A DNA stretch of 64,000 nt from Cokeromyces recurvatus (taxonomy: Eukaryota > Mucoromycota > Mucoromycetes > Mucorales > Mucoraceae), in assembly GCF_025118155.1 (NCBI RefSeq), contig NW_026251400.1:434001-498000 (forward strand), in the 5' to 3' direction. Positions 1-64,000 of this stretch are shown piece by piece. The notes under the pieces were generated by a model that was not told where the DNA came from, made no database searches, and was given only the letters and a program-made list of their open reading frames with translations. Numbering within the stretch: the first letter of the stretch is position 1; each line of letters begins with the position of its first letter. The position numbers and the translations under genes are program-made.

Positions 1-141
1 TACCTAAAAATATAATAATGCATAAATCACACGTGTAATAAAATTAATGTTTATAGCGTTTATAGCATAATCTTTCTAGACCTTAAAACGTTTAAAAGAC
101 CCAAAATAATCAAGGTTTTTAAACCTTATCACAATATTACT

Positions 142-173
<32 letters not shown>

Positions 174-687
174 CAGCTTTTCTAAAACCAGTTAGCATAA
201 TTGTTGAATAATGAGCAATGAAGTAATAAATGTAAAGTAGTATGTATAAGCAATGGTAAAATAAAAAAAGCGAATTATAAAAATAGTAGTATAAAAAACC
301 GAAATTTGTATATAAAAATAATTTTTTTTACAAAAATAATCTATAGTTAAAATTATTATCCAATCAATTATCACTACTATCTTTAGGAAGACATATTTAT
401 GAAATGTCAAAATAATATATACAATAGCCCAGTAATGTTCTCACTATTACAACCTACTACTATATTCCTTATATAGTTGTATCATTTTAAAGCTTCATAA
501 TATTTAATATATTTAACACGTGAATAAGTTATATAAATATTTATTTATATATTTGCTTTATATTTTAAATACTAAAAAAGATGAAGATGAAATGTATTTT
601 ACATGCATGTTATTGGATTATTATGTAATATATATATATGTATAACAAAAGGTATTATATCCAGCTGGATAAACGCATTGATATGCT
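1..687. other. AT-rich intergenic DNA
   Basis: No supported gene. The stretch is very AT-rich, with a TA dinucleotide run near 147-172. The short frames present are built from AT-rich codons and resemble no protein. It probably holds the 3' flank of the gene ending at 688. Confidence 0.7.
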
Positions 688-2362
688 TCAGTTTTCTTCT
701 TTTTTGATATCAAATGTCTTGATAGGAATAATTACATTTTTGTCTCCTTTCATAAATGCATCTAAACGACTGTGTGAGATACGACCTGTAAAGCTACTTG
801 CTTTAGCACAAACCCCTGGACGACCAGCAAAAAACCACTGAGCGTTCATGGCCACTAATTTATCGACAATACCAAGTACACTTCGATCTAATGGTAAGTT
901 ATCTTCAGATGAGGTAGCATTAATAGGTAAGATATGCCAATTCTGTGATGGTAATTCAGCATAAGGAATTTTGCCATTATTTATGGATGTTAATGTGATA
1001 TTTGTATGCTCGTAAAGATATTGAATGGCTTCATGATGTTCAGACACTAGTTGTTTAGCATTAAAAGAACTAGATTCAGGTCTTGCACCAGTTGTATTTA
1101 ATAAATGAGGATAATCAGTTAGTAAAAACACATTAGGTGCCTTCTGACTTGTAAGTTGACTAATTTTATCAATTAAATCTTTTGCGCATGGTAATAAGTT
1201 GGATACAGGTTTTAGCGTCTCCATTCTCCAATGAATTGCAACATATGGTTTTAGTTGAGAAGATATTTTATCCGCAATCTCTACCCATTTTTGATTGTAA
1301 GGTAAAGGAATATTTGCATCCTGATCCTCAATAAATTTGTATCTATAAATTGGGTATTGTTAATAAAAAAAAAAAGGGCTAAGATAATAAAATATATGCT
1401 TTTTTGTTTTGTTTTACCTTCTATCATAAAACAAGTTAATGACATCGACTGGTGGTGGTGGTGATGAGGAAGAAAGTAAATCTGTTGCTTTATTATTATT
1501 TATTCCATGGTCCTCTTCATTAGGGGATAATTGATCCTTATAAGTAAAATATTCATATTCTCTTGCTTCATCACTTAAAAGATTAACGAAGATATTTGTT
1601 ATATTTAAATCTAAGGGATTGTGATGGTCTGGTACTTGATAGCCAACAATAGGTCTATTGGAAAAGTCGAATGAAGATTGGAAACAATTTTTAGCTTTTT
1701 CCATTAATCTAGATTTTCGAACGCCTTGTAAAAAGATTTCTTGTGCAGTCGGAATTGCACCCGCAAAACGCCGTTCAAGAACCCATTCTTTAAAATCTTC
1801 CATTGTTATATACTTAAAATGCTCCTTATTATTATCCAGCCATGACTGATCATAATAGAATCGAAATGGATGAGGTAAACATGATCCAAGATGTGAATTA
1901 TGAACATTAGGGAGCACAATTGTTCTACCTAATTTACCCGCTAAAAAAGCGATTTGTCGAAAATGAAGCTGAGCTTTTGATTCTATAATATGTATAAATG
2001 TATGTATGTATATATACATACACTATTAGTATGCATGTATGTAGATAAATGGTATAAAATATACCTTGTTCAGAAATGTAAACAGGTAACAAAAATCGAC
2101 ATCTATCTTGACCGCAATACCGATTATCAATTTCTTTAAATACATTATTTGATGATATTGTTTTATTATTTGAAATATCTTTAGGCCATTTATAAACATA
2201 TTTCACCATTGAAGGATAAATAAAAGTATTCGATTTTAATGAGCTGCTGTATTCAACATTTGTAGATATTTCACGAAATGAATAGAGTAAGGAAGGTAGT
2301 AATAATGAACATAAGAATACATTTAATACAAGAATGTATTTTCTTATTGACTCTTTTGACAT
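688..2362 (-). CDS. GDP-fucose O-fucosyltransferase-like protein (type II membrane)
   Basis: Three exons join cleanly. Exon 1 begins at the ATG at 2362 (MSKESIRK) and ends at a GTATAT donor near 2065. Exon 2 (about 1985-1420) starts ESKAQLHFRQIAFLAGKLGR, and exon 3 (about 1351-688) carries YVAIHWRMET. A hydrophobic signal-anchor lies at residues about 8-27, so the protein probably sits in the ER/Golgi membrane with a lumenal catalytic domain. The LHFRQIAFLAGKLGRT block and the HWRxE motif resemble fungal O-FucT-like proteins, in which the HxR stretch contributes to the sugar-nucleotide site. Two cysteines follow the anchor (CGQDRC). Acceptor and substrate are unknown. An alternative is another GT-B glycosyltransferase of the same superfamily. 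Confidence 0.72.
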
Positions 2363-3193
2363 TTTACAATTAATCAAAAGAAAAATAAAGTAAAGTAAAG
2401 AAAGAAAGAAAGAAAGAAAAGATAATTGACATTTAATATTAAATATAACTAATGATGATGATCAGTTTCACTTCTTTTTTTTTTGGATCTAAGACTCATA
2501 AAACAGAGAGCTTTGTTTATTATTAGCTGCTATTATTTAGTTTATTTATTAAACTGCTGCCAAGATCTGGTCGCTTTTTCGTGTAACTGACCAATTATAA
2601 CATCATTTGTCACACATTTATGTAATAATCGCCCATCTTTTTAGTTTAAATACAGGCAAATAGAAAAAAAAAAAAAAAAAAAAGACAAGCTTATCTATAA
2701 ATAGTATATTTGCTTATATAAATGCAAAGCTCTAATTTAGCATTTTGTCTGCTGCTATTATTTTATTCAAATTACTTTTTTACATACAGATAATAAGCTT
2801 TTTCTACTATGGAAAATTTCTCTTCTTAGACATATTATTATCTGATACTATATTAACATTTCACATTACTAAACCTTAACATGTCTGGAATATTAAACGA
2901 AAGTTCTCTCAATACAATTCCCTGTTTTGTTGTATCTAAATAATATTATATTATTATTCTCTATGTTTGGTAGTTACTTATTTACAGTGATGTTCTACAT
3001 TTCTTTTCTTTTCTTTTTCTTTTTTTTTTCTACATATAATTGGAAGTGATTTATTTTAATTACATAATTACATAAAATGAGTGAGTTTAAAAAAAAAGGA
3101 AATAGGTGAAGGGGGGGTAAAGAAAGGAATTTAACTCTGTCAAGTTCATTTTCACTACCTGTTATTTTATTTTATTTTTTTTTTTTATTTGCT
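2363..3193. other. Intergenic region, divergent promoters
   Basis: The region lies between the divergently transcribed fucosyltransferase-like gene and COX16, so it should hold both promoters. It contains a GAAA-type purine run (about 2394-2421), a 20-base A run near 2665-2683 and several C/T-rich runs just upstream of 3194. No coding frame was supported. Confidence 0.6.
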
Positions 3194-3636
3194 ATGGCTA
3201 AGTTTCAAAGTAAACCCTATTACAACCAAAGTATATTCAGTCCATTAGCAGAAAAAGCTAAAAAAGACCATTTTTATATTTTGGTTTACCTTTTCTTACA
3301 ATTATGGTGGTTGGTTCATTTGGTCTTTCACAATTAACACAAACTAAATTTGATCATAGAGATAGAAGACATACTCAAGTAATTTGTTTATATATATGAA
3401 TATAAGTAGCTATATATTAATATCTTTATAGATTAAAAAAGAAGAAGCCTTAGGCATGGATAAGAATAGACGTAAACTAAGTTTACAAGAAGAGTACTTT
3501 GTAAGCCTTATATATATTCATATATTATATGAATAGTGTATTTATTCTATTTTATTTAAAGCGTTTACAAGCAAAAACAGAAGATGAATGGGAGCAAGTT
3601 AGAATTACTCGACCTCCCGGATCAGGTGAAAAATAA
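3194..3636 (+). CDS. COX16: Cytochrome c oxidase assembly protein COX16 (apparent frameshift)
   Basis: COX16 is a small single-pass inner mitochondrial membrane protein needed for cytochrome oxidase assembly. The start MAKFQSKPYYNQSIFSPLAE matches the family. The transmembrane part reads PFLYFGLPFLTIMVVGSFGL and is followed by LSQLTQTKFDHRDRR. Two short introns follow (about 3380-3431 and 3500-3560), then EEALGMDKNRRKLSLQEEYF and the tail ending PPGSGEK. The N-terminal part and the transmembrane part are in different frames. The switch falls at the six-A run in GCTAAAAAAGACC near 3259-3265. One extra A there would give the expected continuous frame, and no intron explains the change. This is either a homopolymer sequencing error or a real break. 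The stop lies only 20 bases from the convergent glutaredoxin stop. Confidence 0.85.
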
Positions 3637-3656
3637 TGTATATACATATTTTTTTT

Positions 3657-4471
3657 TTATTTTAAATTAGCAATCATTTGTTGAAATTCACCCGATTGAA
3701 TCATTTCTTTTAATAAATCTAAACCACCTATTAATTCACCTTTTACATAAATTTGTGGATAAGTTGGCCAGTCTGAAAACACCTTTAAACCTTGTCGAAC
3801 CTGCTCGTCAGACAAAATATTAAACGTACTGTATTTGACATTCAAACCATCAAGCAGTTCGATTACTTGCTTTGAAAATCCACAGCGAGGTTTTTCTGGA
3901 ACACCTTTCATAAAGACCATGATATAATCTCTATAAATTAAATCTCGAAGGCGAAACTCAAGTTCATTGTCATTATTGATAGATGGTTTATTTTGACTAG
4001 CTGCATATTTTGATACTAGATTTGACAACTCGGCTGCTTTAGCTCCTTCAATCTTGTCTAATACTTTATTTTCCTAAAGTTTTTTCTTTTATGTTAATTA
4101 TGAATTGGTAAATGCTTGCTTGATTATAGTAGTAACCTGAACAATTAAAAAGCTAGGTACTGAATCAACTTTCATTTTAGTGACAATATTGGGAAACTCA
4201 TCTACTTCAACCTATTTTTATTTGTTAATTAATATCCTTATTAGTTGCATTATTTCATTTTTTTTTTTCTTTCCTTTCTCTTTTTTTTTTAATTATTTAC
4301 ATTAATGTAAGTCAAAGAAGGAAATTTAGTTGATAATTCCATGATCACTTCATTCATTTGTTGACATGGTTCAGCCCATTTAGCCCAAAAATTCATTACA
4401 GTAACTATGTCTTTTTTTGAAGCAAATTTATCAAACTGTCTTTCTGAAGTAATGTTATATACAATAGGCAT
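3657..4471 (-). CDS. GRX4: Monothiol glutaredoxin GRX3/GRX4 type
   Basis: This is a cytosolic/nuclear monothiol glutaredoxin that handles [2Fe-2S] clusters and iron signalling. Exon 1 (4471 to about 4305) encodes a thioredoxin-like domain with FWAKWAEPCQQM, the WAxWAxPC signature of GRX3/4. A short second exon (about 4214-4138, EVDEFPNIVTKMKVDSVPSF) completes that domain. Exon 3 (about 4077-3657) holds the glutaredoxin domain with FMKGVPEKPRCGFSKQ, whose CGFS active site defines the monothiol class, and GGLDLLKEM near the C-terminus. There is one Grx domain, as in yeast, not two as in vertebrate GLRX3. Introns are bounded by GTAAAT/AG and GTTACT/AG. The gene is tail-to-tail with COX16. Confidence 0.92.
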
Positions 4472-4504
4472 TTTGCAATAAATGTAAGAAAGCTAAAAAA
4501 AACT

Positions 4505-4535
<31 letters not shown>

Positions 4536-4881
4536 TGTTTTTAACTCAATTGTTTGTTATCTTAATTTGGTAAATATATCGAGTCATAGTCAGACCCACA
4601 TTAAGAAAAGTAATATTCATGAGTTATTTTTTGATTCTAGACATTTTCATATTCAGTAATTCATAATTATCGTATTTGCAGCTTTTATTCAGTTGCAAAA
4701 ATATTCATGTTAGCAATAAATGATCATTTCGTTAAATTTGAATATAGATGAGCCTAAAAGTTGCCTAATTTGATACAATTTCCATATTTAGTAAAACATA
4801 CTTATCTTTACGTATTTTTGAAGCTCTATTTTTCGTCTCTCTCTCTCTCTTTTTTTTTTTTTTTTTTTTCTTTTTACAGCA
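4472..4881. other. Divergent promoter between GRX4 and CSN4
   Basis: The region holds no gene. It has an A run at about 4504-4529 and a CT/T tract (about 4836-4870) immediately upstream of the CSN4 start. It should drive GRX4 leftward and CSN4 rightward. Confidence 0.6.
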
Positions 4882-6417
4882 ATGGACATTGAAACACGGC
4901 TTCAAAATTGCATCCATCACCCTCAACAAAAAGAAAAACTTGAAGGGTTCCATAGTGTATTAGGAGATATTCTTTCAAGTCATAACCAAGTACAACAGCT
5001 TCAAGATTATATTGAAGCTGTTTTAAACGAACAAGTTGGTTTAGTCATTGCACGACAACTCTTATCTGAATTCATTAGTTTATTCAAAAACAAAATTACA
5101 GATCGTAATATACAAAAACAGCTTTTATTGTTTGCTATCGATCGTGCTCAACCTCGTGCTGTTAGTTTCGAAGAATCTGTAAGTTATGATGTATAAAATA
5201 AACATTTTGTTTATTTATATTTGTATATGTTTATTTTTTCAAGTTATCTCAATTAAGAGAAAAATTAGCAAATGTATATGAGGAAGAAGATGATTATTTA
5301 AGTGCTGCTAAAACTCTACAAGGAATTCAACTTGATTCTGGACATCGGTAAATTGAAGAAGGCTTTAAAATTGAAAAACCATCAATGATATTTATTTTCT
5401 CTCTCTCTTTATATTAAAAAAAAAAAATGAAGTACGATTTCTGATGATTACAAGCTTCAAATTTATATTCGTATAGTTAAATTACTTTTAGAAGAAGATG
5501 AAGCAACTCAAGCAGAGGCATATCTTAATCGTGCTGCTTTATTGATTCCCAACTCGAATGATCCTTTATTAAACTTGACTTTCAAGTTATCACAAGCTCG
5601 TATTCTAGATGCTAAACGTAAATTCCTTGAAGCCTGTACAAAATATCATGAACTGAGTTATGTAAATCAAATTAAAGAAGATGAACGAATATTATGTTTG
5701 TATGTGAACTGTTTTGCCTATAATAATAAAAATAATAATAATAAAACAATTATACTTACTTGTTTCATTAGAACTGCTGCTGTACAATGTGCTGTACTAG
5801 CAGGTGCTGGTCCTCAGCGTTCACGTAGTTTGGCAACTTTATATAAGGATGATCGAACCCACCATTTACCCTCTTTTTCGATATTGGAAAAGACCTATTT
5901 GGAGCATGTGATTCGTCCTGATGAAGTATCTGAGTTTGCTGCTTCACTTAAACCTCATCATTTAGCTCGTTTATCAGATAATACAACTGTATTTGACCGT
6001 GCTATGATAGAACATAATTTATTATCAGCTTCTAAAATTTACAATAACATTACCTTTAGTGAATTAGCAGCTCTGTTGAATGTTTCTCCTGAACAAGCAG
6101 AACAGGTTGCTTCGCGTATGATTTGTGAAGACCGAATGGTCGGTAGTATAGATCAAGTAGAACAGTTAATTTCTTTTGAGTCAGGTGGTGCTGTATTTGA
6201 AGAACAAGCTACAGATTATAATGCTATTAGTGCTGCTGCTGCTGCTGCTAATGGTGCCATACAAACAACTAATTTGCGAGTGGAGCAAAGTATGTTGGAA
6301 ATTATGAAATGGGATATAGCTATTCAGGTCTTATGTCAAGATATTGACGCTGTTATTGGTAAAATACAATCAAAATATCCAGACTATGTATTATCTAATT
6401 TTAATAATAAGGCTTAA
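4882..6417 (+). CDS. CSN4: COP9 signalosome complex subunit 4
   Basis: CSN4 is a PCI-domain subunit of the COP9 signalosome, which removes NEDD8 from cullin ubiquitin ligases. The start is MDIETRLQNCIHHPQQKEKL. Three introns were placed: after FEES (GTAAGT, about 5179-5243), after DSGHR (about 5349-5432), and inside ILCL/TAAVQ (about 5700-5771). The middle is helical repeat sequence (LREKLANVYEEEDDYLSAAK, EATQAEAYLNRAALLI). The PCI winged helix contains ERAM-like FDRAMIEHNLLSASKIYNNI and FSELAALLNVSPEQAEQVAS. A run of seven alanines lies near residue 340. All junctions keep frame. Proteasome lid subunit RPN5 is the nearest alternative, but the VLAGAGPQRSR and TLYKDDR segments fit CSN4. Confidence 0.92.
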
Positions 6418-6683
6418 AAAAAAAAAGCAAGATACTGTATATTATAAAAAAAATCGAGAAAATAATAAAAAAGAATATCATGTATAACTTGAAGAGATAT
6501 AGGAAGATTATGTAACGAATAAAGCTACTTTTATTATGTTGAAAAAGAAAGAATGTATACAGAGTAATAATAAGGATAGTGGAAGAGAAGAGAGGAGGGT
6601 ATTATATAGTATACTTGAATATAGAATAACGAATTATATAAATTTATATACAGTTATCTACATATGTGTATGTATGTAGATAA

Positions 6684-9600
6684 CTAAACATGATTATTTT
6701 GAAGAATACTTTCTATACATGCATTAATATAATCTTTTCTAGACGCCATTGATACACCAAAAATATGTTGAAGTTCTTCACGGACTTGTTTTTTAGTAAT
6801 CTTGTTGAGATCTGCTTCTTCTAAAATGCGTTGAACCTCAACTAGAATCTCTTCATTCTTGGGTCCAAAGTTATCCCCTATCGTAAAGCCATCCATTTTT
6901 AGGGATTGACTACTATCTACATGAGCCGGCGATTGCATAGGAATATATTGACTAGGTAATAGATTATCATAGGACTGTGCAGGTGCAAATGTTGCCATGG
7001 ATCGACTAGCTGGAAGCATTGACGTACTATTCGTATATGGCATCATAGGCATAGATGTAGAAGAAGGGACAAGAACACTTTGACGGTCAGCTGGGTTACT
7101 CGTAACCATTGGATATTGGAGCATCCCTGAAGAATACATACTCATATTATCTAAGCTACCTAAAGCCCCAGCCAATGGATTATTATTGTGAGTGGAATAA
7201 GATGTTATGTTATTAATCGTACGATTTCCACTTTGACGACTATGATGCGTGTAGGCACTACTACTTCCTTGAGACAAATTATCACTCCAATGATCCTCTG
7301 ATAGTAAAGCGCGTTCATATTCGGACCATTTCATGGTAGGAATTGATTTAGGGTCAAATGTACCTTCATCAGCAGCGACTGCAACCTTTTTACCTTTCTC
7401 ACCTACAACAACACGTGTATTACCCCATGAGAAATCATCAAAATGCCAGTAGGCATAAACTGGAATATAAAAGGAAAAGACTGGAAGAGCAAAGATTGAG
7501 ACAATCAACCACATTATAAACTCCCAACGACCTTTTATAATAAATAGTAATGCTTGAAGACCATAGGTACCAGCAATAGTTGCAACTGAAATAATTGGAA
7601 TATTACCATCTGAGGTAGCCAACGTATAGATTAAATATCCCAAGTAACCCAGGAGGGCAGGCATGACCAATGTACTCACCAAGTCCAGCATAACAATAAA
7701 ACGCATCGAGAAACAACAGAAACCACATAGACGAGGCAAAAATACAAGTTCACCCAAGTTATGGATGGTGGAGTTAATCCAACGACGACGTTGTGAGACA
7801 AGAATACTCCAGAGGTCAGGGGCATTGGTTTTACAATGTGCATCAGGGTTAAATTTTGTCTTAAAATTAGAAAAATGCTTCAAAAGTAAAGTTGTCAAAT
7901 ATCTATCTTCGCCGAGATGTAAAAGATTCTTTTTATGCAAGGTGTCCACAATATTGACTGAATAATCATCAATAATTTCATTACTACAGAATAAGGCTCG
8001 TTTCCCATCTACTGTTCGTATACGATACATAGTAAAGCAACCTGGTAAACAACTTACAGTAGAAAATAGGGATTCAAATGACTTAATTAAATGATGAGAT
8101 ATAAAATATTCATAGACTTGAATCATCGTGACCCACGTATCCTTTTCATTTTGTAATGTTGTTTCTCCACAGATACCAATAATCTTAGAATCATGCACGG
8201 CACTAGAGACTAGATAATTAAGACCATCACGCATTACTTCCGTATCAGCGTCGACCATAAGTACGAATTCATAAAAATTAGGACTTATACCAATAATGTT
8301 TTTCATTTGATGATATATCTCCAATTGAAGAGGATTCATGGGAGCATCATAATGAATACGATTTAGGAACTGCATTAATACTAATTGAGAGTCCCGTTTA
8401 CCACGATTACCAGGCTTTTGGCGTTCACGAGGATGACCACATTTAACAACAACTATATAAGGTACAACATGACCTGAAACCTCGTACAGACCTGAATAAA
8501 TCTTACCCATGTTATGCTGCTTCATACCTTCTCCAACAGATACAAATGATAGAGCCTCTGGGTCTACTTGTGAATCGACACCCAAGATGTTGAGCACGAT
8601 ACGAGGGGTAGGTAAATCATTACCACTACCAACAATCATTCCGTCACAAATCACAAAGAGTAGTTTACGTTTATCATCATAGTTCAAGGTAGCTAAAGAA
8701 TCAATCGTCTTTCGAAGTGATTCTTCGTCTTCTGTGTAACATGTTACCTGACAAATAACAAACTTATCATGCTCTTCAGGATCACGTTTACCACCAATAC
8801 GAATGGCTGCCATAAATTTGAATAGAATGACAGAGGACAATAATAAGGTAACAATGAGCAGCATGTAGGTCGAAAATTGACATTTGGTTGAATTTCTTGA
8901 ATCCAAAAAGCCTACAAAGAAAAGATTACGAAGGCAGACTAATTCACGTTCACGAGAAGCAGCATTAAGAGATAATTTATAAAAATCTTTTGTAATGTCT
9001 GATCCTGCCTTTTGCTGAAAAAGGCTTACAACCTCTTGGGACAAGAAATCTGTGTTGATATCTGTTGGTATGTCTTCTCCAGGGGGTCCACGTAGGTAGC
9101 GACCACCCAATGTATATGAGGTTAAATCATAAATATGGTTATCAATAACAGCCCAAGTACGTAACGTCCTGATGCCATTTATAGTAGTTGGTGTCTTGGC
9201 TTGATCAGAGATGGCCTTGTATTCATAACCCAAATGGCCAACTTTGTAATTTTTACGTAAGAGAGTCATTTGATCATAGTACCAATTTGGATTATATGAG
9301 TCAGAAGAATATCTAAAGTCATGATATTGGCCATTCGTATCAGTCAAATTAACTTGATAATCAACAGAGACATAAGGTGAAATGGGCGTACCATCTACAC
9401 CCTCACAAAGAGCAGAGACTTGAACAGGGAAAAGATTAGTTATATCCTGACCAGCATATTGCATAACAATAGATGTAGGTACAAGATTAGCAGGATAATG
9501 TCGCGGTGCAAATTTCTTCAAATCAAAGACCTCACCACGAATGGCAACATATGCAGTTTCAGCATCTACATTATGACTTTGCAACTCTGCATTTGAAAAA

Positions 9601-12204
9601 ATATGCTGCTTAGGGCAAACAATTTCACCAAAAAAGACCAAAAACCAAATGACAAAGGCACACATTAAAAAAATAATTATGCATAATGTGACTTTTTCAC
9701 GCCATGCAATGCGAACATCTTTTCTCTTCATTCGACCACACCATATAAGGAATTTGGATGGAATCCACCAGGTTGCAAAATAAACAAAGAATAACCACCG
9801 TTTACGAGCACCCGTCATTTTTGTCTCATCTTCTTCGTTTGCATTTAAATTTTCTTCAACTGTTTCTTTAGGAACACCAAGTGGATTCTTTTGTTCAGAA
9901 TATACATAAGACTCTGATCCAAAGTAAGAACCTTCTTCTTTTTCCACGTACTGCCCTGAGTCTTCTTCAGAATAATAAGATGCTTGATCATCTCTGTGTG
10001 AAAAATATTGTGAAGGAAGAGGAAGACCAGCTGCGGCTGCAGTGGCTGCAAATGGATGAACTTGTTGGTGTTGATCTTTTTCAGCATTTGTATCGATGTT
10101 ACTATTATTTTGACTTTCTTTAGCTTGATGTTGTTCAATTTTTTCATTATAACGTACTTGATCTTCTAATTCTCTCCAAGCCAATACACTTAAAAATATC
10201 TATATTATATACATATACATATATATAACGGATAAGGATTTAATCTTATATATATATATATATATACATATATATCCATATAATATGTATGATGAATAAT
10301 GAATGTATAATAGATTTTTACCCTATTCTGAGAAATACACATATCATTTGTGGTCCAATTCATTATTTTACATATAGCATCACATTGTGATCGAGTTAAA
10401 CGAGTTTTATCTAGTTCATTAAATAAATATGAATATCGTTCTAGAAATTCTCGATGCGGATACGATTCTATATATTGAATTGAGGGTAAAGATGATATGG
10501 ATACAATCTTCATTTGTTCAAGTTGGTGAGCAACATATTGAGAATCAAATGTATTTTTAGTAGTATTCGACTGTTTAGGCAAGATACAGAAAACAATCCA
10601 CAGTTTTACTTCTTCAAATGATTGAATAAGTTCATCCATAGCAGATTGTATCTGTTGTAAAACAGTGATAAATGTTGAAGAATCTGATGAGTCCTTCTTT
10701 TCTAACAAATAATCATCTTTCTTACGAGTTGAGCGACGCTGTGAGGGCTTACGAGTAGGCTTAGCTGATTGTTGAGCCCCAATAATAGCTGAATCATGTT
10801 TTGGATGACTTTCTAGTTTTACATTTGCAAACATTTCTACAATAAAAGAATTCCATGAAGGCTGTACATCTAATCCACCCTTAAATAAGGATACAAAATC
10901 CACAGATATTTGGTTGTTGTTTTTGACAATAAAATTTTGAGTTGAATACTGTACAGGGCTTGAACCATTATAATGCTGAATGACAAAACTACGACTATTA
11001 GTCTCTGTATTTGTGACAGAAAATGCAGGATGTGATGTATTGTACTTTATAAGTGAGTCCATTATATTATCATCTGTATAGTTACGCTTAGAGGTATCTG
11101 TCATTGTATTAATCAAATTGCAAATGCCTCTACTAGAACGAGTAAGGAGATCTATACAACTTCCATCAACAGTGAATTCAGGGACTTGTACTCCTTCAGC
11201 TTGAAGAATCTCAGTCTCTTTTATAAATATATTTTGTTCGAGGTAATATTGAATACGCTCATTCATCAAATTGACGCAAAACTGATCAAAACCTGCTATT
11301 ATGTTGTTATTTTGCTGAAGGCCGGGAAAATCTAGAACTCCAATAAAACTATTAAAGTCATCTGTGCAAATTCGATTATTGATGCGTTCAATAATCCAAG
11401 AGAACAACAAGGAATAGAGTGTTTGGCATAGATTATCACGTTGGACAGAGGCTTGTTCAGCATTCAATATAAGTGTGGTGAAATCTTTACGAATCATGGT
11501 TGTCTTGAATGTCAAAACATTTTCTAAAGCACGGGGATCAAGCCCCAAGAAATCTGCTACTATCTCTAAAAGTTCAACATTCTTTACAAAAGCTGCCTCT
11601 TGTGTACCGGTACCAGGAGGGTCAACAAACACGAGGTTACCAAGATGAAGAATAGTAGCCACAAGCTGAATAATTCTTACTATATGCTCCTTTCGAAACC
11701 CACATATTTTTAAAGCTGATTTGAGTTGCTCAAAACGTAATGCATCCTCTTCATTATGGCGCTTTTTATATTTTGCCAAATATTGAAAAGAAGAAGGATC
11801 TGAATTGGTAATCTGAAGTGCTGTCTTTTCCTCTGGTGATATGCCATTCAATAAATAATAAAATATATTGAAGTTACCATCAGTTAATGACTGTCCAGTG
11901 ACACGGGATTTTTCCAAAAAATAATGTAGAGTCTTTGCACCTACCATACGACCACGTTCATTGAATTGAATTTCAACATAATAACCAAAGCGAGACGATT
12001 CTGATATATTACTTTCGGATTCTCCAAAGGCATCAAATATCTTTTGCGATTCTATAATTTGTGTTTGAACCTTTGATTCCTTTTTATGACTACTAAGTCG
12101 TACCAAATGCCGGATACTTAATTTACGGATTTCGGACTTTCCACTGCCAGATTCCCCTCTAAAGTAAAAGAGAATGAATATTTATTTCCATTTTTGCTTT
12201 TTTC

Positions 12205-12246
<42 letters not shown>

Positions 12247-12598
12247 ACCGCATAACAATATTTTGGTCACTTCCAGTTCTTCTCATATGAAAGTAAACTC
12301 GATTAATAAGCTCAAATAAATGGGGATTCAATAAAGAAGATTGTGCTGAATGATGTTTTGAAGCATCCTTATAAGAAGCAACATACTCTAAACTTGTTTG
12401 ATCAGTATTAATAGCAAGTTCTTTTAATGGATTTATGGCAACAATATGACAAGATCCAAGATTGGTATATATTTTGCAAGCATCATAACGTGAACGTAAA
12501 CATGAAGTAATGTCTTCCTTTGTTAGATTTTGTATTGTTGATAAATCACTTAGATTTAAATAATTTGAATCTGGCTTTGCCTTCTTTAATTTCCCCAT
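6684..12598 (-). CDS. Class V/VII-type chitin synthase with myosin motor-like head
   Basis: This large membrane enzyme polymerises UDP-GlcNAc into cell-wall chitin. Three exons: 12598 to about 12248, about 12160-10320, and about 10190-6684. The N-terminal roughly 700 residues form a myosin head with a good P-loop (GESGSGKS, split by intron 1), a switch I-like ESSRFGYY and a switch II-like DFPGLQ, which departs from the usual DIxGFE. A cytochrome b5-like segment follows (AYVAIRGEVFDLKKFAPRHY), with membrane spans on both sides. The GT2 catalytic domain carries VDADTEVMRDG, the EDRYLT stretch and QRRRWINST. Several C-terminal spans and a DEK-C type end (ILEEADLNKITKKQVREEL) complete it. The length, about 1,850 residues, suits this class. 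Motor activity is uncertain because of the altered switch II. Confidence 0.93.
12204..12243. repeat. 40-base poly(A) run in chitin synthase intron 1
   Basis: An unbroken run of A lies on the + strand. On the coding (-) strand it is a poly(T) run placed just after the 5' donor GGTAAC of the intron that splits the myosin P-loop codons. Confidence 0.95.
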
Positions 12599-13249
12599 AT
12601 AATAGTTGAAAAGAAAATAGGAAAGAAAAAAAGGTTTATATAAAAGGGAAAAGGAATATTATTTATAAAAAATGATAGTTACACATTAGTAAACAGAAAA
12701 TGCCAATAAAAATTCAACTTCTCCTCTTCTTGATTTGTAACACAAGATATAAAAATAGATACATTTTTCTTGCAGTATTTTGCCTTTGATCAAACCAATG
12801 TAATTTTTTTTTCAACTTTTAGAATGAATTTTTGACAGTCAGTATAAGCTTTTGACTATCAATAAATGTACAGTGTTTTCCTTTTTATTTTAATAAAAAA
12901 AAACATTAGACTATTATATTCACATTCAGGTTTTTTTATAGAACATTTGAACTAAACATAATAAAAGCTCTTTTGAAGAACATCTATCCCAGAATATTGT
13001 TACATTTCTATTTCTAATTTTGACAGTCTTTAATATAGTAGCAGTAGTGCATGCAGAAATAATTCTTGGGGGTGGTGGATAAGTTGATCTATCTTACTCG
13101 GTTAATGTCTTGTAGTATTTTTTTCTAACATTCTCCAATAGGGATAAGAAATGACGAGTAAGCTGGTAGGAAAGGGGACTTATAACCACATTTTTTTTTA
13201 GTCGCTTCTATAAGACAAATAAGAGTGGTGAATCCTGCAATTACGTATC
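12599..13249. other. Intergenic DNA upstream of the chitin synthase
   Basis: No gene supported. This is the expected promoter side of the chitin synthase (-). The left part is AT-rich. The part from about 13080 on may be the 3' end of the decayed transposase next to it. Confidence 0.5.
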
Positions 13250-13672
13250 AAAAAGAAACCTCCTTTTTAGGGTGATACTGTAACAATTACAGGCTTATCT
13301 CTATGAGACCAAGTTTATTTTCGTATCTGATGTACATTAAATTCTGACCTATCCATAAAAGTACAATTTGTCAGATAATCTGCATTAGTAGCCTTCCATA
13401 ATGTTATAATATCAAAATATATTTTTAGTATTTCAAATGCATCTCTTATGAGATTATACAGTTCTGATTCTGTTAATGATAAAAAAAAGACCACATTTTT
13501 CTTTTGTATCTTTATTTACATCTGAAGCTATTATTAATAGGTATGAAAAACGATAACACAAATCCTTCTTCGCTTCTATAACAGTAGTTATTTGAATCTT
13601 GTCATCAATCATTTCGATGGTTGTGTCTTGTATATAGTTAATAAAATCTGTTATCTTTCGAAGGTATATGTT
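13250..13672 (-). pseudogene. Tc1/IS630-type DDE transposase remnant
   Basis: On the minus strand the block reads, in two frames, LRKITDFINYIQDTTIEMID, then LWKATNADYLTNCTFMDRSE, FNVHQIRK, stop, TWSHRDKPVIVTVSP, stop, KGGFF. The order 'NCxFxDxxxFN...' followed by 'xWSxRxxPxIVTV' is the core of the DDE_3 domain of Tc1/mariner and IS630 transposases, including the second catalytic Asp in TFMD. There is a frameshift near 13490 and at least two in-frame stops, so it is inactive. I could not locate terminal inverted repeats. The family call rests on this short pattern. Confidence 0.6.
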
Positions 13673-14198
13673 CTAAATGTTCTAATTAAGGTATACAGTG
13701 AAAAACAATTTATTTAATGGATACTCATAAAATTATTCTAGCTCCATTTATAGTACAGTTTGTGCCGACCAAAAAAAAAAAATAATATTTATGGACATAA
13801 TAAACTTCAAATTTATGTTACTGTTACCATATTAGATACTATCAAGGTTGTAAATCGATATATATTAACATTATGAGATGGATATTTAGTTCAAATGCTT
13901 ATATACATGTATATATATTTATATACAAATATAAAACAGCACATAATTCCTCCCCTCCCTCAATGAGTGTCACCTGAAATACCTGATTTCTAAAATGAAG
14001 GAATGTTGTTGGCTTAAAATATAGCCAACGAAAAAAAAGAGTAAAATTTAATTCATTTTAAGTTTGGAGGATTTTTTTTTTCATAGCAATGATAGCTCTT
14101 GTAACTTCCTTACTTCATTTAATTAGAACTGTTTCTACAGAACGTGTCCCATATTAATAGGAGGGAGAGATGATAGATTTAAATTATATGAAGAAGAA

Positions 14199-14790
14199 CT
14201 AAAGTTTTTTTTTTTTTTTTTTTTTGAACTGTAAGGAAGCCCAAAAATTCTTTTGTTTCTTATTTTTATTTGCCTCGTCTTTGTAGTATATACGCGTTTT
14301 ATCATGAGTCCATGCTTGAAGCAATATATCTTTTATTTTTCTTTTCCCTTTAGCTCTAGTAAGTTCATACTCCTCTAGTATTCCTGCCATATTCTGAGCG
14401 ATGTTCTAACATTATAGAGGCTAGATTAATATTATATCAGTACACTGCATGATTTTACCTTTATAAAGCTCTACTTTTGCAAGATTGTCGACATGAGATA
14501 TATTTTTGAAATCGATGTGCATAGAGAAAGAGCATCAATCAAGATTACCCGATAGAAGTTTTGTGCATAAAGATCTATTTTGTAAATTGAGTACACTTTG
14601 CCTTCAGATTTAGAAAAAAAAATGAACACATATAAAAATCTATCTATTACCATCCACAAGAATTTCAACAATAACAACAACAAATGAATGAGCTTTCAAA
14701 GTAACAAATCCGTTCAATATTCGCTTCATTTGTTGACCCATCTATACAAAATTAAAAGAGGGGGGGTACCGTGAGGAATGCTTCTTGGAC
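14199..14790 (-). pseudogene. Decayed member of a repeated Mucorales-type gene family
   Basis: The minus-strand fragments read MGQQMKRILNGFVTLKAHSF then EILVDGNR (about 14745-14650), VYSIYKIDLYAQNFYRVILI and DALSLCTSISKIYLM (about 14600-14490), and MAGILEEYELTRAKGKRK (from 14390). They lie in different frames with stops between. The pattern (hydrophobic strand, DG, then a Y-rich strand and a helix) resembles the 3' part of the broken gene at 36.6-38.5 kb, where SLVLCDSPMGYVTRINRIDP occupies the same position. The link to that family is my inference. Function is unknown. Confidence 0.35.
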
Positions 14791-16351
14791 TTAAGTTTAC
14801 CCACACGAGTGCTATCATGATTAGACCTCACTCTAAAATATACAATGTAGTCTGTTTCGTGCTGTTTTAATAACACGTCATTTTCCTTACAATATTAATA
14901 TAAGATCATTCATGTTTAACCTGTAAAAGGCATTCATTCTTTAAATATCACCATCACTATCACCACCACTCACAATTGCTATTTGGAAAGTATCTTAATA
15001 CCAAAAGTTGATTTTATAACATATATAATCATTGTATGAACATGACTATCTTCAGTGAAGGAGCCAGTATATGGCATGTAAAGTCTGAGGGGGAAGAGGG
15101 TGCATTAATATTTGATGTATGAATCTGTTTATGCTTAAAGAATAAGAAATGAGTTATCTTGAGATTCTTTATTAAATTAATGTGGTAAAAAATGATTTCC
15201 ATTGTTTATAACAAGAAAAGAAAATACACTAAAAGAAAATCATTCTAGTTGCCAATCTATCCAGTTAAGCAATAGCTACAGTTCATGATATAAACCAGTC
15301 CAAGTAATATTATCAATTATACAACCTATAAGTAATTACTATTAATAAATACCTATTCTAATCTTCTATACATATTTGAAAATTAATCTAACTCGATACG
15401 ACAGGTGCTATGAGCAATAATAATAATAATAAAAAAATTAGTGGATTTCAAAAATAAAAGTTTTACAAGCATACATAGTATGGAACATCTTGGCTATTGT
15501 AATATTGTTCTTGTTTTCATTTTTTTCACTGCTTTATTCAAGATATTAATTGTCACTGATTGCATGACATACTGCATTTAAGCTATACACAAAGCAATTA
15601 AAGTTATATGGTTTAGTAGACTCATATTTGATAATTTATTACCCTACTTAAATACAGTTGTATCCAGTTTATCATCATTTCTCGTTGATAATAATTCAAT
15701 CAATGCATTGTGTATACTAAGTCTCAAATATTTAGTGCTTGATTTATCATAGTCACTAATGAAGAAGTATATATATAAATATATATATATGTAATCTAAT
15801 AATCTTTTTCTTTTGGTCCTTCTTTAGTTTTAATGTGGATAATAGGTTCCTTTATGACTGATTGCTTACAATAGTTGGATATCCGATAGTTGATAAGTAT
15901 TTACTTGGGCCAAGTTTTCACAATCTTCAATTATAAATGCAAATTCTTCCACAAGTCCAAAATTCTATTATAGATGAAATCCTGTTGGATATAGATAGAG
16001 GCACGATTTAATGAAAATGAAAATGAAATTGCTTGTTGTTCTTGAACCTATATCAGTTGCCTTCTCCAATGTGGTACATACTCTTTGAGCCATGCTTTAT
16101 TTTCATTTAAATATAATAAAATAAAACTTTTTTCCCTATATCTTTTTAACTAAACATTCATGTAATTCATTTTTTTTCTTTAAAAGCAGAGATCAACCAA
16201 GATGGTGATAATAATAGGATAAATATATAAAAAATTACATCATAACTTGATGGGATTAACAAGGAATGTGCATATACCTTAGGAAAATATACATTACATC
16301 TTCAGTCTTCGTTTCAGCAACGTTGACTTAATGAATATTACAATGATTTAA

Positions 16352-16396
<45 letters not shown>

Positions 16397-16639
16397 ATTT
16401 CAAACGCAAATCACTATATTTTTTTTTAAAAAAATAATATGCAATATATTAGATGATGAGGCTTTATGTACATAAATGTGTATATAACGTTAGAAAATGT
16501 TTTATTTTTAGTAAATGAAAGCGGGTATTTGAAGACAGTTACAACGAAAACAAAAATTAAAAGATAAAATAAAATAAAATAAAATAAAAAATAAAAAAAA
16601 TAAATATATAAAAATAAAAGTTGCCTCCTGATCACCACA
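14791..16639. other. Gene-poor stretch with coding-like debris
   Basis: No intact gene. The minus strand at about 15930-16095 reads like a decayed protein (FSFSLNRASIYIQQDFIYNR then ILDLWKNLHL) with stops before and after it. A 40-base A run lies at 16353-16392 and AAAAT repeats at about 16565-16590. The rest is AT-rich filler with no recognisable structure. Confidence 0.5.
16353..16392. repeat. 40-base poly(A) run
   Basis: An unbroken run of A in the region downstream of the Q-rich gene that ends at 16640. Confidence 0.95.
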
Positions 16640-19600
16640 TTATTCTACTGCTGCTGGTGAAAATATGCCTTTATCTCCTCTTCCTCCTCCTCCTCCTCCT
16701 TCTTCTTCTTCTTCCGTTGTTGAAGTGTACTTGTAAGATCCTTTATTTTGAAATTGACAACGATGACTACTACTGTTGTCACCATAATGATTATTATGAC
16801 CATGTATATGGTGCTTGTTTTTGCAATTATGATGCCTTTTATGATGATATAAATCTACTGTTTGGTAATTTTGTAAAGAAGAAGATGGTTCCATTGAATA
16901 ACTTGATACGGTCTTTTTAATTTGTTTTCTGCTGCTACAAGTACAGCTTTTATTAGAGGATGATAGTGAGCAATGATAAGATGAACTTCCATGATGAGTA
17001 GAGTGGCTATTGTGTTGTTTATGATTTGAGCAACATCTATGTCTTTTATTATTATGTTTGCATCTTTGATGGTGATTTGAAGAGTAACTTGTAGGAGGAG
17101 TGACGGTAGTGTGCCTTGAGCTGCAGTATTTCATATGGCTCTCCTTATATCCGGTTATCATGGACCTTTCTGTTTCTTGAGTGATATAACTGTTATTATT
17201 AGTGAATGGCTGAATTGATTTCCAATCTGGTTCTATTGATTGTTCTTCACTATTTTCATCGATAAGGATAGTAAGATCAGGGAGGGAATAGCATGATTTT
17301 CGTAATCTCATGTCTTTTAATTCTTGTTGCAGCTTATTCGGCAATTGAAAATTTTTATGCAACCCTATTTCTTCAGAAGTGAAAAACTGTTTACGTATAT
17401 CGTTTCGTTGAAGATTATCCTCTATAGCTTCTTTTAACGTATCAGAAGAAGAATTACTATATAATTCTTTGTTATTTGACCCATTACTCTCATTAGATTT
17501 TAAAACTTGATTAACAGGCTTCATGTCTTCCCTTTTATCTTGAGACTCCAAAAGGGAGTCGGAGCCCATTATTTTATGTTCTTCAGTCTCCTTCTCAACT
17601 TTAGTGTCACTTGAAGGCTTTTTGTAAGTTTCAGGAGGTGGCGTGTCTGGTACATTAGCAGAATTATGTAACGAAAGTTTCGTAGTATGATTAGGAATGC
17701 TGCTGTGACAATGACATGAGGCTATTAGATGCTCTTTCGAACTATAATAATGTTTATGACGGTTAGTATCACATTGATGACAGCTATGCGCATGTGAGTC
17801 CGTATTGGATGATGATCGTTCATATAATGGTTTTAACAAAGCATATGATTTTGTTGTTACCAAATCATGGTGCTTTGGCTTTGATGAATGATAATGTTTG
17901 ACATGATCCGGTTTGAATTGATGAGTTGTGTTTACAGGAGTGGTAGCAGCCATCGTATTTTCTCTAATAGCTTGATTCACCATTAGTTGTTGAATCTGTA
18001 ACTGTTGCAACTTGTGTTGTTGTAATATCTGTTGTTCCTGAAGTTGTTGCTGTTGTATTTCAATCTGTTGTTGTATTTGTTGTTGTTGGAGCTGTTGTTG
18101 CTTTTGCTGCTGAAGAATGTGCTGTTGCTTTTGTTGTTGAATTAGTTGTAGTTGCTGCTGCTGTTGTTGCTGTTGAAGCTCAAGCTGAAGCTGAAGCTGC
18201 TTTTGTTGTTGTTGTAATTCGATTTGTTGTTGGAGCTCAGTAACTTGTTGTTGTTGAAATGGTTGATTTACTAATACTTGAGGATTATTTGAAAACCCTG
18301 AGACAGAAGCGGCAGTATTGAATTGAAAAGGATTATTATGTTTATCTGGATAGTGTAAGTGAGTCGTTATGTCATCATCGTTTATTTCCATAGATGGTGA
18401 ATTTTTTAGTTCTTGACTTTTATATTGTGTTATGACTGGACTATATGCTTGCCCAAGTTGCATCATTGGATTTCGGATATTTAGTTTTGTTTGAGGGTGA
18501 GTACCTCTCATTAAACCTTGCTGTTGACTTGAAGATGGAAATCTCTGAGAAAAGCTTATATCAGGCTGAAGCTATGATAATAATTAGAACTACACAGATA
18601 TATATACATGTATTTACATATTTATATAAATATGTATATATGTATACCTGGGTTGGTTTATGTCTAACTGGAAAGCTATTATTGAGCCCACTCACTTGTG
18701 TTACGGTTACATTATTGCTATAAATGTCATTAAGGTTAGAGGTACTTCTAACAATTTTGTGTACTGAAATGGAGGAGGAAGAAGGATGAGATAGGTTTAC
18801 AACTGAGGCAAGGCTTGAAGGTTTAACATAATTACAAAAAGATTGTGACTGAGTAAGTCTTCTTTGTGGAAGATTGCTGTTATTCACGCCTGTAGTTATG
18901 TTATTGATAAACGATGTAGAATGCGGATCGACTCTGACGTTATTACTTGCAGTAGATTGCGTTATATTTGACATAGATGGAAATTTATGGTTGACCATTT
19001 TCATGGATAGGCCCTCCATTAAAGAAGGTGACTTTAATGTTCTTCGTGTCTCCATTCGATGTCTTTCTTTCATACGATCCATCACTGAATTTGGAGGTAT
19101 AGTACAGTTATTAGATACAGAACTTGGCACCATAGAGACTGAACTGTCATTTGCCAGGGATGATGGCTGAAGTGGACCACCAACAATCTTCTCCTGAGGG
19201 CGTGAAAGGTTATTGTTGTTAGCCAGTATATCAACAGGCATTGAATGACGGTTCTTAGCAATGATATTTAATGGCATTGAATTAATAGATTCATCATCTG
19301 CGTCGTCAGAACTATCTGAATCATCTTTATCACTATCAAGTGTATGACTACCTATTTGATGATGTAGTATCTCCTTATTGGAGCTATAAAAAATGTTATC
19401 GGCAATACTAGCTGTTTGAAGATTATTTCGTGAGAAAGAAGAAATCAGGGGCTTTAGGTGTTCTTGAGATGTCTGCTTCCCTATAGTACTACCATTATTA
19501 AGTAGCATTTTGTTAGTTTTATGCTGCTCATCAGAATTTAAAGCGGATGATCTTATCACATCATCATTATGTAGTGTTGATAAGGAAGATGGTAATGGTG

Positions 19601-19991
19601 TGTCAAAGTTTAATAAAGTTAATGGCTTGTATTCTAAAAAAAAAAATAAAATAAATAAATAGACAAAAAAAAATTGGCAATTTAATGATAAACTAATTAA
19701 ATACATTTAATACTATTAATATTTACCATTACGCTGCTTTCTATTTTCAAAAGTAGCTTTCTCTGTGTTCTTAATTGGTTTTGAAAAGTCAAGCTCATTC
19801 ATTATATCATCCAAAAGACTTGATTCTGTTTTTCCTGGAGCTGAAGTGTCTAACATGAAATTTATAGAAGAAAGATCAAGTGGTGAATTATTAATATCTG
19901 AATCTTGCTGAGAAGAGGGATGATTTGCTACTTCTTTTGAGTTATCATTTGCTAATTTACGATTTTTTTTATTAAAGTTAAGTAATCCCAT
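16640..19991 (-). CDS. Q-rich low-complexity protein of unknown function
   Basis: Three exons give about 1,080 residues. Exon 1 begins MGLLNFNKKNRKLANDNSKE at 19991 and ends at a GTAAAT donor (19728). Exon 2 starts EYKPLTLLNFDTPLPSSLS (about 19635) and runs to about 18650. Exon 3 begins near 18570 and ends AAVE at 16640. The protein is acidic and serine-rich, then has a long glutamine stretch (about 18250-18000, dozens of Q with L/I), then His/Cys/Ser-rich sequence with HSCHQCD and CHCHSS clusters and a poly-E/poly-G C-terminus. No catalytic domain was recognised. The mix of Q-rich and S-rich segments suggests a regulatory or condensate-forming protein, but that is inference. No function is assigned. 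Confidence 0.75.
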
Positions 19992-20875
19992 TTTAATATA
20001 GTGGTATTGATTTTATATAGATATATATATATAAAAGAAAGAATTAAAGAGAATTGATATAAAACGAAAGGAAAAAAAAGATGAAAAAACACAAGAGAAT
20101 AAATAAATAAAGTAGAGAGATATAAATAGAGCCTTTTATGATACAGTTTTATACAAATCTATATATAAATTATAATATGCAGTTCAATACTGTATTAGAA
20201 AAAAGTCTTTAAGTATATCCATTTTTTAAAATCTATATTTATATGTCCTTTTTTTTTTTTTTTTTTTTTTTTGCGTAAGAATAAAGGGTTTATCTCCTAA
20301 TTTTATTGCCAAACACGATGGTTAAAGCAACATAACTTTCACGTAAGCAATAGGGATTTCTAAAGTAATAAGAGAGATCAAATTTTACAAGGAGAAAAAA
20401 AAAAAAAAAAAAAAAAAAAGGCATTATTAATTATTAATTATTAACAGGGCAATTGATCTGTCATTTACTTTCTCCTCTTGTTGATTTCTATTTTTCCTCC
20501 CTTTAGAATCTTTGTTAAATGTCTCCTTGTTTTGCTATTCTCCCTTTACTATTTTCCTCCTTAAGCATATACATGTCATTACTACTTATTTCCTTTGTAT
20601 ATACTCCTATTATAAAAATGCTTGATGACTGTTGTGTTGTAGTCAATAAATCGGTACAAATTAAATATATTTATTTTTAATACTATATCAGATTGCATAA
20701 TGACAAAAAATAGAAAATCATTTATAATAAATTAGGATAATTATCCGGAAAACACACACATACACACACACACACACATACACACATACACACATACACA
20801 CACATTAGCTAAAACCATTTATACATGAAAATGTCTCGTTATATGTTTAATAGATATTATATAATAATTTATTAT
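19992..20875. other. Intergenic region with A/T runs and a CA microsatellite
   Basis: This is the promoter side of the Q-rich gene and the 3' side of eIF5. It contains a T run near 20249-20272, an A run near 20395-20419 and a CA/TACA repeat at 20752-20804. No coding frame supported. Confidence 0.6.
20752..20804. repeat. CA/TACA microsatellite
   Basis: Imperfect (CA)n interrupted by TACA units, in the 3' flank of eIF5. Confidence 0.95.
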
Positions 20876-22249
20876 TTATTCAGAGTCTTCTTCGGATGAT
20901 TCTTCTTCTGAAGCATTTTCAAGCCAATCTAAGAAAGGAACAGCAGCTTTCTTAACTTTCTTAGAAATGTCACGGTCAACATAACGCTTAGAAGGTTTCT
21001 CACCCCATTTCAAAAATACTTCATCATCAATAATATCCAAATCATATAATTTCATCAAAATAGTAGGCACCTTCTTCAAAAGGGTATCCAAAAAGTCATT
21101 ACCCACAAGACGCTCAATACCACCAAGAGTAGCCTTTTGAGACTTTTCATCAACAACAAACTTTTGAAGCAATTTACCACGTTTAGGGATTTGAGAGACA
21201 ATAGTTTCATCAAAAATACCTTGAACCAACACTTGACATGCCTTATATTTACCAAATACACCTAATTCTTCAGCCTTTTCGATAATTTCTTCATCTTTTC
21301 TAGTCTTATTATCTAAAAGCCAGACACCAAAGGCTTCATATTTGTTTTCAACAGCATCTTCATCGTCATCATCACCTCCACCAAATGCGCCACTACCCTT
21401 AACAGAGAGTTCCTTCATACGTTGAGCAACAGCAGCTTCACTGGTATCCTCAGACCAATCCTCAAGAGCTAATTTACTTTCCATCTTGAGACCAGCAGCT
21501 TGCTTTTGAATACGTTGAGAAATAATGTCATCATCAGATGCATTTCCTTCAGCATCATCAACAGGTGAGTTGGCATTATCATTGGCATCTTCGCCGGTAT
21601 TATTAGCTTGAGCTGTAGCAGCTTTACGTTGCTTACGAACATTCTTAGAAGCAACAGCAGGGGGGTTTTTGACAATAAAAGCAGAAAGTTTATGACGCAT
21701 ATCAGCTGTATTTCTAGCACCACAAGCCTTACAATCCATTAAAATTTCATCATTTTTAACGATAATGTCTGTTTCAGGGTTCTTACAAGATTGACACAAA
21801 ACAAATTTGTTAATAAAACCATCGAGTGTATTTTGAAGTTTAGCAGCGTCATGATCGCCATTAACAATATAACGTTCATTTTTATCATCACATTTAACTT
21901 GGGCACCTAGTTCACAACCAAAATATTTGGTAGGATCTGAGTTTAAGTTAAAATAAAAAAAAAATTTTTTTTTCTAATTAGTCATATTAAAGCCTAAAAC
22001 ATTTATTTTATTTTATAAACTCACATGAAGGAGGACGAGATAAAGCACGAGCAATTTCAGTCATGTTTGTAATAACAGTTTTAATACCGTTACCTTTGCC
22101 TTCAACCTAAAAAAAAAAGAATGTTATTAAAACTTTCAAGTAAAAAAAAACCCCTTTAATAAAAGATACTTTACCTTGGCAGTAATACGAGGCATCTTGT
22201 AACGATAAAAAGAATCTTGAACGTCACGTCTTACGTTAATGGTAGCCAT
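20876..22249 (-). CDS. TIF5: Eukaryotic translation initiation factor 5
   Basis: eIF5 is the GTPase-activating protein for eIF2 in start-codon selection. Exon 1 starts [20 protein letters not shown] at 22249, which matches the eIF5 N-terminus; the early Arg pair supplies the GAP arginine region. Exon 2 is about 22108-22024 and exon 3 begins near 21940 with [21 protein letters not shown] zinc finger follows (CQSCKNPET...CKACGA; four Cys). A disordered acidic linker ([16 protein letters not shown]) leads to the C-terminal HEAT-type W2 domain ([40 protein letters not shown]) and the acidic tail [10 protein letters not shown] that contacts eIF2-beta and eIF1. Codon use is GC-richer than its neighbours, which suggests high expression. 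Confidence 0.95.
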
Positions 22250-22885
22250 AATGAAATAATAATCGTTTTAGGAATAATAGTAAAAATAAGGGTAATTTTA
22301 AGAGATAAAAAAATTGCGTTTTAAAAAATATAAAAAGGATTAAAAAATTTTAAATGCAATAAAATATATAAGAAAAAAGTAATTTAAAAATGATTTTAAG
22401 ATTGATTCTTCTTTTTGACTTTCAAAAAATTTATTTGATGCTGCTCTTTGCTATCTTTCTTTTCAAATAATGTTTTCCAATTCAATGACATGTACAAGTT
22501 ATTGACAACTTTTTTTTTTATGTTGTTCTTGTTTTTTTCTTTTGTTTTCCTTTTTTTTCTTTAAATAGCTGATTAAAAGAAAAGAAGATAGAGAGATAAT
22601 CGACTTTATAAAAGAAAAGAAAAAAAAAAAAAAAACTATTTAGTCTGAAGAAAAAAAAGAAGAAAAAGAAAAAAGGAATGACTGCGATTAAATAATTTTT
22701 TAACATTACACTATTTTTCTATTACTATTTGAGACGAGTTTGAAAATTTTTTAGAAATATTTTTTTTTTATTTTTGAAAAAAAGTTGACATGTCAATAAA
22801 AATTTCAAGGTTTACCATTTGATTTTGTAGACGAAAGAAGTAATGTAAGAGACAAAAATAGTGAGACTATTTTAGGCTGGCTTCT
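22250..22885. other. Promoter side of eIF5, T/A-rich
   Basis: No gene supported. Pyrimidine-rich and A-rich runs (about 22505-22650) give only low-complexity frames. The part next to 22250 should be the eIF5 promoter. Confidence 0.55.
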
Positions 22886-23219
22886 TTTTTTCGAAGGCAT
22901 CTATTCGAAATGAGCAACGACAAAGCTCGTCTTCCTCTAATGCATATACGGGTACTTCTTCTGCCGACACTTCCAATTACTTTAATCAAACACATTGAAG
23001 CCACTCGACCATACCTCAAAAGGTACCAAGGACCATAGCATCTTCGTCGACATTATTGGTTCTAACTAGGATCTACTCGTCGAGTCTCTGAATGAGTTCA
23101 ACGACCCCCAACAGTCGTATTCGCGATTATATTGGCCGGGTTCCACGAGTTCATAAATACTTTCAACGTACGTACATGAAAACAATCTGGCAACGTCATT
23201 CTGAAGGAGAAACATTGTA
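22886..23219. pseudogene. GC-richer decayed coding fragment, identity unknown
   Basis: This roughly 330-base block has visibly higher GC than its flanks. It reads protein-like on the + strand in different frames: MSNDKARLPLMHIRV (from 22910), then DHSIFVDIIGSN, stop, DLLVESLNEFNDPQQSYSRL, then RIRDYIGRVPRVHKYFQRTY to an end near 23218. The frame changes and stops look like a broken gene. The family was not recognised, and there is no clear intron pattern to rescue it. Confidence 0.35.
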
Positions 23220-24668
23220 GAATGAGACAGAGTGTGTATTTAAAAGAAATAAAAGAATAAAGAAAAAGCAAAGTAAAATAGTTTATTCAAATTGTTGTGT
23301 GGGAGATAAAATAATTATGTCTGACTATATTATATACAAATATTATGTGGAGTTAAAGTATGGATTATTCTAAGGGGAAAAGTGATGTTTTCTAATTGAT
23401 TAAAATGAAACAATTATAAAGCAATATTGTAATTTTAACCTCAATACACAATCCTATTTGCATTATCAAAGTATTTACTCTAAATACGTTCTATGGCGTA
23501 TTGTATTGCTTTATAAAAAAAAATTGAATGTATAATGCAAAAGTGAGGGAAAGAAGGGAAATAGAAATAAAGATACATAGAATGATAGAAGACGCAACTT
23601 TAATCAAGTTACTATGTAAATGAATGAATGGATAAGTGGTATTATGAATATAAATATAAGTATAGATGTAGGTATAAATGTAATGTAAATGTTAATATTA
23701 CAATATAATGATGCATAGTACTTTACCATGCATATTTATGACAGCTAATATATTGAAATGTTCATACTACGACAAGAAGCAAAAATTCTTGGAGGCTACT
23801 TCTTGCCTGATAGCACCTTTGTTAAAGGATTCCGCAACCTTTACAGCAAAGCATAAAAACAAAAGAAATAATGAAATTAAATATAACAATTTTATTCAAA
23901 ATAAAAAGGCTAAGGAAAAAAAAAAAAGAAACTACATTCTATTTCTGGATTGAGTTATTTATACTAATTTCTAGTATTATTTTGTTTCTGTTCTGGATGT
24001 TAGATGATATCTTATGTTAACTATATAAGTACCAATAAATGGCTCTAACTTCCCATATGACAAGTAATCCATGTAAATTCTATGAATTAACATAAATTCA
24101 TTATCCGTTCTACTTTGAACTATATTTATTTGATCTTGACATCTATGAGAAGATCATAAATATAAAGAAGTTTATCCGATGTGCTGTACTTCAAGTTAAT
24201 AATGCAGTAACGGTAATAAAGCTTGAAAGTGCGAGGGCCCCTTAAAATAAAAGTTATAAGAATTTCAATTATCGTTTTAAAAGGGATGCTATCTAAATGG
24301 CTCTATCTATATTATATGGATTTTATTATTAATGTCTTTCTAGAATGTTTTTATTTTATGGTGTCATTGCACTCATGTAATCATTGTTTATTCTGATATT
24401 ATGTGATGTATTGTATTTATAACACTATGCAATTGCTAACTATTTATCAAACTGCTCAGAGAGCACAAGAAGTAAAACATTGAAGTAGCATTCATAACTT
24501 CAACAATCATACAAGAAAATATATGTACAGTTTATCTATTCACGAAAATATTGCTTTATTTTTATTTATTTTTTTTTTAAAAAAAAAAAAAATAATCAGA
24601 GTGATAGTCTTAATAATAGCTCTGCTGATAAGGGTTTTTTCGTTTTCGATTTACGTTATCAGTCGTTA
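23220..24668. other. AT-rich intergenic DNA
   Basis: No supported gene. A plus-strand frame at 23708-23953 (about 81 codons) is lysine/asparagine-rich, has no recognisable domain and lies in AT-rich DNA. I treat it as chance. Confidence 0.5.
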
Positions 24669-26003
24669 TTACTCGCAATATTGGGGGGGGCTAAGAGTTT
24701 TCCTGTGGATTTCGGTTAAACAGGGTTGGTTGTCGATACAACACGTTTTAAATACTGAAATGATGTCCATGATTTTGTCCATCGCGCCAAAGTTCATAGT
24801 CATTTCTTCAATTAATAATGAGAAGCGGATACGGTCAAGCTCGACCATCGTATAAAATTCTTCTGTTGTTCGCCGCACCATATAGAATGTCAGCATCATT
24901 CCCACCGCTTGTATGACCAACAAGTTTTTGCACTGGTTGCTGTCAATTGTTGTTTTTTTTTGGCGAATACGCCAAGACGTATAAGATCGGCATTCACAAG
25001 GTAGTGGCTACTTGCTGCACTCAAGGGCTTGATTTTTATATATCCTAGATACTTTTGACTGTTACCAGCAACCCAAGTGATAGTTCCATCCGTCCGACGA
25101 TTGCTTGAACTGGCAGTATCAGCGTCTTTCTCAAGAAGCTCGTCAGTGAAATCAAAAAGGATTTCACCATTCGAAACCCTTTGATCGAATAGGCTCTGTA
25201 GAATAGGCTGAAGATACCGTGAGCAAAGACGGCGTTCAAGGACTTCAAGCATATTTGAGACCTGTGGCAATGTTTGCAACAAGCGCACGATAACGCCAAG
25301 ATACTGTCTCAATACAGGATCATAGTTCAACGATAGATTGGAAATCTTAGTTACAGCAATTTCTTTTGTGCATTTATCAGACGTCAGAGCATGATAAATA
25401 TCAAGAAGAATTACAACGAGTTCACGAGGAAACTTGGCCGCTTTCCAACCTAATTGTGACTTCATATCTTCGATTATCACTGTAGATAACCTATTTAAAT
25501 GCCTGTCCAACTCAGAATCATTTGTTTGTTGATACAACAGCAGATTCGCTGAAACCGCTAGTATATGGGCAATGTTGCTCTCAAAAGTTAAGAGTCTCTT
25601 ATTAACAATCGCTTCTTTTGCAGCAAGCTGAAAGTTGTAGAATCCCAAATTTACGTTAAAATCACTCACAACATAACTATCACAACATGGGGCACTGAGG
25701 TAGATTGGGAGATGGTTGATTATTAACTCGTTGGTGGCGTTGGATAACGAAGAGACAACTGTTGATATCTGGGATGGTTTGATTAGAGGTTTCCGCCTCT
25801 GGCAAAGGCTGTAGATTTCGTCTTACTTCCCATTCTTTCCAGAATTTTTTACTTTCCGTCAAGTCCCAGCTGCTAAAATTATTTTGTAGTCTTGATTTCT
25901 TGTTGGCATCGACAATCCAATTGTTTACAATAATGTTAAATTGGTGTATCAGCTGAGATTTAGTATTCTGCAAATGGGCATTAAAAAAACAAGATATGAT
26001 CAA
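24669..26003 (-). pseudogene. Frameshifted gene of a repeated Mucorales-type family
   Basis: Three consecutive minus-strand frames form one protein. Frame A (26003 to about 25720) includes FNIIVNNWIVDANKKSRLQN and KKFWKEWEVRRNLQPLPEAE. Frame B (to 24896) includes NIAHILAVSANLLLYQQTND and the helical LRQYLGVIVRLLQTLPQV. Frame C (24923-24669) includes LLVIQAVGMMLTFYMVRRTT and EEFYTMVELDRIRFSLLIEE. None opens with ATG in a good context. The B-to-C switch falls in a nine-A run on the coding strand (about 24952-24960): one base fewer gives a smooth GVFAKKTTIDSNQCKNLLVI. The A-to-B switch lies near 25720. I recall similar proteins as multicopy in Mucorales genomes; their function is unknown. Confidence 0.55.
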
Positions 26004-26784
26004 AATTGTCAGTGTTTTCCAAACACCATTTCAATTCACTTGGTGCATGTTTCTTTTTTTTCACGAACTAAATGCTTATCCATTTTTGTTTACAAGAAAA
26101 AGAAACGGTTGCATGTTTAGACTGTTATCTTGTCTAATAAAATTGCAAAAAGGAGGTATGTGCTACCATGTGTATTACTAGTGCAATAAGAGGTTCCATA
26201 AAAAAAGGAGACCTCAGCTGTAACATTAGATATTGATTTAATTGTCTATGAGCGTACAAATTATTAGAACTAAAATAGGATGTAGTAATTAAAGAAGTTG
26301 TAAAAATTGATGTTCAAGTTTTTAAGTATGATGGATTCTGCCCTATTAATTATATCTATATTATGCCATAACTTTGTGGGAAAGCTAAATACTCTCACCA
26401 GAGGTAATACATTAAAATCTTTATTGTGTTGTTCATAATTACTACATAGACGGGGAGATGCTCTAGAGTTTTATCAATTCAACAAATACAGCATGTATCA
26501 ACTAATAAAGAACAAAACTTTAGCCATCAATAGTCACTAACATTGTATTATTAAAAGCAGATAGAAGAAAGACCAGTTAGAGTAAGAAAAGAGATATAAT
26601 AAACATCTTTATTTATAAATTTATTAATTAACAATAAAAATTTTAGAATAATAAGTTATTTAAAGATTCTCCTTCAAATCAGAATCAAAAGACTATATTT
26701 ACAACACCATGCGTCATGTCGATACCTACAATAAAAAAAAAATTAGTAAAGGTTATATTGCACAGAGAGAAAGCTGTTGTGCTT
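26004..26784. other. AT-rich intergenic DNA
   Basis: No gene supported. On the minus strand, TTTATTGTAGGTATCG at about 26728 looks like a splice acceptor and could pair with the GTAAGT at about 27144 (see the repeat entry). Nothing else is recognised. Confidence 0.45.
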
Positions 26785-27073
26785 GTTACTAGGGGTTGAG
26801 TAGGTTTGTTACGCCTACCGGCCCATTCACAATTACAACGATGCAAGATGTTTCAGTTACTAGGGGTTGAGTAAGTTTTTACGCCTACCGGCCCATTCAC
26901 TTAATAAATCCTAACATCTGCAACTGATCTGTGCCGTGTTGAGAGGGGGCCATACTTGTTACTAGGGGTTGAGTAGGTTTGTTACGCCTACCGGCCCATT
27001 CACAATTACAGCGATACAAGATGGTTCAGTTACTAGGGGTTGAGTAAGTTTTTATGCCTACCGGCCCATTCAC
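26785..27073. repeat. Four related 45-46 bp repeats in two dimers
   Basis: Units lie at 26785-26830, 26856-26900, 26958-27003 and 27029-27073. Each starts GTTACTAGGGGTTGAGTA and ends CTACCGGCCCATTCAC. Units 1 and 3 share TAGGTTTGTTACG, and units 2 and 4 share TAAGTTTTTA. Within each pair the 25-base linkers are near-identical (AATTACARCGATRCAAGAT...). So a dimer of about 116 bp has been copied once, with a 57-base gap. The core can form a small GTAGG/CCTAC stem. The block is more GC-rich than the surrounding DNA. No protein frame explains it. Confidence 0.9.
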
Positions 27074-27441
27074 TTAATGAAAATTGCATATTTGCTTCAA
27101 CGGACACTTCACTAAGTAAATTTTTTTTAAAAAAAAAAACTTACATGGTTAACAAGTGAAGAAAAAAAAAAGAAAAGAAAAGAAAAGAAAAGAAAAAGAA
27201 AAATGAAAAGAGTATTTATGGAGCATGCACATTTCACACACCAACAAACCAAATATTTGAACCAATCAACAAAATATGCATGTAAATTTGTAAGTCCAAT
27301 GATAGTCAATTAAAGCTCGTTTGTGTAATGGTTCGTTAGGAGTAAAATTGGCTTGAATAATGCTTCCACTTCTTTCTTATTTTAAAAATTCGTCTCAATA
27401 AATTTGACGAGTATCTTCTTACAACGACTTTTATGAAGTCC

Positions 27442-27475
<34 letters not shown>

Positions 27476-27803
27476 AAATAAAATAAAATAAAATAAAATA
27501 AGATAAAATGGCGTCTCAAAATGCTCATATAAGAAAAATAAAAATGGGCAGTGAGTAGATTACCCTGACCAGTTCAAGAATATATAAGGGGTAAAAGATA
27601 AGGAGCAAAAGAAAAAAGGAAAATTATACTGTCAAGTTCAGTTGTACAATGCAGAATACTCTATCTCTTGAGCAAAATTTTTAATGTTCTATATAAGTTA
27701 CCTTCTTGAACTAAATAGATTGAACTACATCAAACAAGAAGTAGACCAATCAGTATGATTAATAATAGGTTCCTTATAAAATTAGGTTTCTTTTTCTATC
27801 AAA

Positions 27804-27844
<41 letters not shown>

Positions 27845-28560
27845 GTTCACTTTATTAGTCAATTAAAACGTCTTGTATCAAGAATAAACAAAAATAAACA
27901 TTCAATAATGATGCTTTAAGGATAATTTAAATGTTACTAAAACGACTTCTATTATTGTATATAACATACCTCTCCTTTTGCAATCTCAGTAGAGTCAACT
28001 GCATTGCCTGTCTCTAATAATTGTATTCTGGTATATGTCAGGACTGTGTTTGTTTCAACAAGCTGTCATATGTTTATTGCTTGTTATATGATAATATTCG
28101 TCAAGAGAAATTGCTCGAATTCGTTAAACCTGAACTGGAGCCCATAGCAATAAAGAATAGTAAGATGCATGGATCAATAACATCTGCTGTCATAGATTAG
28201 AAACCCCTTCTTATTCTGTTAAAGAAATAGTATAATGTATGGATTTTTAACCTATCTAAACCTAATTTAATTACTTGATAGACTTTGGATATAGCTCCTC
28301 TCATCAGTTGGTTAATGAATGATATAACCTTTTTAGAGGAAGATTATAAATTAGACTCATTACAAATATGCAATAATTATATATTTTGAATGAATCAGCT
28401 AAATAGCATTGTTAAAGAGGGATTATTATTATTATTATTGTTAGTAATTATATAAAAAAGCTTATTTTTATGTTTGACTACATACACTCCAGTGTATAAC
28501 TTCAAATGAACATGTGTATCTTTTTTCTTTTAGGAAAAAAAAAAAAAACTTGCCAAAGAA
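27074..28560. other. Intergenic DNA with homopolymers and coding-like debris
   Basis: A runs lie at 27443-27473 (followed by AAAAT units to about 27510) and 27805-27841. A plus-strand frame at about 28064-28200 reads SYVYCLLYDNIRQEKLLEFV then KPELEPIAIKNSKM, with a stop after and a frame change before, so it is probably a decayed gene piece. The last 100 bases should hold the ATG16 promoter. Confidence 0.5.
27805..27841. repeat. 37-base poly(A) run
   Basis: Unbroken A run in the ATG16 upstream region. Confidence 0.95.
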
Positions 28561-31077
28561 ATGACTTTTCGAAATTTACTTTATGAGAGATTACATGCTC
28601 GGGATAAAGTAGAAGGCAGTTTTCATGATATTATAGTCACAAGTAGGTTTTAAAAATAAGAAGTTGGCCTCGAATACCTATGTTTATATATGAATTTCTT
28701 TTTCTTCTTCTTAGATAATCGACTTCTTCAACAAACGATTGAACTTGAAAAGAGGTTCAAATTAAATTCAACTAATGCATCGTCTTCAGTTGTTGGGTAA
28801 GAATTCAATATTGAAGTGATTCCACTTGCAAAGAGTAATTTCTTCATTTATAGAAATTCAGAACAATTGCTTGAATTAGACCGCCGTATAAGAGAGCTTA
28901 ATGAAGAAAGAGCAGAAATGTATAAGACGCAAAGTGAAAACGCTCAAAGACTTGTGACTATGAATGAACAACTGAGACTAAAAGAAGAAAAAGAAAATAA
29001 ACAAACAGAAGAGTAATAGTTTAAAGATAATTTTGCATTAAATGATATAAATATTCAATATAACGTAGGATTAAACACTTATTAGAGAAAGTAACAAAAC
29101 TTTCGGACTTAGTTGAACTACAGGTTCAACAATTGCATGAAAAGAATAATACAATCCAGGTAAAATATAAAAGCTAAATATTCATATATATATATAAAAG
29201 AAGAGTTATGTTTAATAACTTACTAATCTATAAAGATACTTCAAGATGAATTGGCTGCTTTACAGTTGGAGATGTACACTACTGAAGAAAAAAATAAAAA
29301 ACTGACAGCAGAAAACCAGCAGTTGGTCGAACGTTGGATAAATAAGATGAACGAAGAAGCAGAAAAGATGAATGAAGCAACTCAATTTTATGAAACGTAT
29401 AAATGATCTTTTTATTTATTTATTTGTTTATTTTTTTACTTATTTATTTGATCTTTTAGAGTACTTGAACAAGCAAGAGGAGCAGCTGATAGACAAAAAG
29501 TTCTAAAACAATCAAGGAAGAAATCTTCTTCTTCAAACAATCTTGAAAGATCATATCAATATTCAAGTATTATTTTACCAAAAAAAGCGAGTAAAAAAAT
29601 TGTAAAACTATTCTATCATAATCGTCCTATTTGTATACAAATTTAGCTTTATTTATGTCCATAGAATATACATGATGCAGAATTACATTGTATTTCAGCT
29701 TCTTCAACTGACTCTATATTCGCTACAGGTGGTGCTGATAAGAAGATTAAATTGATTAATGCAAAGACAGGTCATGTTATACAAACACTGAGTGGATCTC
29801 TACAAACAATTACTTCTATTTCTTTCAATTCAACTGATGAAATGATTTTGGGTTCCTGCACAGATAATGCAACCAGAATCTGGAGTTTAAGTACACATAG
29901 ATTAAAGGCAAGTTAAGCCTATAATCCAAGTTGTTAAAAACACATACTTATCCCTTTTTTTTTATTCATTTATTTAGCATACTTTAACTGGCCATATTGG
30001 AAAAGTTTATTCAGCAAAATTTACGAGTGATTCTAATAAAGTGGTAAAATAGTACGACACGAGTAAATATGCTTCAAATTAAACATATTATACATTAGGT
30101 ATCTGGTAGTCATGATAGAACTGTAAAAATATGGGATCTTCAAAAGGGATACAGTAAGTATACGATATAAACATTTTTTTTTTAAATTTTATTTTGATAA
30201 TTAATATTCTTAATTTTAGATATTCGTACAATTTTTACTTTTTCAAGCTGTAATGATATATGTCTTATGGATCCTGATGGTCAAACAGTAATAAGCGGAC
30301 ATTTAGATAACAATATTAGGTTATGGGATGCTCGTACAGGTGTAGGAATAAAAGAATTAACGGGAATTCATAATGGACAGATTACATCTGTCAGCATGTC
30401 TTACAGTAAGATTTTAACATGTATACTATGAGTATTCGTATAGCTCATTCTAACAATACAATAGATAATAATTATTTACTTACAAATTCAAGAGATAATA
30501 CACTTAAAATTATTGATATTAGGATGTATGAGACTGTGAAATCTTTCCAGTAAGTATACTGATATAAGCTTTTAATTAAAAACACACACACACACATTAG
30601 TTAACTATAGACTTTCTTTATTAGTGCTGATACATATCGAAACGGACTAAACTGGTCTCGCTCTACTTTTAGGTAATAACACATACAACTTAATTATGTT
30701 ATAATTAAACCGTTTATTTTGTGTAGTCCTGATGGGAATTATGTTACAGCCGGCTCAGCAGGTAAAGTGTAGCATTTTATACTTAAAAATAATTTCAATA
30801 CTTATGTATTATTTAAGATGGATGTTTGCATATTTGGAATTCGCGAACTGGGAAGCTTGAGAAATCAATTAAAGAGCATAGGTATAGTTTCCTTCCCCCT
30901 TTTTTTTTCTAAAAAAAAAAAAAAGAAAAAAAAAACAAAAATATAAATTTCTTATTACTTATGCTGTATATAAATAGCTCTGCAATATGTGGTGTTTCTT
31001 GGAGTCCTGATGGTGACCATTTATATTCAGCTGAGAAGAATAAGATGGTGTGTATTTGGGATACTTCTGCATCATAA
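28561..31077 (+). CDS. ATG16: Autophagy protein ATG16 with WD40 propeller
   Basis: ATG16 binds ATG5-ATG12 and places the LC3/ATG8 lipidation machinery on the phagophore. The gene has many short introns. Exon 1 starts MTFRNLLYERLHARDKVEGS, which resembles the ATG5-binding helix. Then comes a coiled coil (EQLLELDRRIRELNEERAEM; LVELQVQQLHEKNNTIQ; LQLEMYTTEEKNKKLTAENQ), a serine/lysine linker and a C-terminal WD40 propeller of about seven blades: FATGGADKKIKLINAKTGHV, GSCTDNATRIWSL, VVSGSHDRTVKIWDLQKGY, VISGHLDNNIRLWDARTG, LLTNSRDNTLKIIDIR, VTAGSADGCLHIWNSRTGKL, and a last one ending NKMVCIWDTSAS. The arrangement matches animal ATG16L1. Yeast Atg16 is short and lacks the propeller. Confidence 0.9.
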
Positions 31078-31580
31078 AGTTAAACTAAATAAGGATATCA
31101 AAATATATTTATTCAATAAACGTATGTATTTATTGCAATCTTTGCTGAAAATGTATAAAGTAAAATTCCTTCAAATTAAGGAAGATTTAAAATTATTTAT
31201 TTTTAACTTTCCTTGCTGCCTCATAGCGTACATTCAATATTTAATGATATGGTAACAGTATTCGATTATTAGAAGCCATCGAATCCTTGTGAATTAAAAT
31301 AGTCTAGACACTTCAGGTCAGTCAGCTCAAATATTGATGGTTTATAATTCAAAATTTTATAAGAGAAAAGTTAAAGCGCTGTTTTTTATTTATTATTTAT
31401 ATAATTAAAATAGACACCTTAATATGTATATTATTTTTAAATCATGCTGTCATTCAACAACCATTTTTTAATTTGATTCGAGTCAATTACTATACGTTGT
31501 AACTCAGACAGACGTCACCAAAGGTTAAAAAAAAAAAAAAAAAAAAAACTAAAGTTAAAGTAGATATAGTTTCCTTCCTT

Positions 31581-31628
<48 letters not shown>

Positions 31629-31648
31629 TGGATAAGTCCAGTCCAATA
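31078..31648. other. Intergenic region with 45-base poly(T) run
   Basis: No gene supported. A T run at 31583-31627 ends only about 20 bases before the ATG at 31649. A frame at 30989-31255 is the end of ATG16 read in another frame. Confidence 0.6.
31583..31627. repeat. 45-base poly(T) run
   Basis: Unbroken T run just upstream of the TcdA-like start, probably in its promoter or 5' UTR. Confidence 0.95.
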
Positions 31649-33230
31649 ATGAATGGCATTTCCGACTTTTTAGAAAAACATCAACAGGGTGCGCGGTTTA
31701 CGTTAACTGCCATTGCTGCCTCTGCATTAACAACAGCTGCATTACTCAGTTACCAAAAATATATAAACTTTCGTCTAGAAAAGGAAGAAAATAATAACAC
31801 ATCTTCGTTTTTAAACCAAAAGGCTATTAAAGAAAAATCAGCAATACAACATTCAAATACAATAGATATCATTGATGAAGAAGATCCAATTCAACAAGAA
31901 CCCGAAAGGAAAAAGTCAATCGATGAGACATTAGTATTAGAACTGTTAGCAAGAAATATTGCCTTTTTTGGTGCTGAAGGTGTCTCAAAGATTCGTCAAT
32001 CATTTATTGTTGTAGTTGGATCAGGTGCTGTAGGCTCCTGGACAGCACTTATGCTAGTACGTTCCGGAGTGGAGCATATTCGTATTATAGATTCTGGTCG
32101 AGTCCGTTTTGAAAGTTTAACTCGACATGCAGTAGCAAAAGTAACTGACGTTGGCAAGTCTAAATCGCGCATTTTAAAGAAATATTTAGCCGATATTGCA
32201 CCTCAAGCTAATGTAGAATCACTACACGCTGAATTAACAGAGGATAATATTTCGAAAATGCTAGCAGGCAACCCAGATTTTGTTGTCGATACCTTGTCTC
32301 ATGTAAAGGATAAAATTCTTTTGGCTAAATATTGTAAAGAGCATAACATCAAGATTGTCAGTGCAATGAGTGCTGGTTTGAAAGCAGATCCTACCTTAGT
32401 TCAAGTAACTGATGTAAGTGACTCAGTCTCAGATCCTCTTGCTCGTATGTATAGAAGACAATTAAGAAAATTCGATATTGCTTGTGACCTTCCTATCGTT
32501 TATTCTATCGAAAAGAATATAAACATAGATAAAGATGGTAATAATAAGGAAAAAGACCGATTTAAGTCTTTTTTTTTTTTTTAATTTATTATAACTACGA
32601 TATTTATTATTATTATAGTTGCCGATTTTAGAACTCGTTCTTTACCTGTTCTTGGTCCTGTTGCTAGCATGTTTGGCATGGCATTGGTTACTTATATTCT
32701 TGTCCAATTAGCAGATTTTACAGCTTATAAGTTGCCTGCCAATAAAATGCGCGATGGCGTTTATACTCGTTTGCAAAAAGAATTAGCATCAAGAGAAGAA
32801 TTCATCTTTAAAAACAAGTAAAACAATCAATGATAATATGATTTAGATTTGATTTATACTCACATTATTACTTATTTAGAAATAATATTTTAAATACAAA
32901 AGATGTTGGATATATTTTTGATGAACTTTGGAAGGGAAAGAGTGTTATTTCAGGAGCTCAGGATAGATCATTAGTTATGACTCGTTGGGATACCTCAAAA
33001 GAAAGCAGTATTTTGAATACAGTAGTAATGACCAAAGAAGAAGCTAATTTACATGATAAACTGCCTCAAGGAACAGATTTAGTTGCTCACTACGGAAGAG
33101 GTACATTAAATATACCTTTATAAATCATAAATAACTTATCCTATTTTATCGTATAGACGTCGTTGAAAGGATTGAAGAAGAATTTAGATTAGAACGTAAA
33201 CTTCAAGAGTTATGGGATTCTTGTCAATAA
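31649..33230 (+). CDS. TCD1: tRNA threonylcarbamoyladenosine dehydratase (Tcd1/Tcd2, TcdA/E1-like)
   Basis: This ThiF/MoeB/E1-like ATPase dehydrates t6A37 of tRNA to the cyclic form ct6A. I chose the ATG at 31649 (MNGISDFLEKHQQGARFT). A GTG upstream opens the same frame but is unlikely. A hydrophobic segment follows (LTAIAASALTTAALLSYQ), which fits an outer mitochondrial membrane anchor as in yeast Tcd1/2. The Rossmann ATP site is FIVVVGSGAVGSWTALMLVR. Downstream are RFESLTRHAVAKVTDVGKSK and DFVVDTLSHVKDKILLAKYC. An intron at about 32537-32619 (donor GTAATA within GATGGTAAT) links KDV to ADFRTRSLPVLGPVASMFGM. Two more introns (about 32819-32879 and 33101-33156) follow. Tcd1 versus Tcd2 cannot be decided here. 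Confidence 0.87.
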
Positions 33231-33449
33231 TAAAATATTGAAGTGCATTACATTACATTATATAACTTTAGTCATTATTGTTTTATATTTTAAAATACAT
33301 AAGCATGTATGAGCACATAAAAAAAGAAAAGAAAAGAAAAGAAAAAAAAAAGACAAGCATGCGTATTATACGGTATACTATATTAATACGTATTCATGAC
33401 CCTAGATTCATACATTGAGTTAAGGCAAACATTTAATAAACACTACTAA

Positions 33450-35284
33450 CTAAATTGGTATCTTTTCAACTTCAGCACGAGCTTCTTGCCATGATTCCAA
33501 ATTCTAATAAAAGATAATAGTTAGTTAAAAAAAAATCGATATAAATAGAATGAGTTACCTTTTGACAGTATCTAATGTGAATCTTTGCATAAGCAATTAA
33601 CATATCACGCATATCTTGAATTTTTTCAGTTTGAAAACGATCCAAATCTGTTTGGAGTTCAGAAGATATAGTCTCCAAATCCTTCTTTGTGATATCTAAT
33701 GCCTCTTCAAGCACATTGATAGCATCCTTTGATATACCAATTTGATTACGACGAGTAACTTCAGGATTAACATCAATCATGTTTTGTAATGTATGTCCTA
33801 CAGCATTCATCATCTTTTTAGGTGCACTAACCCAGCCACCGTTTGATCGAATGGGTCGTCTAGATTGTATTTGTCTAGTCACCTGATAAGGATTGCTAAA
33901 TTCCTCTTGTCTCTCTTCTACCATTTCATCCTGATTCGTCATTTCATCCGCATTAATAGTATTAGTATCTATTGTTCGTTCACGAGTTATAGCTTCTTCT
34001 AAGCGTCTGGCTTCACTTTCCATTTTTAATAAATTATCCAGATTCTCCTTTTTAGCATTCAGTGTATTTTCGATCATCTCCACTTGTACATGTTTCATGT
34101 GACGAAACTTGAGTACTTGCTTTATAATTTGTGCAAATTGTGCATGTTCTTGAATGGGTTCTGCAAACTTGCCTTCTAACGAAGCAACCATTTTACCTGT
34201 TTCGGTATAAGATGCATCAACTGCTTGTCCAATTTTCTCTATCGCATTAGCAACAGTGCTTGTTTCATTTAAACTAAACCCATTATAAACTGCGCCTAAT
34301 TCTGCATAATCGTTTGCCAATTCTATAAAGATTTTTCTCTCTTTTACTTTATGTTTTTTTTGGGGGGGCAGGGAATAAATTCTTATTTTGTAAACTAAAT
34401 ATGTTACCTCCTAAACGACGAATAACTTTGCGTTGAGTTTTGTCTAAATTGTTGCTCATATAATTAGCTATTCTGAAAGTAAACTTTTCAGATTCTTCAA
34501 ACCGAGGATCTGGATTTTTTAATTGATATGTAAGAGTGGGTGTAGGAATTAAATTGTTAGCTAAAATAGGATTATAGGTATAAGAAGGCGTATTCATCTG
34601 GTTACTAATAACCATCTGTAAAGGATTCTTTGGTAACGTAGAAAGTGGGGGTGAATGAAGAACATCAGACTATACTATAAATGTGAGAAAAAAAAATAGA
34701 CATTTATAACTTTTTTGTAAATTCTTTTTACCCAAGCTATACTACTTTCTAAAAACCTGTGAAATACATGGTCTTTACCTAGTTGAGGATGCTTAGCCAC
34801 CCTATTTAAAAACGTTTGTAACATTCGTTTTCTTTTTCAATCATGGGCAAATCATCTTTAACTTTTGTTTGCAATGCTGCATAATCAACTATTTAATTCT
34901 AAATTAGTATATATTGATGATTGACATTGCTATTCTTAGGTCTCACCTAAAGAATGTTTCTCAGGTATAGGAGGCACAATTAAAGCAGGATAAAGTAAAG
35001 TTAAAGCTTTTCTAAAAGACTCAAATTCACTATATCTACGTTTAGTTTCGATATCCTATAAAATTGTTAGATTAATTAATGTAAAAAAAAACAAAAAAAA
35101 AAAAAACAAAAACAATAGGACACTATTTTACAGAAATACGAATATGATAGGCAATATAACTTTTTCCAGAACTGGAGTCAGATTGCTTTTGTGCTCCCGT
35201 GATAAAAATATAATTATTATCTTGAAAAAGCGCACGCTCGATATTACATCCACAGGTTAATTTAAGTGAATTTCGTTGACTCAT
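33450..35284 (-). CDS. PX-BAR sorting nexin, ATG20/SNX41 type
   Basis: This SNX-BAR protein binds PI3P on endosomes and works in retrieval and selective autophagy. The start MSQRNSLKLTCGCNIERALF is at 35284. The PX domain is spread over small exons and includes KRRYSEFESFRKAL (the PI3P-binding RRYSEF motif) and IVPPIPEKHS, then FLNRVAKHPQLGKDHVFHRF and SDVLHSPPLSTLPKNPLQ. The BAR part begins around KFTFRIANYMSNNLDKTQRK and continues through LANDYAELGAVYNGFSLNET, with long helices (DAINVLEEALDITKKDLETI). The final exon, NLESWQEARAEVEKIPI, ends at 33450. The PX and post-PX 'HSPP...PKNPL' segment is characteristic of fungal Snx41/Atg20. I cannot separate these two paralogues from sequence alone. 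Confidence 0.87.
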
Positions 35285-36185
35285 TTATTAAAGGTTTAAG
35301 AGACAAAGAAACTAAAATATGATAAAAGCTCCTCATATAAATTAATCAAAAACAAAATAAAAAAAAATAAAAAAATAGGGCGGCTAAAAAAAAAATAAGC
35401 AGCAACTCATACAACTACAGGTGAATATATGGGTGTATATAGCACATGATTTAGAAAAACTATTATATGGGGAATACTTTTGATAAATTGAATTTTTCAA
35501 TGACCTTCTCCAGAGACACATTGTATAGCATACTTTGCACTAGCCAAGTTATGTAGAAGAAAAATAATAAAAGGAAACCGAAAAAAAATGATTTTAGTGT
35601 GTAAGATAAAAAAGTGGGAAGGGGGGGAAAGGCCTAAAGATCAGAGGATTTGAAAATTTAGCTACGACTTAGTTATTAAACAGTTAAGGAAAGAGTTTAT
35701 TAATCCACATCAAACAATAAAATATATGACTATTTAGTACAAGTACCAAAGGTACATCATGAGAATAAAGCGAGATTGTTGAGAAGCTATTACATCCAGT
35801 AAAAGGAATGATAAAGTATCATAAACTATATTGTTGATGATAATAGAAATAGACATAATTTTATATATTTTCTTTCTTTTTTGCTCCAAAAAGAAGACAT
35901 CTTTCATTATGTCAGCTGATACTATATTATTCAATAAGGATAGTGCTCAGCTTAAGAAGCATTATTATGCAGATGTAATTGTAATTATGTGGAAAAGATT
36001 GAATAAAAGCTTGTATTTTTTTCCTCAGCTATCACAATTCAAACTTCACCATAAATTGCACTAATCTCCATAGTCCTTTTTTTATAATACATTTAACTCT
36101 TTTTTTTTCTTGTTAATTGTTAATCGTGTAAATCTACCAGACGTATCCTAACGGCCCGTCTATATGTATGTATCGTAACATTTAA

Positions 36186-36226
<41 letters not shown>

Positions 36227-36621
36227 CTTGTCAATCGTAATCGCACCCTTTACCCTTTTGGGAGTAGAGCTGTCTTCACCTTCACGTGGTTACTCCTGTT
36301 AGTAGAAGCTCTTATTGCTTTGAAGCTAAGAAAGACATTATATAATATACGTAAAATAAAGCTAATAAAAAAATACTTTAAATTAAAATGAAGTTACTGT
36401 CTGGATAATTTATTTGTGATCGAGATATTTGGATTCTATTGCTATCAATTGTAATCGGTTCTAGTCGCTATGTTTATCAGCTGTCTACAATCAAAATATA
36501 ATATACTTTACCTGTATGCCTATGAGGGCCCTCTTTTAGATATAGATGAAAGGAAGAGCCTTAAATATGAACTGAACTTTCTTATACATAAAAGCTGTTT
36601 AATATTTATGAGTTTATTATT
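35285..36621. other. Intergenic region, no intact gene
   Basis: The start is the promoter side of the sorting nexin. A 36-base T run lies at 36188-36223. A slightly GC-richer patch at about 36225-36330 has no long frame. The plus-strand frame at 35831-36064 is AT-driven and has no recognisable domain. Confidence 0.5.
36188..36223. repeat. 36-base poly(T) run
   Basis: Unbroken T run in intergenic DNA. Confidence 0.95.
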
Positions 36622-38537
36622 TTAAAGAAAAGGGTATAACCATGGTGATAAAAATTGTGGATTCTTCGATGTAACTTTTACTTCTGGTACACACTTTCTT
36701 ACATGTTTATTGGTTTGTTCCATGGTTAGTCTAGCTTGATAAACAGTTTTTAAGATTGGTAATAATTTAATATTAATATTATCAAGCTCTTCAGGTAAAA
36801 ACAAAGGATCTATACGATTAATTCGAGTAACGTATCCCATTGGTGAATCACATAAAACCAGTGAAAACTTGTTCTCTATAGGAAAATTTACCGACACTAA
36901 CAGTTAATATATCAACAAATGTAAAGATTATGTAAATTATCACTTACCGAACATGAGAATAAATTCACGTACTGAATTTGGCACTATTGTATACAAATTA
37001 TACAACATGCCTTTTAGTATCTCTACCATTTTTAAACGAAGCATCATATAATTCCTTCGTCTGATCTTCATATCTACCACACTCGGAACATCCATACTCT
37101 AAGTGTTGGCGCTTAAATAACAAGTCTACTTTTCTTCCAATCAACTTTCTCTTCTCCTGCTATCGCTCTGTCATTATTTCTAGCTGCAGAGGATGATTTG
37201 CTCGACTTTTCGCCCCAAAAGTATATAGAGCAGGTAATCGTTAGTATATGAAAGTCGTTAAAGTTAAATATATATGTACTAACCCTCTACAGCTTATTTT
37301 GGAATCATCAAATACAGTATCCAAAAAAAGAAAAAAGCCAGACTCTGCGAAGTATTTCCTTCTGATCGGTCAGTCAATGGCAAATGATTATATTTAAATA
37401 ATTTCAAATACTCTAAAAGAGTATTTCTATCGCCCTCTGGTTTGCCCCTCCACTGCCAAACTCTTCTATTGCATGATGCGAGGGAGTCCATGGTTTTGAA
37501 ACCTATTGAGTAGTCACTTGTTATCTTTGTCTCTTTTTTTCCTCTTTCTTTTTGAGGTTCTTGGGTTTTTAGTCCCACCCTCTCGTCTTAATTGATTTGT
37601 TTCCTTGAATATATTTTTAGTTCCCCTTAGTTAGCAATAATGTTTAACTAATAAATACCATAAATTTTCGCCTAAAAGAGTATTTCGTATCCAGTCAGAA
37701 GCAGGATATTCCAATTCTTGAGTGAATTGTCTTTTTAATGAGACAACATCAGTAGAGTTTTGCAAAGATTCAATATACTCATTAACATTAGAAGATAATT
37801 CAACTAGTTGTTTTATCTTATAATTTTCAATTTCATCAATCTCTTCATTGGTCAAGTACTTTTTCCAGTTGATATCACTCAAGTCTAATATCATTGAGTG
37901 AACCAAACTAGAAAAAAAAATACTCACTAGTATGTATCTTTAGAAATATTGTACAGTATTTACTGTTCATAGATACAGTTAAGAGCAAATTCTTTCATTT
38001 TTTTTTCTACAATAGTGCCGGTAGATAACTTCCACATCTTGATCTCATTTAAATTGTTGAACATGTGTTTGACTTTTTCTTTATCATCTGGAAGCAACTT
38101 TGACTGTTTAGTTGTACTTCCAGAAAACGTATCATAACTAGTTGTCTTTAATGAGGATAGTTCACTACCACTATTACCAACGTTTACGGGAGCTTGGTGT
38201 GCGTAATGACTAAGACCAAGTCTTTTGTCGTTAATTAAACATGGCAACATGTTCTAAACTAGGTTTAGTTTTACCCTAAGAAAAGGAAATTAATGTTTTG
38301 GCAACTTTTTACTAAAAACAAACTTACATGTTTAATATTTAAATCATTTAATACATTTAATATTCTGCTACACCAAGCTGATTTATACACAAAAAGTGAA
38401 GTTGCATTATCGTAAGATTCTATAATGCAACTTGTTAATTGCTCACATACTTTTGCTGTATTGATAGGCATTCCAGTAGAGCCTAATGTATGAATTGCAA
38501 CCTCAACGTCTATTTTATATTTTAGCAAGAGTGTCAT
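36622..38537 (-). pseudogene. Multi-exon lineage-specific gene with frameshifts
   Basis: The minus-strand pieces in order are MTLLLKYKIDVEVAIHTLGS (38537), MLPCLINDKRLGLSHYAHQA (38250), DINWKKYLTNEEIDEIENYK (37900 region), a mid part around KLIGRKVDLLFKRQHLEYGC then SECGRYEDQTKELYDASFK (about 37160-37030), ILKGMLYNLYTIVPNSVREF, and after an intron with GTAAGT donor (36946 down to about 36899) PIENKFSLVLCDSPMGYVTR to the stop at 36622. Breaks were seen at about 37155 and at the five-A run near 37033, where one base less restores a smooth reading. I recall related proteins as abundant and multicopy in Mucorales; function is unknown. The CSEC motif may bind a metal. Sequencing error in homopolymers could account for part of the damage. 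Confidence 0.5.
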
Positions 38538-38824
38538 GTTTAACTATGTCAATTAACCCTTACTCTCTTCTTTTTCAGGCCAAAACGCGTCGTTTAGTAA
38601 GGTCATTATTTTACTTTGGTAGTTATAATAAAATATTTGAGCAATACTTGACAAACGGACTATTTACACAATCATTAACAAAAATATAAAAAAGTTCAAA
38701 AAAGTCAACGTCATGATGTTGAGTTTATAAATTTGAGGAGTGGGGTGAAAAAATCAGGAACAACCACAGATTTTCAGCTACTTCAAATTCAGACAATCAA
38801 GTGTATACATGTAAGTTACCTGCA

Positions 38825-40000
38825 TCATACGTTTACTCTATCAGTATTTCCTCTCTCAGGAGAACCGTCGTCGGGAGGCATAGAGCGGACTTTTTTGGAA
38901 GTGAAGGTGGTGGTGCTTGTTGAATCACGTTTTGATGTTTCCCTTTTGAATCTAGAGGGGCGACCAAGGGCTTGCCTGTGGCTTAACACAATATCTCTAA
39001 AATTCAAAACGGCAGCCAAATCTCTATTTCAGAGTCGAGAAAGCACTAAACATTTTTGGTTTGTACATCTAGTGAAAGAAAATATAAGAAGTTGTCTTTT
39101 TTTTTATTTTTTTTAAAAAAAAATGAAATTGATGTTTATCGTAACAGGCTGTGGCACTCAACCACTGGATACTTGAGAAATTTTTTTCAACTTCCCATTT
39201 TTACATTTGGGGCAGAACGACAACATTTTGTATTCATCCAACAAGTATACTTGTAACCCTTCTTTCTTCAACATCCTCCTAATACCAACACCTTTGATAG
39301 GTTCGTGATATTTTGGATTACTGGTGTACCAGTTGCCAAGAACAAGTACACGGTCTTCACCGAATTTTTGCTTTAAGGTCTTTGCCAGACGAGCGTCTGA
39401 CAATTTCCTATTGATATAAGAGGAAAGCTTTATTTTCCTGAAAGGAAGTGATCCAGGATAATCACTTTGATAATAGTTTGAAAGGAGATCACTTGTATCC
39501 CGTTTTGCTTCTAAATATCTAGACTACTTCTGGGGATCAACTGTCGAAGTGGAATGCGTAGTCAAAGACTTCTCCAAATCACTGACTGTCTTGGGCTTGT
39601 TTTGCTATCGAAATTTCCTAAATTCCCTTGACTTTGTCTCCTTAGCCCTTTGATTGCTGGTGTATCGATATATGAAGCCATCGTGTCTTGATTCGCATTT
39701 CTCACCCATGCAAAATAACATATCCCTTCTACCAGGATCTATAAATACGCACTTGTTGGTGGTAAGTTAAAGCTCTTCGTTGTTCAACTTATCGATATAT
39801 TGAAGCTCGTTATTGTTTGTTTGCAAACGTTTACTGGTATTCCTTGTACCGCCTTTGCAGGTTTCCTTGTTTTATTTCAATATCGAGACCCCAACACCAT
39901 CTATATGGATCATCCCACGAAACTTGAGTGGCTTCGCATTACCTTGATCTTTTAGGGCCTTGCAGGAAATATTGACAACTTTTCCTCAAATAAGGTTTTT
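38825..40000 (-). pseudogene. Decayed TnpB/Fanzor-like RuvC nuclease
   Basis: The minus strand keeps one largely continuous reading broken by stops. In order it reads KFRGMIHIDGVGVSILK, stop (about 39870); FIDPGRRDMLFCM (39745-39705), a RuvC-I type Asp; YTSNQRAKETKSREFRKFR; KIKLSSYINRKLSDARLAKT; RVLVLGNWYTSNPKYHEPIK; GIRRMLKKEGLQVYLLDEYK; CPKC (39202-39213); CTNQKC (about 39050); and NRDLAAVLNFRDIV (about 39015), which fits the RuvC-III 'NRDxNAAxN' motif of TnpB/Fanzor. The order RuvC-I, two Cys pairs, then NRD is that of TnpB-derived nucleases. At least four in-frame stops and one intron-like insertion (39065-39127) with a mutated donor (ATAAAC) make it inactive. These eukaryotic relatives of TnpB are RNA-guided DNA nucleases carried by mobile elements. 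Confidence 0.65.
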
Positions 40001-40449
40001 ATCTAGTTTTGTTCTTATTCATGCTTTATAGCCTTGGCACCTGATCGTAAACTAACCACGTAACATCTGAAGATAGCATTACCAGTAAGGATGTTACTTA
40101 GTTTAAACATTTGCTATCCAATCTGTAATCGATGCATCCGTGGGATATACAATTGAAAACTATTAAAGTTTGATGCTAGGTTTCCTAAGAAGCTTAAGCT
40201 TGCAAAATGTTTCAATTCCAGAAAAGAACCCAAAACATATAAGAACGTTTATCTAGCAGTAAAAAACTCTTCATACCTTTTTTTCTAATAAAAAAGACCC
40301 CCAATTCTTTCTCATTTAATTTATTGTTATTTTCCAAAATCGACAAATATTACAATAGAGCTATATTCAAAAATTATATCGCTTCGACATTTGACAACTT
40401 TATTAGTAGATCCATTTTGAAAAGAATAGTATTGAAGTTTTTTTGAAAA

Positions 40450-41609
40450 ATGATGATTAATTCAAAATCAGGAAGAAGTCATTTCCAAATCCTCAGCTAC
40501 AGAAGATGATTCTATGCTTTCGTTCATTGTAAGAAATTGCTCTTGATATTGCTTGCATTACTTCAACAATAGAGGTCATCCTATCACACATAGTGTGAAT
40601 TTGCTTAGTTAGATAGAGTTAAAATAGAAGTTGTGTAGAGAAGTGGAGTTGGGTAATGGATGCGGGAGTATGTTACAGGGTGGTTATATCCACTAATGTC
40701 AGCTCATCCAAAAAATAACCTACTCTTTTTTTTTTCAAACTGGTATAGTTTGGGTACTCTCACTTGTTTATACATTCCCCATCCATTACCCAACTTCTAC
40801 TCTAGCTAAGCAAACACACACTATCTGTGATAGGATGACCTCCATTGTATAGGAAATATTTAATTACAGCTTTTCTCATTAGAAAATAAGCGGGGATGCT
40901 TTAATCTGTTTTTAGCATACTTTGTTTCTTGTGAAATTATGGCCAAATCTTGTACTTCCTGCAGGTTGTCGCTACAAGTATTCGTGGAGGCTATGCTTTC
41001 AAATATTATACTTCAGAAGATGTCAAAAACGTCATAAATCGTTGTTTGATCATTAAATGCGTTCACGTAAATAAACCTCAGAAAGTAGCAGCATAGGTGC
41101 TAGCTCCTGTTAATATATAGAATTAAACTTATTTATTCATTTTTATAGATTTTGCTTAGTACATTTTAAAGAAGGATCTGATGCTGCAAATTTCTATATG
41201 ACATACTCTTCTAGACATATTGCTCTTTGTAAGATTTTAGAAGGCTTGTGTATTCAAGAAGCAGTTCACAATGGAATGAAAGCTCAATATGTAAGTTTGA
41301 GATTTGCTGACTGAAGAATTATTATTCACAAAAGCTTTGTTATGGGATTTCTCAGCTTTTCAAATACGACTTACTTCATCAAATGCTTGGTGCCGTTGTT
41401 CATCTAACAATGTCGCTGAGCATAGCAATACCACTGGACATAACAATACCGCTGAACATAGTAGCACCACTAAACATAAAGGCGCTCCTGAATATGAAAT
41501 TTCAGAAGATAAGAAAGGCGTTAAAAATTTTTTAATGAAACTAAAGAATGAGGCGGAAAATGAGATTAGAGCTTTTGACATTAAATACAAAAAAAGATTA
41601 AGTTACTAG
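40450..41609 (+). CDS. Uncertain spliced gene or pseudogene hosting a MITE in an intron
   Basis: Exon-like pieces on the + strand are: EEVISKSSATEDDSMLSFI (about 40474-40530) followed by GTAAGA; after TGCAG at about 40965, VVATSIRGGYAFKYYTSEDV then KNVINRCLIIKCVH; after TTTATAG at about 41147, FCLVHFKEGSDAANFYMTYS then SRHIALCKILEGLCIQEAVH, then a GTAAGT donor; then a piece with Thr/His repeats (EHSNTTGHNNTAEHSSTTKH) ending EIRAFDIKYKKRLSY at 41609. Splice phases do not all agree and no start codon fits, so it may be broken. The domain was not recognised. The first candidate intron contains the inverted-repeat element at 40566-40848. Confidence 0.35.
40566..40848. mobile_element. MITE-like element with long terminal inverted repeats
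   Basis: The left end ACAATAGAGGTCATCCTATC and the reverse complement of the right end ACAATGGAGGTCATCCTATC match over more than 30 bases. The similarity continues inward through CTTAG...TAGA and GTTGGGTAATGGATG (left arm to about 40670, right arm from about 40770). The 283-base element has no coding capacity, so it looks like a non-autonomous DNA transposon. A clear target-site duplication was not found. Confidence 0.82.
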
Positions 41610-42209
41610 AATATTATTTAGCTCTCAAATGAGTAACCTTTTTTATGAGTATTGACAATTTTATTGAAAAAAAAAATTGAATTGTCTCATTTTAGATTAA
41701 AATAATGTATGAATGTATACTACCGTAATACGTTTATAAAACTTGTAGGTAAATGGAAAAGATGAATAACAATCCCTGAAATCACTAAATTATGATCATC
41801 AGAATAAATAAAGTTTATTTTTGTACCAATATGTAAAATTAAACCGAAAAATATCCATTTTAGGATATTTTTTTTTTTTTTTTTTAATCGTCTTTTCTGT
41901 TTTTCTGTCAAGAGCCTATAATAGTAAATTAAAATGGAGATGAAATTAAGTGTTATGATTTTCGACATTTATTATAGAAAAATTGGAAAAGAGAATTTTT
42001 CCTTTAAAGTAAAACAAGCATATATAGGAAACAATTAGCATTAACATAAAATTAATATATAAAGCAAGGTCTATTTTGACTGTGTTGACTTTATTATACA
42101 TTCACTTCTTTTATATAACAAACAAATATAGCCAACTATTTATATACATTTACATTTATTTATCTATTTTTTTTAACTGAATTAATATATACTATTTATT
42201 ATATAACAT
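41610..42209. other. Promoter region of the hexose transporter
   Basis: AT-rich DNA with no supported gene. The minus frame at 41720-41968 is a chance AT-driven frame. A pyrimidine-rich stretch (about 42155-42175) precedes the transporter start by about 35 bases. Confidence 0.55.
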
Positions 42210-43709
42210 ATGGATTCTCTTGATCTTAAATTACCTAAATATATGGTCTACTGTGTGATAGTAGCCTGTCTTGGTTCATTTAGTAATGGTTGGGTAATTG
42301 GCTCTGCTAATGTACCTGGTGAAGTGACTCACTCTTGTGAAAATGGCAGTGCTCGTATCTCTAGTAGCGCCTTCCCTGATTGTCTCCCCATGAATACTAG
42401 TCTTTGGGGCTTTGCTGTCTCTTCTTTCTGTGTTGGTGGTCTTCTTGGTGGCTTCTTTGGTGGTAATATTCAAACCAAGTTTGGTCGTAAGAAGACGATT
42501 ATTTTTAATAATTTGGGTTGGATACTTGGAGGTCTTTTACAAGGTGTTGCAGTAAACCCTGCCATGTTTATTGTGGGTCGTATTCTCTGTGGTCTCTCTT
42601 GTGGTCTCGGTTCCTTGGCTACTCCTACCTATGTTGGTGAAATCTCTACTATCAAGGCTCGTGGTACTATGGGTACCTGTAATCAATTTGCTATTGTCAT
42701 TGGTATCTTGCTTGCCTCTGTCATCGGTCTCCCCTTGGCAAACGTTCCTCTCTGGCGTATTAACTATGCCCTTGTTGCTCTCCCTGCTATTGCTCAATTC
42801 TTCTTGATGTCTGGTTGTGTTGAATCTCCTCGTTATCTTATCTCTATTAACCGTATTGAAGAAGCCAGAGAATCACTTCAAAGACTTCGTCCTAACACAA
42901 ACATTGATAAGGAATTCTATGGTATGGTTGAAGGTCAACTAGGTGCTGCTGCTGCTAGAGCTATTACTGGTATGGATAGTAGTGCCTCTGTCGCCAATAA
43001 AGATGAGACCAAGTCCTTTGATGATCAAATTGAAGATGGTATTGTTACTGCTGATGAAGGTGCTCGTGAATCCATGAACATGATCCAGATCTTTACTGAT
43101 TCTCTTATTCGTCGTATTGCCCTCACTGTCCTTGCTCTTCACGTCATTCAACAAATGATTGGTATTAATGCTGTCATGTATTATTCTACTACTATCTTTA
43201 ACATGTCCTTCTCTGCTGAGATGTCCAAGTACATGGCTATTGTCACTACCGTTGTCAACTTTGCCTCTACTATTCTTTCTTTAATCTTGGTTGATCGTAT
43301 GGGTCGTCGCCCCCTTTTGTTGATTGCTGAAGCAGGTGCCTGTATCTTCTGTGTCTTGTTGATCATTGGTTATGTCTATAGCTTGGGACCCCTTTTGGTT
43401 GTCGCCGTCTTTGGTTATGTTGTTTCATTTGCTATTGGTGTCGGACCTATCCCATGGATGATTACCTCTGAAGTCACACCTGTCTATGCCTCCTCTGCTG
43501 TTGGTGCTGTTGCTACTGCTGTCAACTGGGCTACTAACTTTGTCATTGGCCAATGTTTCCCTCTTGTCTTTGAAGGCATTAAAGGTTACTCCTTCGCTAT
43601 CTTTGCTGGTGTTGCTGCACTTGCCTTTGCTTTCACTTATCTTAAAGTCCCTGAAACCAAGGGTCGTTCCCTCGAAGATATTGTCAAGGGCTTCGAAAAG
43701 AGCTCTTAA
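42210..43709 (+). CDS. Sugar transporter, MFS sugar porter family
   Basis: An intron-free 499-residue protein, typical in length for hexose uniporters and symporters of the plasma membrane. Twelve hydrophobic spans are visible. Family signatures: GGNIQTKFGRKKT (loop 2-3), GRILCGLSCGLGS, PTYVGEISTIKARGTMGTCN (PxYxxEIx..xxRG), QQMIGINAVMYYSTTIF (the QQxxGxNxxxYY sugar-binding motif of TM7), VDRMGRRPLLLIAEAG, GVGPIPWMITSEVTP and PETKGRSLEDI at the C-terminus. An unusual GSARISSSAFPDC segment lies in the first extracellular loop. GC is clearly higher than in neighbours and the codon choice is biased, suggesting strong expression. Glucose or another hexose is the likely substrate, but specificity cannot be read from sequence. 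Confidence 0.93.
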   Translation: MDSLDLKLPKYMVYCVIVACLGSFSNGWVIGSANVPGEVTHSCENGSARISSSAFPDCLPMNTSLWGFAVSSFCVGGLLGGFFGGNIQTKFGRKKTIIFNNLGWILGGLLQGVAVNPAMFIVGRILCGLSCGLGSLATPTYVGEISTIKARGTMGTCNQFAIVIGILLASVIGLPLANVPLWRINYALVALPAIAQFFLMSGCVESPRYLISINRIEEARESLQRLRPNTNIDKEFYGMVEGQLGAAAARAITGMDSSASVANKDETKSFDDQIEDGIVTADEGARESMNMIQIFTDSLIRRIALTVLALHVIQQMIGINAVMYYSTTIFNMSFSAEMSKYMAIVTTVVNFASTILSLILVDRMGRRPLLLIAEAGACIFCVLLIIGYVYSLGPLLVVAVFGYVVSFAIGVGPIPWMITSEVTPVYASSAVGAVATAVNWATNFVIGQCFPLVFEGIKGYSFAIFAGVAALAFAFTYLKVPETKGRSLEDIVKGFEKSS

Positions 43710-45174
43710 AAAGAAAAAGCATATATCCTATAATATTCCCTTTACTTATTCTAAAATATATTATGTTGTATTTGATGTGTAATTTTTTTTTTAATTAAAT
43801 CTATACTATATTTGAATTAAAGATCTTTTTGCAATAATTAAATATACTGTTTGTAATATAAAGATACTTTTAATACAATTATCAACCATTTGTAAATGAA
43901 ATTATGCAATGAATTATTATCGATTAGAAGGAGAGGAATTAATGTATATGTATACACATATACATTGAAAAAAAAAAAAAAGAAAGCTGTTCTATTTCGC
44001 TTTATTAAAACACAGAGACTTTACATATGATGCCATATACATATATGTTCATATTTATTTATAGCTTGTACTTTTTTTTTTCTTATTTCAAAAGTATGTG
44101 GAATAAAACTAGAATAAACATTAATTATAAATAAAAAGAAAAATAATATTTTTTTTGATTAATAGATTTCTTTGAATCAAAGATAAAAATATGTACATAT
44201 TTTTTTTTGTAGAGCTTTTGAAGTTAAATTTAAAAAGATGTTAAAATGTAATAATGATATTGAGTTTGTACAAAAGAAGAAGAAGGTAACTACAGCATAT
44301 CCTTTATAATGGCGAGAACTTTTGAATTTCTTATTATGATAAACTGTATTTTATTAGTTTCCTAATATCTTTTATGTAACAGGTTACTAGTGCAATATTA
44401 TAGCTTATTTAAGTAGTGTAGCACTCATGTTATACTAAACCAAATACACATAATAAGCAAATAATTGGTTGCTATTCTTTTCATACAACGGAGTATTTTG
44501 CTTGATTTATGAATGCAAACTCGACATGATATATAATGCAGAAGACAGTTAAGTTACTGTTAAGACGCCAATCAATCAATCAATCCCTTTTTTCATATTT
44601 AATTCGTAAATAAGATATTAGTCAAGAAAAGTTAATATGGCTCACGTCTAAGATTTGTTTAATTATTATTGCACAAATATTTGCCTCTTTATATATCATA
44701 TTTCCAAGTAAAAAAAAAAAAAAAAAAAAAAAAATAACTCGGAATGTGAGATGCCATAAATTGTCTATCACTAGTGGCATGTTACATATAATAAAAACAC
44801 AAAAAAAGATGAATAGTTATACAATCACTGGTGCTATTCAAGTTGATCTATCTTATATAATAGGCATAAATCAAAGTGAAGTGAAAGAGTATTAAAAAAT
44901 ACTGTATTTTGACAATTAGAATCAAAATCGAGGATGTCGGTTTTTTAACTGCTGATTATCCAAATAAGGAAAAAAAATCCTTTATTTTTTTTTTATTCGA
45001 TTGGTATCTGTTCTACCTGTTTCATTTACAATATTGCTGAAAAAAATAATAAAACTTTTTTTTTTTCTTTTGTAATTTGATCTAAATTCCTTGCTTTTTT
45101 TTTCTCTACTTTTTTTAACACCTGTAGTGTAATAAAATTAAGAGCAAGGACAAAAAATTAAGCGAAAGTCAAAT
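43710..45174. other. Long intergenic region without recognised genes
   Basis: The 3' flank of the transporter and 5' flank of the arrestin. AT-rich, with A runs near 43968-43981 and 44710-44733 and T-rich runs at about 45056-45115 just before the arrestin start. No coding frame or RNA gene seen. Confidence 0.55.
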
Positions 45175-46892
45175 ATGCATCTGGGATTACTTTCTCATGG
45201 ACAATTGACATTCGACCCTTTTAAACCTATTATTTTGAGAGGCTTACCAACAGAGGATGCGTCTACATTATTCGCTGGTAATGTTGTTTTGACATTATCG
45301 AAACCGACAAAAATAACCAATGTTTCTGTTACATTAAGAAGTGAAGCTATTACTTATTGGCCAGAAGGTATATAGAAAAAAAAAGGAAAAAAAAAAGAGT
45401 TTTGACAGATATAAAAAATTAAGGTATTGGCGCACGTGGAACAAAGTTGACATCAGAAAAAAGTTTAGGTGAACATACATTAGAAATTTTGGCACCTAAC
45501 AATGAGAAAAATGCATCCTTTTTAGTTTTACCTGCCGGAACACATAGATTTTCATTTGCCTTTGTTATACCAAATGTAACAAACATACATGTACATGTGC
45601 ATTTGTTTACATATACTAACACTTTTATTATTTAGTCTACAGTTGCAACAATTGAGGATACATTTGGGAGAGTTCGACATGTTGTAGAAGCTGAAGTTCA
45701 AAGACCAGGAGTAGTGATGCTTTCAAATTGGCATATTTCTAAACCAGTCATGATCTTTAGAACCTACATGTCTAATTCGTTATTGACAAACAACTCATTA
45801 CAAAGCCTTTCAAGAACATTTGAGAAACATATGCCCTGTGCAGACATAGAGGTTGTAATGGAAGCAGCTGCGTTTTCTTCTGGTGATTTATTCTACATTC
45901 GAATGATTATTGAACCTCAACTTAAACATACTCGACTTGAACATATGGAAGTGAATGTGATTGAGACAAGGCGTTATTGTGTTCCCGAAATGCGTGCATG
46001 GCGAAATGAATCAACAACATTCTCAATGCCGTTTGCTGGGTCGGTTCGATTAGCCGAATTTGGCGAAGTAGATGTAACAACGGAACTACTTCGACCTATC
46101 TTTGACAAAAATCAAAATGGACTTGAGTTAGTACATGACTTTGCTCATCGTTTATCCTTTTTCGCTCCTACTTGTCAACAGAATATTCGACATACAACTT
46201 ATTTTAAGGAAATCTTGTTTCGTCATCATATTGAAATTAGTCTCACTTTATCTTATTTAGATGATACTACGGGAAATAGACAGCTAAGTAGAGTTAATAG
46301 TATTGTCTCGGAATCAAGCATTAGTGTTCCATCTCTAGCAAGATCCTTAACTCCGCCTCCAACAGCTCATGTAGTTACTAATTCTCGAGCATATAATAGC
46401 CAAACATACATCGAGAGTTTGACTACTCGATTGGATAATAGTCCAAGTAGACCAAGCTCAGTTATTACAACCACTAATTCATCAAGTTGGTCTAATGTAT
46501 TATTAAGACCAAATAAGACAAAAGCTGAAAAGAATGTATTATTAGCTGATGAGAGACGTAAAGAAAGATTTACATTCGATACACCCATCACTGTATTTGA
46601 TTGTCGATTAAAAGAAGATTATGGAAAGTTACCTTCTTATTTTGAATTAGGAGTAAAACCGACAATACAAGCGACAAATAAGAAGAAACAAGACATCCAT
46701 CATCATACAGCAACAACAACTATGGATAAACCAAATCGACCTCATCCTTATTTATGCTCATGCTATTATGCCTTTTGTAGAGAAATGGAATTAGCTTCTA
46801 AAGCTTTATATCTATCAACTGAGACAACGCCAGCTATGCCACTCTTAGATCGTATTCCATCCATTCCTCCACCTGATTATTATACAATTTAA
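45175..46892 (+). CDS. Alpha-arrestin (arrestin-related trafficking adaptor)
   Basis: ARTs bring plasma-membrane transporters to a Nedd4/Rsp5 ubiquitin ligase for endocytosis. Exon 1 (45175-45368) has LTFDPFKPIILRGLPTEDA and VLTLSKPTKITNVSVTLRSE, a typical arrestin N-lobe. After intron 1 (GTATAT, to 45422) comes IGARGTKLTSEKSLGEHTLE and HRFSFAFVIPN. Intron 2 ends at 45634 and STVATIEDTFGRVRHVVEAE continues. The C-lobe includes ADIEVVMEAAAFSSGDLFYI and LKHTRLEHMEVNVIETRRYC. The tail is Ser/Thr-rich and ends PPPDYYTI, a PPxY motif that binds WW domains of Rsp5. The next gene to the left is a hexose transporter, a possible cargo type, but no link is shown. Confidence 0.88.
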
Positions 46893-46955
46893 AGAGAGAG
46901 AGATAGAGAGAGATAGAGAGAAATTGATTGATAGATAGATAGAGAGAGAGAGAGA
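46890..46955. repeat. GA-rich microsatellite
   Basis: Interrupted (GA)n and GATA units directly after the arrestin stop codon, in its 3' UTR. Confidence 0.9.
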
Positions 46956-47734
46956 AAAGAGTTATATATGTTATATACCCCTTCATTATTTAATACCTTC
47001 ATTTACATATATTGCAATAAAAATAAAATTACGCGATAATACATAAAGATATTTACTCCTTTTATTTTTTTTTTTTTTTTTATTAAGCATATATTTTGTG
47101 TTATATTAAAAGTTTACTGTGTATCATGTATGTTATGTTTTGTTGATGTAATTTAAGAGGTGGACACATTATCAGGCCACAATATTGAATTGTTCTATAA
47201 CATAATAATAAAAGCTGCCTGTACTTAACAAGTATAGCACGTGTAAGATATATATCATTATGTGTAACATTTATTAAGGGCCTCTTCAAACTCTCAGACA
47301 ATATATTAAATAGTATGAGAGGTGTATATATTATGAATAAAATAAACAAAATAACGTTATCATTTAATAGGCTTATATATGTGTATATATGCATATAATA
47401 TAGATATAGATATATACATTATGTATATACGTATCTACATCTTTAATTGTACGATATCATCTTTATGTATAAAGTTTATATACATTGTATGAAATGATCT
47501 ACAATATATGAAAAAAATAAATAAATAAATAAATAAATAAGCGGGGTTGACATGTATGTAAGTTGTTTGCTTGTATACATGCTTCAAGGGGAGTGCGGGA
47601 TAATAAAAACATGAATTGAGGTAACCTGTCAATTAAAACTTTGTCAAGGAACCGTAATATCAGAGATGTGCACACACATACACACACACATATATATACG
47701 TATATATATAAATATACACTAAAAATAATATGTC

Positions 47735-47767
<33 letters not shown>

Positions 47768-47836
47768 TCTACGCTATCTTATAAACATATTTTCCTTTTT
47801 ATCTTAAATAAAATAAAATAAATTATACATTTACTT
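46956..47836. other. Intergenic region upstream of the homeobox gene
   Basis: AT-rich DNA with TA/TATG runs, an (AAAT)n tract at about 47510-47540, CA units near 47670-47690 and a 27-base T run at about 47734-47759. The minus frames here are chance frames. No gene is supported. Confidence 0.55.
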
Positions 47837-49770
47837 ATGTCATCAAATAATAATAAATCTAATATAATTGCAACACCTATTACTACTACTACTGCTGCTG
47901 CTGCTGCTTCTACAGCTTTTCTGTCGTCAGCAGTATTACCAACTCTATCAAATGATAATAATAAAGACACTTCAACATCTCGTAAACGAACCCGTGCTAC
48001 ACCAGAACAACTTGAAATATTAGAAAAGACGTTTACCATAAATCCTAGTCCAAATAATCGTATAAGAGAACAATTATCTCATGAATTAGGCATGTCGGAA
48101 CGCTCTATCCAAATTTGGTTTCAAAATAGAAGAGCAAAAGTTAAAAATGAAGCCAAAAAGAATACATTACTTCATGATGAGACATTAAAGATGCAATATT
48201 ATGCTTCTACTGCTGCTATTGCTGCATGTCAAGCTGCAGTATTTTACCAGCAAGAAAGGAATAACGAATTAAAGATTGTAGAAGATCCAATCAAGAGTAA
48301 CCCAAACCTTTATTATTATTATTATTATTATTACTTTAATCAACAACAATCACGACGTTATAATAGACACCCTTATCATTGTCCTATGCAACAGTATAGT
48401 AAGCCATCGACTTTACCCTCCTCTTCACATACTTTAAAATCAATGTCTTTTACTCCTCCTCTTCCTCCTCCTCCTCCTCCTCCTCCATTATCTCTACTTT
48501 CTTCAGAATCAATAGAAAACTCATCGCATTCTGATGCAACGAGTCCTCATTCATTGACTCAATTTGATTCTCATTCTTTGTGGTCTAAAAAACAACTTCA
48601 ACAGCAAAGAGCAAGAGCACATACAATGGGTCCTTCTTTTACTTCAAACAATAACTATTATTATCAACAGCCTTTTCTACCGTATTATTCCAAATTGGAT
48701 CGAAGCACTTCTGTTGAATTATCTATATCAAATAATAATAATAATAATAATACAACACCAGTAGCAACTTTATCGCCTGATGCTAGTAGTAGTAGAAGTA
48801 GTAGAAGCAGTAGTAGTAGTAGTAGTACTAGTACTAGTTCAAATCCAGTTCCTATTCAAGAAAACTATACAAACATGTTAAATGATATCTCTCATGCAGC
48901 AACATCATCAGCATCATCTACTTTAGAGGAGTCTATTACTACTACTATTAAAATGGAATCACATCAACCTACTATCAATAATTTTTCTACAACAGATCCT
49001 TCTGGCTTACAACAGCAGCAAAATCAATTCATAAATAATCTAAATAATAACACACATGTTAATATATCTCTACCGTATCAATCTACATCTCCTTCATTTT
49101 TCGATCAACAAGACGTACAATTAACTTGGTCAGATGTACCTTTTTGTAAGTGATATATAATTCTATTTCAATGAATGAATGAATTTTAATCTAAATAATA
49201 GATGATAATTCTACTATGATGATGATGACGACGACGACGACGGTGGCGGCGACGCCTACAACATCTTCTTTCGTAGTTGATACTCTACCCACTACATACG
49301 AATTACAACAACAGTCTACTTATAACAGTACACAGCATCCATTCATCCAATCTATCTCAGCAGAAACTCTTCAAATAGGTACATGGAAGAGAGTAACCTT
49401 GAATCCTCATGATTTACAATGTCAATATGATAAAGGGAATAAGCTATTCAGTTGGTGTATTCAAGATGGATTATCCAAGTTTAAAATGGAGTTTCCTGAA
49501 AGCAGTCTGAAGTCCATCCAATTAATGCCTTTACAAACAAGAGCGGGTTGGGCCAGATTAGAGATGTTCATCTTATCTGCCGAACATATCTCATTTTATA
49601 TGAAATCTTTACACCAACATGGTTGGGTTCAATGTCGTGATTATACTGAAGATAAACAAGCTTCAACAGTACTTTTACATCAATTAGACGGCCCTGCTCT
49701 TGCCTTAAAAGCAGAATTAGATATACTTTTAAAAGAAAACCCATACTTGGCATCTATCCTATTTAAATAG
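47837..49770 (+). CDS. Homeodomain transcription factor, Phx1-like
   Basis: Two exons joined over a GTAAGT...AATAG intron (49147-49200) give about 626 residues. The homeodomain lies at about residues 50-110: RKRTRATPEQLEILEKTF, then MSERSIQIWFQNRRAKVKNE, the canonical third helix with WFQNRR. Long low-complexity tracts follow (poly-Y, PPPPPPPP, poly-N, poly-S). Exon 2 encodes a conserved C-terminal domain: LQIGTWKRVTLNPHDLQCQY, SWCIQDGLSKFKMEFPESSL and TRAGWARLEMFILSAEHIS. That domain accompanies homeodomains in fungal Phx1-type factors (phx1 of fission yeast acts in stationary-phase survival). Many triplet repeats in the gene may vary in length between strains. Confidence 0.88.
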
Positions 49771-49856
49771 TAAAAATTCTATATTATTGAGTACTTGATT
49801 TAATACCTAGACCAAATTCAATAAAAGAAGAAATGATAGGCAATAGAAATTTAAAA

Positions 49857-49888
<32 letters not shown>

Positions 49889-50423
49889 AGAAAAAGAAAA
49901 AGAAAAAGAAAAAGAAAAAGTAAAGTGATCGTAAGCTATTCAAGCAGTAAAAGTAAATATGTATTGTGTTGTAAATGGCCCATCTTCTTTAGTATACTGA
50001 TAGATATCTGAGGAAGGAGCAAGATCTTTGTAATTCAAATAGAATCTATTTCATTTGAATATAACTTCTTCTTTTTAAATATTTGTATACAAGATCAGAA
50101 AGAAATCATTGAATAATTTTCATTTTGTTGTTATACAGAATATATACTTTAAAAGTACACACACACACACATTCAATATTAAGTTATTGCTGACTCATCA
50201 TATGTAATAATCTATATTAAAGAAAACCTGGTATATTTCACTACATTCGTTGCGGGGCCAATACTTGGCCGTAGCATTAAATTCGTTCACAAAAAAAAAA
50301 AAAATTACTGCGCTACAAAAATTCTCATGCGCCGCAAAATCATTTTTTTTTAAAAAAAAAAGAAAAAAAGAAAACTCTTTTTAATCTTAAACAGCCTAAT
50401 TGCAAAAAAAAAAAAAAAAAGGA
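49771..50423. other. Intergenic region with AAAAG microsatellite
   Basis: Between the homeobox gene and REI1. A run of A followed by AAAAG and AAAAAG units spans about 49852-49921, and a CA repeat lies near 50158-50171. No gene is supported. Confidence 0.6.
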
Positions 50424-51898
50424 ATGTACAAATTGCACTCAGAGCATGTTCATCAAGCACAACGTGCAAATCCTTTGATGCCTAGAAACAATTTATTTAC
50501 TTGTTTGGCTTGCCAAGTCGCTTTTCAAACTACTGAACGTCAACGTGCTCATTATCGTACAGAGTAAAATACTATATTATTTTACTAAAAGTGAATTAGT
50601 CATGTTGAATCAACCTAATTTTTGTTTAGTTGGCATAAATACAACCTGAAAAGAAAGATTGCTCAACTTTCTCCTGTTACTGCGGAGCAATTTGCACAAA
50701 AAGTTCTAGGTAAATATATATATATATATATATCTTTAGCAATAGCTAGCTAGATCAAAATTTAATCGTGCTTCATTATAGCTCAACAAACCAAAGGCAA
50801 AGAAGAAGAAGAAAGAAGAGGACTTATTTATGAATGCATGATCTGCAGGTAAGAAAAAAAAAAAAACTTGGATGGTTTCTTCTTTCGGGGGACGTTTCAT
50901 TTTTTTTAACAAGTTGTTTAATAAAAATAGAAAATCCTATTCTTCTGAAAATGCATTCTCTAATCATCTTTTGTCAAAAAAACACAAGGATCTCGAATTT
51001 AATGCTGTCAATAAGCCTTTACCCTCACCCATCGTCACACATAAAAAGGAGATGACTTTATTCTCAGATACAGATGAAGATGTGACAGATACTGATTCTG
51101 TTCTTTCATCAACCATAGATCCTCATTTATATCATAATCGTTGTCTATTTTGTAATATGAACAATGGTGATTTTGAAACTAATCTTGAGCATATGAGTCT
51201 TGTTCATGGTTTCTTTTTACCTGATGTAGAATATTTAGAGGATGCACCTGGATTGATTCTTTATTTAGCAGAAAAGATTGATGATTGCATTTGTTTATAT
51301 TGTAATGGACGAGGTAAAGAATACAAGTCTCAAGATGCTGTTCGTAGACATATGGTATATAGATAGATAGATAGATATATGTATTCATGATTATATATTC
51401 TTACACTCAGTTTTTATATAGTTGGATAAAGGACATTGTAAGATGGCTTATGATGAATCAGAGAATCCCAATGATTTATTAAGATTTTATAATTTTGGCA
51501 CCATGTCAGAGGAGGATTTTGAAGCAGCCATAGTAGATCCTGTGGCTAATCAAGATGATGAGTTAATTTTGCAATCAGGTGAAAGAATAGGTCATCGACG
51601 ATTTATGAGATATTATAAACAAAAAATAAGAAAGTTAGAACATCAGCAACAAGATATGTTATCTATTACACAACAGGAAGAGCCCTTAGAAAAGAATACA
51701 TTTGAACCACGCAATAGAAAGGAACGACGTAGTGGCCATAGATTAGCTATTACAGATGGATTATCATCCAATCAAACTGAAAACAACATGCTACGTCGTT
51801 TGCCTGAATTTATCCAAAAGCAACACTATCAAAGACAGTCTTCTAAACGAGATAACTTGGTTGTAACAAGTAGAATGCGTAATCAAACACCTATTTAA
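50424..51898 (+). CDS. REI1: Zinc-finger ribosome biogenesis factor REI1 (ZNF622 type)
   Basis: REI1 acts in the cytoplasm in the last steps of 60S subunit maturation, helping release Arx1/Alb1. Two in-frame starts are possible: 50424 (MYKLHSEHVHQ) or 50478 (MPRNNLFTCLACQ). The second is nearer the family's usual short N-terminus. Zinc finger 1 is CLACQVAFQTTERQRAHYRT, continued after an intron by DWHKYNLKRKIAQLSPVTAE. The second finger, CMIC...KSYSSENAFSNHL, is split by a 74-base intron. The third is RCLFCNMNNGDFETNLEHMS with HGFFLPDVEYLEDAPGLILY, and the fourth CLYCNGRGKEYKSQDAVRRH followed by LDKGHCKMAYDE. The C-terminus has RNRKERRSGHRLAI and LRRLPEFIQKQHYQ. All are hallmark blocks. Five exons were traced. 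Confidence 0.92.
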
Positions 51899-52356
51899 AT
51901 TCCTATATGTGGTTTTGTATTATTACATTTTATAGAGTTTATATATTAGATGTAAAGAAAAAAAAATAAAGTATAGATGTCTATACCAGCTGATTCCTAA
52001 TAAACAAAGTAGATAAGAATTCTGTAGCGTATATGTATTTACATGTTGTTTTATTGATAAAATTCATAGAGAGAAATGTTCAAACATTGAATAATCTACT
52101 TTTAGTAGATAGTATTTAAAAGGAATAAAATTTAAGTCTGAAAAAAAAAAAAAAAAAAAATATGTACAAGAAAAAAAAAATTATTCAAATACATTTCTTT
52201 ATTTTCAATACATGTATTCATTTTTCATTTCATAATCTGCATTTCATCAAAGATAAGCATCATTTATAAAAGCTTTATTCTACTAAAAAAAAAAAACCCC
52301 CCAACAAAATTCATTTCATCGAATAATAATAAAAAAAAAAACGGACAAACTAATCA
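51899..52356. other. Intergenic region, REI1 to NUF2
   Basis: AT-rich, with an A run at about 52141-52160. No gene. It should contain the REI1 terminator region and the NUF2 promoter. Confidence 0.6.
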
Positions 52357-54170
52357 ATGATAAGATCTAATCGAACATCCATGATAGCTAATGCAAGTCA
52401 AGCATCTGAAGAGCATTATAATGTTCCTATTCTTACAACCAATAACATTGTAGACATTTTAGAATCACTAGGAATTATGGCTAATGAAGATGATTTTATA
52501 AGGCCTATAGGGTCACGTATTCGACAGATGTATCTACTCATCATTGAGATGGTCATGCCCTATAGATTAAAAGTCATTGATGAGAGAAGAGAAAAAATCA
52601 CTAGAGAATTTGAATCAGTCGTAAATATTAACCCACAGGGATCATCATCATCTTTAGCTCGCTCGCTTACTCACTCACTCACTCACTTACTCAAACTTTT
52701 TCTTCTTTTTTAGCCTTTAGCAGAAGAAATGATTGAATCATTACCCATTTATAAAGAGATCAAAACCTTATTAACTGAATTAAAATACAAAGATTTTAAA
52801 TTAACAGACGTTACAGCACCTACCTCAGACCGTATACGAAATATCTTTAGTACATTATTAGATTTTGTATTATTTAGAGACACAAAGATATCCGAATTTG
52901 ATGAGATTGCTAATAATGCTGTAAGAAGTAGTTTATAGATAAGTTGAATTATTATTATTATTAATGTGTGTGTATGTATGTATGGAAATACTATAGACTA
53001 GTTTAGCTTCAAAAGCAAAAGAAATGGTATTGGAATATAATGAGTTGCAGGCAACGTTTAGTAAAAAAGAAGAGGATAGAAAATCAGAACAGGAAGAGAT
53101 TAGTCGTTTAGAAAAATTAAATAATGAAATACATGGAGTTTTATTGGAGAAAAAAGTACAATACAGTAAAGCAGAAGAAGAAGCCAACAAAGCCAAGAAA
53201 CGGAAAGCAAAATGGCAAGAAGATTTTGTAAGAATACATTACCATTATTCATAATTATAGCATAGAAATAATGATTATTATTATTATTATTATTATAGAC
53301 GAATATATCATATGAAATGACGCAGAAATATAGACGTACTCAAGAATTAAATTATTTATTATCTATTGATATTGATACATTGTTAACTAATGTTACGGAT
53401 CTTCAAGAGCAATTAAACATGTATACAGATAATTATAACGAATTAAATAACAAGTTGGAGACTATTTCTAGTCATTTTATGCTTGTCAAATCAATGAGCA
53501 CTGTAAGCGATTTTATATATATATTTATATACATATCAAGAGTGGAACTAATACTCGATCATTCTTAGAATGTAGACAAGTGTCTAAAACTATTAAATAA
53601 CTTTATAAAGACAAGAGGTGAAGCAGTTCGTCATAAGAAAACAAACGATGCACTTCAAGTCGAGATTTCAGCCTTTGAGAAAATAGACAACGAACGTCGA
53701 TTAAAGCTAGAAGTAAGGAGATTTTAAAACAAGTCGACTCTATTTCATGTATAAAACCCTATTTACACATATTCTTTGTAACAGAGTATAAAACGTAATC
53801 TTGACTTTCAAAACTCAAGATTAGATAAATTAAAAAAACAACAAGAAAAGAAGAGACAGAGTATGGATGTCTATTTTCAAACCTATAATGAAAGAATGGT
53901 AGAAGTAGAAGGGGAAATAAAAGAGAAAGAAAGTGTAATACAAGAACATGAAAGAAACATTTTAAAGACTCAAGAAGAGGTAAAGAAAAAAAAAACCAAG
54001 TCTTCTTATTTTAACTCAATTTTAACTGCTTTTAATTATACATATTCAAGATGAAAATGTTATCATTAAGACATAAGAATGAAATAGATAATTTAATGTT
54101 TAAGCTTGAACCTGTTATTGTTTATATCAAAAGAACACAAGAACAATTACATAATTTAAGTCCTTCTTAA
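52357..54170 (+). CDS. NUF2: Kinetochore protein NUF2
   Basis: NUF2 pairs with NDC80/HEC1 in the Ndc80 complex that couples kinetochores to microtubules. The start MIRSNRTSMIANASQASEEH is followed by a calponin-homology head: PILTTNNIVDILESLGIMAN, then PLAEEMIESLPIYKEIKTLL and RNIFSTLLDFVLFRDTKISE. The rest is coiled coil (ELQATFSKKEEDRKSEQEEI, TQKYRRTQELNYLLSIDIDT, LDKLKKQQEKKRQSMDVYFQ). About seven small exons have short introns, including one with a CTCA/CTTA repeat (about 52665-52692). The last exon ends TQEQLHNLSPS at 54170. The C-terminal coiled coil is shorter than in vertebrates. The stop lies 45 bases from the convergent alpha-tubulin stop. The NDC80 partner is not in the window. Confidence 0.87.
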
Positions 54171-54215
54171 ACAAATAAAATTTTATTTATTTTCCCATTC
54201 TTTTATTTATTTATT

Positions 54216-55711
54216 TTAATATTCTTCAGCATCTTCAATTTCGGAATCACCAAGGGAGTCAGAACCAACTTCCTCATAATCCTTTTCAAGGGCAGCCAAA
54301 TCTTCACGAGCTTCAGAGAATTCACCTTCTTCCATACCTTCACCAACATACCAATGAACGAAAGCACGCTTGGCATACATCAAATCAAACTTGTGATCAA
54401 GACGTGCCCAAGCTTCAGCAATGGCAGTTGTGTTAGACAACATACAAAGAGCACGTTGAACGGTGGCAAGATCACCACCAGGGACAGCAGCAGGGGCACG
54501 ACAGTTAATACCCACCTTGAAACCAGTAGGACACCAATCTACGAATTGAATAGTACGCTTGGTCTTGATGGTTGAAATAGCAGCGTTTGTGTCCTTAGGG
54601 ACGACATCACCACGATACAATAAACAACAAGACATGTATTTACCATGACGTGGGTCACACTTAACCATTTGATTGTTAGGTTCGAAACAAGCATTGGTAA
54701 TTTCTTGAACAGAGAGTTGTTCATGATAAGCCTTGGCAGAAGAAATGATAGGTGCATAAGTAACCAAGGGGAAGTGAATACGAGGATAAGGAACCAAGTT
54801 GGTTTGGAATTCATTCAAATCGACATTCAAAGAACCATCAAAACGTAAAGAAGCAGTAATAGAAGAGACAACTTGAGCAATCAAACGGTTCAAGTTGGTA
54901 TAAGAGGGACGCTCAATATCCAAATTACGACGACAGATATCATAGATAGCTTCATTATCCACCATGAAAGAGACATCAGAGTGTTCCAATGTAGTGTGAG
55001 TAGTCAAGATAGAGTTGTAAGGTTCAACAACAGAGGTAGCAACTTGAGGTGCAGGGTAAATTGAGAACTCAAGTTTGGATTTTTTACCATAATCAACGGA
55101 CAAACGTTCCATCAACAAGGCACCAAAACCAGAACCGGTACCACCACCAAAGGAGTGGAAGACCAAGAAACCTTGAAGACCAGTACAGTTATCGGCCAAT
55201 TTACGAATACGATCCAAAACGGAATCAACCAATTCTTTACCAACAGTGTAATGACCACGAGCGTAATTGTTAGCAGCATCTTCCTTACCAGTAATCAATT
55301 GTTCTATTTTTTTTTTCAGAGAAAAAGAAAGAGGGGGGAGGTTATTAAGGAAAGAAAAAAAAAAGGGGGATGAAGGGAAAGGGAAATTATTGGGAGTAAA
55401 ACAAATAAAAAAAAAAATAAAATAAAATAAAAATGATGAATGAACTTACCAGGATGGAACAAGTTATGATAAGGACCAGTACGAACTTCATCAACGACAG
55501 TAGGTTCTAAATCTACCATAACAGTACGAGGAACATGCTTACCAGCACTAGTTTCACTAAAGAAGGTATCGAAAGAGTTGTCACCAGTATTGAGTTCATC
55601 GGGAATACAACCATCAGGTTGAATACCATGTTCAAGACAATAAAGTTCCCAACAGGCATTACCAATTTGGACACCAGCTTGACCAACGTGAATTGAAATA
55701 ACTTCTCTCAT
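54216..55711 (-). CDS. TUB1: Alpha-tubulin
   Basis: This is the microtubule subunit that pairs with beta-tubulin. Exon 1 (55711-55451) starts [20 protein letters not shown], which is alpha- and not beta-tubulin (beta begins MREIVHLQ). It joins at [16 protein letters not shown] over an intron (55450 to about 55303, GTAAGT donor). The nucleotide-binding motif GGGTGSGFG is intact. [20 protein letters not shown], the alpha-type [14 protein letters not shown] stretch and the C-terminus [13 protein letters not shown] are present. The final EEY fits detyrosination cycling and CAP-Gly binding. About 447 residues, the standard length. GC-rich codon use points to high expression. The gene is tail-to-tail with NUF2. 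Confidence 0.97.
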
Positions 55712-56688
55712 TTTTGTTTAATAAAAAAAAATAAAGGGGGTTTAACAAGTTGTTTTATTCTAAAGTTAAGGAAGAATAAACCAACAAAAATTAAAGGTTT
55801 AGTTGAAAAAAAAAAAAAGAAACTGAGGGGATAATTTAAGAAAAAATTATTTTTATAAGGTTAAAAAAAAAAAAAATCTCAATTAATTATATTTAATAAA
55901 CGCACCAATCAAATCGTTATTAAATTAAAACACGAGGAACAACAGAAGTCTGAATTATATGAATAAAATAAAATGTTAACATTGCTAAACCTATCAAAAA
56001 CGGTTAAATATGTATAACAGTGGAAGACATCTCTCCTTTGTTCATTTTATATACTAAGAATGATTTTATCAGATCATATATTTTATTAGGATATAAAAAA
56101 CCATCCTTTCTCTCGTAGTTAAAAATTGAAAGCAGTTGCAACATTAATAAAGTATTTATATATTTGAAAATAAATAAATAAATAAATAAATAAAAGGCAA
56201 CTATTATTCATAGTCCTCATGCTTACTTGATCTTACGATATTTATATTCTTTCGTAAATAGTGACCAAAGAGAACCTTTACTATATATGTAAATACGGTC
56301 CTATTCTATCCTTCCTTCCATCTATGTATGCTTCAAACAACTACACTTCTTAGATACGATGAGGTCGATGGCACTAAAGTCTTGTCTATTAGGTTATTTC
56401 ACTATTTACTTATTTTAGTGACTCTTTTTTACTCATCTTCACAACTTATTCTGGTGTCCCTCATTGATGATTATATCACTTTACTAGTTAGAGGAGAATG
56501 ACTTACCCTCATATTATTGGTATTAGCCATTTTTGTATGCTGACTTTAAATGTCACATACTTGTGTCGTCTTTTTTTTTTATTTTATTTTTCACAAGCAT
56601 GATTTCTTATTTTATTTTTTTTCATTCTTTTCTGTACATTGTTTTTATGATATCTAATTCACCATTACCCAATATATCTCAATGCTCC
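55712..56688. other. Promoter side of alpha-tubulin and upstream of a small gene
   Basis: No gene with support. A runs occur near 55806-55819 and 55863-55876, and AAAT units near 56166-56193. The hydrophobic frame starting at 56533 extends the small gene upstream but reads as AT/T-rich chance sequence. Confidence 0.5.
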
Positions 56689-57063
56689 ATGGCTAGTATC
56701 TTTCAAGAAATGTTCAGTAAAAGTTTTAAATCATACAAATCAATAAAAGATAATCATCATAATGAAGAAGAAGGAAGCGATTTTAAACGATTGATCCAAA
56801 AACACAAGAAATTAAGCAGCAGCAGTAGCAGCAGCAGCAGCCAATCTTTGATAAAAGTAGAACACAAAAAAGGTGAATACCATCAAGATTCACCAGACTT
56901 TAGACCCATTGTGTATTTGAATAATACAACAAGCCAGCAACGTACAACTTTTGTTAGTTCTCTATATAATTACTTTTTTCAACATGAAGATAGATACTTT
57001 AATCATGACCGAGAAGAGCTTAGTAAAGATATCTTTCCAACCGGACATAAACAAACATATTGA
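56689..57063 (+). CDS. Small hypothetical protein
   Basis: An intron-free frame starting at the ATG at 56689 gives 124 residues: MASIFQEMFSKSFKSYKSIK, a poly-Ser run (AGC codons, about 56815-56840), then QDSPDFRPIVYLNNTTSQQR and SSLYNYFFQHEDRYFNHDRE, ending FPTGHKQTY. The frame extends upstream to 56533, but that part is T-rich. Base composition is more gene-like than the flanks. No family was recognised. It could also be an exon of a larger gene or a chance frame. Confidence 0.4.
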   Translation: MASIFQEMFSKSFKSYKSIKDNHHNEEEGSDFKRLIQKHKKLSSSSSSSSSQSLIKVEHKKGEYHQDSPDFRPIVYLNNTTSQQRTTFVSSLYNYFFQHEDRYFNHDREELSKDIFPTGHKQTY

Positions 57064-57824
57064 AGAATATCCTTATTTTATTTTGTATATTAAATAAACT
57101 GTAAGAAAATAAAATAAAAATTTAGATATTAAGCGTGTATAACTATTTATTTCCCTTTTTTTTCTTTTCCATCTTAAACAGGTCTATTATATGCATAATG
57201 ATTGTATATCATTTTTTTTTATAAATAGTTTGATGTTAAATATACTATTTGAAACTTATATTTTTAACTGTTTATACTTCTTTAAAAGTAGTAAATTTCC
57301 ATATATTATTAAAAAAAAAAAGAAAAAGAAAAAGAATCCAAGGTAATAATCTTATTATTCACCAAGACATGTAAATGTACACATATATTTGCTCCTATGT
57401 AATAAGGAAAAAGGGTTTATATGAATTCTATTATATAATCAAAAAAAAGAGCATATAAATATAATACGTGTTATAAAATCCGCTATATGCTATACATAAT
57501 AGCTGCTGCTAGAGATATTTGCATACATAAATGTATGTGTATATATTTATAGAAAAACTTACTACTAAAATAATAATTCGATTTATTTACTCCTTTTTTT
57601 TTTTAATTTCGTTACACTGTTATGCATATTTGCATATGTATATAAACATATTTATTATATATTAGCTACGCGTCGAATAAAAAAAAAAAAAAATAGAGGC
57701 ATTTTTATATACACGTCATATAATCAAGCTTCTTTATTTTTAACCTCATCTGTAAAGTATATGCATAGTTATATATAAGTATGTATGTATGTATCTATAC
57801 CTTCCTTCTCATTCTTACTATTTA
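57064..57824. other. AT-rich intergenic DNA
   Basis: Convergent intergenic region between the small hypothetical gene and the tau-like gene. Only AT-rich and A-run sequence was seen, with no frame of interest. Confidence 0.6.
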
Positions 57825-59090
57825 TCATAGAACTTGGGAAATAGAACTTGTAGGAGAAGCTAATACTAAAGTATCTTTCAAATGGTGAATATCTTCATCA
57901 CTCGAGGTCTTTGAAGTAGATGCATTTGTTTCTTTCATAGAAATAGGGGAAATCATATTTGTATTATCATCATTTGTACTACTAGTATCTGTTCTATTAT
58001 TGCGTATTTTCTTTTTAAAAGTACGAGTACTACTACCAGCATCTATACGAGGACTTGAAGTTTCCTTGAATTTTAGCTTTTCATTATAAATCATGATATC
58101 ACCTCCTCTAGGCTTATGTTTAACATTATCTAATGATCTAACCTTCGATTTGATCTCCTTTGATTTAATAAAGGACGCTTTATCATCATATATCTTCACT
58201 TCTCCTCCTCCTGGCTTATGTCTTATATTGTCCTTTGAACCCACCTTTGAACAAATCTGTTTGGATTTAATAAACGCTGCTTTGTCATCGAAAATCATTA
58301 CTTGTCCACCTCCTGATTTATGTTTCACATTCTCCATTGACCCAACTTTTGATGTTGCCTTTGTTTCAATACGTTGTTTGAGAATCGTCACTCTCTCATC
58401 AAAGATCTTTTTTCTCGTACCACCTGTTGGCTTATAATTTATGTTTTCAAATGAACCAATCTTAGACTTCACATGACTACTTGATGAGTTTACATGTATA
58501 TTATTAGTAATTAGGAAGAAGAGGAGTAGAGGAGAGGGGAGGGTAAATAAGTATAATATATACATGTATTTATTTACACTAACACATTTTTTTTTTTTTA
58601 CCTAAAATCAGTTTTAGCAGAAACAGGTGGAGGTGGAGATGCCATAAGGGTTCTACGAGTAACATAACTACTAACTGAGGGTCTTGAATGGAGTGGGTTT
58701 TGTGTAATTGCAGTTGTAGGAGAAGAAGGGGAGGAATCTAAATAAAATAAAATATGAATTAAAACTCAGGCATAATAATAAAATGATTGGCTTTTTTGGG
58801 CGCCATTATTTCAAGACTTCAAAATAAATAAATAAATTACCTGCAATCTCCTCCTCCTCCTCCTTCTTCTTCTTTTTTATATCATTCTTTTGACTTTTCT
58901 CAATGATCTCTGATGAATTAGAAGATCCCTTCTTTTTCGTCGTATTTTTCATTTTGAGGACTGAGTTATGATGTGTAGTCTCTGAAGAGGATAGAGAACC
59001 TTTACGTATCGTTGTGGGCGTCATTTTCAATTCAATGCTTGATTTGCGTGGATTTACTTTTAGTGTTGCTGTTGTAGTCAATGGAACCAT
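57825..59090 (-). CDS. Tau/MAP-type microtubule-binding repeat protein
   Basis: Three exons give about 350 residues. Exon 1 (59090 to about 58842) starts MVPLTTTATLKVNPRKSSIE, is Ser/Thr/Lys-rich and ends in poly-K/E. Exon 2 (about 58740-58602) has PSVSSYVTRRTLMASPPPPV. Exon 3 (about 58475-57825) holds four repeats of about 30-35 residues: KIGSFENINYKPTGGTRKKI, KVGSMENVKHKSGGGQVMIF, KVGSKDNIRHKPGGGEVKIY and KVRSLDNVKHKPRGGDIMIY, with flanks such as DDKAAFIKSK and LKFKETSS. The consensus KxGSxxNxxHxPGGG is that of the tubulin-binding repeats of tau, MAP2 and MAP4. The tail is Ser/Thr-rich and probably disordered. The gene lies about 2 kb from alpha-tubulin. Microtubule binding is inferred from the repeats and not shown. 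Confidence 0.88.
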
Positions 59091-59379
59091 ATTAATAGAA
59101 TGTATACAAAAAAATAAAATTTATAAAAGAAAACAAACAAAAAAAAAAAAAAAAAAAAAGAGAAAGAAAGGCAAAAAATATATAAATTTTATACAGCAAC
59201 AAAACAACAATAGAGTGTGCTACAAAATTTCCCTTGATTTTTTTTTTCTTTTTGTTACTTTTTTTAATTCACGTGGATTTCGGTTATTAAAGACACGATT
59301 CGTGTGTAAAGCAAACAGGAAGGCTCTTTTTTATTTATTTCTTATGGTATTTAGAAAGTATCATGTTTTTATAACAAAG

Positions 59380-61622
<2,243 letters not shown>

Positions 61623-63050
61623 ATTTATATGTATAATATTCTTTTTTTTTTTAAGAAAAAAAAAGCAAAAAAAAAAAAAAAAAGAAAAAGTATCAAAAAA
61701 AATAAGAACGATCTTCTATCTGCCTAAGTCAAGCGTTTCGGTTTCGTACCAATTTCAGTGAATATGTGTGTGTTTGTAGTAGTCGTTGTTCAAAAACGTC
61801 ACGACTTTAAAAATAATCGGGTATTCAAAAAAAAAAAAAAAAAAAAAAAAAAAGAAAAATATCACAACAACATGCCAATTTGCATAGTACTTTTAAAGTA
61901 TACTTTTTTTATACAGTGAAAAAGGATCCAAGTTCGTTGACTTATTCTTCTCAGTTCGCTCTCCCCAAAATCCATAATACGCTTTTTTTTTAAATATGTA
62001 TATTTATCTCCAAGCTAGAATAGCTGAAGCTGCTAAAATGATTGCTAATCAAGATACTCTGGTTGTCTTCCTCCTGTTAGTCTTATCTTGAAAGAATGGA
62101 GTATTATCATGCTGCTTGGAAATTTTAGTCCTTAAAATGGTTTATGTTATTGTGCAAGATTAATTATATAAAAATGAAATAAATTAAACAAGTGTATATA
62201 TTTTGATCGACTGTGTCGAAAGGATTGGATTTAGATAGTTCATTGGAGATGGCAGAGACCACGTAAGTCAGTACTTGAGTATCGATCGATTCATAGTCCT
62301 GATATTAGAGCAACTCAGTCTGTTTAGTATGCTCTTAAGCAATCAGTAAATGTATAATAGTTAAAAATTTGTTCCGTTGACAATTTGCGAAAGGTTTTGC
62401 TAAAGGAGTGTGAGCGAATTAGTGTTGAGTATGCAAAAAGTTTAGTGAAATGTATAAAGGTCCGCTGCTAGAGAGTAATTTATGAGAACGGCGGTTTAAC
62501 TAAGTATTAAATACACCTTTTTTTTTTAATGAAGCTATATAATAGACATACAAAACATCCTTCTTTTTCAAAAAAAAAAAAGGTTTCATCGTATATATGG
62601 AAAGAGCTACTGCTATAGTAAGTTTATACATATCCTTTCAGGGCTTTTTCTTATTCAAAAATAAGTTGGCGATTCTTCATTATCGGCCACTAGCCTTAAG
62701 AGTATGTTTTCTTCTCTGGATTCAAGGAAGAAGAAAAAAAAAGACTTAAATTATATTACTACCTTTCCTTAATATCTAAAAGTTTTCTAAAAATGCAAGA
62801 CACTAGGATATGCTCCATACTATTTTACTTAAAGCAAAGTCAACCGAAGAACAGTTAATGAAAACATTATAAGAAAAGTATTCGTACTTTATTTCTAAAT
62901 TTAAAATTACAGTTGATAATATTTAAGGGCCCCTGAGTTATATTTTTTGATTGAAGCATTTAATAAAGAAGAGAGCTTCACAATCTCATTTGATGTGAGA
63001 CCGAATGTAGGATTTTTGCCTATATTGTCCTGAATTTTAACCAATATCAC
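61623..63050. other. Promoter side of VMA2 and gene-poor DNA
   Basis: An A run at about 61828-61853 and AT-rich sequence. A short plus frame at about 62005-62090 (ARIAEAAKMIANQDTLVVFL) ends at a stop and is not a clear gene. Nothing else is recognised up to the inverted-repeat element at 63053. Confidence 0.5.
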
Positions 63051-63052
63051 TA

Positions 63053-63379
63053 TGGCGGAAATTATGGTAAAGGAGGAAAAATTGGTAGAAAAGCTACCAA
63101 TTTTTTTTGAACCAGCTAATCATATCTAAGGAAGGGTGCATCCTAGATGGCTAGCAATGGTGAGATGTTTTTTAAATCCCTAGAATCAAGCCTAGAAGCA
63201 ACTAGAGGAATAGTAAAAGGTATATAGATTATTTTTATATGTTTGGATGTCTTTTTATTCCCTTCATTTAAGCCATAAACTTCATTTTAGAATTATGATT
63301 TTTAATTTTTTACGAAAAAAAAAAAAAAAAATTGGTAACAGCTACCAAATTGGTATATTAGCTACCATATTTCAGCGCT
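63053..63379. mobile_element. Element with inverted terminal repeats containing hairpins
   Basis: Left arm 63053-63110 has TGGCGGAAATTATGGTAA then AAAATTGGTAG and CTACCAATTTT, a near-perfect hairpin with AAAAG as loop (63078-63104). Right arm 63315-63379, reverse complemented, has GCGCTGAAATATGGTAG, then AATTTGGTAG and TTACCAATTTTTTT. The arms therefore match in order and spacing, at perhaps 70 percent by eye. About 205 bases lie between them without a gene. This resembles a decayed non-autonomous DNA transposon. Confidence 0.55.
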
Positions 63380-63453
63380 TGAATTTCTGTTAGAGCTAAA
63401 ACGGGCTTCTAATTTTTTACTTGAATTTTTTATTTTATTTGGAGCTTAATAGT

Positions 63454-64000
63454 TTAAATCAAAGAAATGTTACCAACTGTTGTGCGAAGATTAGTGTCGA
63501 AAACAAAGTACGGGGATATAACATAAAACTGGTTATCGACTCCAGGGTATTGTACAAGACCAGCTTGCCTATCGATGTCATAAACACTGATAACAGCGTA
63601 TTTTGGGTATATAATAGAAGTATTACCAGTTTGTTCTTCTATTGGCTTGCTTCGCTTTACTAGAGGGACAGATGAGTCATGCGAAGCTGTGGTATGTTGA
63701 CTCATGACTTCAATGAACGCGAGAAATTGTACATTCGATTGTGAAAGCTCATGCTTGAAATAGAACAGAACAGAACCAACAAACCAACGTTTCCTTCTTC
63801 TAAAATAATATGTTCGGTAAATAAGAATTTATAGTTGTTTTAGTTTTTTTTTTTTTTAAACTTACGTGTTATCTAAACAGGAAAACATGATGTACTGATT
63901 CCCTCTACTGGTTTCTTTTTTTAATCGCCTGTACATACAAGATGAATATACAGTTGAAGAAACCAAAAGGCGGGATGCAAGGGTTATAGAAGTGCTGGGT
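63454..64000 (-). CDS. 3' part of a lineage-specific protein, runs off the window
   Basis: The exon upstream (beyond 64000 to about 63866) reads YRRLKKETSRGNQYIMFSCL then DNT and ends at a GTAAGT donor. After an intron with a poly(A) stretch, RRKRWFVGSVLFYFKHELSQ begins at about 63802, followed by VQFLAFIEVMSQHTTASHDS, KYAVISVYDIDRQAGLVQYP and GVDNQFYVISPYFVFDTNLR to the stop at 63454. The order 'WFVG.. FVEV.. YAVVS..DI..QVGLVQY..PY' is one I recall from repeated Mucorales proteins, possibly BAH-like and associated with transposons. The frame is intact here. The start lies outside the window. Function is unknown. Confidence 0.55.

Follow-up and report, generated by a model that had tools for sequence, protein, structure and literature searches.

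Tau is a nerve-cell protein of animals, known from Alzheimer's disease. It belongs with MAP2 and MAP4, whose N-terminal projection domains are much longer, to a family of proteins with several repeats in tandem, each about 31 residues long, and a pseudo-repeat after the last repeat as a further family feature; in vertebrate tau, the repeats are spread over several exons. Tau has been studied almost only in animals, and a fungal relative with four repeats would offer a simple genetic setting in which to study the ancestral job of such a protein.

The tau-type repeat domain is shared by MAP2 and MAP4 (PMC4815063). Sundermann et al. 2016 (PMC4815063) include the "fungus Rhizopus delemar" in their figure of the family and single it out as distinct among the nonvertebrate architectures; the nonvertebrate members were left as an outgroup in the tree of that year. 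The main text of PMC4815063 mentions fungi at one place only, the one naming Rhizopus delemar. Among open-licence PMC papers, PMC4815063 alone contains "Rhizopus delemar", "tau" and "microtubule-binding" together, and the open-licence PMC matches listed included none that deals with how a fungal tau-type MAP functions; subscription journals are mostly not represented in that collection. Passages of PMC8778642 (where MAP2 stands for methionine aminopeptidase) and PMC3280300 contained nothing on fungal tau, and the same was true of the best 12 of 29 places in PMC13406575. A pattern was matched by 244 stretches of viral contigs and by 585 of prokaryote contigs, none of which encodes a relative, as expected of collections that do not include fungi.

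Structure of the tau-like gene

The window analyzed here is a stretch of 64,000 nucleotides from Cokeromyces recurvatus. It spans 434001-498000 on contig 6 of a genome assembly that totals 28.05 Mb in 64 contigs. A tau-like gene is located on its minus strand (Table 1). The predicted structure of three exons and two introns is supported, exons 1 and 2 having been placed by the GT-AG rules and the open frame. The coordinates, the two introns with GT-AG ends and the location of all four repeats in exon 3 agree with the model proposed in the first-pass annotation. Exon 1 begins with the ATG and then encodes a low-complexity N-terminus rich in Ser, Thr and Lys; the protein as a whole is Ser/Thr/Lys-rich and poor in hydrophobic residues outside the repeats, and its chain is probably disordered.

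The acceptor of intron 2 is a tandem NAGNAG (AAGTAG, 58476-58479) situated just before repeat 1. Exon 3 may thus start at 58476 or 58479, and the predicted product would be 345 or 346 aa long, the two forms being one serine apart. If intron 2 were retained, the exon 2 frame would stop at once (...KTDFR, 58598), giving a short protein without repeats.

Table 1. Positions in the window of the tau-like gene, its exons, introns and repeat cores, and the neighboring alpha-tubulin gene. Residues are numbered in the 345-aa form.
Feature	Position	Strand	Description	Basis
Tau-like gene	57825..59090	-	ATG at 59090, stop codon ending at 57825; three exons	Splice model
Exon 1	58841..59090	-	Residues 1-83 and first base of 84	Splice model
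Intron 1	58738..58840	-	103 bases, GT...TTTAG	GT-AG rule only
Exon 2	58602..58737	-	Pro/Ser-rich, precedes repeats; about residues 84-129	Splice model
Intron 2	58477..58601	-	125 bases, GT...AAGTAG	GT-AG rule only
Exon 3	57825..58476	-	Four repeats (residues 130-267, 58062-58475), C-terminal tail, stop	PF00418, PDB phmmer
Repeat 1 core	58419..58466	-	Residues 133-148, SKIGSFENINYKPTGG	Per-repeat profile match in genome search
Repeat 2 core	58305..58352	-	Residues 171-186, SKVGSMENVKHKSGGG	Per-repeat profile match in genome search
Repeat 3 core	58203..58250	-	Residues 205-220, SKVGSKDNIRHKPGGG	Per-repeat profile match in genome search
Repeat 4 core	58101..58148	-	Residues 239-254, SKVRSLDNVKHKPRGG	Per-repeat profile match in genome search
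Alpha-tubulin gene	54216..55711	-	2 exons seen; presumed binding partner; 2113 bases downstream of the tau-like gene, to the start codon	

Four tau-type repeats in the predicted protein

We compared the spliced protein with Pfam-A by hmmscan. PF00418 was the single family obtained up to E 1, and it was matched over four stretches with E 4.8e-37 and 126 bits, where the cut-off is 27. This search had been set beforehand as one of two tests that could refute the first-pass identification of a tau/MAP2/MAP4-type protein, and the identification held. When the unspliced genome was searched, each of the four repeats alone also exceeded the Pfam cut-off, with scores from 30.7 to 39.7 bits. PF00418 was found in none of five controls, made from residues 125-267 by shuffling four times and reversing once; in two of these a single chance family appeared, with E 0.087 in one and 0.26 in the other, under the cut-off of the family concerned. 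NCBIfam returned just two GroES models, far under cut-off. When the protein was compared with the PDB by phmmer, all 48 distinct sequences with E <= 0.001 were named tau or tau filament, and no MAP2 or MAP4 chain was among them. Among the alignments listed, those to 7pqc_O, 8ttl_A and 8wcp_A ran from the proline-rich segment through repeat 4, and those to 7pqc_O and 8ttl_A extended past repeat 4, including the KLxFxE at its end. The gene is best explained as one for a structural microtubule-associated protein, a fungal representative of the tau/MAP2/MAP4 family; we assign this reading a probability of roughly 0.88 on sequence evidence. If it is correct, the tau-type repeat family is not confined to animals.

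The protein had been described as carrying four copies of KxGSxxNxxHxPGGG spaced by about 30-35 residues. Four repeats are indeed present, but the strict motif is matched by repeat 3 only: in repeat 1, H is replaced by Y and the turn is PTGG, repeat 2 has SGGG, and repeat 4 has KVRS and PRGG. The glycine turn that ends the repeat cores therefore reads PTGG, SGGG, PGGG and PRGG in repeats 1 to 4, PGGG being intact in one of four. Two of the spacings (34 and 34 residues) fall in the proposed range and the first (38) does not; the corresponding values in tau chain 8ttl_A are 31, 31 and 32. The repeat region (residues 129-267) has a net charge of +17, and repeats 1 to 4 share 10, 11, 13 and 10 of 17 residues, respectively, with their best tau partners.

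One-to-one orthology of the four repeats with tau R1-R4 was considered and rejected, since the colinear pairing was not favored, ranking 12, 15 and 15 of 24 pairings with three window sizes. With these ranks the order of the four repeats is not demonstrably ancestral, and we dropped that idea; because the repeats do not pair one-to-one with those of tau, the fungal protein and tau may have come to four repeats independently of each other.

Regions flanking the repeats

Residues 83-128 consist of 17% Pro and 35% Ser/Thr and have a net charge of +2, a composition that resembles the proline-rich region of tau. This segment aligned to tau only within the longer match; taken alone with the N-terminus, it had no tau match, the N-terminal 128 residues giving two chance rows in the PDB up to E 10. 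The C-terminal tail alone yielded no tau among the best 60 of 68 PDB rows. These 60 matches were nearly all protein G or fusions, with E 0.047 or worse, and were taken as chance.

We also analyzed the position of the pseudo-repeat. Over a 22-residue stretch that includes the end of repeat 4, 22 of 20000 shuffles were equally good, but past repeat 4 the similarity to tau was marginal (1596 of 50000 shuffles equally good), and the pseudo-repeat was accordingly dropped as independent evidence.

Tubulin contacts and the KXGS serines

In a cryo-EM model, the tau residues contacting tubulin include S258, K259, I260, S262, K267 and H299 (PMC6692637). Our comparison covered these six positions, with the histidine of H299 corresponding to H268 in tau repeat 1. 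Equivalents of S258, K259 and S262 are each present in all four fungal repeats, and I260 is represented by I or V in all four. The K267 equivalent is K or R in three repeats and N in repeat 1, and the histidine is found in three repeats, with Y in repeat 1. Because the anchor pattern contains S, K, I/V and S, the counts at those positions restate the search, the letters themselves being plain in the sequence. On the tubulin side, Y262, I265, E420, E423, D424, E434 and V435 are identical (7/7) between the neighboring fungal alpha-tubulin and the aligned PDB chain; since alpha-tubulin is highly conserved, this identity shows compatibility, not specificity.

We propose that successive repeats would line up end to end on a protofilament, with every repeat centred on a single alpha-tubulin at the inter-dimer interface. 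The Ser-Lys-Ile/Val residues and the KXGS serine would be placed at helix H12 and the basic residues at the acidic tails, with the basic and proline-rich flanks contributing affinity. A protein bound in this manner may stabilize the long hyphal microtubules.

Repeats 1-3 contain KXGS, and in repeat 4 the sequence is KVRS. Phosphorylation of tau S262 by MARK has been reported to lower binding, and in an isolated tau R1 peptide S262 phosphorylation leaves affinity unchanged (PMC6692637). Four KA1-domain loci were found in the Cokeromyces genome, two of which (L013 and L014) are Kin1-like by eye. L013 was the locus compared with the PDB, and its sole match was the MARK1 structure 3ose, with E 6.7e-5 and no single stretch passing alone. 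A Kin1/MARK-type kinase may phosphorylate the KXGS serines, and it is probably by this modification that the protein would be released from microtubules.

The tau hexapeptides VQIINK and VQIVYK come after glycine turns (PMC6692637). In the fungal protein, the glycine turns of repeats 2 to 4 are followed by QVMIFDD, EVKIYDD and DIMIYNE, which occupy the positions of the PHF6 motifs in tau.

Constraint on the repeats and genomic context

Between the repeat copies, pS was higher than pN in 6/6 pairs, both in 30-codon blocks (pS 0.62-0.80, pN 0.21-0.47) and in 21-codon blocks (pS 0.49-0.75, pN 0.24-0.41), where pair 1-3 was close (0.49 vs 0.41). This result fits a translated, constrained frame. 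The same codon was used at 36 of 80 identical residue pairs, and most synonymous distances were near saturation, so the repeat duplications are old. The GC3 of the tau-like gene was 0.269, compared with 0.162-0.337 in eight other genes or exons of the window, and the gene is native in composition. PF00418 together with the repeat region was found at one locus, in a search that scored only the best candidates of an assembly that may be incomplete.

Both the tau-like gene and the alpha-tubulin gene are on the minus strand, separated by 2113 bases. By a rough count (3 kb either side, two alpha-tubulin genes, 28 Mb), such closeness would arise by chance about 4 times in 10000; the linkage was noticed post hoc, and the figure would be higher if any tubulin gene were counted. 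The proximity of the two genes is a lead on co-regulation. Between them is an open frame with a serine run (56527-57063, plus strand) that has no Pfam match. A second alpha-tubulin, 92% identical, is present on the same contig (C6:386972-388063). A further tubulin there (C6:429501-430559), 40% identical and probably a beta-tubulin, precedes the start of the window by about 3.4 kb. A divergent tubulin-like gene, possibly a gamma-tubulin with introns, is represented by two neighboring pieces (L011 and L012, G000:C25:280379-281346) that have 38% and 25% identity to alpha-tubulin; one of them has an in-frame TAG inside the match.

On the other side of the tau-like gene, from 59380 on, is a V/A-type ATPase subunit with domains PF22919 and PF00006, interpreted here as V-ATPase subunit B. 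Frames for myosin head and chitin synthase, next to each other at 6684-12181, mark a filamentous fungus. CotH (PF08757), whose expansion is typical of Mucorales, is expanded in this genome, with 19 matches, 17 of them over cut-off, on contigs 5, 6, 8, 13, 14, 16, 34 and 56. Tektin and IFT57 had no match in the genome and, likewise, none over cut-off in the control genomes, hence these negatives are weak. Together with the myosin-head and chitin synthase frames and the CotH matches, they point to an early-diverging fungus without flagella, probably a mucoralean. A scan for bacterial-type promoters gave 9 sites vs 10.6 in shuffles and has no bearing on a fungus.

Role and origin of the gene

The protein may bind microtubules and yet have its main task in mitosis or in cargo linking instead of lattice stabilization, a role that is compatible with family membership and that we consider somewhat unlikely. 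Neither the N-terminal 128 residues nor the C-terminal tail (among the best 60 of 68 rows) matched tau when searched alone, and such termini could recruit a partner unknown in animals; on the other hand, no Pfam domain besides PF00418 was found in the protein.

Family membership is equally compatible with a horizontal transfer, in which the repeats would be homologous to those of tau and the gene would have passed from an animal into an ancestor of the fungus instead of descending from the opisthokont ancestor. According to the first-pass annotation, the family is described almost entirely from animals and yeasts lack it; this statement would favor such an event, as would the fact that Rhizopus delemar is the one fungal name found in print (PMC4815063). 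That name also makes a second fungal record in print, which speaks against transfer together with a GC3 within the range of the neighbors, synonymous sites between repeats near saturation and the two introns of the gene. These points still leave room for an old transfer, and on balance we regard transfer as improbable.

The first-pass annotation had also offered convergence, whereby the four repeats would have arisen independently on a tubulin-binding motif, unrelated to tau by descent. The repeats are short with few fixed residues, nothing outside them matches tau by itself (for the tail, among the best 60 of 68 rows) and they do not pair colinearly with the tau repeats. By contrast, the identities with the best tau partners, the proline-rich segment that precedes the repeats as in tau and an alignment that takes in the KLxFxE with which repeat 4 ends all argue for descent, and the PF00418 score renders convergence very improbable. 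Likewise very improbable is a wrong gene model, a pseudogene or an assembly contaminant: exons 1 and 2 do come from GT-AG rules and an open frame, but the repeat exon is open with constraint between its copies, the composition is native, the neighbors of the gene in the window are a V/A-type ATPase subunit, alpha-tubulin and a myosin-head and chitin synthase pair, and the contig extends to base 498000 or beyond.

Membership in the tau/MAP2/MAP4 family is thus the reading that we retain, and the gene bears on the origin of that family. An ancestral opisthokont MAP is something that we infer rather than observe, because the four repeats are not paired one-to-one with the tau repeats. As a tentative scenario, the common ancestor of animals and fungi might already have possessed a multi-repeat tau-type MAP with a KXGS phosphoswitch, which hyphal early-diverging fungi would have kept beside alpha-tubulin and yeasts would have lost; QVMIFDD, EVKIYDD and DIMIYNE might then allow tau-type binding and aggregation to be studied in a fungus, outside neurons. 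The fungal gene lets one ask if the KXGS switch is older than neurons and if the aggregation-prone segments are of ancient origin. It is of interest for this evolutionary question and for its linkage to an alpha-tubulin gene.

Comparison with known tau-type proteins

The protein had been put forward as a notable fungal member of the family. As judged from its predicted product, the Cokeromyces gene is a real tau-family MAP gene; its novelty is weaker than had been thought, since Rhizopus delemar already appears in the family figure of PMC4815063 and the gene is not the first fungal member in print. The Rhizopus delemar protein, as presented there, is likewise fungal with tau-type repeats, and its orthology with the Cokeromyces gene is presumed.

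Compared with tau (MAPT) of vertebrates, the fungal protein differs in the spacing of its repeats (38/34/34 vs 31/31/32), in having an intact PGGG in one repeat only, in N- and C-termini that have no match (for the C-terminal tail, among the best 60 of 68 rows) and in a gene structure where all repeats lie within one exon. It has in common with tau four PF00418 repeats that follow a segment of similar, proline-rich composition, a basic repeat region, most of the residues that contact tubulin, the KLxFxE end of repeat 4 and, in three of its four repeats, the KXGS serines.
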